From positions 1 to 39,925 of IMG/VR virus record IMGVR_UViG_3300032050_000321: a DNA stretch of 39,925 nucleotides; one strand, 5' to 3'. The translations under genes and the position numbers were made by a program. Below, one piece after another: positions 1 through 39,925 of the stretch (position 1 is its first letter; every line of letters begins with the position of its first letter). The DNA is from a virus. Below the pieces are notes generated by a model. It worked only from the letters and a program-made list of their open reading frames with translations. It did no database searches and was not told where the DNA came from.

Positions 1-1
1 C

Positions 2-331
2 AAAGCCCGTCATGCTTTTAAGGCGGTACGTAGTAGGAAAGAAGGCGAAATCACAATCATGACCGCTATGGCGGAGTGGCGTAGGCTAGACCAGATACGC
101 CGCATGGAGTTGGAAGTAAAAGATTTTCTGATCCAACAGTTCGGGCAGTTCAAGGGTGAGGAAGAGTTCGAGAAGGTCAAGAAGATTAAAGATGACATGA
201 TTGCCCGTCATGCCAAGAGTAAAGATGCAATGGGCAGGGATATAGAGAAGTTACGAGAGTTGCAGATTATTTGTGTGACGCTGGCGTTTCTGGTTGTCAC
301 TATTTATTACATCATGAAGGGTCACCTGTAA
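2..331 (+). CDS. Partial small coiled-coil protein with C-terminal membrane anchor
   Basis: The reading frame is open to the left edge of the window, so the gene probably starts outside it. ATG codons at 59 and 68 are alternative starts, but neither has a well-spaced ribosome binding site. A different frame ends with TGA at 60-62, so an ATGA overlap with an upstream gene is also possible. The product is rich in charged residues (EEEFEKVKKIKDDM) and looks helical, then ends in one hydrophobic segment (IICVTLAFLVVTIYYIM) about five residues before the stop. This is a tail-anchored layout. It precedes a second membrane protein, a holin and an endolysin, so a role in lysis is a reasonable inference. 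I do not recognise the family. Its stop overlaps the next start (TAATG). Confidence 0.6.
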   Translation, partial: KARHAFKAVRSRKEGEITIMTAMAEWRRLDQIRRMELEVKDFLIQQFGQFKGEEEFEKVKKIKDDMIARHAKSKDAMGRDIEKLRELQIICVTLAFLVVTIYYIMKGHL

Positions 332-945
332 TGGCTGAGAAACTAAACGCTAATGACACGCTCTCTAAGGTGCTGGCGTATGTTGACTCGCCGTTTAAAC
401 TCTTTGCCATGATCATGATGGCGGTGCTGGCCTTTGGTGGTTGGATGCTGTATGACAACAAAGACCTGATCGTAGGCACCTACAAAGAACACCAGAAGTT
501 GCCGGACATTGTGGAAGACCGGGTTGAGGACGCTGTAGCCCACCTGTTTAAGACTACGGGTGCAACTACCGTGGCAGTGTTTAAGGTGAACCCCCTGCTG
601 GGAACCCGGGTGCAGTATCGGGCGTATACCAAAGAAGGCAGGGACAAGACAAACGACGGGCTGGATGTAGGACTCTTTACAACCAACCAAGCCAACAATC
701 AGGACGTAGTTAACCTCATGGCAGGCAACGTTCCGTGTAGTGATTACAAGGCGGCGCAGTCAGAGATTGGCCTGTGGTACATCGAGAAGGGTATGCGGTT
801 TGGGTGCAGGATTAGTGTCCCGCCTGAGCCGAGTCGGTTTATAGGACAGATTACCGTGGGATGGGACAAGCCCCCCGCTGATTTAGATCAAACCCGGGCG
901 ATGCTTAATATCGCCGCAACCATGCTTTCAAGGAGTAAGAAATAA
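331..945 (+). CDS. Membrane-anchored protein with a soluble GAF-like domain, lysis region
   Basis: A protein of 204 residues. The start at 331 is chosen because it overlaps the previous stop (TAATG); an in-frame ATG at 271 would overlap the previous gene by 60 bases. Residues about 22-40 (LFAMIMMAVLAFGGWMLY) form a single membrane helix. The remaining 160 residues are soluble, with alternating beta strands and helices, for example TTVAVFKVNPLLGTRVQYRA and RFIGQITVGWD, which look like a GAF or PAS-type sensor fold. It ends in TAATG shared with the holin gene. The order tail-anchored protein, this protein, holin, peptidase suggests a part in control or execution of lysis. This is inference from position; the domain call is only a resemblance. 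Confidence 0.75.
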   Translation: MAEKLNANDTLSKVLAYVDSPFKLFAMIMMAVLAFGGWMLYDNKDLIVGTYKEHQKLPDIVEDRVEDAVAHLFKTTGATTVAVFKVNPLLGTRVQYRAYTKEGRDKTNDGLDVGLFTTNQANNQDVVNLMAGNVPCSDYKAAQSEIGLWYIEKGMRFGCRISVPPEPSRFIGQITVGWDKPPADLDQTRAMLNIAATMLSRSKK

Positions 946-1358
946 TGTTACCCATAGCCGCACTATTAAGTATTGGTGAAAAGGTACTGGACAAGGTTTT
1001 ACCTGACCCAGAGGCACGGGCTAAGGCGCAAGCAATGCTTTTAGAGATGCAGCAAAAAGGAGAACTTGCCAAACTCCAAGCCGACATGAATGAGCAGGAT
1101 AACCTGACCAAACGGGCTGAGGCCGATATGAAGTCGGACTCATGGCTATCTAAGAACATCCGGCCTATGACGCTAATCTTTATTTTGCTGACATACACCG
1201 TATTTGGGATGATGTCTGCTTGGGAGATTGAGGTAAACAATAACTATGTAGAACTCTTGGGCCAGTGGGGGATGCTAATTATGTCCTTCTATTTTGGCGG
1301 GCGTACCCTTGAGAAGATCATGGACATGAAGGCGAAGAAAGATGCAACTAACAAATAA
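945..1358 (+). CDS. Holin, GTA_holin_3TM-like
   Basis: A protein of 137 residues resembling the holin family described for gene-transfer-agent release (GTA_holin_3TM). A short N-terminal hydrophobic stretch (MLPIAALLSIG) precedes a charged helical region (about residues 20-70) containing DPEARAKAQAMLLEMQQKGE. Two clear membrane helices follow: PMTLIFILLTYTVFGMMSAW (about 74-93) and the region around WGMLIMSFYFGG (about 109-120). The product ends in a lysine-rich tail. Holins make holes in the inner membrane that let the endolysin reach the cell wall. The gene overlaps the downstream peptidase gene by 17 bases, which fits a holin-endolysin pair. Length and topology match the family; assignment is from the pattern alone. 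Confidence 0.8.
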   Translation: MLPIAALLSIGEKVLDKVLPDPEARAKAQAMLLEMQQKGELAKLQADMNEQDNLTKRAEADMKSDSWLSKNIRPMTLIFILLTYTVFGMMSAWEIEVNNNYVELLGQWGMLIMSFYFGGRTLEKIMDMKAKKDATNK

Positions 1359-1806
1359 CTTTTCTCTTGCCGAGATGGTGAAGTCTGATACTGCACTGCG
1401 GCATGACATGGACAACACACCGGGGGAGGCTGAGATTGCTAATCTTAAAACGCTCTGTGAAAAGGTATTGCAGCCTGTCCGAGACCAATTCAAAACCGGG
1501 GTCAAGGTCAACTCAGGGTTCCGACATCCCGAGGTCAACGCAAAGGTGGGAGGCTCCAAAACGTCCGATCATTGTAAAGGACAAGCCGCTGACATTGAGA
1601 TTCCCGGTATTGCCAACGCAGACTTAGCCGTGTGGATTATGGACAACCTTGAGTACACCCAGTTGATCCTTGAGTTCTACACCCCCGGCGTGCCTGATTC
1701 GGGCTGGGTGCATGTTTCCTACGACCCTGCTAACCTCAAGAAGCAGAACTTGACGGCTACCAAGCAGGGCGGTAAAACAGTGTATCTGCCGGGACTTGTA
1801 GCCTAA
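1342..1806 (+). CDS. M15-family peptidase, probable endolysin
   Basis: A protein of 154 residues with the zinc-site pattern of the M15 (VanY/D-Ala-D-Ala carboxypeptidase-like) family. The metal ligands appear to be H77 and D84 in SDHCKGQAADIE and H124 in GWVHVSY. N-terminal residues 1-60 include the NFSLAEMVKSDTA segment typical of phage and GTA Peptidase_M15_3 proteins. It is expected to cut peptide cross-links in peptidoglycan at the end of infection. There is no signal peptide, so it needs the holin encoded just upstream, with which it overlaps by 17 bases. Its stop overlaps the next start (TAATG). The family call is strong; the exact bond cleaved is not visible. Confidence 0.9.
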   Translation: MQLTNNFSLAEMVKSDTALRHDMDNTPGEAEIANLKTLCEKVLQPVRDQFKTGVKVNSGFRHPEVNAKVGGSKTSDHCKGQAADIEIPGIANADLAVWIMDNLEYTQLILEFYTPGVPDSGWVHVSYDPANLKKQNLTATKQGGKTVYLPGLVA

Positions 1807-2477
1807 TGAAAACTTTGCATTTTCCTATTACTGTTGTTGATGATTTTTTTGATTACCCAGATGAGGTAAGAGAATTTGCTTTACAACAAGAATATCTACC
1901 TGATCCTGATAACAAATGGCCCGGCAAACGTAGTAAACCTTTACACGAACTAAACCCCACTTTATTTAACAACACAATAAATAAAGTTATCTATTTATTT
2001 TATAACTCAAATAAAACAAAGATTTCGTGGAACACCGCCGCACAGTTTCAAAAAGTAGATAGCAAGTACATTGAAGGGTGGGTTCATGCTGATGAAAATA
2101 TATGCACGGGGATTATTTATTTATCCAAATCAAAAAATAAATGTGGCACTACAATTTATAGACCCACAGACCCTATAAACGCCAACTTAAAAAATTTAGA
2201 TAAAAAAATAAAGAGTTTTAAAAATACAGATTTAATTACAAATACTAATGATTTTAGGTTGGAGAACAATAAACAATTTAGACCAACAGTTACTATACAA
2301 GAAGAATACAATCGTTTAGTTCTTTTTGACGGTCATTTATTACATAGCGCAAATGAATTTTATGGAAATGAAGACGATTCTGCACGCCTAACTTTAGTGT
2401 TTTTTGTTAAACAAATTCATATCCATGAAGAAGACACAGTTTTTCCTGTGCCTCGCATGAGAAAGTATCTTTGGTGA
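1806..2477 (+). CDS. 2-oxoglutarate/Fe(II)-dependent oxygenase-like protein
   Basis: A protein of 223 residues with the iron-binding triad of the double-stranded beta-helix oxygenases: H94 and D96 in WVHADE, and H180 in GHLLHSANE. R194 in ARLTLVFFV is the likely 2-oxoglutarate-binding arginine. Such enzymes use Fe(II), oxygen and 2-oxoglutarate to hydroxylate proteins, nucleic acids or small molecules; the substrate here cannot be read from the sequence. The gene sits between the endolysin and the tail genes with a TAATG overlap upstream. It is visibly more AT-rich than both neighbours (runs such as aaataaa and many AAA, TTA and AAT codons), which suggests a later acquisition. Many Caudoviricetes carry related enzymes in virion modules. 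Confidence 0.75.
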   Translation: MKTLHFPITVVDDFFDYPDEVREFALQQEYLPDPDNKWPGKRSKPLHELNPTLFNNTINKVIYLFYNSNKTKISWNTAAQFQKVDSKYIEGWVHADENICTGIIYLSKSKNKCGTTIYRPTDPINANLKNLDKKIKSFKNTDLITNTNDFRLENNKQFRPTVTIQEEYNRLVLFDGHLLHSANEFYGNEDDSARLTLVFFVKQIHIHEEDTVFPVPRMRKYLW

Positions 2478-2480
2478 CTT

Positions 2481-4388
2481 ATGCCATTTATAGCACTTAG
2501 ATTTAAGCCGGGAATAAACCGAGATCAGACCAACTACTCTAACGAGGGTGGCTGGTTCGAGGGAGACAAAATTCGCTTCCTTTCGGGTTTCCCCCAGAAG
2601 ATTGGTGGCTGGCTTAAACAGACGCCCAATACATTTCTTGGTACCTGCCGCCAACTATTTAACTATGCAACAACTTTTGGGGATAACCTTCTAGCCGTTG
2701 GGACAAACTTAAAGTTATACATAGAAGCAGGCGGTTATTTTTATGACATTACCCCACTCCAATCCACAACGGCTGCTGGAGATGTAACATTTGCTGCTGT
2801 TAACGGATCTTCTACCATAACAGTTTCAGATACCAGCAACCCAGCCCAAGTAGGTAATTACGTTCAGTTTACTGGCGCTGTTTCTTTGGGCGGTAATGTC
2901 ACGGCTGCGATCTTAAACGTCAACCAAGGCTTTGAGATTACTACATTGGTCAACGCCAACGCTTACACAATTGTTGTTCCAGTAACGGCTAATGCTTCTG
3001 ATGCAGGTAATGGCGGCTCTGCAACGGTTGGTAAGTATCAAATAAACGCCGGTACTCCCGGTGGTACGTTTGGTTATGGCTGGGGTACGGACACTTGGAG
3101 CCGCCTTGAGTGGGGCCTTGGTGGCACAATACCTGTTGCTTTAAGTGGTAGCGATTGGTGGTATGACAACTTTGATAACGATTTAGTTGCCAATCTTAGA
3201 GATGGCCCTGTTTACTATTGGGAGCGCGGGTCTTCTACTAACCCCGGAACAGCCCTTCAGACCAATGCAATTCTTCTTTCAGTAAAGGCTACCGCAGATG
3301 GATACAACGCCAATGCAGTACCAACCAAGGTTATGCAGGTTCTTGTATCGCAAAACGACAAGCATCTTCTCGCTTTTGGGAGTGTGCCTTTTGGTTCTAC
3401 TAATGTGGCTGATTTTGACCCCCTTCTTATTAGGTGGGCTGATCAGGATAATCCGGGTCAATGGACTCCGACGCCTACCAACTCTGCGGGATTTATAAGA
3501 GTTTCTAGGGGTTCAAGGATTGTCCGTGCTCTACCAACCCGGCAAGAGATCTTGGTGTGGACAGAATCACACCTTTATTCCTTCCAATACCTTGGAACCA
3601 CAGACGTATTTGGGCTACAAGAATTAGCAGACAACATCTCTATCCTTAGCCCACGGGCTGCTGTAACCGTAAATAACATAACTTACTGGATGGGGAACGA
3701 AAAGTTTTATGTCTATTCAGGTCGTGTTGAAACGCTTCCTTGCACTTTGCGACAGTTTATCTTTCAAGATATTAATTTTGGTCAGGCCGACACTATTATT
3801 TCTGGCTCAAACGAGGGTTGGAACGAAGTTTGGTGGATATACCCAAGTTCTAACTCCGCTTATCCTAACCGTTATGTAATCTATAACTACCTTGAGCGTA
3901 TCTGGTACTACGGGAATATTGATCGTACCGCATGGTTAGACAGTCCGTTGCGTGAGTATCCTATGGCAGTCAATACACCCGGTGGCACCAGCACTGGGGT
4001 TCTCTATGACCAAGAAAATGGTTTAGACGACGACGGTGCTCCTATAACGGCTTACATTCAATCATCTGACTTTGATATTGCCGATGGTGAACAGTTTATG
4101 TTGACTCGTCGTATGCTTCCAGATATTAATTTTTCTAACTCAACCGCCGCTGCACCAGAAGTAACGCTACAGATTCGCCCCCGTAACTTCCCCGGGTCAG
4201 GCTTCCAACCTGTAGGTACGACGGACTCTAAGCCGGTGATTGAGACTGCGGTAGATGTTTATACGGAGCAGGTGTTTATCCGTGCCCGTGCTCGGCAGAT
4301 GGCGTTAAAGATTAGTTCAGAGGACTTAGGTGTTAATTGGCAGTTAGGTGTGCCGAGATTAGATGCTCGTGTGGATGGTAAACGCTAA
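2481..4388 (+). CDS. Virion protein, P22 gp10-like stabilisation/tail accessory factor family
   Basis: A protein of 635 residues rich in Gly, Asn, Thr and aromatic residues, with the beta-rich look of a phage tail or tail-hub protein. The N-terminus has a conserved opening, GGWFEGDKIRFLSGFPQKIG, that I associate with short-tailed phage stabilisation proteins related to P22 gp10. These sit below the portal and seal DNA in the capsid. About residues 95-190 (nucleotides 2760-3060) look like an inserted Ig-like or low-complexity beta domain (VTANASDAGNGGSATVG). Tryptophan-rich repeats such as WNEVWWIYP and ERIWYYGN suggest a propeller fold. It overlaps the next gene by one base (TAATG). The family call rests on recall and position, with no alignment. 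Confidence 0.6.
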   Translation: MPFIALRFKPGINRDQTNYSNEGGWFEGDKIRFLSGFPQKIGGWLKQTPNTFLGTCRQLFNYATTFGDNLLAVGTNLKLYIEAGGYFYDITPLQSTTAAGDVTFAAVNGSSTITVSDTSNPAQVGNYVQFTGAVSLGGNVTAAILNVNQGFEITTLVNANAYTIVVPVTANASDAGNGGSATVGKYQINAGTPGGTFGYGWGTDTWSRLEWGLGGTIPVALSGSDWWYDNFDNDLVANLRDGPVYYWERGSSTNPGTALQTNAILLSVKATADGYNANAVPTKVMQVLVSQNDKHLLAFGSVPFGSTNVADFDPLLIRWADQDNPGQWTPTPTNSAGFIRVSRGSRIVRALPTRQEILVWTESHLYSFQYLGTTDVFGLQELADNISILSPRAAVTVNNITYWMGNEKFYVYSGRVETLPCTLRQFIFQDINFGQADTIISGSNEGWNEVWWIYPSSNSAYPNRYVIYNYLERIWYYGNIDRTAWLDSPLREYPMAVNTPGGTSTGVLYDQENGLDDDGAPITAYIQSSDFDIADGEQFMLTRRMLPDINFSNSTAAAPEVTLQIRPRNFPGSGFQPVGTTDSKPVIETAVDVYTEQVFIRARARQMALKISSEDLGVNWQLGVPRLDARVDGKR

Positions 4389-5167
4389 TGGCACTTGAGA
4401 AGTTTCAGGCGCCAGCATTACCGGTACCGCCTGTTGAATACGACCAGAGATACCACACGGATCTGATTCGTATACTTCGCCTCTACTTTAACCAACTAGA
4501 CTCGCTTACTCCCAACCAAGCCAACTCGTACCGTGCGGATAACTTTTATGGTGGAGACTTTGTTGGGTATGGTCAAAACTTAGTCTTTCCTCATATTGCC
4601 GCATCTGACTCAACAGATCAGATTGCTACAGGAAATAATACTGCCACTCAGGTTAAGTTCAATACGCTTGACTCTAGTTTTGGTTGGACTCTTAATCCGT
4701 CCGGCTCGGCAACGGCTACCTATGACGGGGTTTATAAAATTACTTTTAGCCTTCAGTTGATTAATTCGGCAAATGCTATCCACTACGCCACAGTTTGGCT
4801 TAAAGTTAATAATATAAATGTAGACAACTCAGCCACAATCTTTACTATCCCAGCCCGTAAAAGTGCGTCGCCGGGGGAAGAAGGCTATATTTGCGGGTAT
4901 TCCGAGGCTACTTTTACTGTTATCGCTGGGGATGAGGTTGAGTTGTACTGGGCAACAGATTTGGCTGGCAACCCCACCTCTCCAACAAACGGTGTCTATA
5001 TTTACCACGACGGCCCCCAAGTCTCACCCTTTGTCAGACCTGCCATCCCCTCGGTTATAGGGTCAATCACGTTTGTTTCCTCACTCCTATATAAGACTGT
5101 AGTACGCCTTTCTTCGGTATCCGCTTCTGGCTCTGTGGGAACAGTCTCAGTTACCATAGCCCCATAG
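4388..5167 (+). CDS. Tail fibre or virion decoration protein, C1q/TNF-like fold suspected
   Basis: A protein of 259 residues. The N-terminus (about 1-50) is short, helical and likely an attachment region (YHTDLIRILRLYFNQLDSL). Residues 85-215 form a beta-sandwich pattern with QVKFNTLDSSFGWTL, DGVYKITFSLQL and FTVIAGDEVELYWAT, which resembles C1q/TNF-like jelly-roll domains of receptor-binding tips. Its start overlaps the previous stop. Thirty-two bases separate it from the next gene. A role in host recognition or as an appendage joined to the tail hub is inferred from fold pattern and order; a simple structural spacer is also possible. Confidence 0.6.
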   Translation: MALEKFQAPALPVPPVEYDQRYHTDLIRILRLYFNQLDSLTPNQANSYRADNFYGGDFVGYGQNLVFPHIAASDSTDQIATGNNTATQVKFNTLDSSFGWTLNPSGSATATYDGVYKITFSLQLINSANAIHYATVWLKVNNINVDNSATIFTIPARKSASPGEEGYICGYSEATFTVIAGDEVELYWATDLAGNPTSPTNGVYIYHDGPQVSPFVRPAIPSVIGSITFVSSLLYKTVVRLSSVSASGSVGTVSVTIAP

Positions 5168-5199
5168 ACTTCACTTGACAAATTCAGGATAATCCCATT

Positions 5200-7647
5200 A
5201 TGCAATATCCCACCATAGGTCAACCCCAATACGGATTCGCTCCCACCATGCCCGGTATGGCTAGTGGTGGTCTGGCGTCCTTACCTGTTAAACGGTTTCA
5301 AAGAGGGGGCCTATCAGATACCGCTATTGGTGGACTGTTTGCTCCTACCCAAGTAGGGCCGCTATCGGTAACTCCGGCTAGTATGATTGGATTAGTTGCC
5401 CCACCTCCTATTTCTGCCCCCCTCGCGGCGTTAAGTGCCTACAACGCTTTTATGGCAAAGCAAGATCCAGCCCCAATCATGGAGGCTAAAACCGCAGCGG
5501 AAGTAGAAGCCCAACAAGCCCAAAAGGACACCGATATTGCTGCGGTGCAAGATGCTGAAGATCAAGCACTAGGCCAACTAGCCGCTATGACCCAACAACA
5601 GCAACAGCAAGAACAAGACCCCTCAACTCCCGATATTTCTGATGTTGCCGCCACTGTCGCCGCTACACAGGATGCTGTTGATGCTGAGGGTGGTCAGACT
5701 GTAGGCGCCCCTGCCCCCGCTTCCACTACTGCTGGTACTGGCACTGATACTGGGGCTGGGGCTGGAACCCCCTCCATAGGAGATCAGCAAAGCGTTGACT
5801 CTAATATGAACGTCCAAGATGCCCCTAGCGACGGTGGTGGCGGGGGTAGTAGTTGCTTCCTTACAACTGCGGCAGTTAAGCATATGGGTCAAAAGGACAA
5901 TGGCGAGGTGCTAAATACCCTTCGTAATTTCCGCGATACCTACATGCAAAAAGATAGGGAAAAAAATAAAGACGTTCAGTGGTATTACACCAACGCCCCT
6001 CGAATTATGCGTGCTTTAGACGCTAGAAAAGATGCTGGATCGGTTTATAGGGAAATGTATAACGACTACGTAATCCCAGCATATAGGAACATTAAGGCTG
6101 GTAAAAATGCTGAAGCCTATGCGGATTACAAAAGATTAGTTAACTTTGCTAAACGCGAGTCAGGTATTGATAATGAGGCTTTAACCCCTAAACCCAAACA
6201 CTATATGTATGGCGGGCAAGTTATGAACTACGAACAAGGCGGTCTTGCTGCGGCGCAACAAACACAAAGTAAAGGCCGTGGTCAGGACACGATGCTTGTC
6301 CACATGACACCAAAAGAAGTTGGTGGGCTACAGGCTTTGGCTATGGCTCACGGTGGTTCGCTCACTATTAACCCCCAGACTGGGCTACCCGAAGCAGGGT
6401 TTTTAAGTGCCATTCTTCCAATGGTGGCTGGCTTTGCTCTTGGGCCTGCTGGATTTGGCCTTATGTCATCTGCATTAGGCGCAGGCGCCGTGGTAGGTGG
6501 GTTGACTGGATTGGCTACGGGAAGCCTTAAGAAGGGCTTGATGGCGGGTCTAGGAGCCTACGGTGGCTTTGGTTTAGGTGAAGGTTTAGTAAGTGCGGCT
6601 ACCCCAGTCGAAGCGGCTGCAACTCAAGTGACACAAGCCCCTACAAGCGCCTTTAACTTAGCACAAAGCAATATTGATCCGTCCATATTAGAAAGTGGTT
6701 TAGGGGCCGGTAGTAAAGAATCCATCATGCAACAAGCAATGCAATCCCCTGCGTATCAACAAGCATTAACAAGTCCTCAGTTGGGGTCTTCTGCTTTAGA
6801 TACTATGAGCGCAGCCGATGTGGCTCAGGCTAAGGTTCTACCGGGGCAAATGATTACTACAACTCCAGCGATACCCGCACCTGCGGGTTTTGAAGCCGCC
6901 ACGAGTGGGTTTGAGAACGTATTTAAACCTGCTGCTGAGGGCGGTGCTGAGTACCGCAAAGCGTTTGGTGCGGCCCTTCCATATGGAACTACAGTAGCCG
7001 CAGGTGCGCCATTGGCTATGGCAGCAGCAGAACCCCCAAAAGGCCCCGAACCATCAAAATCCTTTATTCGTGGTTACGATTTAGACATTACCAACCCATC
7101 GGGCACGCCTCAGTACACTCCACAGGACACAAGAGAGCGGGAGCAGGTACGTTATGCATTCAGCCCACGGCCTATCTATGAGGCCGCTCAAGGTGGTCTA
7201 ACCGCCCTAAATGGGCAAACTTACGATGATGAGTACGGTAGGGATGAGTACGCTCCGGGCGGCTCTGTAAAAAAACGTAAGGTAACTTCACTTAGGGGAA
7301 ACCCTTATTACAAGTTTGCCCAAGATCGTAAAGATTCCAGCATGGAAGCCGCTATAGATCAAAACTTTGCCAAGGGTGGTTTGGGTGCGTTACCCCCACG
7401 GTTTCTGTCGGGCGGTGGCGACGGTATGAGTGACTCAATCAAGGCGCGTATTGGTGGGGTGCAAGAGGCTCGACTGGCTGATGGTGAGTTTGTGGTTCCG
7501 GCAGATGTGGTATCTCATCTTGGTAATGGGTCAAGCAAAGCCGGGGCTAAGAAGTTGTATGCGATGATGGACAAAATTAGAAAAGCAAGGACGGGGCGTA
7601 AGAGTCAAGCACCCGAAGTCAACGCACGAAAATACATGCCTGCATGA
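5200..7647 (+). CDS. Large Gly/Ala-rich virion protein with CFLTTAA-type domain and conserved C-terminal module
   Basis: A protein of 815 residues, probably an internal or ejected virion protein. The first 215 residues are low complexity, rich in Ala, Gln, Pro, Thr and Gly. A glycine linker (GGGGGSS) then leads to a compact domain that starts with CFLTTAAVKHMG at residues 219-230 and continues through LRNFRDTYMQ and NAPRIMRALDARKD. This resembles the 'CFI/CFLTTA' box seen in several unrelated proteins. Hydrophobic Gly/Ala stretches (about 400-470) could contact membrane. The last 70 residues (RLADGEFVVPADVVSHLGNG onward) are a module I associate with short-tailed marine and freshwater phage tail proteins. 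GGL(T/A)-type motifs recur through the chain. Its stop overlaps the GNAT gene start (ATGA). Confidence 0.7.
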   Translation: MQYPTIGQPQYGFAPTMPGMASGGLASLPVKRFQRGGLSDTAIGGLFAPTQVGPLSVTPASMIGLVAPPPISAPLAALSAYNAFMAKQDPAPIMEAKTAAEVEAQQAQKDTDIAAVQDAEDQALGQLAAMTQQQQQQEQDPSTPDISDVAATVAATQDAVDAEGGQTVGAPAPASTTAGTGTDTGAGAGTPSIGDQQSVDSNMNVQDAPSDGGGGGSSCFLTTAAVKHMGQKDNGEVLNTLRNFRDTYMQKDREKNKDVQWYYTNAPRIMRALDARKDAGSVYREMYNDYVIPAYRNIKAGKNAEAYADYKRLVNFAKRESGIDNEALTPKPKHYMYGGQVMNYEQGGLAAAQQTQSKGRGQDTMLVHMTPKEVGGLQALAMAHGGSLTINPQTGLPEAGFLSAILPMVAGFALGPAGFGLMSSALGAGAVVGGLTGLATGSLKKGLMAGLGAYGGFGLGEGLVSAATPVEAAATQVTQAPTSAFNLAQSNIDPSILESGLGAGSKESIMQQAMQSPAYQQALTSPQLGSSALDTMSAADVAQAKVLPGQMITTTPAIPAPAGFEAATSGFENVFKPAAEGGAEYRKAFGAALPYGTTVAAGAPLAMAAAEPPKGPEPSKSFIRGYDLDITNPSGTPQYTPQDTREREQVRYAFSPRPIYEAAQGGLTALNGQTYDDEYGRDEYAPGGSVKKRKVTSLRGNPYYKFAQDRKDSSMEAAIDQNFAKGGLGALPPRFLSGGGDGMSDSIKARIGGVQEARLADGEFVVPADVVSHLGNGSSKAGAKKLYAMMDKIRKARTGRKSQAPEVNARKYMPA

Positions 7648-8105
7648 ACTACGAGATAACACTAGAGAAATTTAAAGAGACGTATTCAGAATTAGAGCCT
7701 TTATATAGGCAGCATTACTCAGAGATGGTTGAGCGGTTGGCAGAGCAAGGGGTGCAGTATTCTCCCTACAACCCAAGACTTGATGAGTATATAAGGGCTA
7801 GTGACGGTGGGTGGTTGTTAACTTTTGTGTTAAGGCTAGATGGTAAAGCAGTTGGGTACAGCAATGTCTACATAACAAATGACATGCACAACCAAGACCT
7901 GATAGCACAAGAAGATACCGTTTTTGTTTTGAAAGAGCATCGAACGGGTTGGGGACGAAAGTTAATTAGAGCAGTGCACGAAGAATTAGAGAAACGTGGT
8001 GTTAAGAGATTAAACATTACGACAGCAACAGACTTGAGAGTGTCAAAACTTTTATCTCGTATGGGGTATCAGCATACAGCCCATGCAATGACTGTAACTT
8101 TTTGA
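7644..8105 (+). CDS. GNAT-family N-acetyltransferase
   Basis: A protein of 153 residues with the GNAT fold. The acetyl-CoA pyrophosphate-binding motif is seen at about residues 100-106 (RTGWGRK). It is preceded by the beta-4 strand EDTVFVLKEH and followed by the helix LIRAVHEELEKRG and the beta-5 strand RLNITTATD. The end has the RMGYQ turn common in the family. The enzyme should transfer an acetyl group from acetyl-CoA to an amine; the acceptor is unknown. It lies inside the virion module with an ATGA overlap to the gene before and 11 bases to the gene after, so it is expressed with late genes. Acetylation of a virion protein or of a host target are both possible. Confidence 0.85.
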   Translation: MNYEITLEKFKETYSELEPLYRQHYSEMVERLAEQGVQYSPYNPRLDEYIRASDGGWLLTFVLRLDGKAVGYSNVYITNDMHNQDLIAQEDTVFVLKEHRTGWGRKLIRAVHEELEKRGVKRLNITTATDLRVSKLLSRMGYQHTAHAMTVTF

Positions 8106-8116
8106 GGTAACAAACT

Positions 8117-9022
8117 ATGTGTTCATCTTCAGCACCACCACAGCCAACCAGTACGTCGCAAACGACGATACCTGAATACGCTAAACCATATGCGGAGAAG
8201 ATGCTTGGTAAGGCCGAGGCTATTACTGAAAGTCCGTATCAGACCTACGGTGGGCAGCGTATGGCTACTGCTACCCCAGAGCAACAAGCCGTTCGGCAAA
8301 ACGTGGCTGCTATGCAGCAACCCGGTCAATTTGCTGCTGGTACTGGGTTAGCCGCTGCTGGTGGGTTAGGCGCTCTTGGTGCAGGCCAACAGTATATGCA
8401 GATGGCTACTGATCCGATGGCGCAGCAAGCCTTTATGTCTCCCTATATGCAGAACGTGGTTGACCTGCAAAAGCAAGAAGCCATCCGTGACGCCCAGAAA
8501 GGGCAGTTGGCTCAGAACTTGGGCGCGGCTCGTCAGGGTACATATGGAGGTGCACGTCAACTTCTTGCTGGTACTGAACGTGAGCGCAACCTACAACAAA
8601 ATTTGGCAAACATTCAAGCAACTGGCGCACAGAAAGCCTACGAACAGGCCATGCAGGGTATGCAGTTTGGTACCTCAGCAGGTATACAAGGCGCCCAAGC
8701 CGCTTCTCAAGCAGGTGCTACATTGGGTCAACTGGGCATTGGACAGCAACAAACAGGTATTGATTTGGCTAAAGCACAAGAAGCCTTTGGTGCAATGGGG
8801 CAGGCAGAGCAACAGAAAGCCCTTGACCTCCAGTATCAGGACTTCTTACAACAGCAACAGTATCCGTACAAGCAACTTGGCTTTATGTCTGACATCCTCC
8901 GTGGAAGCGCAAACCTTGCGGCTACTGGAGGTAAGACTGTTTATGAGCCGCCTCCATCCGTAGCATCACAGATCGGTGGTTTGGGATTGGCTGGGCTTGG
9001 CGTATATAACCTTCTGAAGTGA
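8117..9022 (+). CDS. Probable internal virion protein, Gln/Ala-rich
   Basis: A protein of 301 residues with very high Ala, Gln and Gly content. The N-terminus (MCSSS and a Pro/Thr-rich stretch) leads into PEYAKPYAEKMLGKAEAI, then a long helical region with segments such as FMSPYMQNVVDLQKQEAIRD and LGAARQGTYGGARQLL. The C-terminus (SQIGGLGLAGLGVYNLLK) is hydrophobic and could insert into a membrane. This type is common next to giant ejection proteins in environmental short-tailed phages and is often annotated only as structural. A putative binding site (GAGG) lies nine bases before the ATG. The DNA-ejection role is inferred from composition and neighbours. Confidence 0.65.
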   Translation: MCSSSAPPQPTSTSQTTIPEYAKPYAEKMLGKAEAITESPYQTYGGQRMATATPEQQAVRQNVAAMQQPGQFAAGTGLAAAGGLGALGAGQQYMQMATDPMAQQAFMSPYMQNVVDLQKQEAIRDAQKGQLAQNLGAARQGTYGGARQLLAGTERERNLQQNLANIQATGAQKAYEQAMQGMQFGTSAGIQGAQAASQAGATLGQLGIGQQQTGIDLAKAQEAFGAMGQAEQQKALDLQYQDFLQQQQYPYKQLGFMSDILRGSANLAATGGKTVYEPPPSVASQIGGLGLAGLGVYNLLK

Positions 9023-9029
9023 GATTAAG

Positions 9030-10715
9030 ATGGACGACATGGATAATTTTGACTTGCTGTCAGCCGAAAAGGTTGCCGCTAAATACGGCGGGGATAAGCG
9101 CAAGATTGGTGAAGCCGCTCGAATGGGATTGGTTAACCCGACTGTTGCCGTTATGGCTGGTATGTTTATTGACCGGATGCGAAACGCCGCAGTTAAAGAG
9201 CAACAGCCTACTACAACTGTAGCCCAAGATGTTATGGCTCCGGCTCCGGCTACGCAAATGGCTGGTCTAGGCGCTACACCTCAAGCACAAACGGCCCCTC
9301 AGATGGCCCCCCAAGCAAATACTCAAATGGCTGCGGCTCCTGCACAAACTACAACTTTGGCTGAGGGTGGCCTGACTGCACTGCCCGTTGATGAGGATAT
9401 GTTCCCTGATGAATATGCAGGTGGTGGGATTGTGGCGTTTGAAGAAGGAGGCCCAACTACGCCGTTTGGTAGATTTGCATCAGAGTTTGGAAGCAATTTT
9501 AGAAATAAAACAGCAGAAGAATTAGAAATTTTAAAACTTCAAGATGAACTTAGAGGCAAGTATGGTTCTGCTTCTAGCCTACCCGGTTTATTTATGTCGC
9601 AAACGGATGAAGAACGTCAGCGTGCTAAAGACATTATGGGCCGTTTAACTAGAATGGATGTTAACGAACTGCGTCAATTAACCGGAAGTAAAAATCGTGC
9701 AGTTCCAATTGACCAACTGTCTCAAGCCCAACAAACCGGCACCGATTCTATTGATGCTCTTCGGGCCAAAGCCGCTGCTTCACGAGCAGGTATTTCAAAT
9801 CCCGAAGACCGTGCTCGGTACGATGAAAATATCTCTGGCATAAAACGCATAGCCGAGAATGTTGCGCCTAAAACTGAAGCCAAAACAACCGAAGCCAAAG
9901 CACCCGAAGGCGTTAACGTCAAAGCCGCCGACAAAGCACTAACTGACTACGCTAAAAAAATTAAAGAGTTCAATAAAGAATTTGGTGTTTCTGATGAGCC
10001 AGACGCTAAGGCTCGCGCAGCCCTAGATAAGTACAAAGAAAAACTTAATAAAGACTTAGACAAGGCTGGTGCTCTTGGATTAGTTCAAGCAGGTCTTGGT
10101 ATTGCTGGTGGTAAGTCCCAGTATGCCCTACAAAATCTTGCTGGCGCCGCTCCTGCAATTGAACAATACAGTAAGGCAATGTCCCAGATTCGTGAGGGTG
10201 AAAAAGGTATTCTTGACAGCGAAGCCAAACTGGATCAAGCCGCTGATGCTCGTGCCCGTGGTAATGTGAAGTTGGCACTTGAACTTGAAAAAGATGCTAG
10301 AGATTTGGCTATAAGGGAGCGTCAAGCGGTTGCTTCTGAAAGACAAGCAAACAAACCAAGTCAATTTTCTGAACAATATGCGCTATATGCCGCTGACGAA
10401 AAAGCCGCTGGGCGCATACCATCATTTGAAGGGTTCCGTAAGGCTCTTGGGTCGGGCGATGAAAACATTGATTTCCGTGCAAGGTCAGAAGCCGAAAGAC
10501 AATTTGCGCAACAAAAATTACTCTTTGGGCAAATCCCGGGATATAAAGAACTTAGAGATGCGGCTAAAGGTGGGAATCCTGAAGCCGTTAAAAAACTTCA
10601 AGAGTTTGAATTAAAGCAATACAATGATATTCTCAATAGAATTAGAGGGTCTTCTCCCACTGCTGGTGCCGGTGTCCCCGCTGATATTGCTGCTATTGCA
10701 AATAAATACAAATAA
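9030..10715 (+). CDS. Probable internal virion protein with coiled coils and GGL/GGGIVAF motifs
   Basis: A protein of 561 residues. The N-terminal 50 residues (DLLSAEKVAAKYGGDKRKIG) form a compact helical domain. A Gln/Pro/Ala-rich linker follows, then GGLTALPVDEDMF and YAGGGIVAFEEGG at about residues 110-140. These motifs echo those in the virion protein encoded at 5200. The remainder is strongly helical and charged, for example AKKIKEFNKEFG, ELEKDARDLAIRERQ and ASERQANKPS, consistent with coiled coils. Its stop overlaps the start of the 2191-residue gene (TAATG). Likely part of the ejected protein set that forms a channel for DNA. The family is not recognised by name. Confidence 0.65.
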   Translation: MDDMDNFDLLSAEKVAAKYGGDKRKIGEAARMGLVNPTVAVMAGMFIDRMRNAAVKEQQPTTTVAQDVMAPAPATQMAGLGATPQAQTAPQMAPQANTQMAAAPAQTTTLAEGGLTALPVDEDMFPDEYAGGGIVAFEEGGPTTPFGRFASEFGSNFRNKTAEELEILKLQDELRGKYGSASSLPGLFMSQTDEERQRAKDIMGRLTRMDVNELRQLTGSKNRAVPIDQLSQAQQTGTDSIDALRAKAAASRAGISNPEDRARYDENISGIKRIAENVAPKTEAKTTEAKAPEGVNVKAADKALTDYAKKIKEFNKEFGVSDEPDAKARAALDKYKEKLNKDLDKAGALGLVQAGLGIAGGKSQYALQNLAGAAPAIEQYSKAMSQIREGEKGILDSEAKLDQAADARARGNVKLALELEKDARDLAIRERQAVASERQANKPSQFSEQYALYAADEKAAGRIPSFEGFRKALGSGDENIDFRARSEAERQFAQQKLLFGQIPGYKELRDAAKGGNPEAVKKLQEFELKQYNDILNRIRGSSPTAGAGVPADIAAIANKYK

Positions 10716-13700
10716 TGGCTGACCTAAATCAAATTTATGATGCCCTTCGTAAAGCCGACGCTGCTGGAAATGTTGAAGATGCAAAGCGTTTAGCCGATTA
10801 CATTCGGCAGGTTTCAGGCGAGGGGATGCCTAAAGAGGCAGAGCCAGTTAAAGACACAGGGTTCTTTGATATGACGGGTCGCGCCGTTGTGCGTGGCGCT
10901 AAACAGACTGGGTCTCTTCTTGCGGATGTGCTACCTGCTATGGCGGCTAAGGCTGTCGGCGCTGATGAGTACGCTGCCCGTCAGATGGCTGAGGCTGAAG
11001 AAACGCAGAAAGAGATTGCTCAGAAGTATGCTGCCCGCTATGGGCAACTATCGGATGTAAAAGGGCTTGGTGACGTACTGCCGTTTATCGCCGAGACCGT
11101 TGCCGAACAAATACCCAATCTTGCTACAGCCGTAGTTCCCGGCGCAGGTGGCGCTGCTATTGGTGCCCGTATGGCGGCTGGGCAAGCGGCTAAAACCTTG
11201 GGAGCACGGGAAGCAACTGAAGCGAGTGCGCGGTACGCTGCACTTAAAGGCGCTCAAGGCGCGGCTTACGGCGGTGGGGCTGGTGCCTTCCTAGGTTCCT
11301 ACGCTCTTAACGCTCCTGAAGTCTTCCAGAATATCTTTGAGGAAACTGGTCAGATGGAGGTGGGCGCTTCCGTCTTAGCCGGTTCTGTGGCGGCTGCACT
11401 TGACTCAATTCTGCCTGCCTACTTAGTGCGACAGTTTACCCCCGGTATGAAGATGGGGGTTGTAGAAAAGTTATTAGAAAAATCAGGTATGGCTCCCGGT
11501 ATTGCCCGTGGAGTTACGGCTGGCGCCCTTACCGGTGTTGCTACAGAAGGGCCAACTGAGGCTGCACAAGAAGCCATTAGTATCGCAGCCGAGAAGTTTG
11601 TACAGGAAAACCCTGAAGTCTGGGGTAGCAAAGAATTTAATCGGCTAGTTGAGTCTGGCGTGCGTGGTGCTGTAGGCGGTGGCGGTATTTCTGGTATTGC
11701 TGGTGGAGTTAAAGGGTTTGTAGAAGGCCGACCTGCTGCGCCAAAGAAAGAACTTGCTACGGGCAAAAATACGTTTGATCAATTAGATGCTGGAGAAACA
11801 GAAGAAGAAACATCTGCTGCGCCACCCGCTAATATAGTTCCGCCCCCACCTCCACCACCGCCAGCCCCACCTGAAACTAAAACAACCATTACGGATGAGC
11901 AACGGTTAGCCCTTGACGATGAGCGTAAAGAACTACTTACACAAATCGCAGAACTTCAAGGTGAGGCAAAGAATCTACGAGATAGCGACCCTGAAAGAGC
12001 AGATCAATTTTCTTTGGCTGCACAAGACTTACAAGTACGTGAGCGAGAGATTCGGCGGACGTTAACAGAAAGTGCTAAGCCGACTGCGCTTGATGCCGAG
12101 GCTCCTCGCCAATATGGTGGGCCACGCCAAGTATTTAAGTTAACAGACCAAGAAAAGGCTGTTACAAAAGAAGACCTTCTTGCCGCTGGGTATGGTGCTA
12201 ATGACGCTGACAATATACTTGCGAGCGCTAAACCCCTAAGCACAGGCCCCAAAACAAAGGAAACTTTAAGACGGGTTGCAAATGGTGAAGTACTTTTTAA
12301 TAACGTGCTTCGTCCCGTAACTCAAGACGATATTGATAATGCAATTACGCCAGAAGAGAAAACACGGTTACAAACCGCTTTTGATAGGGCTAAACCACAA
12401 TCGGCATTATTTGCCCCATCCGGTGAACAACTTGGGTTTGACGTAAGCCAATCTGAAGGCGAAGTTGAGCGCAATCTACCACCTTCATTGATTGAATTAG
12501 GCGCAGCCGAGTTTAAATTAGAGCGCCCACCCGGTGTGGCTCCCGGTGAAGTAGACATAGAAGCCCCTGCTGCAACGCAAGGTGCCCCATTAAATATGTT
12601 TACAAAGACAGGGCGTAACGCAATAGATTTCTTACGAAGCATTAACCCAATTGCAGAAGCAGAACAAGGCGTAAATAATTTTAAATCAGCCATAAAAAAC
12701 TTTATTGACGACATCAATGAGTACATAAACACGGCTGATGCTCAAGAACGTGGCGAAAACCGTCAACTAATTAATGAGTTTTTTGATCAATATTCGATTA
12801 CAGATGACCCCAAAACTGCGGAAAATGTAATCAACGAAATTAAAAACAAGAACCCAGCGCAACAAAAACAGATCCTTGGGTCACGCACCCGGATGCCTGA
12901 CCTTACTCGTCTAGGGGGTGTAAGTCAGTTACGGCAAGAGTTTAATGATTTTATGGCTCGTAAGAAGACCGAGCAACTTGGATACACAGAAGAACAAGCG
13001 GCATTAAATACCTTTGCCACTGATACTAGAATCCCAAAGCGGGTTAGTAATATTCTTGCTCGGTTAAAAATATTGTCGCCTAGAGGTCGAACCCCTGAAG
13101 AAAATGCGGCCTTTGCCTACTTTAGTCGGTGGAATTATGGCGTGGCTATGCGTTCGGCGGCGTTTGATATTGTCAGCCAAACTCCTCCCGGTGAGATGTT
13201 CTCGGGGCAAGGTGCTAAGCAAGCAGAACTATTTAGAAAATACATTGAAGAAAATTTCCCTGCTTCTGAAGTAGAAAAGTTTGATCGGACTGTAGAAACA
13301 TACCGCTACGACAAACGACGGGCATACGGCAATACACAAAAGTTAGTTCAGTATCGCCAAAAAATTAAAGAACTAAAAAAGGCTTTAAACAAAAGCGAAG
13401 AAGAAATCCAAAAAGCGCTACGGGAAACCACGCTAGAGTCTAGATTTTTAGAGAAGAGCCTTGAGTTAATGCACCCTGCTGTGCAGCAAGCGGTTGAGAA
13501 TAACGATTTAAACCTTGCTTTAGATTTAATTAGGCAGATGCCTAGGGCTAATACCTACTGGTCGGCGTTAGCAAGCCGCTTGCGTGAACTTAATTTGCCT
13601 ACGTCTATTGGGTTTAATCAGCAACGGATACTTGTAGAGATAGAGTTACAGAAAGTTCAGTTAAGCACCACCCGACTAATGGACAACATGCAACTTCTGT

Positions 13701-16700
13701 ACCCTGACGTTTATAACAAATACTTCAGGGGGAACGCTAATAACCCAGTTCAAATGTTGGCGGCGTTACAAAAGGTTAAAGACGATAACCTAATTCCGTC
13801 GATACTAACTAATGACAACCTATTGTACGAAAGAGTTTTAGGTAAATACAAAGAAGTAGTGCCAGCATTAACTAGTCTTGGTACTTATTTTATTGAGCAA
13901 GATGTAATCAACCTTAACAAAGCAAAAGGTGGATTGTCGCTGTATGGGCTTTTCCACGAAACAATACATGCTGCTACATCTAATGCTATTCGTAATAAAA
14001 ACGAATTAAATACCGCACAAAAAGTAGCATTAAGTAAATTAGAAAACCTTTACGAATATACGCTAAAAAATTATCCGGCTGTATATCAATACGGGTTTAA
14101 AAACCTTGATGAGTTTGTAGCCGAGGCTTTCTCCAATATGGAGTTTCAAAGTTTACTGCGTGATCTAAAGTACCAAAACACAGATAAAAACCTGTGGTCT
14201 ACATTTGTTAAATTTATTGTAGATTTACTTGGCGGCAACAAAGATAACGTGCTGGCGGCAACACTTGCCAATGCCGACGTTCTTATGTCTGCTACAGTTT
14301 CTCGTGGTTCTCCCGGTATGTTGGATGGCACTCTTAATGCGTCTGCACCTAAGAGCGTAATGGGCGGCACCTTTAAAACGTCTCCACTACCTCCAGATCA
14401 AAGCATACCCCGGCGCATGTTAAATGCTGCTTTGAACCGCCCAACATGGCAAGAGGCTAAGAATGGCGTTTCTCAAATGCTTGAAAATGTAGCAGACACT
14501 ACACGTAAATATTTTTTAGGAGCCTTTACGCTTCGCCAACTTCAAGATTTAGTTGGTACTCGTTTGGGGCAAGCACCTAAAAACTTTATTCTTAGTGTTG
14601 AAGGTATGCTTGAAGAGCATAACAAGATTGTTAATGAGGCTAAATCTACAACAGACAAATGGTCAAAACTCCAAAACAAAGACTCTAAAGAAAGCGATAA
14701 GTTGTCTGAAGTAATGATTGAGGCAACTCTACTAGGTATTGACCCTGATACGCAAAAAGGTAAAGACTATAAATTAGACAAGGCATGGGATGCTCTTAGC
14801 CCAGAAGCCAAAGAAGTCTACCGCGAAGTTCGTAATTTTTATGTCCGTAGGATGGATTCATATTTAGAGACCCTACTTAACAATATTAAATTGTCTTTAG
14901 TTGCCAGCGGACTGCCAGATGCTGAAATTAGGCAAAAACTTAGCGAAGTTGAAAAAGAGTTTAGAAAAGGATTAGTAGGCCCATATTTTCCTTTGGCTCG
15001 TTTTGGGCAATTCTGGATTAATGTTGGTCAAGGCCCCGATGCAGGTTTTTATAAATTTGATACTGCGGCTGAACGTAACTCAGCATTTAAATTATTTGAG
15101 CAACAAGGTAATACAAAAATTGGGCAGGGGAATAGTTTACGCACGGCTGACCTTACAAGCCTACAAAATGTGACTGCCCTAAAAACAATAAACGACATTG
15201 TCGATAGCGCTAGTGACAAACTATTAAACGGGACGTATGTAAATTATAAACAAGCAGGCAACCAAGTAGATACGTTACGGAACGCAATTAAAGACGGCGT
15301 GCAAGAACTATACTTAATGACGTTGCCAAACAGAAGCCTTAGAAAGAACTTTATCCATCGTAAAGGAGTTTCTGGAGCGTCAAAGGATATGCTGCGGGCA
15401 TTCTCCGATACGTCTTCCCACATGGCATATCAGCATGCGCGTTTTAAATATTCTCGGCAAATGTTTGATCAGTTAAATGCTGCTGACGAAGTACAAAAAG
15501 CAAACATAGCAAACAACGAGGGAAACCCTAAAGTTGATGGGGACTACCTAAACGAACTGCGCCGCCGACTTGATTACGTGATGAATCCTACAGACACAGG
15601 GACAATACCTACTGTCCTATCTAACGTGTCGTTTTTATGGTATCTCACGGCACCTGCTTCGGCCTTGGTAAACATGTTGGGTGTACCTGCGTTTGGATTG
15701 CCTGTTCTTGCTTCTCGCTTTGGGAAAGTAGACGCCGCAGCCATGTTGGCTAGTATGGGAATGAGTTTTATGCGTTCAGGTTTTAAAGACGCAAATGGCA
15801 AATTTGCTATGCCCTCACTTAAAATGGGTTCGAAACTAAACGCAGTAGAGCAACGTGCATACGATGCTTTTTCGGCTAGTGGGCTGATTGATATTACTCA
15901 AGCATATGATTTAGCAGGACTGGCTGACTCTCCATCTAATATGTACACCGGCAAGATGAGCACAATCATGCGCTGGAGCAGTTTTATGTTCCACCACGCC
16001 GAGCGGTTTAACCGTGAAGTTATGGCTATGAGTGCATTTAGACTGTCGTATGCAGCCGCTAAAAAGAAAGGTATGTCTGATCTTAATGCGTTTAACAAAG
16101 CGGTAGATGAGGCAAAGGATTTAACTTACCGGTCAATGTTTGATTACTCTACGCTTAATAAGCCCCGCTATCTACAAAACGCTTACGCCAAAGTTATCCT
16201 ACAATTTAAACAGTTCCCACAGCACACAACTTATCTTTTAGGTCGTAGTGCATATGAATGGTTCTCTAAAAGTAATCCAGAACTGCGTGAAGAAGTACGT
16301 AGTTCTTTAGAAATTGAGCGTGCTAACTACGGATTACCTACCCCTGTTACACCTGAAGAACTAGAGAAACAAATTGATGCTGAGGTAGATCGTATTGTTA
16401 AAGAAGGCCGGGGTCGTATACTTGGCACTTTAGGGATGACGTTCTTAATTGCAGGTGCAACCGGCATGCCGCTATTCTCAGTCGGCGCAGCCACAATTGA
16501 AGCCTTACACGCGGCATTCTCAGATGAGGATGAGCCGCCGCTTGACTTTGAGAATTGGTTTAAGAACTGGATGGCAGAGACATTTGGCAACTTCTGGGGC
16601 GACTCTATATCCCGTGGGGTTGTCACGCAGGCTACAGGTTTAAACATTGCAGATCGTATGAGCCTAAATGACCTTTGGTTCCGTGATGCCCGTAAGAGCC

Positions 16701-17290
16701 AAGACGAAGTTACCGCTTTCCAAAACATGCTTATTAATTTACTTGGGCCGACTGCAAGCCTAGGCATAAGCGCTGCTGAAGCACTAAAACTTTACAACGA
16801 TGGATACTATTATCGCGGCGCTGAAAAGATTATGCCTGCCGTGTTAAAGCAGCCATTGGTCGGCATGCGCTACGCTACAGAAGGAGTTCTTACCCTCAAA
16901 GGTGATGAATTAGTAGATGATATTAGTGGGAAAGATGCGCTTGCCCAATCACTTGGGTTCTCACCTGAGCGTGTTGCACAGCGGCAAAAGTCTAACATTG
17001 AGAAGAAATCAATGGAGCAGGACATCATTAATAAGCGGCAGGATTTGATGAACGCTTTCTTTATGTCTATTGATACCCAAGATTCAGACTTTACTGACCG
17101 AGTTATTGACAAAATTAGTTTGTTTAACCGCACACATCCGACATACCCTATTTTGGGCGACACTTTAATGAAGTCTGTAACGACTCGATATAAGTCCCGT
17201 GCCTTAGCCAGCCTAACCGGCGGCATACCTATCAATAAAAACTTGATGGGCGCCCTTGAGGATATGGGGTACTACGGGGACGAAGCCTAA
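10715..17290 (+). CDS. Giant internal virion/ejection protein with PLxRFG motif and HExxH zincin motif
   Basis: A protein of 2191 residues. It begins with a small helical unit (DLNQIYDALRKADAAGNVED). Gly/Ala-rich, potentially membrane-active stretches follow at about 90-330 (GAGGAAIGARMAAG), then a polyproline linker near residue 375. A HETIH zinc motif lies at 1081-1085, with E1137 in EFVAEAFSN as a possible third ligand. The signature GPYFPLARFG lies near 1427, the hallmark of 'PLxRFG domain' phage proteins. A C-terminal region includes RFNREVMAMSAFRLSYA and hydrophobic ILGTLGMTFLIAGATGM. Such giant polyvalent proteins are packaged in the head and injected with DNA. The zincin part may cut peptidoglycan or host proteins, which is inference. 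It is the last rightward gene and ends at the convergent terminator. Confidence 0.8.
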   Translation: MADLNQIYDALRKADAAGNVEDAKRLADYIRQVSGEGMPKEAEPVKDTGFFDMTGRAVVRGAKQTGSLLADVLPAMAAKAVGADEYAARQMAEAEETQKEIAQKYAARYGQLSDVKGLGDVLPFIAETVAEQIPNLATAVVPGAGGAAIGARMAAGQAAKTLGAREATEASARYAALKGAQGAAYGGGAGAFLGSYALNAPEVFQNIFEETGQMEVGASVLAGSVAAALDSILPAYLVRQFTPGMKMGVVEKLLEKSGMAPGIARGVTAGALTGVATEGPTEAAQEAISIAAEKFVQENPEVWGSKEFNRLVESGVRGAVGGGGISGIAGGVKGFVEGRPAAPKKELATGKNTFDQLDAGETEEETSAAPPANIVPPPPPPPPAPPETKTTITDEQRLALDDERKELLTQIAELQGEAKNLRDSDPERADQFSLAAQDLQVREREIRRTLTESAKPTALDAEAPRQYGGPRQVFKLTDQEKAVTKEDLLAAGYGANDADNILASAKPLSTGPKTKETLRRVANGEVLFNNVLRPVTQDDIDNAITPEEKTRLQTAFDRAKPQSALFAPSGEQLGFDVSQSEGEVERNLPPSLIELGAAEFKLERPPGVAPGEVDIEAPAATQGAPLNMFTKTGRNAIDFLRSINPIAEAEQGVNNFKSAIKNFIDDINEYINTADAQERGENRQLINEFFDQYSITDDPKTAENVINEIKNKNPAQQKQILGSRTRMPDLTRLGGVSQLRQEFNDFMARKKTEQLGYTEEQAALNTFATDTRIPKRVSNILARLKILSPRGRTPEENAAFAYFSRWNYGVAMRSAAFDIVSQTPPGEMFSGQGAKQAELFRKYIEENFPASEVEKFDRTVETYRYDKRRAYGNTQKLVQYRQKIKELKKALNKSEEEIQKALRETTLESRFLEKSLELMHPAVQQAVENNDLNLALDLIRQMPRANTYWSALASRLRELNLPTSIGFNQQRILVEIELQKVQLSTTRLMDNMQLLYPDVYNKYFRGNANNPVQMLAALQKVKDDNLIPSILTNDNLLYERVLGKYKEVVPALTSLGTYFIEQDVINLNKAKGGLSLYGLFHETIHAATSNAIRNKNELNTAQKVALSKLENLYEYTLKNYPAVYQYGFKNLDEFVAEAFSNMEFQSLLRDLKYQNTDKNLWSTFVKFIVDLLGGNKDNVLAATLANADVLMSATVSRGSPGMLDGTLNASAPKSVMGGTFKTSPLPPDQSIPRRMLNAALNRPTWQEAKNGVSQMLENVADTTRKYFLGAFTLRQLQDLVGTRLGQAPKNFILSVEGMLEEHNKIVNEAKSTTDKWSKLQNKDSKESDKLSEVMIEATLLGIDPDTQKGKDYKLDKAWDALSPEAKEVYREVRNFYVRRMDSYLETLLNNIKLSLVASGLPDAEIRQKLSEVEKEFRKGLVGPYFPLARFGQFWINVGQGPDAGFYKFDTAAERNSAFKLFEQQGNTKIGQGNSLRTADLTSLQNVTALKTINDIVDSASDKLLNGTYVNYKQAGNQVDTLRNAIKDGVQELYLMTLPNRSLRKNFIHRKGVSGASKDMLRAFSDTSSHMAYQHARFKYSRQMFDQLNAADEVQKANIANNEGNPKVDGDYLNELRRRLDYVMNPTDTGTIPTVLSNVSFLWYLTAPASALVNMLGVPAFGLPVLASRFGKVDAAAMLASMGMSFMRSGFKDANGKFAMPSLKMGSKLNAVEQRAYDAFSASGLIDITQAYDLAGLADSPSNMYTGKMSTIMRWSSFMFHHAERFNREVMAMSAFRLSYAAAKKKGMSDLNAFNKAVDEAKDLTYRSMFDYSTLNKPRYLQNAYAKVILQFKQFPQHTTYLLGRSAYEWFSKSNPELREEVRSSLEIERANYGLPTPVTPEELEKQIDAEVDRIVKEGRGRILGTLGMTFLIAGATGMPLFSVGAATIEALHAAFSDEDEPPLDFENWFKNWMAETFGNFWGDSISRGVVTQATGLNIADRMSLNDLWFRDARKSQDEVTAFQNMLINLLGPTASLGISAAEALKLYNDGYYYRGAEKIMPAVLKQPLVGMRYATEGVLTLKGDELVDDISGKDALAQSLGFSPERVAQRQKSNIEKKSMEQDIINKRQDLMNAFFMSIDTQDSDFTDRVIDKISLFNRTHPTYPILGDTLMKSVTTRYKSRALASLTGGIPINKNLMGALEDMGYYGDEA

Positions 17291-17316
17291 AAAAGACCCC
17301 CGCGCTGGGCGGGGGT
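17289..17316 (-). terminator. Rho-independent terminator ending leftward transcription
   Basis: A perfect 8-bp stem (ACCCCCGC at 17296-17303 with GCGGGGGT at 17309-17316) closes a 5-base loop. On the + strand it is preceded by six A at 17289-17294, so the leftward RNA has a GC-rich hairpin followed by a U run. It lies 78 bases beyond the last leftward gene. There is no T run on the + side, so its effect on the rightward structural transcript is less certain. It overlaps the last two bases of the 2191-residue gene. Confidence 0.8.
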
Positions 17317-17320
17317 GCAA

Positions 17321-17380
17321 GGTTGAATAATCAACCACCAAGAGGAGTGCCATAGGCACCGACAGCGAGGAGATGCTGTC
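17321..17380. other. Run of three perfect hairpins at the convergent junction
   Basis: Immediately right of the terminator lie three separate perfect stems. GGTTGA/TCAACC (17321-17336) has a 4-base loop. GTGCC/GGCAC (17347-17359) has a 3-base loop. GACAGC/GCTGTC (17361-17380) has an 8-base loop. With the terminator stem this makes four hairpins within 85 bases, between two convergent gene sets. The region could be a structured 3' end for either transcript, an RNA-stabilising element or a small RNA. No promoter was recognised for an independent RNA. Confidence 0.5.
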
Positions 17381-17393
17381 AGGCCGAAGTGTA

Positions 17394-17591
17394 CTACTTA
17401 ATTCTCCACACTCGCAAGCCCTTGACCCCATTCTCAATCACCCCACGCATTTCTACAGAATACTTTAATCTTTTAACCACGGCTCCTACTTCTTTTTTCG
17501 CCGTTTCCAAATCTAAGCAAGGGATAAAGAAGGTGCGCCCCGGCTTAAATTTGCTCCAATCAATCTCAAACGACAGGCCGTGGACTCTCAT
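17394..17591 (-). CDS. Small conserved-looking phage protein, function unknown
   Basis: A protein of 65 residues with a mixed alpha/beta pattern. It begins MRVHGLSFEIDWSKFKPG, then FFIPCLDLETAKKEVGAVVK and ends RGVIENGVKGLRVWRIK. The middle resembles a strand-helix-strand unit, and the charged ends suggest nucleic-acid contact. It is the last gene of the leftward operon and overlaps the primase-helicase gene by 26 bases, so it is probably translationally coupled to it. Coding is supported by operon position and by a protein-like composition. No family name is offered. Confidence 0.65.
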   Translation of the reverse strand: MRVHGLSFEIDWSKFKPGRTFFIPCLDLETAKKEVGAVVKRLKYSVEMRGVIENGVKGLRVWRIK

Positions 17592-20388
17592 CGTCGGCGG
17601 GTTTTAGTGACTCAACATAGTCCTCGGTATTAATAAAGTCCCCCTTGGAGCAGTCAAACATAAAGGCATCCGTAGGTAGCCCCTCAATCTTGGTGCCCTT
17701 AGCCATACGCTTTTTAACTGTCTTTTCGTATATGCCCTCGGCGGCTAAAGTATTTAATACATCCTTAAGTGTGATCTGGTTCTTGGTACAGAACTGCCGT
17801 AGGTGCTTGGCACTGATAAATAACTTCTTAGTGTCTGGCTCTATCCGTGCAAGCAGGTCAAACTTCGGCTCTACAATCGGCAACTGGGCCATACCTGAGC
17901 GCTTGTCGGCGGCGTCGTTAATAACAAGGATGCTCCCACGGAACTCATTTAAGAACTCGCCTATCGTGCTGGCTTGGTTTGTAGGAGGTGCCTTAATCTC
18001 GTGACGCATCTTAGAAAACTCAACAACCATCCACTCAAAAACCCTTTTAATATCAATGTCAATCAGTCCAAGTTTCTTAGCAATCATGGCTCCCGCAATA
18101 TTACAGGCGGCAACACCTGACCAAAACCGCTCACGTCCACTAAATTTAACCTTTTTGTCGATAACAACCTGTATCTGCTTGACCATATCTATGGCTTCTT
18201 CAAGGTTTGATACTAGCCATTGCAGGTAAATGCGCCCTGCGTGCCCGTAGTTATTGTCTAATTGGCTAAATATCTCGTCGGCTTCGACCTTGTTCATGAC
18301 GCTATTAACAGGTATTTGAAACTCAATTAACCGCATTAACTCGCCATCAGGGGTCGATTTCAGCGACGCCAACTTGTCATAAAAGGATGCGTTAGAAGTA
18401 CACACGCACAGTAAAGACCACTTTGATGTGTTAAGCCGCTCTTCGTTAGACTGAGACTTCATGCGGTTACGGGCACGGCCTTGCGACACGGCGTAGACAA
18501 AGTCAGAAAAGTGCTCTGCCTCTACGTTAGTTATCTCGTCACAACTAATTGGCAAGTTACCCATCACGCCCATCCTATGCAACTTGACGTTTATGGTGTC
18601 TTTAGCAATAAGCATCTGTTCCTCGGGGTGTCCGTAGACGCTGTGCATAACCTTGGCTACCGTTGTTTTACCTGTTCCCGATACATTGTTGACTAGGTTT
18701 ATAACCGCGCCTTTTAGGTTCAGGTGTGTCAAAAGCGGAGATCCAAACGCCGTGAAAAACCCGAACGCATGCGGCTCCATACTGGGGCGGTTGTACACAT
18801 TCGCTATCTTTTTCCATTCGTCTAACGTGCCAACCGGCTGCATGTACTCTGACAACGCCGAGGTCATTGAAGAAGGGGGGCTATATTTAATACCTTCCGC
18901 CGTTATCTCTTGGTCTCCAACAACGAATTTGCTATTTTTGTCTGCCCATCCGTACTGCATTCTCATTACCTCCACGTCAGTTTTGTACTGTAATTCGTTA
19001 ACAAACTTAATGATGTACACCATGATGGCATCCATCTGCTTTTGTAATGCTGCAACGCCATAAAATCCTAACTTCTCCCGTAACTTTTCTTTGGTCATTA
19101 CCTCTGTAATCGGCAACGCAAACTCTTTAATTCCATCTTTTGGTAGGTGCAATCTAATCCAAGCGACCTCCCCTTTCTGTGGATCTCTCATCCGCTTAAC
19201 CACATAAAGGTCGTGCTGATAAACTAATATGGGGTCGTTATCCGCGATTTCAATATAGACGCCGCCCTGCTTGCCTCTAAAGTAAGGAAAGGGGTATTCG
19301 GGGATTGTGATCTTTGTAACCGGCACCTCGGGGGACTTTGCCTCTACTTCGACAAAGTTATCCTCGGCACGGGCTTTGACAATCTTGCGCCCCAACGCAA
19401 TCGGCCCAACTATCTTGCCTTTATGGGAGCAACCCTCACACCCACTAGGGTTCCATTTCTCAAACGTGACACACTTCTGTGGGCCACCGGTATCCATAGC
19501 CTTGCGGATAGTCTCTTGGAAATCATATTCCTGATGGCGCTCTGAGATCTTATGGATGGCTGTGTCTCTATCCTCGCATGCCCACGCTACCGACAGCCCT
19601 GCACGCCATAACTCATAGTTAACTGTCTCTTGCTCTGTCGCTATCTTATGTATCTGAGCGCATCCTTCGCCCTTGATAGTCTTTTTAATAATTATCTTGA
19701 ACCACTTCTCTTCGTTATTAGCAAGGGCTTTAGTCAATTCATTTAGTTCTTGCCTCGGTACATTAAACTCAGGAGGCGCAACAAGAACACCGAGTTGGGA
19801 CTTAACTGTTTCGTACTCTATTTCATCTGATAAGCAAATAATAGATACAGGCTTAGGCGGGTCATCCTTAAAGTTTAGAGTCTCAGGAACCCTAAGTATC
19901 GAGGCTAAGTCTGCTGTGCGCGACGGGTCAACATGGAAATCGTATTCTTCGCAAAGATACTTGATGCGTTCGGCAACGGGCTTCCACTCCTCAGCAGTGA
20001 TAGTTCTGCTAAGTCGCCAGTAGATATGCAGCCCCCGCCCCGAGTTAACAACTGTCGGCTTAGGTAGTCCTGTTGCCTTACAAAAGTTTTTAAGCGCGGC
20101 AAGACCTTCACCTTGGCTAGGATAGTCTTTGCCTTCACCGCAATCAATGTCTAGCCAAAAGGCTTTGATGTACTTGGCGTTTGGTTGCGTGCGTGATTTG
20201 TTTGTCTCGTACTTTGAGCATGCAAAGTATGCGTTATATTCGTCTTCCATCAAGCCAGCAATTGCTTGCTCGCATTCATCCAATGTCTCATGGAATGTCT
20301 GTCTTGGCTTATTCCCCGCCTTTAGCCCAACAATGCAATACCATCCTTCGGATGGAAGCACCGCCGACAGTAATTCTGTAGTTGCCAT
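17566..20388 (-). CDS. Primase-helicase: AEP-type primase domain fused to DUF927-like SF3/AAA+ helicase
   Basis: A protein of 940 residues. The N-terminal domain shows archaeo-eukaryotic primase motifs: D80 and D82 in FWLDIDCGEG, SGRGLHIYW with H121, and a third acidic motif around D154-D160 (VDPSRTADLA). A Cys/His-rich patch (GCEGCSHKG, near 320) may bind zinc. The second half is an ATPase with Walker A NNVSGTGKTT (K574) and a downstream acidic SCDEITN segment like Walker B, followed by LCVCTSN and the arginine-containing ELMRLIEF. The architecture matches phage primase-helicases of the DUF927 group. It should unwind DNA and make primers for the family A polymerase encoded upstream. A strong ribosome site (AAGGG, six bases before ATG) fixes the start. 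Confidence 0.85.
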   Translation of the reverse strand: MATTELLSAVLPSEGWYCIVGLKAGNKPRQTFHETLDECEQAIAGLMEDEYNAYFACSKYETNKSRTQPNAKYIKAFWLDIDCGEGKDYPSQGEGLAALKNFCKATGLPKPTVVNSGRGLHIYWRLSRTITAEEWKPVAERIKYLCEEYDFHVDPSRTADLASILRVPETLNFKDDPPKPVSIICLSDEIEYETVKSQLGVLVAPPEFNVPRQELNELTKALANNEEKWFKIIIKKTIKGEGCAQIHKIATEQETVNYELWRAGLSVAWACEDRDTAIHKISERHQEYDFQETIRKAMDTGGPQKCVTFEKWNPSGCEGCSHKGKIVGPIALGRKIVKARAEDNFVEVEAKSPEVPVTKITIPEYPFPYFRGKQGGVYIEIADNDPILVYQHDLYVVKRMRDPQKGEVAWIRLHLPKDGIKEFALPITEVMTKEKLREKLGFYGVAALQKQMDAIMVYIIKFVNELQYKTDVEVMRMQYGWADKNSKFVVGDQEITAEGIKYSPPSSMTSALSEYMQPVGTLDEWKKIANVYNRPSMEPHAFGFFTAFGSPLLTHLNLKGAVINLVNNVSGTGKTTVAKVMHSVYGHPEEQMLIAKDTINVKLHRMGVMGNLPISCDEITNVEAEHFSDFVYAVSQGRARNRMKSQSNEERLNTSKWSLLCVCTSNASFYDKLASLKSTPDGELMRLIEFQIPVNSVMNKVEADEIFSQLDNNYGHAGRIYLQWLVSNLEEAIDMVKQIQVVIDKKVKFSGRERFWSGVAACNIAGAMIAKKLGLIDIDIKRVFEWMVVEFSKMRHEIKAPPTNQASTIGEFLNEFRGSILVINDAADKRSGMAQLPIVEPKFDLLARIEPDTKKLFISAKHLRQFCTKNQITLKDVLNTLAAEGIYEKTVKKRMAKGTKIEGLPTDAFMFDCSKGDFINTEDYVESLKPADDESPRPVV

Positions 20389-20400
20389 TTGCCGCCCTTG

Positions 20401-20472
20401 CGCCGCAGAAAAGAAAGGGCATCAGGGGGTTGCGGCGATTAACCCCTTTTCGTTCCGTCGAACTAGATGCCC
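20401..20472 (-). promoter_or_regulatory. Structured leader before the primase gene with competing stems
   Basis: In the 90-base gap before the primase start, leftward RNA can form an outer stem GGGCATC/GATGCCC (20466-20472 with 20417-20423) enclosing an inner stem GGGGTT/AACCCC (20441-20446 with 20426-20431). The loop of the inner hairpin carries CGCCGCA (20437-20431), which is perfectly complementary to TGCGGCG at 20407-20401, one base before CAAGGG of the primase ribosome binding site. The second pairing would be a pseudoknot or an alternative fold next to the start site. A leader that controls translation is inferred. The T-rich stretch after the outer stem (TTTCTTTTC) also allows a weak terminator reading. 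Confidence 0.5.
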
Positions 20473-20478
20473 GTGTTA

Positions 20479-20724
20479 CTAAACGCTAAATTTAGCCTTT
20501 GCCAAAACTTCTTCAATCCTTGCAATTTGTTTCTGCCTTGGTATTTCTAAACCCTTAAACCATTTGTATATGGTCATTCGGCTTACCCCAAAGTAAGTAG
20601 AAACATCAGACACAGGGATTTCTTTAGCAATGCACAGTCGCCCCAACGCTACACCGAGGTTTTCTGTACTGGCTTCTTTATTCGCCTTAACAATTCGAGA
20701 ACTGTAACCACGACTGTCCGTCAT
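20479..20724 (-). CDS. HTH DNA-binding protein (Cro/XRE-like)
   Basis: A protein of 81 residues. After a charged N-terminus (MTDSRGYSSRIVKANKEAST) there is a helix-turn-helix unit, VSDVSTYFGVSRMTIYKWFK, at about residues 38-57, followed by IARIEEVLAKAKF. It resembles small phage regulators or a DNA-binding replication accessory. It starts in a TAATG overlap with the ssDNA-binding candidate and precedes the primase leader. It may control this part of the operon; no operator could be assigned with confidence. Confidence 0.75.
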   Translation of the reverse strand: MTDSRGYSSRIVKANKEASTENLGVALGRLCIAKEIPVSDVSTYFGVSRMTIYKWFKGLEIPRQKQIARIEEVLAKAKFSV

Positions 20725-21617
20725 TACTCGTCATCCGTAGCCCAGTTGCCCATAATTTCAGCGAGATCTTTTTTCTCAGTCGGCGCCTCCGCAGCCTTCT
20801 TAGAAACTTTTTTGGTTGGCTCAGGAACCGCTGCTTCGGCCTCTGCTTTTACTTCGGCTTTATTCACAGTAGATGCTACCGGAGCGGCAATTGCTTTCAG
20901 TTTTGCATCTGATTGTGAGGCAGTCATTACGATTGCTTGTTTTGCATCCAAGGTTGCACCTTGCTGTTTTGCTACTTCCCACTGTTCCTTGGAGAGGAAA
21001 CCAATAGGCTTGAAGGTCAACTTGGGATTGTCGCTGTCCGAGTCAAACTTCATTTCGGTGACAATCATATTGATGTTGTATCCCTGTGAAGCAACGTATT
21101 TGGCGTACTGCTCAAACGGCATCTTGTCGATGTCGCCTTTGCCGAAATAGGACTTTGATGGGAGCAACAATTGATAAACACTACCTTTGATGTCGTCGGC
21201 TAATACAACTGCCAAACGTTTTTCGTACCGGCACGCACGCGAATCGCCATTGCCTGAACCCTTAATGTTCTGTGGGCAGTTATCGCAATTTGGGCCTTGT
21301 GGGCTTTCTACACTTGCATCAGGAGCGATGCCGTCATTAGACCAGCAATCAGGAGGTGCTGATTCACCGGCTACATACTTACCGGCATAGAACTTACGTG
21401 CTACGTGCTTGGTTCCATTTACAATTACAATGTTCATGGAACGGCTTTCGTTCTTGGCAATCTCCTCGCCGCCTACCATCATACGGAATACAGCACCGCG
21501 AATGGATATGCGCTTGCTACCACCGCCGCCACCTAGCGAACGGGTTAACTCATCTACACCGGCTTCTTTAATGTAGTCGGGTACTGCTTGTTGAAACAAA
21601 CTAATTTCGTTACTCAT
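20724..21617 (-). CDS. Candidate ssDNA-binding protein with Cys cluster and acidic tail
   Basis: A protein of 297 residues. The core (about 30-210) alternates beta strands, for example ISIRGAVFRMMVGGEE and SRSMNIVIVNG. It carries a cysteine cluster, PPDCWSND, GPNCDNCPQN and SRACRYEKR, that could bind zinc. A strand-helix region (VYQLLLPSKSYFGKGD) follows. The C-terminus is an Ala/Lys/Glu-rich linker ending in an acidic tip, NWATDDE, like the tails of bacterial SSB and T7 gp2.5 that bind partner proteins. Position next to the primase-helicase supports a replication role. The start has a good ribosome site (AGGAG, seven bases before ATG). The function is inferred; the family was not identified. 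Confidence 0.6.
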   Translation of the reverse strand: MSNEISLFQQAVPDYIKEAGVDELTRSLGGGGGSKRISIRGAVFRMMVGGEEIAKNESRSMNIVIVNGTKHVARKFYAGKYVAGESAPPDCWSNDGIAPDASVESPQGPNCDNCPQNIKGSGNGDSRACRYEKRLAVVLADDIKGSVYQLLLPSKSYFGKGDIDKMPFEQYAKYVASQGYNINMIVTEMKFDSDSDNPKLTFKPIGFLSKEQWEVAKQQGATLDAKQAIVMTASQSDAKLKAIAAPVASTVNKAEVKAEAEAAVPEPTKKVSKKAAEAPTEKKDLAEIMGNWATDDE

Positions 21618-22007
21618 TTATTTTCTCCTAATGGTAATTGCATACTCTTTTTCAACCTGAAGTCCGGCGGGATGCGTATCCGGGTTTTCCTCTAAAAACT
21701 GTTTCATATTTGTTTGATGTATACGGCGCTCTAATAACTCCATTGCTTCATTATCTTTCATAAACCTATGAAAGTTTTCCCAATCGTTAGTCCAATACCG
21801 GCTCTTGAGAGTGCGGTAAGCAGTACCAAACGGTGTGCGAAAACTATCAACCCCGGCTTCTTTACAGATGTCTAGCAATTCGGCGCCAATAACTTTCATT
21901 TGCGCTTCAATGTCTTCAACCTGTTTTTCCATGCTCTGCTTAACTCGATCACGCTCATCACGCATCTTAATGTAAACAGAGACAAGTTTATCTACGGAAA
22001 CATCCAT
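21618..22007 (-). CDS. Conserved phage replication-region protein, function unknown
   Basis: The start at 22007 gives 129 residues. It has AGAGGA about six bases upstream, whereas the longer in-frame start at 22031 is a GTG without support. The N-terminal half is a coiled coil (YIKMRDERDRVKQSMEKQVEDIEAQMKV in sense). A compact region follows with DSFRTPFGTAYRTLKSRYWT and TNMKQFLEENPDTHPAG, and the product ends in EYAITIRRK. Proteins of this type are common in phage recombination and replication operons, without known activity. It is the first gene after the promoter at 22054-22082 and is followed directly by the ssDNA-binding candidate. Confidence 0.75.
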   Translation of the reverse strand: MDVSVDKLVSVYIKMRDERDRVKQSMEKQVEDIEAQMKVIGAELLDICKEAGVDSFRTPFGTAYRTLKSRYWTNDWENFHRFMKDNEAMELLERRIHQTNMKQFLEENPDTHPAGLQVEKEYAITIRRK

Positions 22008-22053
22008 ATTTTTATCCTCTTGGTTAAGCACTCGGATCTACGCCCGATGTTTA

Positions 22054-22082
22054 ATACTACTACTGAAACTATACTGTGTCAA
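22054..22082 (-). promoter_or_regulatory. Sigma-70-type promoter for the ssDNA-binding/primase genes
   Basis: Reading leftward, a perfect -35 TTGACA (22082-22077) is followed after exactly 17 bases by TAGTAT (22059-22054), four of six matches to TATAAT. The -35 box lies inside the 3' end of the helicase gene. The predicted start of RNA would be near 22047, about 40 bases before the ATG at 22007. Confidence 0.6.
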
Positions 22083-23635
22083 GAACTAATTTCATTTTTA
22101 TATAAATCAACTAACTGAGTGTGGACATTAAGTTTGTTTTGTAACATCCCATACAACTTAGTTTCTACTTGACTTCCTGTGATGTGCACAACAGTCATTG
22201 GGTTCTTTTGCCCCTGTCTGTGTATGCGAGCGTTTGCTTGCAGATAAGTCTCAATAGAAGTGACGGGAGCGTACCAAATAATCACATTGGCAGCAGTCAA
22301 TGTTACACCATGTGCGGCGGCTTGAGGCTGAATAATTAATACTTTTGGCTCAGGGTTTTCCTGAAAGCGCTTGATAATATCTGTTCGCTTGTTAACAGGA
22401 ACTTGCCCATTAATTATTTCTGATGTAATCCCATTCTTTGATAGGTGCTCACTAAGAAGCGTAATCGTATGGGTAAACGGGACAAATACTAGAACCTTAT
22501 GAGATGCCTCTTCGATAACTTCTTGCACCACGTTGAGACGATTTGATACATCAAACTCCATTGTGTTACCGGAGTCGGTGTAAACAGCACCGCCTGAAAT
22601 CTGTAGTAATTTAGTAAGGTTTGTAGCAGCATTGACTGAAGATACTTCCTCACCCGCCGCAGACAACAACATATCTTTCTTAAGAATCTGATAGTACTTT
22701 TCCTGCTGGGCCGTAAGCGGTGCGTGCCGTGCGGTGTAAGTTATTTCCGGTAAGTCAATGCAATCCTCTTTGATAAACCGAATAGCGGGTTGCAATGCAG
22801 CAAAAATTGTTTTTTGAGAGTTGTGTTTGGGTATCCATTTAAACCGGCTGATGTTAGTCATAACCATGTCTCGGAACGCCCCAAAGAACCGTGGAACAGC
22901 ATGTGGGACAACCATCTTAGCCAAGCCATAGGCATCCGTAGGAGACTGTGCGGCAGGGGTTCCGGTCATCATCCAGACCCATGTAGTCGGCTTAATTATT
23001 TTTTGTAGCGTCTTCCACCGCTTGGTTCCTACATTCTTGTAGGCATTAGCCTCATCCACAATGATTAGATCAAATGTGCCATCTTCAATAATGGTATCGG
23101 CTATGGTCTCCACACCATCGTAATTAACGATAACAAACTCGGCGTTACTGTTAACAAGAGATTTGCGCTTTTCCCTAGCCCCATGCGCAATAGCCACCGT
23201 GCGATGTAGGGCGCACTTAAATAGATCTGACTGCCAAGACGCCTGCATGATGGACAGGGGGCAGATAACTAGAACCCGATTAATTAACCCCTGCTCCATT
23301 AGATAGTCAGCCGCCCATATAGCCGCCGCAGTCTTGCCTGTACCCTGTTCGTTAAAACAGAATGCTCGCTTATGCAGGGTAAGGAATGAAGCCGTATCTT
23401 TTTGGTGAGACATCGGGGGGTAAGCCCCGGGCCACTTATAGTCTCGTATTATTGGGGACGGTATATTTCTAAGATTTAATGTGCGCAGTGTTTGGGCCTC
23501 ATGCAATCCCCAGTTAACCGCTACCTCACTAACTTCTCCATTCTTTTGGACAACTTTGCTTTTTTTAATTGTCTCTGTAATGCGGCTAGGAAACTTAGTC
23601 CGAACTACTAGCACTTGATTATTAATTATTTCCAT
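22079..23635 (-). CDS. SNF2/DEAD-like superfamily 2 helicase
   Basis: A protein of 518 residues, the usual size for phage SNF2-type helicases. Walker A is NEQGTGKTAAA (K101), motif Ia lies around VLVICPLSIM, and motif II is IIVDEAN (194-197). Motif III is MMTGTPAAQSP and motif VI is QANARIHRQGQ near the C-terminus. The C-terminal RecA-like lobe includes VLVFVPFTHTITLL. It hydrolyses ATP to move on duplex DNA and probably assists replication, recombination or the adjacent nuclease. It overlaps the nuclease gene by 10 bases. An N-terminal 60-residue extension precedes the Q-motif-like MSHQKDTA. Confidence 0.9.
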   Translation of the reverse strand: MEIINNQVLVVRTKFPSRITETIKKSKVVQKNGEVSEVAVNWGLHEAQTLRTLNLRNIPSPIIRDYKWPGAYPPMSHQKDTASFLTLHKRAFCFNEQGTGKTAAAIWAADYLMEQGLINRVLVICPLSIMQASWQSDLFKCALHRTVAIAHGAREKRKSLVNSNAEFVIVNYDGVETIADTIIEDGTFDLIIVDEANAYKNVGTKRWKTLQKIIKPTTWVWMMTGTPAAQSPTDAYGLAKMVVPHAVPRFFGAFRDMVMTNISRFKWIPKHNSQKTIFAALQPAIRFIKEDCIDLPEITYTARHAPLTAQQEKYYQILKKDMLLSAAGEEVSSVNAATNLTKLLQISGGAVYTDSGNTMEFDVSNRLNVVQEVIEEASHKVLVFVPFTHTITLLSEHLSKNGITSEIINGQVPVNKRTDIIKRFQENPEPKVLIIQPQAAAHGVTLTAANVIIWYAPVTSIETYLQANARIHRQGQKNPMTVVHITGSQVETKLYGMLQNKLNVHTQLVDLYKNEISS

Positions 23636-24285
23636 ACTTTTAAAGGTACTCTTTCTTTCTTCGATCCGGTTGTCACAACATAATTTAAACGAGACTCATT
23701 AAATCCTTTGTAAGGTTCCCAAAAGTAATCACCTCTCATAAGTAGGTACCAATTATTGTAGTTGTAATTTGAGTTAAATCCTGTTCTATAAACAAGAGTA
23801 CCTACGTTCATCCGACCACCAAAGATATTTAAAGCCGCTATTGGTTTTATTGTGTTCCCCCCAAGACATGCAGAATTAGCACTCCCCGGGTAATACACCG
23901 GCCCTAAAAATACAGGCATTTTTAAATCTTTAGCATACGCAGCCGCTTGTTCAAAATGATCTGCAAGTGTTGTAGCAGCCGTACTTGTGTTCATATCCTT
24001 TTTACATTCAACGCCAAAGAATATGTGCCCCCCATCATGCGGAGCCTTTACTAAGAAATCAATTGCGTTTCCGCTTTTAGTTTTCCATTGCTCTCGATAC
24101 TGCCACCTACTTTGGAAAAAGAATTTTCTTAATTCCTCTGCGTAATCATCTTCACTTTTTGGGGGCGTTTTTGCGTACCGATCCGTCAGGGTTCCTAGAG
24201 AATGATCGGTTAGCCGAAACTGATTTAAGTTTAAGGTTGGACTTGGCGTTAGTGCCGCCCTTTGATAAAGGCTTGACGTGGTCAA
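23626..24285 (-). CDS. PD-(D/E)XK-type nuclease, overlapping the HNH gene; start uncertain
   Basis: The catalytic pattern is AIDFLVKA followed by GVECKKD, giving D76, E93 and K95 in the numbering used here. This is the PD-(D/E)XK signature of restriction-like and VRR-like nucleases. No ATG lies close upstream of the domain. In-frame ATGs at 24396, 24393 and 24318 would run through the HNH gene in another frame, where the peptide is an obvious shadow. I chose TTG at 24285 because GAGGGG lies seven bases before it, giving 219 residues and a 134-base overlap with HNH. A +1 frameshift from the HNH gene is an alternative. It precedes the SNF2 helicase by a 10-base overlap. Confidence 0.6.
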   Translation of the reverse strand: MTTSSLYQRAALTPSPTLNLNQFRLTDHSLGTLTDRYAKTPPKSEDDYAEELRKFFFQSRWQYREQWKTKSGNAIDFLVKAPHDGGHIFFGVECKKDMNTSTAATTLADHFEQAAAYAKDLKMPVFLGPVYYPGSANSACLGGNTIKPIAALNIFGGRMNVGTLVYRTGFNSNYNYNNWYLLMRGDYFWEPYKGFNESRLNYVVTTGSKKERVPLKVWK

Positions 24286-24454
24286 TATCTTTCCCCTCTC
24301 TAGCGTCGGCTTTGCCATTTCCGTTCTTATCTGTCCCGTTTTTGTCCATGCTATATCGGGCACGCTCTCGTGTGGCTCGTAGGCTTTTTTCATCACGATC
24401 CTTTTGCTGTTGCCATTCTTTCTTGTAGGGGCGGGGTTTGTTTACGTAAGGCAT
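24152..24454 (-). CDS. Small HNH endonuclease
   Basis: A protein of 100 residues. The HNH core is DIDHVKPLSKGGTN (H59) with SNLKL (N73) and ANRS (N82). The N-terminal half is basic and helical (KKEWQQQKDRDEKSL), followed by DKNGTDKNGNGKAD, which resembles a Ca-binding loop and is a common lead-in to small phage HNH domains. It cuts DNA using one metal ion; in phages such enzymes act in packaging, recombination or homing. Here it is linked to a PD-(D/E)XK nuclease and a helicase, not to a terminase. Its 3' end overlaps the nuclease gene in another frame. Confidence 0.85.
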   Translation of the reverse strand: MPYVNKPRPYKKEWQQQKDRDEKSLRATRERARYSMDKNGTDKNGNGKADAREGKDIDHVKPLSKGGTNAKSNLKLKSVSANRSFSRNPDGSVRKNAPKK

Positions 24455-24463
24455 AATAATCTC

Positions 24464-24616
24464 CTAAAAGGGTTTCCCAAATTGTGGATTATCTTTGATA
24501 CCTAAGTCAAGGGCCAGCCGCTCGTTCTCATCTTTGACCCTGTGATATGCCTGTTTCCAATGCTCAACTTCTTTCTTTAGGCGTTCGATCTCGGCTTTGT
24601 ATTCTTCAGGAGTCAT
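24464..24616 (-). CDS. Short coiled-coil protein, 50 residues
   Basis: The sequence encodes MTPEEYKAEIERLKKEVEHW and continues KQAYHRVKDENERLALDLG, ending NPQFGKPF, then TAG. The first 40 residues form a regular heptad coiled coil. The ATG overlaps the TGA of the upstream gene (ATGA at 24616-24613), and the stop lies 9 bases before the HNH start. Overlap, composition and operon position all support a real gene. It may be a dimerising accessory protein; the function is unknown. Confidence 0.7.
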   Translation of the reverse strand: MTPEEYKAEIERLKKEVEHWKQAYHRVKDENERLALDLGIKDNPQFGKPF

Positions 24617-24819
24617 TCTTTCACCCTATAAAATTTCTTGGAACCAATACGCACAACATCCGCGATCCCATTCTCAACAAACTTTTCTAGCACTCTATAT
24701 ACCCTAGTCTTACTAACAATCCACTCCTTTGCGATTTTATTTGCCTGAACCGGGGTTTTTGGATGAGAAAGTAAATAGTTCCACACACCCTGTTCAAAGT
24801 CGGTCATCTCAACTGCCAC
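24613..24819 (-). CDS. Winged-helix DNA-binding protein
   Basis: The start is taken as GTG at 24819 because AGGAG lies seven bases upstream; longer in-frame starts have no ribosome site and overlap the previous gene. The 68-residue product opens MAVEMTDFEQGVWNYLLSH, then has a helix-turn-helix with wing: VQANKIAKEWIVSKTRVYRV followed by LEKFVENGIADVVRIGSKKF. This is the MarR/ArsR-like small winged-helix pattern. It may regulate the operon or bind replication DNA. It is followed by the 50-residue coiled-coil gene through an ATGA overlap. Confidence 0.7.
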   Translation of the reverse strand: MAVEMTDFEQGVWNYLLSHPKTPVQANKIAKEWIVSKTRVYRVLEKFVENGIADVVRIGSKKFYRVKE

Positions 24820-24832
24820 TGTTCTTCTCCTT

Positions 24833-25168
24833 TTATAATCGAGTACCACTACCTTTGTTCCGATTCGCACAAGGCCACACTTGCTTCAATGCATCAGTAA
24901 CTAACATATCTGCGCTCTTGTGACGTATGCCGGGGTTAGATTCAAGGTAACTTTTAACAACATCCCTAACCTGACCATTCGTTACACCCGCCGACGGACA
25001 ACTAAAAACATGTTGCTGTGCATCGCTTACCCCGGCTACATATCCAAGGGCAAACATTCTCCAAATAGTTTCATCACTATTTATGTGTCTTAATAAATCG
25101 TTACCCGTAAGAAACTCAGCGTGTGCCATGCATGGGATGAACAGTAAACTTGCAATTAGTTTTTTCAT
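24833..25168 (-). CDS. Secreted Rap1a/Tai-like protein
   Basis: A protein of 111 residues with a Sec signal peptide (MKKLIASLLFIPCMAHA, likely cut after residue 17). The mature part matches the Rap1a/Tai pattern: FLTGNDLLRHI, then FALGYVAGVSDA, C57, GVTNGQVRDVVKSYLES, and DALKQVWPC with C100. The two cysteines probably form a disulfide. The founding members are periplasmic immunity proteins that bind type VI secretion amidase effectors in Serratia. In a phage the protein would sit in the host periplasm and could block a peptidoglycan amidase, from competitors or from the lysis system. That role is inferred. The start overlaps the glycosyltransferase stop (ATGA). Confidence 0.8.
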   Translation of the reverse strand: MKKLIASLLFIPCMAHAEFLTGNDLLRHINSDETIWRMFALGYVAGVSDAQQHVFSCPSAGVTNGQVRDVVKSYLESNPGIRHKSADMLVTDALKQVWPCANRNKGSGTRL

Positions 25169-25914
25169 TTCAGATTGCCTCCCGATTTAATTATGTCTCC
25201 TCCATACACATACGTACCAACATGTTCTAATTTAATGAATGGATTAGCGTAAATTTTGCCGCCGTGCTTACGCCATAGATCGCAGAAGTGATAGTCCTCA
25301 GATAGCAACGCACCTGTCTCGTCGATACTCGTAGCAAAGAACTCATGAGTTAAAGGTTTAATGTACTCACCGTTTTCTTTGTGTGTGGATACCCGATAAG
25401 TGGGTACGTGAGGCATAAGATCTTCAAATACCCTGCGTTTAATTAGCATGAACCCCGTACCACCGTGGCGCACCTCAATCACTCCATCGGGATCAGACTC
25501 TTGCATTTGTCCCGCCATGTTAAATACAAAAGCACCGCCATAGTCTTGTAGGTTTTCTTTACCAAGTTTTGCCGCTTTGCCCACTTGTTTCCAATCAACC
25601 TCTTTTTTAGGATAAATACCACAAGTAATATCCCGATCAGCCGCCATGAGTTGCGCTACAGCCTTACCATCAAACGATATATCTGCATCTATGAACATAA
25701 GGTAATCCATACCCTTTTCAAGAAACAGTCTAGCCAACTCATTACGGGCACGGGTAATCAGGCTCTCGTTAGTAATCTGCGCCCAATAAACAGGAACCCC
25801 GATTTGTTTCATCATGTTTATTGTGCCTAATAGACCTGCTACGTAGTTACCAGTACACATCCCGCCGTACATCGGGGTTGCAATCATAATGCTTGGTTTC
25901 TTTTCTTCACTCAT
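25165..25914 (-). CDS. GT-A-fold glycosyltransferase-like protein
   Basis: A protein of 249 residues. The nucleotide-sugar and metal-binding DxD motif is FIDADISFD with D76 and D78. It follows a Rossmann-like N-terminus (PSIMIATPMYGGMCTGNY) and a helix containing RARNELARLFLEKG. Later segments HGGTGFMLIKRRVFEDL and SEDYHFCDLWRKHGGKIYANP resemble the acceptor-side and catalytic loops of family 2-like enzymes. Phage enzymes of this group modify DNA bases, virion proteins or host surface sugars; the target cannot be read here. It overlaps a methyltransferase gene at one end and the Rap1a-like gene at the other by four bases each. Confidence 0.8.
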   Translation of the reverse strand: MSEEKKPSIMIATPMYGGMCTGNYVAGLLGTINMMKQIGVPVYWAQITNESLITRARNELARLFLEKGMDYLMFIDADISFDGKAVAQLMAADRDITCGIYPKKEVDWKQVGKAAKLGKENLQDYGGAFVFNMAGQMQESDPDGVIEVRHGGTGFMLIKRRVFEDLMPHVPTYRVSTHKENGEYIKPLTHEFFATSIDETGALLSEDYHFCDLWRKHGGKIYANPFIKLEHVGTYVYGGDIIKSGGNLK

Positions 25915-26498
25915 ACTTTCCTCACGATAAGTTGATACCCGGAATAGGCGATATTTAATTCATCTTCAAACATATTTACGAACGCATCTATTGCAACCTT
26001 GGGGCGTTGCAACAGAGTGAACCCTTGGGGCTTCCACAGATAGTCATCAAAGACCATGAAGCCTTTTGACTTTAACAAAGGCCAAGCCATACACGCATCG
26101 GTCAGTACATCCTTGGCTAGGTGTGACCCATCAATGTAGATAAAGTCGAACTGTTTTTTGTGGGCAAGCAATCCAGCCAATCCTTCAACAGACGTACCTC
26201 TGAGCGACACCACAGCACGATTAGGAAACTTGCTGCGAACTAAAGTAATGTTCTGATGAAACCGTAACTCAGCCCCATCCATTTCGCCATTAACATGTTC
26301 AGATCCACCTTCCCATGTGTCGATGCAGACAATCTCGCCGCCATCTTCCATCATGTTCTCGATAGTCCATACCGCAGACCGCCCTTCAAATGACCCAATC
26401 TCTAAGAAGTTTTTACGCTCCGACAGATGCGGGATCAACTGCTCCCATACATGGGGTGCCCAGTTAAACCAATCCTTTGTGTACTGATAATCGCTCAT
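25911..26498 (-). CDS. Class I SAM-dependent methyltransferase
   Basis: A protein of 195 residues with the SAM-binding motif I FLEIGSFEGRSAVW (residues 31-44), acidic motif II IVCIDTWEGG (D60) and motif IV FIYIDGSHLAKDVL. It then has LLKSKGFMVFDDY. This is the Methyltransf_24 type, often found next to sugar-modifying enzymes. Together with the adjacent glycosyltransferase (ATGA overlap) it may make or decorate a sugar. A DNA methyltransferase is less likely because no target-recognition domain or (D/N)PPY motif is seen. Confidence 0.85.
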   Translation of the reverse strand: MSDYQYTKDWFNWAPHVWEQLIPHLSERKNFLEIGSFEGRSAVWTIENMMEDGGEIVCIDTWEGGSEHVNGEMDGAELRFHQNITLVRSKFPNRAVVSLRGTSVEGLAGLLAHKKQFDFIYIDGSHLAKDVLTDACMAWPLLKSKGFMVFDDYLWKPQGFTLLQRPKVAIDAFVNMFEDELNIAYSGYQLIVRKV

Positions 26499-26698
26499 TA
26501 CTTATCTTCACTTTTGAGAAAAGTTATTTTGGGGGTTTCTTTAGTAAGTGCGTAATACTCTAACTGCACCTTGGCTGAGTTAATCATCTTGCCTGCTAGA
26601 TTTGCTAGTTCTGCGGCATCAGAATGTTTAACAACACCGTTACGCAAGTCGTTAAATACTTGGGACAATTGTTCTCTTAATTCAGTTACGTTTTTCAT
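26498..26698 (-). CDS. Small helical phage protein, function unknown
   Basis: A protein of 66 residues, MKNVTELREQLSQVFNDLRN and on to AAELANLAGKMINSAKVQLEYYAL. It is almost entirely helical with regular leucines and may form a helical bundle or bind nucleic acid. Proteins of this size and pattern are frequent in phage early operons. It overlaps the upstream basic-protein gene by 17 bases and touches the methyltransferase start. No function is assigned. Confidence 0.75.
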   Translation of the reverse strand: MKNVTELREQLSQVFNDLRNGVVKHSDAAELANLAGKMINSAKVQLEYYALTKETPKITFLKSEDK

Positions 26699-27479
26699 CT
26701 TGGTTCTCCTTAGTTAAAAGTTTACGTCTTTTTACTGCGGCTCTTGCTAATTCGTTTATATGCGCTCGTTCTTCAGGTGTTCGGTTTCTACGCTTTGCAT
26801 TTATTTCTTCTTTGTTTTCTGCATATTTTGCCCTTTGTTTAACATTTATTTTTTCTCTGTTTGCTTCTCTATATTTTTTGTTAGCCTCTCTTTCTTTTTC
26901 AATGTTAACTACGTAGCGTTCACGTGCTTTAGCACGTCGTCGCGCTTTAGTTTCTTCTGCGGACATTTTGCTTTTTGGTAAAATACCTAACTTTTTCTTG
27001 TACTTTTCTTTGGATATTTTAAATCGTTGTTCGGATGTAGTGTTGACTAAATAATCACGCCTAATAAGCATCTCAAATCGTTTGGCTTCAATCATTTCTT
27101 TTGGAATGTCTTTGTAACTTAATTGTGTGTCTTTAGTTAGTACACCCTTAATATAATTATCTGTAAGGTTTTTAATACCATCTAACCCCCTTTGCTTACC
27201 TTTTTCTACATATTCTTTTTTGCGATATTCTTTTTTGTATTCTTTTACTTCGGGTCGTGCACGGTAATTGCGTGCTCTCTCCAATAATTTTTCCTTATTT
27301 GCTTCATAGTATTTTGCCCAACGCTCACGATCTTTGGATAAATCACGGGTAGCCCTACGTTTAGCCCTGTATTCTTCAGTTCGACGTTTAGCATTTCTCT
27401 TATCTTTTTCTGTTAAAACGGCGCTTCCTCGAAGTCCGAGAACTTTATCTTCCGAACTTTGGTTTGTTTCATCATCCAT
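26682..27479 (-). CDS. Very basic repeat-rich protein related to HNH-associated domains, HNH core absent
   Basis: A protein of 265 residues dominated by Lys, Arg, Glu and Tyr. It has repeated short units of the form YYEANKEKLLERARNYR, RKKEYVEKGK, YREANREKINVKQRAKYAEN, a repeat common in DNA-binding arms of phage HNH enzymes. A middle domain, LTDNYIKGVLTK then IPKEMIEAKRFEMLIRR, is a helical unit I associate with phage HNH proteins. No DHxxP or other HNH core is present, so it may be a DNA-binding remnant or partner. It overlaps genes on both sides (67 and 17 bases). It is noticeably AT-rich. Confidence 0.7.
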   Translation of the reverse strand: MDDETNQSSEDKVLGLRGSAVLTEKDKRNAKRRTEEYRAKRRATRDLSKDRERWAKYYEANKEKLLERARNYRARPEVKEYKKEYRKKEYVEKGKQRGLDGIKNLTDNYIKGVLTKDTQLSYKDIPKEMIEAKRFEMLIRRDYLVNTTSEQRFKISKEKYKKKLGILPKSKMSAEETKARRRAKARERYVVNIEKEREANKKYREANREKINVKQRAKYAENKEEINAKRRNRTPEERAHINELARAAVKRRKLLTKENQDEKRN

Positions 27480-27631
27480 TTTTGTATTTTCTTCCTCTCT
27501 TCGTCTGTTTTAAAAGGCCACGCCATACGCAATGAATCTAACGGGGGGTCATCTACATCAAGATATTGATGCTCAGATGCAACCAATTGATTTATTAAAA
27601 ACCAATCTACTGCGGGTTCGCTCATCTCCAT
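27413..27631 (-). CDS. Small acidic protein, function unknown
   Basis: A protein of 72 residues containing VDWFLINQLVASEHQYLDVD, RMAWPFKTDEERKKIQKWM and KIKFSDFEE. Two starts are possible: ATG at 27631, with AAGGG five bases upstream, and ATG at 27625, which makes an ATGA overlap with the Cas4-like gene stop. It overlaps the basic-protein gene by 67 bases in another frame. Operon position and composition support coding. No family is recognised. Confidence 0.65.
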   Translation of the reverse strand: MEMSEPAVDWFLINQLVASEHQYLDVDDPPLDSLRMAWPFKTDEERKKIQKWMMKQTKVRKIKFSDFEEAPF

Positions 27632-28293
27632 TCGCCTTTCCCATTGTGTTCACAATCTTTTACATGGCAAAATTTTCTGCATGTGAAGTTAGGTCTTGCG
27701 TTCCATACGTCATTTGTCATAGCAGCCTCAAGCCTTTGGATCTCAGGCAACCACCGACTCCATGCCATCTCTTGCGCATTGTTAACGAATGACGCCTTTA
27801 CCAAGTCTTGGGCTACAACAAACAGCAGCCCTGCTTTTATAGATTGCACATGCGGGAAATGCTTGAACGTCAGTAATGCTAACAACTCTAACTGTTTGGT
27901 GTCGGCGTACTGAGAGGACTTGCCTGTTTTATAGTCCACGATCATTGCGGCATCTCCGTCGATGATCAACAAGTCTGCTATTCCACGGAACCACACGTTC
28001 TCATCTTTGAACCCAACCGGCTCAAAGTCTTTGGTCAGCCCCATCTCGTACTCGCACAACTTCAAGCCGGGCAGAGATTTTAAAAAGTCTAAATGCGGTT
28101 TTATGAAAGCATACTTGGGGTCTATTGGCTTATCCGCACACACATAATCTTCGGCTGCTGCATGAACCTCTGTGCCGTAGTCAAGATGTGGGGTCGGCGG
28201 TTCAACAATGTCCTTAACAATCCGCATCCGATAATACTTTCGGGGGCACTGCTGAAACAGCGAGATGCTGCTGTATGACCAAGTATATTTCAT
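27622..28293 (-). CDS. Cas4/RecB-like PD-(D/E)XK exonuclease with four-cysteine iron-sulfur pattern
   Basis: A protein of 223 residues. It begins with the family opening WSYSSISLFQQCPRKYY (C16). H44 lies in GTEVHAAAE. The core is GIADLLIIDG (D107) and MIVDYKTGK (D120, K122), then QLELLALL, the conserved glutamine motif. Three more cysteines occur at the end, FTCRKFCHVKDC (C205, C209, C214). One N-terminal plus three C-terminal cysteines is the layout that holds a 4Fe-4S cluster in Cas4 and AddB-type nucleases. It probably trims DNA ends in phage recombination or replication. It has ATGA overlaps with both neighbours. Confidence 0.85.
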   Translation of the reverse strand: MKYTWSYSSISLFQQCPRKYYRMRIVKDIVEPPTPHLDYGTEVHAAAEDYVCADKPIDPKYAFIKPHLDFLKSLPGLKLCEYEMGLTKDFEPVGFKDENVWFRGIADLLIIDGDAAMIVDYKTGKSSQYADTKQLELLALLTFKHFPHVQSIKAGLLFVVAQDLVKASFVNNAQEMAWSRWLPEIQRLEAAMTNDVWNARPNFTCRKFCHVKDCEHNGKGEWR

Positions 28294-28529
28294 TCTTTGA
28301 TATGGCTTTTTACAGCCGCTCTCATTAGCCGTAGTTCAACGATTGCTTGATCAATTGTAGACGCTGCTGATACATGATCATTTCTTAATAAATGCTCGTG
28401 AATTTCTTTTAATAATCCTTTTACTTTTAACTCATAGGTTGTGTAATTTAATGTTGTGTCTATTTTCATTGATTTACCCTGTAATGACGCCACATTGTTA
28501 TATGCTTCGATACCTTTAAGATTTACCAT
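28290..28529 (-). CDS. Small helical protein after DNA polymerase, function unknown
   Basis: The start at 28529 is chosen because GGAG, itself inside the polymerase 3' end, lies six bases upstream; ATG codons further up lack this. The product has 79 residues: MVNLKGIEAYNNVASLQGKS, a middle strand, then helices LLKEIHEHLLRNDHVSAAS and AIVELRLMRAAVKSHI. It overlaps the polymerase gene by 14 bases and the nuclease start by four. It could be a helical adaptor of the replication complex. This is inference from position only. Confidence 0.65.
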   Translation of the reverse strand: MVNLKGIEAYNNVASLQGKSMKIDTTLNYTTYELKVKGLLKEIHEHLLRNDHVSAASTIDQAIVELRLMRAAVKSHIKE

Positions 28530-30312
28530 AGTTAACTCCATATCCAACTTCACATGTAAGGGGTAGTGTCTGCGCCCATTTGGGTCGCCATTGCATACAC
28601 TTGGTTACGTAATCTACCGCTTCCTCAACTTCGTCTTCTTTAGCAATACACACGACAGAGTCATGCACCGTCAATGCTACCTTATATTGCTTGGCAATTT
28701 TAAGCATTTGTTCCCCGATTACACACCGTGCAACCGCTTGGGTAAAGTTCTCGGTGACTTTCCCGCCATAAATTTTCGTTTCGCCCATCCTTGTTTTATA
28801 CGAATACTGACCGTCGGAGTCGGCTTTAAGTCCACGATAGGTAAGGTACAACCCGGAGGGTAGTCGGATACCGGACTCAGTAACGGATATAACTTCGGGG
28901 TACATTCCAATTGGTGTGGTTTGTCTTGCAACCAAAGCATCAAGACTTTTTTGCGCTTGTTTCCATAAGGCCGGGATCTTGGGATAGGTTTGTCGATAGA
29001 CGGCGATAATGCGTTGGCACTCTGCCTCCGGTAGGTCAACCCCAAATACCTTAAGTTGAGCCTGAAACTTAGTCGCGCCCATTCCGTATCCCGCCCCAAG
29101 GATAGTCGTCTTACCAACAAATCGCTCTTCCTTCGTAATTTCCTCGACAGATTTGCCATAAATTGCCGACGCCATGATTTTATAAACGTCTTCGCCTTTA
29201 TCGAACGCATCAACTAAGTCTCCTTGACCTGCCAACCAAGCCACAGTACGGGCTTCAATCTGTGATGAGTCGGCGTTAATGATTACGTACCCATCGGGAG
29301 GAATGATCGCTTGCTTTAGCCTCCCACTCCTCGGTAGGTTCTGAAGATTAAGTTTGTCATCCCCACCCCAACGCCCTGTGTGGGCGGCGTAATAGCGCAA
29401 AGGCACAGGCATGTTGCCTCTCTTTGCTATTCCAATAAATCGTGTGGTGCGTGTCTCCTCTAGCGTACTCTTTGTCCCAAGCCGTGCGGCAACAAGTGCC
29501 TGTACCCGCAGATCCTCATGCTCCTGTAATTCTTTCAACCCTTCATCAGACTTAGCCAATGCCCATGCTTCTTTGCCTGTGGCAGGGCTAATCTTAGTCG
29601 GCACTACCACGCCAATGCTTTGCAGCAGTGCAGCAAACTTATCGTTTGACATCAGCGTATCTCTGTCGGACTCCGCAGCAGCCATCAACTTTTCTTTTTT
29701 ATCTTTGACATCCTCTAGGTGTTGCTCAAGCGACGGTAGGTCTAGTTCTAAGACCGGCTCAGTAAACATTCGCAGAGTGAGGTCAATAAGTTTAAGTTCT
29801 GTTTTAGTAAATCTAGGGGCAAGGCATTGAAAAAGAGCGTAAGTGAGGTCAACGTCATTACGACAATAACTACCGTACCGGCTAAGATCCTCATCAGAAA
29901 ACGCTGCTCGTCTTTTGCCCATCGCATTAACCACTTCATTGCCTTTGACTCCTAGGTTGTATCGTTCAGCCAACTTCGCCAAACTATTTCCGACTTCAAG
30001 CCCGTCGGTAGCACGCGCCATGCACAAGGTATCTAGCCATGCCATCGGCTTAATACCGAATTTCCAAGAAAGGATTGCGCCATCGAACATCATGTTATGC
30101 GCCAAAACAAACGCCTCAGACCACTTAAACTTACCCAAGAAATGCATGGTCTCAGAGTACGTACCGCTAAACCATTCTGTCTCGGCGTTGTCAACCTTTA
30201 CGCCAACCCCTATGACTTCAAAGTTGTCGTCACGCACGTACTCCTCTGTGGTCATCTTTGAGAGCGAAAACTCTCTGTCGTAGTACGTCTCAAAATCTAC
30301 GCTAATAATCAT
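28516..30312 (-). CDS. polA: Family A DNA polymerase with 3'-5' exonuclease domain, Leu at the 762-equivalent site
   Basis: A protein of 598 residues, short as in phage PolA enzymes without a 5' nuclease. The proofreading domain has DEDD motifs: VDFETYYD (D6, E8), LAHNMMFDG and YCRNDVDLTY. In the polymerase domain motif A is INADSSQIEAR (D348). Motif B is RFVGKTTILGAGYG, with K401 at the 758 position, L405 at the 762 position and Y409 at the 766 position of E. coli Pol I. Motif C is TVHDSVV (H550, D551), with Ser in place of the usual Glu. It copies the phage genome using primers from the AEP-type primase. It overlaps the genes on both sides by 11 and 14 bases. Confidence 0.95.
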   Translation of the reverse strand: MIISVDFETYYDREFSLSKMTTEEYVRDDNFEVIGVGVKVDNAETEWFSGTYSETMHFLGKFKWSEAFVLAHNMMFDGAILSWKFGIKPMAWLDTLCMARATDGLEVGNSLAKLAERYNLGVKGNEVVNAMGKRRAAFSDEDLSRYGSYCRNDVDLTYALFQCLAPRFTKTELKLIDLTLRMFTEPVLELDLPSLEQHLEDVKDKKEKLMAAAESDRDTLMSNDKFAALLQSIGVVVPTKISPATGKEAWALAKSDEGLKELQEHEDLRVQALVAARLGTKSTLEETRTTRFIGIAKRGNMPVPLRYYAAHTGRWGGDDKLNLQNLPRSGRLKQAIIPPDGYVIINADSSQIEARTVAWLAGQGDLVDAFDKGEDVYKIMASAIYGKSVEEITKEERFVGKTTILGAGYGMGATKFQAQLKVFGVDLPEAECQRIIAVYRQTYPKIPALWKQAQKSLDALVARQTTPIGMYPEVISVTESGIRLPSGLYLTYRGLKADSDGQYSYKTRMGETKIYGGKVTENFTQAVARCVIGEQMLKIAKQYKVALTVHDSVVCIAKEDEVEEAVDYVTKCMQWRPKWAQTLPLTCEVGYGVNYGKS

Positions 30313-30640
30313 ATTTTTGTTTCTTAGTTTTTGTGCGTGGGTAATCGGGGTTATTTATTAAGTTTTTATTAATGCGAGCCAATAAGCCTGAAGTAGAGTC
30401 TTTTTGTTCGGGGGTTTCATACATAATAGTAGCCATGATGGCTTCTCGCGTAGCCTGACGTTTTAACTTAACGTATTTGCGCTTGATCAAAAACTTCTCG
30501 ATCCAATTGAAACGGCCTTCCAGTAATATACTGTTCCACTTAGTTTCTATATGGCGTGACTCAAAGGGGTGTACAAACTCCTCGGGGTACATGTCCATGC
30601 GCTCAAGCATAATTTTTACTTGCTCAGAAACTATTCCCAC
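30302..30640 (-). CDS. Basic phage protein, function unknown
   Basis: A protein of 112 residues with a GTG start supported by GGAG five bases upstream. Segments EEFVHPFESRHIETKWNSIL and FLIKRKYVKLKRQATREAI give a positively charged helical middle. The C-terminus (PDYPRTKTKKQKYDY) is a flexible basic tail. The charge suggests DNA or RNA contact. It overlaps the polymerase gene by 11 bases, and so may act with it. No family is recognised. Confidence 0.65.
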   Translation of the reverse strand: MGIVSEQVKIMLERMDMYPEEFVHPFESRHIETKWNSILLEGRFNWIEKFLIKRKYVKLKRQATREAIMATIMYETPEQKDSTSGLLARINKNLINNPDYPRTKTKKQKYDY

Positions 30641-30664
30641 TTTTACTCCTCAGAACTGGTCAGG

Positions 30665-30976
30665 TCAGCATCTATCATCGTCATCAGCGATGAAAGAACG
30701 CAACGCGATCTCAAGCGACTCAAGGCTAGTCTCGTTGACCACATAAGAAATACCACCGGCTTCTTCGATGGTTGCTAACTCACGCTCTTGTAATGCAGTA
30801 AGTTTACCCGCGCCTGCCTTGCACTCGATGGCAAGGAACCTACCGCGCATGCACGCGATAATGTCGGGCACACCACTTCGACCATAGCCGCCTGTTGCAG
30901 GCATGAAGTGATAGATGTTGTACTTCTTGAGTAAAGCCTTAACCTTGGCTTTGACTCGACCCTCTGGTGTTGTCAT
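30665..30976 (-). CDS. VRR-NUC domain nuclease
   Basis: A protein of 103 residues, the length of stand-alone phage VRR-NUC proteins. It has the family signature GVPDIIAC (D38), FLAIECKAG (E51, K53) and LTALQERELATIEEAGG (Q63), then the helix that closes the fold. The fold cuts structured DNA such as Holliday-junction-like or flap substrates in related enzymes. It is the first gene after the promoter at 31006-31034, with AGAGGA seven bases before ATG, and leads the polymerase operon. A role in resolving replication intermediates is likely. Confidence 0.9.
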   Translation of the reverse strand: MTTPEGRVKAKVKALLKKYNIYHFMPATGGYGRSGVPDIIACMRGRFLAIECKAGAGKLTALQERELATIEEAGGISYVVNETSLESLEIALRSFIADDDDRC

Positions 30977-31005
30977 TGTGTATCCTCTTGTCGGATTATG
31001 GACAG

Positions 31006-31034
31006 AGTATACTTCAGACTAATTAAGATTGCAA
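31006..31034 (-). promoter_or_regulatory. Sigma-70-type promoter for the VRR-NUC to DNA polymerase genes
   Basis: Reading leftward, TTGCAA (31034-31029) is followed after exactly 17 bases by TATACT (31011-31006). These match the -35 and -10 consensus at four to five of six positions each. The predicted RNA start is near 30999, about 23 bases before the VRR-NUC ATG. The promoter lies just after a terminator-like hairpin, so a fresh transcription unit begins here. Confidence 0.7.
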
Positions 31035-31060
31035 GGGCTTTTTAGTATTAGGGAGAACCC

Positions 31061-31103
31061 CCAAAAGAAAACTAACATTTCCGTGTCGCACGGATTTGTT
31101 AGT
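31061..31103 (-). terminator. Palindromic element copy 1 acting as a likely terminator
   Basis: On the leftward strand, arms ACTAACA and TGTTAGT (31103-31097 with 31077-31071) and inner arms CCGTG/CACGG form a hairpin with a 3-base loop. TTTCTTTT follows directly. This fits a rho-independent terminator between the 31190-32038 gene and the promoter at 31006. The hairpin itself is a copy of the dispersed 29-bp element found at 33770, 36920 and 37975. The remaining 31104-31189 holds further complementary arms (GTGGGA/TCCCAC and ACCTG/CAGGT) but no gene that I can support. Confidence 0.6.
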
Positions 31104-31189
31104 CGGAAAGGGTGTGGGATTAGCAGATTAACCTGTCCCACGCAGGTCGATTGGAGTGCTCCGCATCTGCAATACGGTCAAACAAGAAA

Positions 31190-32038
31190 TTATTCTATCA
31201 CTTTAGTTTCACCTGCTACGATGAAATAGATTGTTTCTTTCTTGGCGCCGTCGTCGCTCTCATACTTAACACCGATGTCGGCAGCGAACTGATTCATGTC
31301 TAGCAACTTGAGCATGGTAAATTTTTCCTGTGTGTACTGATTCAACTCATAGGTGCTTTGGTGTTTGCTAGTCGTATCAGGGTTGCCTATATGCGCACAC
31401 AGTAATGTCTCGTCTTGCATAACTCTAATGACATAACCGTTTTTGGTTTCAAAGTGAGCAAGCACATTGCAGGCAATCTCATAGTTTTCTCCCTTCCGTA
31501 TTGTGTCATTACTATTCATTGAGTCGAGGATCCGCTTTGGCACAGGGGGGTTGTTAGCCATGACTACATCGACAAAGTAATTAGCAAGTTCTAGGTAATT
31601 AACACTGATTGAGTTCCGATAGTCCCTCTCAACTTTTTCGTGCATAGACTCTACTGTGTACTTGACATTTGCGATTAGACTCTTGCCCAACTCTGCCAGA
31701 GTCTTCTTCGCAAACTGTTCTATAACAGTACGCGCTGCTACCTTAGCGTCTTTGCAATACTTCCTGTTGCGCTCACCCCGTTGCTTCTTAATAGTATGTG
31801 CGTCGATGGCATACCATCTTTCGGTCATTCCCTTAGTAGGACTGAATCGGTCAAAGCATGCCCGAATCTCACCCACCACCTGACCATCTTGCCAAGCACG
31901 AACAGAGTCGGCGTAGTGAATGTCCCCATACCTGATCACCTCGTACTCTAGAAGTGGACGTTTAGCATAGACCAACTCAAGTACCTCTTTGAGTCGGGGT
32001 GCGAGGGTTGCGCCTTGGCGCAGGTTTTTAATCTTCAT
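31190..32038 (-). CDS. Early-operon protein of unknown function, 282 residues
   Basis: The start at 32038 has GGAG six bases upstream, giving 282 residues; an in-frame start at 32050 lacks support. The N-terminus is mixed alpha/beta (VLELVYAKRPLLEYEVIRYG, then YADSVRAWQDGQVVGEIRAC). The middle is basic and helical (KKQRGERNRKYCKDAKVAAR), followed by helices around EKVERDYRNSISVNYLEL. The end is beta-rich (YVIRVMQDETLLCAHIGNP). No catalytic motif is seen. It is the last gene of the AAA+/VWA operon, 12 bases after the DUF3150-like gene. Confidence 0.75.
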   Translation of the reverse strand: MKIKNLRQGATLAPRLKEVLELVYAKRPLLEYEVIRYGDIHYADSVRAWQDGQVVGEIRACFDRFSPTKGMTERWYAIDAHTIKKQRGERNRKYCKDAKVAARTVIEQFAKKTLAELGKSLIANVKYTVESMHEKVERDYRNSISVNYLELANYFVDVVMANNPPVPKRILDSMNSNDTIRKGENYEIACNVLAHFETKNGYVIRVMQDETLLCAHIGNPDTTSKHQSTYELNQYTQEKFTMLKLLDMNQFAADIGVKYESDDGAKKETIYFIVAGETKVIE

Positions 32039-32050
32039 AGTTTTCTCCAA

Positions 32051-32914
32051 TCAGAAATTAAATTTAGATAGTATTGAATCAACATTGGCTTTGACATCAC
32101 GACGCACCACTTCGCTATCACGCAAGTCGGTTGCCTCAAGCCCTGTGAATGTCTGTGACATCAGAACCCGCGCTCGTTCCAACTCAGGATCTTTGGTCAC
32201 ATTGAGTACCTTGAGCATGTCGATCAACTCGTGTGCGTTATCCACCAAGGAGTCGCGGAATATTTTCTTCTTCGTCTCCTGCCCACTATCCTCAAGCCTT
32301 TCGCTAACATGGGATAAACATTCGTGCAGGCGAGACCACGCTTCCTTCATAGCCCCCTTCACTCGCTCTTCGATGGCGTTGTTGCATTGCGTCTCCAACT
32401 CATTGCGTGCCTGCTGTCCTATGTTGATACGCCAATCCCCTGCTGTCGGCACAGGCGAGAATGTGTAGCGGAACCGAAACTTACCGGCAATATCTTCCGC
32501 TTCGGGATACTCACTTCTGTCGAATAGCGTGCCCAATTGGAAAGCAGCCGCGTCTACTAAGTTAGGATAAGAAGTCAAGAAGTCTTGGACTAGCGCGTTG
32601 TATTCTTGCTCCAACTCACTAAGCCGTTCCTTGTACCTCAAGAAGTTCTCCACAGGTAGTAGTCGTAGTCCGTTGTCCGACCAAGGCAAAGTATTTACGT
32701 TATGCCAAGCCCGAGCATTGGCTGCAAACTTCACGATGTTGTCCAACTTCTGTGTACCGGCAAGCAGGTTCTTGTTGTAGTTACCCGCGCGAGACTTGGC
32801 CCCGCTAGTCGTATCTACTTCTTGAGAAACACGCTTGTCTAACTTGCGGGCAGTCCAGCAACTAATTGATAACTCTACAAGCATGGCACTTGTTTCGATT
32901 CCGAATGAACTCAT
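32051..32914 (-). CDS. DUF3150-like protein
   Basis: A protein of 287 residues. The opening ETSAMLVELSISCWTARKLD resembles DUF3150 proteins, which in many phages and some bacteria are encoded beside a MoxR/CobS-type ATPase and a VWA protein. Here the same partners lie just upstream. The centre reads FLRYKERLSELEQEYNALVQ, then FRFRYTFSPVPTAGDWRIN. The C-terminal half is helical (AIEERVKGAMKEAWSRLHECLSHVSERLED in sense). It probably works with the ATPase and VWA proteins as an adaptor or substrate; no activity is known. It overlaps the 53-residue gene by four bases. The family call is by resemblance and context. Confidence 0.55.
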   Translation of the reverse strand: MSSFGIETSAMLVELSISCWTARKLDKRVSQEVDTTSGAKSRAGNYNKNLLAGTQKLDNIVKFAANARAWHNVNTLPWSDNGLRLLPVENFLRYKERLSELEQEYNALVQDFLTSYPNLVDAAAFQLGTLFDRSEYPEAEDIAGKFRFRYTFSPVPTAGDWRINIGQQARNELETQCNNAIEERVKGAMKEAWSRLHECLSHVSERLEDSGQETKKKIFRDSLVDNAHELIDMLKVLNVTKDPELERARVLMSQTFTGLEATDLRDSEVVRRDVKANVDSILSKFNF

Positions 32915-33072
32915 GATTTATTCCTTTCTTTCATTTCTTTAGAAGCAAGATATTCAATGACCTGTGTGATAGACGGAGTGAACCCCACCTGCTTGGCAAA
33001 GTCCCCCTGCAAAAGACGCAGGGTTTCATATGCCTCAACGCTCACCCGTACTGATTTGCTTTCCTCTTTCAT
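32911..33072 (-). CDS. Small ribbon-helix-helix-like protein
   Basis: The start at 33072 makes an ATGA overlap with the stop of the VWA gene. A longer frame to 33129 runs through that gene and is a shadow. The 53-residue product reads ESKSVRVSVEAYETLRLLQG, then FTPSITQVIEYLASKEMKER. A short basic strand followed by two helices is typical of ribbon-helix-helix DNA-binding proteins of the Arc/MetJ class. It may be an autoregulator of this operon. Its stop overlaps the DUF3150-like gene start. Confidence 0.65.
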   Translation of the reverse strand: MKEESKSVRVSVEAYETLRLLQGDFAKQVGFTPSITQVIEYLASKEMKERNKS

Positions 33073-34298
33073 AGATGCACCGCCTTTCCATACTTGTGTG
33101 TAAACCGTTTGTTGTCTTTGATGCACCACAACAAAGGGGCGCTGACCTTAGACCAATCACCCTCCCCATCGTAGAAGCACCCGTCTGTTACCACCACTAC
33201 GCAGTCGGGATTGATCTGCTTGTCACCCATGAACTTGATTACACAGGAGGGATCAGTCCCTCCACCACCTCGTGGTTTCGTAGAATCAGTTAGGGTTTGA
33301 ACCGCCCCGTCTTCGTAAGTCTCGTGCCCCGCCACATGGCTGTCCCAATACATCAACTCAACCTTCTGTGGTGTGACCTCTTCGCAGATGGACTTGATCT
33401 CAGATAAGAACTCAGACAATACCTCGCCACCTATCGAACCTGAAGTATCCACCGCAACCGCGATGCACTCCATGCGTTGAGAGATAGCAGTCGGCATATA
33501 GATACCCGACCCAAGCAGTCGCTTGTTGAACCGACGCCACGATGAGTCGTCGTGTCCCTTGGCAATCTGCTTGACAAAGTCCCGTAGTACCTCGCGCCAA
33601 TCAATCTTAGGATTAAGCAATTCTTGAATATCACGAGATACACCACCGTTCATCTTGCCTGCAAGCAAGGCGCCTTGACGCAATGCGTTGTCGATCTCCT
33701 TGGCAATCTGCTCGGCTTCCTTCGCATCCATCTGCCCCGCCTCTTCCCATAGATGCTCATCGAACCCTTTAACATTTCCGTGCGGTGCGGATTTGTTACC
33801 ACCTTCAGACTTATGTGAGCCACCTGAGCCACCCCTACCATCTTCCTCCTTCTCAAGAATTAGGAATACTTGATGCGCATCCATACCACGGAACCGTTCA
33901 TCTATCAGCCCCATGACATTGCCTTCCTCGTCAGTCGGCATACGCACCACCTCCTGATCAGGGTCGTGATCTTGGATCTGCAAGTTAATGACATAGTCAC
34001 AGGCAGCGTTGGCTAAGCCCTTGTTCTTCTTAAACAACTTCTCCCATGTGGTGAGATGCCGATACGCCTTGTGCATAGCCTCATGCAAGATAAGAAAGCC
34101 CAACTGCTTATCATCTAAGCGATCAACAAACGCACGCCCGTAGAACACATTGATACCGTCAGTCGCGGCAGTCGGCATTGATTCCTCAACCGTCACCTTG
34201 CCCACCATGAACAGACCTGAGAACAAACAAAACTTCTTATGACGCATGAGAGCCACATGGACTTTCTCGATGCGTTGCTCGGCAGTTAATTTAGCCAT
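33069..34298 (-). CDS. Metallopeptidase-like/VWA protein (DUF2201-like), partner of the MoxR-type ATPase
   Basis: A protein of 409 residues with two domains. The N-terminal half has a zincin motif, LILHEAMHKAYRH (H72 to H76), followed by NAACDYVINLQI with D101 as a possible third ligand, as in DUF2201 N-terminal domains. The C-terminal half is a von Willebrand A domain with the metal-ion site DTSGS (D284, S286, S288) and a later VVVTDGCFYDG. The linker at 152-180 is Gly/Ser-rich and contains NKSAPHGNVK, encoded by a copy of the 29-bp palindrome. Related VWA proteins work with MoxR-type AAA+ ATPases to remodel or metallate targets. It overlaps the genes on both sides by eight and four bases. 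Confidence 0.85.
   Translation of the reverse strand: MAKLTAEQRIEKVHVALMRHKKFCLFSGLFMVGKVTVEESMPTAATDGINVFYGRAFVDRLDDKQLGFLILHEAMHKAYRHLTTWEKLFKKNKGLANAACDYVINLQIQDHDPDQEVVRMPTDEEGNVMGLIDERFRGMDAHQVFLILEKEEDGRGGSGGSHKSEGGNKSAPHGNVKGFDEHLWEEAGQMDAKEAEQIAKEIDNALRQGALLAGKMNGGVSRDIQELLNPKIDWREVLRDFVKQIAKGHDDSSWRRFNKRLLGSGIYMPTAISQRMECIAVAVDTSGSIGGEVLSEFLSEIKSICEEVTPQKVELMYWDSHVAGHETYEDGAVQTLTDSTKPRGGGGTDPSCVIKFMGDKQINPDCVVVVTDGCFYDGEGDWSKVSAPLLWCIKDNKRFTHKYGKAVHL
33770..33798 (-). repeat. Dispersed palindromic element copy 2, in frame inside the VWA gene
   Basis: On the leftward strand it runs from TAACAAATCCGC to CACGGAAATGTTA. The outer arms TAACA/TGTTA are perfect and the inner part is an imperfect inverted repeat. 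It encodes NKSAPHGNV within the Gly/Ser-rich linker of the VWA protein. It differs from copy 3 at only one position inside the element. Confidence 0.85.
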
Positions 34299-34662
34299 GA
34301 TTTTCTTCCTCTTTAAGTTTTGCTACGTCTTTAGTTTTTTCTGCTTCAATCCACTTATTTAACTTGTACGTTGTCTCCAAAAAAGTATCGCGCAAAGATT
34401 CTGCTTCACTCATATCACTACAAGAATACTTGTAGTTTTCAATGTAGTAATCAACTACATCTACAAACTTTGCGCTAAGCAATCCACAACTGTCGTATTC
34501 AAAATGTTTGCAATCCATATCATACCCTTGAAGATATCCGGGTACATGAACCCAAACTTCTGCCCCTCCTGACATAACTACAAATTCCGTCCTAAATAAT
34601 GGGCGACCATCTTCTTCTGATTTCGGCAGTTCACACTTTTCCGAGTCTACTAATTCAGTCAT
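34291..34662 (-). CDS. Acidic protein of unknown function, 123 residues
   Basis: The product begins MTELVDSEKCELPKSEEDGR, then a beta-rich part (FRTEFVVMSGGAEVWVHVPG), a cysteine-containing stretch (DMDCKHFEYDSCGLL) and a helical, charged end (LNKWIEAEKTKDVAKLKEEE). It is AT-rich relative to the ATPase gene. It lies between the ATPase and VWA genes, overlapping the VWA gene by eight bases and the 61-residue gene by one (TAATG). It may be an adaptor for the complex. No family is recognised. Confidence 0.65.
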   Translation of the reverse strand: MTELVDSEKCELPKSEEDGRPLFRTEFVVMSGGAEVWVHVPGYLQGYDMDCKHFEYDSCGLLSAKFVDVVDYYIENYKYSCSDMSEAESLRDTFLETTYKLNKWIEAEKTKDVAKLKEEENHG

Positions 34663-34847
34663 TATGTTTCCTTTTCAAATAAAATGTTTAACGCAGGGTC
34701 AAGTTCGATGCATGTACTTGCCTTGACATACCGCATCCATATAGCATGCTCGTGAATTGCTCGTATATGCCAAATGCTTTCGTCACCGTAATGATCCTTG
34801 CGCAATAGTATCCACACCTTGTCTTCATACAACACATAGCCCACCAT
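34662..34847 (-). CDS. Small protein of unknown function, 61 residues
   Basis: The product, MVGYVLYEDKVWILLRKDHY then IWHIRAIHEHAIWMRYVKAS, is rich in aromatic residues and histidine and looks like a small beta-rich domain. It starts two bases after the ATPase stop and ends in a TAATG overlap with the next gene. Tight packing in the operon supports coding. No function can be stated. Confidence 0.65.
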   Translation of the reverse strand: MVGYVLYEDKVWILLRKDHYGDESIWHIRAIHEHAIWMRYVKASTCIELDPALNILFEKET

Positions 34848-34849
34848 GA

Positions 34850-35938
34850 TTAGAACAAGTACTGATTCTCACGCATCCATGTAACAAACGATGCGCTTGT
34901 CATCACCAATGACTTCTTCTCGTCAGATTTCATAGCAGACAGACAGAACACAGACTGCAACTCCTTCGGCGTGCGCTTCATATACTCGAACCACTTGCCG
35001 ATACTTGCTCTATCTATTCTCTGCAATGCGTTGAACGCTAAGATGCAAAGTGCTGCTGGAGATGAGGGTACGGGTGCTTCGTTGGGCTTGTTCACAATCT
35101 GCTCCCATGTTGGTAGCGAGTCAGCCACCTCCAAGTACGCCAACATATCTCTCGCTGCTGCTGCGCCAATCGTACCTTCGAGTGCTGTCTTTAGAGAATT
35201 GTGTGACATGTTGAGACGCTTCTTAACGATGTTGCTTGACTTGACCAAAGTGCGTGGTGATACACAAGAATCCTGTGGCTTCTTCGGATGAAAGATGTAC
35301 GGGTTCTCTGCCTGCCCACCGTCATAGCAAGACGCCAATACTTGCGGGTACTCTTTGACAAAGGTAATTACCTCGGGCGCCACATTGTTCTGCACCGCAT
35401 ACATACCCCATGAGTCAGCATCAATCGTACCGTCGGCGTTGATACCGGCATGTGGTTTCTTGACCCTGATCTTGGTAATGCGACCAATCGTATGTGCCTT
35501 GATCGTATCGCCAACCCCGTCGGTTGTCAGGTTACCCGCGATCATCACGATAGAGTCCTCGTGAAGTTTCACCCCACCGATGCGACGCTCGTGGATTAGT
35601 GGATGCAACATGTTCTGCACCGCCTGAGATGCCTTGGTGAACTCGTCGATGAAGATGACAAGTGGCTCGCCCGTATGCAGTCCCCAATGATCGTTAAGAT
35701 AGAAATGCGTAGTCTTAGTGTCATGGTTTGGTACCGGTATACCCACATCGCCCAACTCTGTGTTCGGCGCATCAATATACACACCCTTGTGACCCGTCAT
35801 TGCCACGACGGTGTCGTGCATCGCGGTCTTACCAATCCCCGGCTCGCCTACAAGGTAGCAAGTGTTGGTCGTACCAATTGCAACTACGATCTCTGCTGCT
35901 TCGGTTAGGGTAACGCTACTATTTAGATTGACTTCCAT
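34850..35938 (-). CDS. MoxR/CobS-like AAA+ ATPase
   Basis: A protein of 362 residues. Walker A is LVGEPGIGKT (K37) and Walker B is LVIFIDEFTKA (D98, E99). APNTELGDVGIPVPN has the shape of the MoxR/CobS insertion before the active site, and SIVMIAGNLTTDGVGD is the sensor-1 region. The C-terminal helical domain includes RTLVKSSNIVKKRLNMS. Phage members are often labelled cobS after cobaltochelatase, but no cobalamin genes are present here, so that name is avoided. It should power remodelling of a target recruited by the VWA protein encoded downstream. AGAGGA lies before the ATG. Confidence 0.9.
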   Translation of the reverse strand: MEVNLNSSVTLTEAAEIVVAIGTTNTCYLVGEPGIGKTAMHDTVVAMTGHKGVYIDAPNTELGDVGIPVPNHDTKTTHFYLNDHWGLHTGEPLVIFIDEFTKASQAVQNMLHPLIHERRIGGVKLHEDSIVMIAGNLTTDGVGDTIKAHTIGRITKIRVKKPHAGINADGTIDADSWGMYAVQNNVAPEVITFVKEYPQVLASCYDGGQAENPYIFHPKKPQDSCVSPRTLVKSSNIVKKRLNMSHNSLKTALEGTIGAAAARDMLAYLEVADSLPTWEQIVNKPNEAPVPSSPAALCILAFNALQRIDRASIGKWFEYMKRTPKELQSVFCLSAMKSDEKKSLVMTSASFVTWMRENQYLF

Positions 35939-35955
35939 TTTTATTTCCTCTTTGG

Positions 35956-36903
35956 TTAATTAAAATACTTACGGTTTGAATTGCTTACTGCTACTCCAAT
36001 TGGTACTTCTACTTTATTAAAAACCTCCGTGTTATAAACATACTTAATTACCTCATCAAAGTAGGCAAGCATGGTCGAACCTATCTCCACTTGCTCTTCA
36101 GAGAAATACCCCCATGACTTAATAAATGCATTCAACCTACTGTTGTGATTCAGGCACGACACACCCAACTGCACAAAGTAATGGTAAAACTTCTCCAAGT
36201 CCTCGGGATCTTGCGCCTGCTTGACTGCTTGCAAGAATACTTTGCATATATCGTTTCTGCGAGTTACTCTGTACCCGCTTTGACTAGGCAGATAGACTTT
36301 AAGCACCATCTTCCCGTAAGTCTGTTGTGTTTCTACCAACTCCTCGGGCAACTGTTGGGCTACGGCGTTGACCTCCTCATCTTTTATGCCTGTAAGTATT
36401 TTGCCCATGTTCTTAACGTATTCTAGGAAAGCACCAAACTCTTTGCGCTTAGACTTCATAGCGACCCTGTTCAACTTATACGCATGCGTTCGCACAGGGT
36501 TCATCACCTCACCGTCTTTGATAGCGATGGGAGTCTCTGAGTCTGCGAACGGATACCACCCCTCTTTGCCTATGACTTGTAGGTAGGTTGTCCCTCGGTC
36601 ATACTTGGTTTTGCAAGGCGATACCGCATCAATAAACTGCCTCGTGCTGACAGCGTCGTACCTGCACAGAGATATAGAGACTTCCCCGTTGGGAGACCAC
36701 ACCACTACGTGCGACCCGTACAAGGTAAGGGACACAGCACCGGTCTCTGCGTCGTGACTGATTTGGCAGTAGTTATACCGTCGGCTACCCAATGGGCGCA
36801 ATCCCTTGTCCCCGCCTGACCGGTACGGCATTACCTCGTCGTGGTACTCCTTTGCCTCTGCGTAGGTAAAGAACCTCGGCAGGTTTGCACTATTTACATT
36901 CAT
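35956..36903 (-). CDS. Conserved-looking phage protein of unknown function, 315 residues
   Basis: The product opens LPRFFTYAEAKEYHDEVMPY, then a beta-rich central part (AVSLTLYGSHVVVWSPNGEV and YLQVIGKEGWYPFADS). A helical region (KRKEFGAFLEYVKNMGKIL) follows, then KVYLPSQSGYRVTRRNDICK and FYHYFVQLGVSCLNHNS. It has no recognisable catalytic motif. It lies directly upstream of the AAA+ ATPase gene with an ATGA overlap to the small membrane-protein gene before it. A role as substrate or adaptor of the ATPase is conceivable but unproven. The family is not recognised. Confidence 0.75.
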   Translation of the reverse strand: MNVNSANLPRFFTYAEAKEYHDEVMPYRSGGDKGLRPLGSRRYNYCQISHDAETGAVSLTLYGSHVVVWSPNGEVSISLCRYDAVSTRQFIDAVSPCKTKYDRGTTYLQVIGKEGWYPFADSETPIAIKDGEVMNPVRTHAYKLNRVAMKSKRKEFGAFLEYVKNMGKILTGIKDEEVNAVAQQLPEELVETQQTYGKMVLKVYLPSQSGYRVTRRNDICKVFLQAVKQAQDPEDLEKFYHYFVQLGVSCLNHNSRLNAFIKSWGYFSEEQVEIGSTMLAYFDEVIKYVYNTEVFNKVEVPIGVAVSNSNRKYFN

Positions 36904-37082
36904 TTCTTTCCTCCCTTGTTAACATTTCCGTGCGGTGCGGGTTTGTTATCTTGTTTACCCTCTTTCTTCATGTCACGCCATGCCATGATGCCAATACCCA
37001 CCACGACAATTACTACGAACCACACCAACTCTTGTGCTGCTTGCGCAGCCATGCCTGACTCAACCCACCAATTAGTTTTCAT
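36900..37082 (-). CDS. Small single-span membrane protein whose tail carries the palindromic element
   Basis: A protein of 60 residues. The membrane helix is LVWFVVIVVVGIGIMAW (about 19-35), followed by a basic stretch RDMKKEGKQD. The C-terminal tail NKPAPHGNVNKGGKK contains NKPAPHGNV, encoded by palindromic element copy 3. The element therefore lengthens a cytoplasmic tail without breaking the frame. The gene has ATGA overlaps with both neighbours. It might anchor an early complex at the membrane or act against the host envelope; both are guesses. Confidence 0.7.
   Translation of the reverse strand: MKTNWWVESGMAAQAAQELVWFVVIVVVGIGIMAWRDMKKEGKQDNKPAPHGNVNKGGKK
36920..36948 (-). repeat. Dispersed palindromic element copy 3, in frame at the 3' end of the membrane-protein gene
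   Basis: On the leftward strand it runs from TAACAAACCCGC to CACGGAAATGTTA, with perfect TAACA/TGTTA ends. It encodes NKPAPHGNV in the tail of the 60-residue membrane protein. It has the same orientation and frame as copy 2 and differs from it by one base inside the element. Confidence 0.85.
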
Positions 37083-37195
37083 TTGTCATCTCCTCTTCCA
37101 ATAAACATACACGCCAAGAAATATACGCAGAACGCTATGGCGATCAGACCAAGTGCCCCGTTCAAGGCACGCAAAAACTCAGCGATCTCGCTCAT
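37079..37195 (-). CDS. Short membrane protein, 38 residues
   Basis: The sequence encodes MSEIAEFLRALNGALGLIAI then AFCVYFLACMFIGRGDDK. One hydrophobic helix spans about residues 12-32, flanked by an acidic start and a basic-acidic end. Both ends are joined to neighbours by ATGA overlaps (37195-37192 and 37082-37079), and AGAGGAG inside its 3' end serves the next gene. Together with the following 60-residue membrane protein it forms a pair of small early membrane proteins. The function is unknown. Confidence 0.7.
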   Translation of the reverse strand: MSEIAEFLRALNGALGLIAIAFCVYFLACMFIGRGDDK

Positions 37196-37386
37196 AGGTC
37201 AAAGTCTCCCCCGATAGCCACCATCTCGTCGATATAGTGCTGATACAGCGTGGCAAGGCGTACCTCTTCCTTGGTCGGCTTAAAGGCTTTGGCGTCGGCG
37301 TCAAAGTCGGCACTTACCTTGTAGTAGACCGTTGCTGCCTTGAGCATGAAGAAAAACGCCTCTTGATGGTTCATCTCTTGGCTCAT
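37192..37386 (-). CDS. Small protein of unknown function, 64 residues
   Basis: The start at 37386 makes an ATGA overlap with the previous gene; a longer frame to 37539 is a shadow of that gene. The product contains MNHQEAFFFMLKAATVYYKV, an acidic loop, and KEEVRLATLYQHYIDEMVA. It looks like two helices. It is part of a run of very small genes at the head of the early operon. No family is recognised. Confidence 0.7.
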   Translation of the reverse strand: MSQEMNHQEAFFFMLKAATVYYKVSADFDADAKAFKPTKEEVRLATLYQHYIDEMVAIGGDFDL

Positions 37387-37742
37387 ATTGCAGGCTCCTC
37401 GTAGCGATATTGAATGGCGTAACCCTCGTCTTTTAAGACTTTCAGGGTTGATTTGGTCAGCGTCTTGCCACCTTGGATTCTCAAGAATAGGTTGGCGGTT
37501 GGGTTGGCAGGATAGAAGTGATCCGTGCCGTAGTTGCACTTGACCATCACTCGGACAATCCCGTTCTCTGCGGGTTTGTCTTTGCCCACCTGATTCTCGC
37601 GAATGGCGTGAACCTTATCGTTTAAGGTAATGCCGTTGGTTGGCTTGGGTACAAGGTTTGGTTTCACGATTTGGTCTACAAGTCGTTGGTGCTCCATCAT
37701 GTGTACTAAGACTTGGGTTAGGTTCTCTTGGCTCATGGTCAT
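37383..37742 (-). CDS. Early protein of unknown function, 119 residues
   Basis: It begins MTMSQENLTQVLVHMMEHQR, with a basic middle (IVKPNLVPKPTNGITLNDKV) and a beta-rich end (GIVRVMVKCNYGTDHFYP, then LFLRIQGGKTLTKSTLKVL). The start overlaps the zinc-ribbon gene stop (ATGA at 37742-37739) and the stop overlaps the next start. A small nucleic-acid-binding or host-takeover protein is possible. No motif proves this. Confidence 0.7.
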   Translation of the reverse strand: MTMSQENLTQVLVHMMEHQRLVDQIVKPNLVPKPTNGITLNDKVHAIRENQVGKDKPAENGIVRVMVKCNYGTDHFYPANPTANLFLRIQGGKTLTKSTLKVLKDEGYAIQYRYEEPAI

Positions 37743-38020
37743 GCTCCTCTTGGTTGTTTTGGGTTGGTGTTGAACAGGTCGGCGGGGTTGTAGATGTGCT
37801 GATACGCTCCCTTGTTGTAGGCGATGGCTACGGTATGTTTTACCGGCTCGGTGATGTCAAGGTCTTGCTGACAGGGCAGGCAAGTGGTCTTACCTAGTCT
37901 GCTTCGCTTGAATGGGATAGCCTTGCCACAACACCGGCAAGGTTTGGGGGGCAGAGTCGCAAAGGGGTCTTTACTAACAAATCCGTGCGACGCGGAAATG
38001 TTACGGGTTGCGGTGGGCAT
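37739..38020 (-). CDS. Zinc-ribbon-like protein, first gene of the early operon
   Basis: ATG at 38020 has GGAG seven bases upstream; a TTG at 38032 is less likely. The product has 93 residues. Two cysteine pairs, PCRCCGKAIPF and TTCLPCQQDL, about 17 residues apart, form a zinc-ribbon pattern that usually binds DNA, RNA or protein. Residues 7-15 (NISASHGFV) are encoded by palindromic element copy 4, in the opposite orientation to copies 2 and 3. The gene lies about 57 bases from the predicted start of the strong promoter at 38084-38112, so it should be made very early. Confidence 0.75.
   Translation of the reverse strand: MPTATRNISASHGFVSKDPFATLPPKPCRCCGKAIPFKRSRLGKTTCLPCQQDLDITEPVKHTVAIAYNKGAYQHIYNPADLFNTNPKQPRGA
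37975..38003 (+). repeat. Dispersed palindromic element copy 4, inverted, in frame near the start of the zinc-ribbon gene
   Basis: On the + strand it runs from TAACAAATCCGTG to GCGGAAATGTTA, so relative to its gene it is inverted compared with copies 2 and 3. It encodes NISASHGFV six codons after the start. It differs from copy 1 at one internal base. The ends TAACA/TGTTA are perfect. Confidence 0.85.
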
Positions 38021-38043
38021 AAGGGTCTCCAATCAATAAAGTA

Positions 38044-38425
38044 GAACAATAGGTTGCGGACAAACTACGACTGATGAACCTATATTATAGCATGGTAAGT
38101 TTACAATGTCAAGTTCTAAATGGGTATTTGGGGGGATAATGTTCTGTATTGTTCGTAATGTTCGGGAATGTGGAAAATTTAGGAACAATATGAAATGGCT
38201 AGGGCAAGCCGTTTGAGGTGTATTGTTCTAATGTTCTTAATGTTCTTAAAAAAGTATAGCCCCCCCGAGAGTTATCCTATTCTCATGAGATTCTGCGTGG
38301 AGCCTCGGGAAGGCGTGCTGCAAAACTTTGGGAACCATGTTTTTGCCAAAAATGGCAGAACAATTGAACATTGCTTTATAATCAAAGACTTAGGCGTAGA
38401 ACAATAATCTAGAACATTAAGAACA
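38044..38425. repeat. Array of 13 TGTTC/GAACA words, candidate origin or regulator-binding region
   Basis: TGTTC occurs at 38140, 38150, 38159, 38224, 38232 and 38241. GAACA occurs at 38044, 38083-plus-100 (38183), 38358, 38366, 38399, 38412 and 38421. Within clusters the words are 8-10 bases apart, about one helical turn, with the wider consensus TAATGTTCT. Left clusters mostly face one way and right clusters the other. Chance would give about one copy in this length. The stretch 38021-38584 holds no gene I can support. It also holds the early promoter, two 16-bp direct repeats and a terminator. Confidence 0.7.
38084..38112 (-). promoter_or_regulatory. Perfect-consensus sigma-70 promoter of the early leftward operon
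   Basis: Reading leftward, TTGACA (38112-38107), exactly 17 bases, then TATAAT (38089-38084). TGC directly before the -10 box adds an extended -10 element. This is the best promoter in the window. The predicted RNA start is near 38077, giving a leader of about 57 bases before the zinc-ribbon gene. Three TGTTC words lie 28-56 bases upstream of the -35 box and one lies in the leader, so a regulator could act here. Confidence 0.9.
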
Positions 38426-38446
38426 TCTCGTACAATATTGATTGGC

Positions 38447-38483
38447 GTGGGCTATCGCGTTGCCCGTGTGGGCTATCGCGTTG
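38447..38483. repeat. Two 16-bp direct repeats, period 21
   Basis: GTGGGCTATCGCGTTG occurs at 38447-38462 and 38468-38483 without mismatch, two helical turns apart. Directly to the right are three copies of AACTGGT (near 38490, 38504 and 38520). The repeats sit between the TGTTC/GAACA array and a terminator. They could be part of a replication origin or a protein-binding site. Confidence 0.75.
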
Positions 38484-38513
38484 GGAGAGAACTGGTTAGA
38501 CAGAACTGGTCAG

Positions 38514-38542
38514 AAAAAAACTGGTCAGGCGGAGCCTGCCCA
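38514..38542 (-). terminator. Rho-independent terminator of the 39491-38585 leftward unit
   Basis: On the leftward strand TGG and CAGGC pair with GCCTG and CCA around a TCC loop, with one mismatch between the two stem parts. G and seven T (38520-38514) follow at once. This is a classic terminator form. It lies 43 bases after the 48-residue gene. A second possible hairpin (CCCCG/CGGGG around ACTGC/GCAGT) lies at about 38547-38576. Confidence 0.75.
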
Positions 38543-38584
38543 TTCCGCCCCGAACTGCTACGCAGTCCGAGACGGGGGCTTGGC

Positions 38585-38731
38585 TTAAATCGCGAAGAAT
38601 ATCGCACGAAGGGCTTGGTAGCGTGACGCGCCAAGATTGCGCAAATGCCAATAGGCGCGCTTTTTGCCATGCGACTTTATGTACCAGCACAGAGTGGCAG
38701 GGTTAGATTCAAAACTCAGGGGAATATTCAT
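38585..38731 (-). CDS. Short basic aromatic protein, 48 residues
   Basis: The sequence encodes MNIPLSFESNPATLCWYIKS then HGKKRAYWHLRNLGASRYQA and LRAIFFAI. AAGGTG lies six bases before the ATG. The second half, rich in Arg, Lys and aromatic residues, looks like a helix-turn-helix-like or RNA/DNA-binding helix pair. It follows the 235-residue gene by 52 bases, with a hairpin between them, and precedes a strong terminator. The ribosome site and a protein-like sequence support a gene; the function is unknown. Confidence 0.6.
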   Translation of the reverse strand: MNIPLSFESNPATLCWYIKSHGKKRAYWHLRNLGASRYQALRAIFFAI

Positions 38732-38752
38732 AATCACACCTTTCTAGAGAAT

Positions 38753-38776
38753 GGGGCAGAGCCTAGACCCTGCCCC
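38753..38776 (-). terminator. Hairpin between the two rightmost leftward genes
   Basis: A perfect 7-bp stem (GGGGCAG at 38753-38759 with CTGCCCC at 38770-38776) with a 10-base loop, seven bases after the stop of the 38784-39491 gene. On the leftward strand it is followed only by ATTCTCTAG, not a strong T run. It may be a partial terminator that lowers expression of the next gene, or an RNA-processing or stabilising hairpin. Confidence 0.5.
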
Positions 38777-38783
38777 GAGTTAA

Positions 38784-39491
38784 TTACGACTTAGCGGGAA
38801 CGAACTGCTTCAACGCGACAATCGCATCGGCAAGAACCGTCTCATTCTCGGTCTTGCAGACCTCGCTCACCAAATCGCGCAGACCTTTCTTGAGAACCGA
38901 CAACCGACCCTCAGCCTCTTTCTTGGTGTCCTTCTCGATCACCTCGATAGATTTGTCGAGAGCCTTAGCCTCAGCGATAGCCTCGGGAGTCGCTGTCCGA
39001 TACAGAGCCAACTGCGCCTCTTTCAACTCTTCGACGCTCCGACCATTCGCAACCGCGACGGCTTTCGCCTTCTCAGCCTCGCGACGCTTGGCTTTCTCAA
39101 CGGACTCAGCCTTTTCAGACTTGGGCTTGACCAACTGATACATCTTGAGGAACGGCACGACAATCTGAAGCCACGAACTGTTCGCCGAATTCGACGGGTC
39201 GATCACCTTCTTCGCTTGCGCATCGCACCGCAGGACATAAGCCGCCTCGTAACGCTTGCGACCATCTTCCCACAGGTCATAGGTCAGAACCCCCGCCGAA
39301 AACGCGGCTACAAACGCGTCTTTGATTTGGTCAAGACCCTTAGCCTGATCACCGGCAGCATCGCACAACAACTCAGCACCGCCCTGAAGCAGACTAACCT
39401 GAAACTCAGACCAACTTGGCGCAGACTGAACTGCGTCACCGTTCACTACCGCACCGACTGCGTCAGCTACTACCGTTTTCGTTTTACTCAT
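38784..39491 (-). CDS. Ala/Lys-rich early protein of unknown function, 235 residues
   Basis: ATG at 39491 has GGAG six bases upstream. In-frame ATGs at 39497 and 39542 lack this. The N-terminal 115 residues form a helical domain (SWSEFQVSLLQGGAELLCDA, YDLWEDGRKRYEAAYVLRCD). After SSWLQIVVPFLKMYQLVK comes a long charged coiled coil (KSEKAESVEKAKRREAEKAK, then further helices) to the end. The gene looks more GC-rich with C/G-ending codons than its neighbours, which may reflect high expression or a different origin. It has its own candidate promoter, operator-like palindrome and downstream hairpin, so it is probably a separately controlled early gene. Confidence 0.8.
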   Translation of the reverse strand: MSKTKTVVADAVGAVVNGDAVQSAPSWSEFQVSLLQGGAELLCDAAGDQAKGLDQIKDAFVAAFSAGVLTYDLWEDGRKRYEAAYVLRCDAQAKKVIDPSNSANSSWLQIVVPFLKMYQLVKPKSEKAESVEKAKRREAEKAKAVAVANGRSVEELKEAQLALYRTATPEAIAEAKALDKSIEVIEKDTKKEAEGRLSVLKKGLRDLVSEVCKTENETVLADAIVALKQFVPAKS

Positions 39492-39508
39492 TTTCATCTC
39501 CAATAAAC

Positions 39509-39539
39509 CGGACAAACCTAGATGATCTAGGAATGTCCG
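39509..39539. promoter_or_regulatory. 31-bp near-perfect palindrome in the leader of the 235-residue gene
   Basis: Arms CGGACAAACCTAGAT (39509-39523) and ATCTAGGAATGTCCG (39525-39539) are complementary at 13 of 15 positions around a single G. It lies 17 bases before the ATG and between the start codon and the candidate -10 element. As DNA it has the form of a dimeric repressor operator. As RNA it would make a long hairpin just before the ribosome site. Either would control the downstream gene. Confidence 0.6.
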
Positions 39540-39581
39540 CAATGGTCGCGCTGATCATTCGCCCCGCATCACCATGGACAC

Positions 39582-39590
39582 ATAATACCA
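39582..39590 (-). promoter_or_regulatory. Candidate extended -10 promoter for the 38784-39491 gene
   Basis: Reading leftward, TGG followed by TATTAT (39587-39582) forms an extended -10 element with five of six matches to TATAAT. No good -35 box is present at 17 bases. The predicted RNA start would be near 39575, about 85 bases before the ATG, placing the palindrome at 39509-39539 in the leader. Confidence 0.4.
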
Positions 39591-39625
39591 CAATCAGCGA
39601 CATGGTGTTATTTTTTCGTGAGGAA

Positions 39626-39678
39626 CCACGCCGAGCGCAGGTAGCCACGCCGAGCGCAGGTAGCCACGCCGAGCGCAG
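39626..39678. repeat. Tandem 19-bp repeats, 2.8 copies
   Basis: The unit CCACGCCGAGCGCAGGTAG occurs at 39626-39644 and 39645-39663 without change, and its first 15 bases again at 39664-39678. It lies upstream of the candidate promoter at 39582. It may bind a regulator or be a slippage product. The repeats touch each other, so this is not a CRISPR array. Confidence 0.85.
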
Positions 39679-39758
39679 ACACGCCATTCGCAAGAATCAA
39701 ACGCCAAAAACAAAAATCGAATCGACTACCGTCATATCAATATCTCCCCGATAGTTTG

Positions 39759-39924
39759 TGACCCCCTACCGGTAACTCAATCCACCTACGATGACCCCCA
39801 CCTAGTGGCACCCCCTAAAAATACTCGTGCGCCACAAGCAACTGCATACATAGTGTTTTGCACTGTCAATCCCGCGTCCACAGAATGACCCCCCACCCCC
39901 TAGGTAAATTTTGCCGCTAGGGGG
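39759..39924. repeat. C-run repeats and terminal inverted repeat in gene-free DNA
   Basis: TGACCCCC occurs at 39759, 39792 and 39886. ACCCCCTA occurs at 39761, 39810 and 39895. At the very edge CCCCCTAG (39896-39903) and CTAGGGGG (39917-39924) form a perfect 8-bp inverted repeat with a 13-base spacer. The stretch from 39492 to the end holds no gene that I can support; open frames on the + strand there have no ribosome site. The motifs could be binding sites for a replication or packaging protein, or a rightward terminator cut by the window edge. Confidence 0.55.
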
Positions 39925-39925
39925 A

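Follow-up and report, generated by a model that had tools for sequence, protein, structure and literature searches.

Fixed 29-bp dyads in the early operon of an uncultivated virus and its relatives resemble dispersed operators and change type genome-wide

Dispersed palindromic operators are familiar from KorB/ParB-type systems, in which sites spread over a plasmid replicon are read by one protein. A comparable layout in phages is that of the stoperators of Cluster A mycobacteriophages, the targets of the L5 gp71 repressor, which are 13-bp asymmetric sites mostly present in one orientation and number up to about 30 per genome; the repressor that binds them is monomeric, has two domains and belongs to temperate phages (PMC6550527, PMC9283540). 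In a stoperator system the bound repressor terminates transcription elongation, and the phage carries an integrase or parABS. The DNA analysed here is a 39.9-kb virus record (IMGVR_UViG_3300032050_000321, 1 to 39,925; hereafter the window). As with stoperators, it and its relatives contain multiple dispersed sites within and between genes, sharing one motif per genome. In contrast to stoperators, these sites are 29-bp dyads, occur five to eight times per genome and are restricted to the early operon, and instead of an asymmetric 13-bp site with a preferred orientation we find an AA/TT asymmetry occurring in both orientations. While the stoperator motif diverges along with its binding protein, the corresponding correlation found here (r=0.86 for the first early gene, gene 1) is driven by one contrast and makes gene 1 a candidate reader only, whose product, furthermore, belongs to no known family. 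As judged from the sequence, the dispersed operator-like system resembles stoperators in layout but falls outside their site definition. In contrast to KorB/ParB systems, no ParA/ParB was noticed; reading and partial scans of the window and of G008, the largest relative checked (a 61.7-kb contig from L191), revealed neither a recognisable integrase nor parABS in these possibly incomplete contigs.

The early gene set of the window, comprising a DUF2201 metallopeptidase/VWA-like protein, an AAA ATPase, a DUF3150 protein and a DNA polymerase, is common to its uncultivated relatives. In this region an earlier note had described four copies of a 29-bp palindrome with paired ends and a paired core. 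All four exist and are far beyond chance, as shuffled windows contain none and TAACA-N19-TGTTA is observed four times in the window versus 0.05 expected. Three of them lie exactly where they had been placed, while the remaining one was one base off (its true position being 31073-31101). The outer five pairs and the TCCG/CGGA core are indeed present, but two A.A (or T.T) mismatches interrupt the palindrome between them, and in the copy at 36920 the core pairing is off by one letter. Moreover, the list was incomplete, since two further members are found at 37552-37580 and 39509-39539. The window thus holds six sites, designated S1 to S6, all on the minus strand and none outside 31-39.6 kb. S1 (39509..39539) is a related 31-bp dyad, CGGACATTCCTAGATCATCTAGGTTTGTCCG, which follows the same plan in other letters (CGGACA..CCTAG..CTAGG..TGTCCG, type D) and is situated in the 5' leader just upstream of gene 1, while the close relatives L001, L002 and L003 possess a type-A dyad at this position. 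Gene 1 (38784..39494, minus strand) encodes a 235-aa all-helical protein; a longer start would lie at 39542. Upstream of S1 lies a promoter-like site on the same strand (39582..39611, ATAACA-18-TATTAT with an extended -10 TG). Just upstream of this early promoter a 19-bp unit, CCACGCCGAGCGCAGGTAG, is repeated head-to-tail in three copies (39626-39682), and similar GGCGTGGC-rich runs occupy the matching place in relatives. S2 (37975..38003), a type-A dyad in the start of a 97-aa DksA/TraR zinc-finger-like gene, is the inverted copy and encodes NISASHGFV; a sigma-70-type promoter of perfect consensus (38084..38112, minus strand, TTGACA-17-TATAAT) is located upstream of it. S3 (37552..37580), which is absent from the earlier note, is a diverged copy, AGACAAACCCGCAGAGAACGGGATTGTCC, within a 119-aa gene; its coding strand reads AGACAAACCCG..CGGGATTGTCC, and the peptide is DKPAENGIV. 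S4 (36920..36948) and S5 (33770..33798) are type-A dyads in the tail of a 60-aa gene (NKPAPHGNV) and in the linker of the DUF2201 gene (NKSAPHGNV), respectively; the peptides of S2, S4 and S5 are those already reported. S6 (31071..31103), correctly described before as lying between genes, is a 33-bp dyad with extended arms; it is the only site with a T-rich run behind it on the coding strand and may double as a terminator. Elsewhere in the window, an int-alpA RNA (Rfam RF02996, 47 bits) is present at 20403-20473 on the minus strand, between an 81-aa HTH gene and a DUF927 gene, and recurs at the matching place in G008 (L194 1987-2057, plus strand, 43 bits).

No near relative of the window was found among isolate phages, while L001 and L002 are 98-99.9% identical to it over most of the early region. 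Relatives contain five to eight dyads of 29 bp each in the early operon at places matching S1-S6, with S1, S2, S3, S5 and S6 present in every relative covering them. The ACA-to-TGT distance amounts to exactly 25 nt in each genome, and the central spacer varies. At loci whose DUF2201 proteins are 77-92% identical, the dyad occupies the same linker position in different letters (TAACA..CCG, GGACA..CCG or GGACA..CCTAG); at S5, only 15 of 29 bases match between B and D1 genomes, within flanks which are 95 and 97% identical. In G008, GAACA..CCG..TGTTC occurs eight times, twice in degenerate form, always inside the same 9 kb and nowhere else in the contig. Apart from two mixed exceptions, each genome uses a single type at all its sites, namely TAACA/CCG, GGACA/CCG, GGACA/CCTAG or GAACA/CCG. 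Across 14 specificity positions, sites of one genome differ by 11.7%, compared to 54.3% for the same site across types, and none of 5000 permutations reproduced this genome-wide uniformity; in D1, S2 and S5 are even identical. A looser scan for GACA..CCG..TGTC returned mostly chance matches. C and E genomes (C_G002 and G008) have one additional site, S4b, located between the ATPase gene and the gene of a 315-aa homologue, whereas in A, B and D genomes this position is empty with a near-clean junction. The mixed exceptions are L030, with B-type S2-S4 and D-type S5-S6, and the window itself, in which gene 1 and S1 are D-type and S2-S6 A-type. This switch coincides with a junction at 38586, whose left side is 99.95% identical to L001 and whose other side is closer to D-type relatives, which marks the window, on the evidence of these identities, as a recent recombinant with mismatched parts or else as an assembly chimera.

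The in-gene sites are all read in one frame, and the earlier note had regarded them as a mobile palindrome inserted in frame, similar to the Rickettsia palindromic elements (RPE). Like these, the palindromes lie inside genes, in one reading frame and at places seemingly tolerant of extra residues. This part of the resemblance holds; mobility does not, since all relatives of the clade have a dyad at the same places, its letters being replaced in situ, and only one gain or loss, that of S4b, is seen. Nor did the search of host genomes suggested at that time produce a host with repeated copies, and a pattern scan of genome contigs for a host or mobile origin yielded single, differently spaced matches alone. 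A mobile or gene-converting element of the RPE/REP kind that spreads among sites could draw on the common reading frame, on the identity of S2 and S5 in D1 and on S4b, the sole mobility-like sign. Yet orthologous places are fixed in all relatives, late genes and hosts contain no copies, spacers differ between copies and the type changes genome-wide, so that we consider such an element highly improbable and conclude from the comparison of relatives that the palindromes are not mobile. Among relatives the encoded peptide varies with the DNA (NKSAPHGNV, DKSAEHGNV, DNPRPSRNV, DNPSPSRNV, DKTAPHGNV). The outcome named beforehand as speaking for a protein motif, a constant peptide over diverged DNA, is thus the reverse of what orthologues reveal. 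Because the peptide changes while the dyad is kept, selection acts on the DNA and not on the peptide, which supports the protein-binding site likewise envisaged in the earlier note. Exceedingly unlikely, in our judgement, is that the sites are recombination joints guiding module exchange: the window and L001 do diverge from S1 outward, but the other end of the exchange, at 38586, is not a site, the remaining sites are located within single conserved genes, and joints of this kind do not predict a genome-wide type. RNA hairpins in the early mRNA, serving in processing, in attenuation or as target of an RNA-binding protein, would account for inverted repeats with strong covariation and for S6, a hairpin with a T-rich tail. 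Among 50 distinct sites, positions 2, 3, 4, 10 and 11 are paired in every row, and sliding the partner half-site abolishes the pairing signal. While positions 3 and 4 are invariant, double changes are seen at positions 2, 10 and 11 in 14, 16 and 16 rows, respectively, and neither a one-sided state nor a G-T pair occurs there. In each half, and whichever strand is read, about 95% of the letters at positions 6-7 are A or T, and those of the central spacer are free to vary. A structured RNA would be expected to keep its pairs via G-U intermediates and to possess a strand-specific loop; here the changed pairs lack such intermediates, the sense strand shows the A/T mismatches as AA and as TT alike, the loop letters are free and no Rfam family matches at the sites, making hairpins improbable. 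N4-type hairpin promoters, for their part, go together with an encoded virion RNA polymerase, and the large virion protein matches DarB-like/LPD39 families, its match to a virion-RNAP family being weak and partial. Paired changes free of G-T intermediates, together with the strand indifference of the A/T positions, favour a double-stranded DNA site composed of two half-sites, (T/G)(A/G)ACA-WW-N-C(C/T)(G/A), which oppose each other at constant spacing; an RNA hairpin accounts for these data less well than a symmetric DNA-binding protein does.

The dyads are probably read by the product of gene 1, our candidate. We compared type distances of S2-S6, leaving out S1, with the distances of each early gene in seven genomes by a Mantel test. 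Gene 1 follows the site type (r=0.86, p=0.006), in contrast to 13 other early genes (r from -0.31 to 0.20); its correlation rests on the contrast of CCTAG versus CCG and disappears when only A, B, C and E are compared (r 0.03-0.20). The CCTAG (D) type occurs in two backbones, A-like in G004 and B-like in G001 (ATPase 99% identical in either case), and in both it co-segregates with a gene 1 of the same subfamily, the two versions being 63% identical to each other and 36-40% to those of A and B genomes. Gene 1 was found in no isolate phage or plasmid searched, has no consistent Pfam or PHROG family and gave no match in a sequence-profile search against the PDB. AlphaFold2 models suggest a helical bundle at moderate confidence (pTM below 0.5), for which Foldseek returned no significant match and VIA-align 2 helical-bundle-level matches alone. 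It is conceivable, if unlikely, that the sites are operators as described but read by a different phage protein, be it the DksA-like 97-aa protein, a winged-helix protein or one encoded outside the contigs. No DNA-binding domain is recognisable in the model or sequence of gene 1, weak tracking of the site type by the 97-aa and 119-aa genes reaches r=0.69 in some subsets, both the window and L030 are of mixed type, and small HTH and winged-helix proteins are encoded in the window as well. Against this, none of the other early genes shared by all seven genomes, or by nearly all of them, tracks the site type. The 81-aa HTH protein was rejected as specificity determinant, as an A and a D genome have it at 96% identity.

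In our preferred explanation, which we consider rather probable, the palindromes serve as dispersed, operator-like sites in double-stranded DNA for a symmetric phage protein, most likely the gene 1 product. This reader would be at least dimeric and specific for its own genome's version of the site. S1 is located about 35-70 bp downstream of the putative promoter of gene 1 and S2 about 75-105 bp downstream of the perfect-consensus promoter, S3-S6 following further down the same operon, within genes or between them. Building up early, the gene 1 protein would bind S1 and S2 and throttle initiation, while on the internal sites it would form roadblocks to elongating RNA polymerase; the early operon would thereby be shut off.

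More distant relatives of the operon, whose DUF2201 protein is 45-48% identical, are devoid of the 29-bp dyad. Four of them (L040, L038, L037 and L039) contain a second dyad family, CTAACAWTGTTAG, in 10-18 copies per contig concentrated in the early region; in one 66.6-kb contig, 17 of 18 copies fall within 11 kb, and in both L040 and L038 two copies are situated upstream of the first gene. The first early gene of this clade encodes an orphan of about 170-190 aa with the motif NPSNAWKMVKKY; through this gene a further contig with the same CTAACAWTGTTAG dyads (L198) was found. Another relative has nine copies of GTAAC-N4-GTTAC. The cultured Rhizobium phage RHph_TM3_14A (L200, MN988472.1 1-50000) has the early-gene set in common with the window (ATPase, metallopeptidase, PolI, VRR-NUC, SNF2) and bears, in its first 50 kb, 31 TTACC-N4..7-GGTAA dyads in and between genes, 19 of them inside genes. 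In contrast to the window, its dyads also occur in late genes, the motif differs and the first early protein is not detectably related; likewise, gene 1 and the first early proteins of the other dyad clades showed no significant similarity when their profiles were compared. No dispersed dyads were seen in the first 50 kb of Pseudomonas phage KPP25. On the tentative reading given below, several independent dyad vocabularies, including that of a cultured Rhizobium phage, would suggest that such control is widespread in the phage supergroup.

Palindromes and one orphan gene changing together point to an undescribed gene-control system. A tentative reading, to which we give somewhat less than even credence, is that the early operon is silenced or paced via 29-bp dyads dispersed in coding sequence by an early protein representing a new DNA-binding family, protein and sites switching specificity together. 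If true, control of the early operon would be specific to the phage type, and dispersed-operator control would exist in phages without recognised lysogeny genes. The sites would be written into coding sequence, with proteins bending to the DNA code, and the orphan first-early-gene family would gain a testable function. Five site types versus one gene would then constitute a natural co-evolution series in which to follow a regulator and some six sites through a joint change of specificity.
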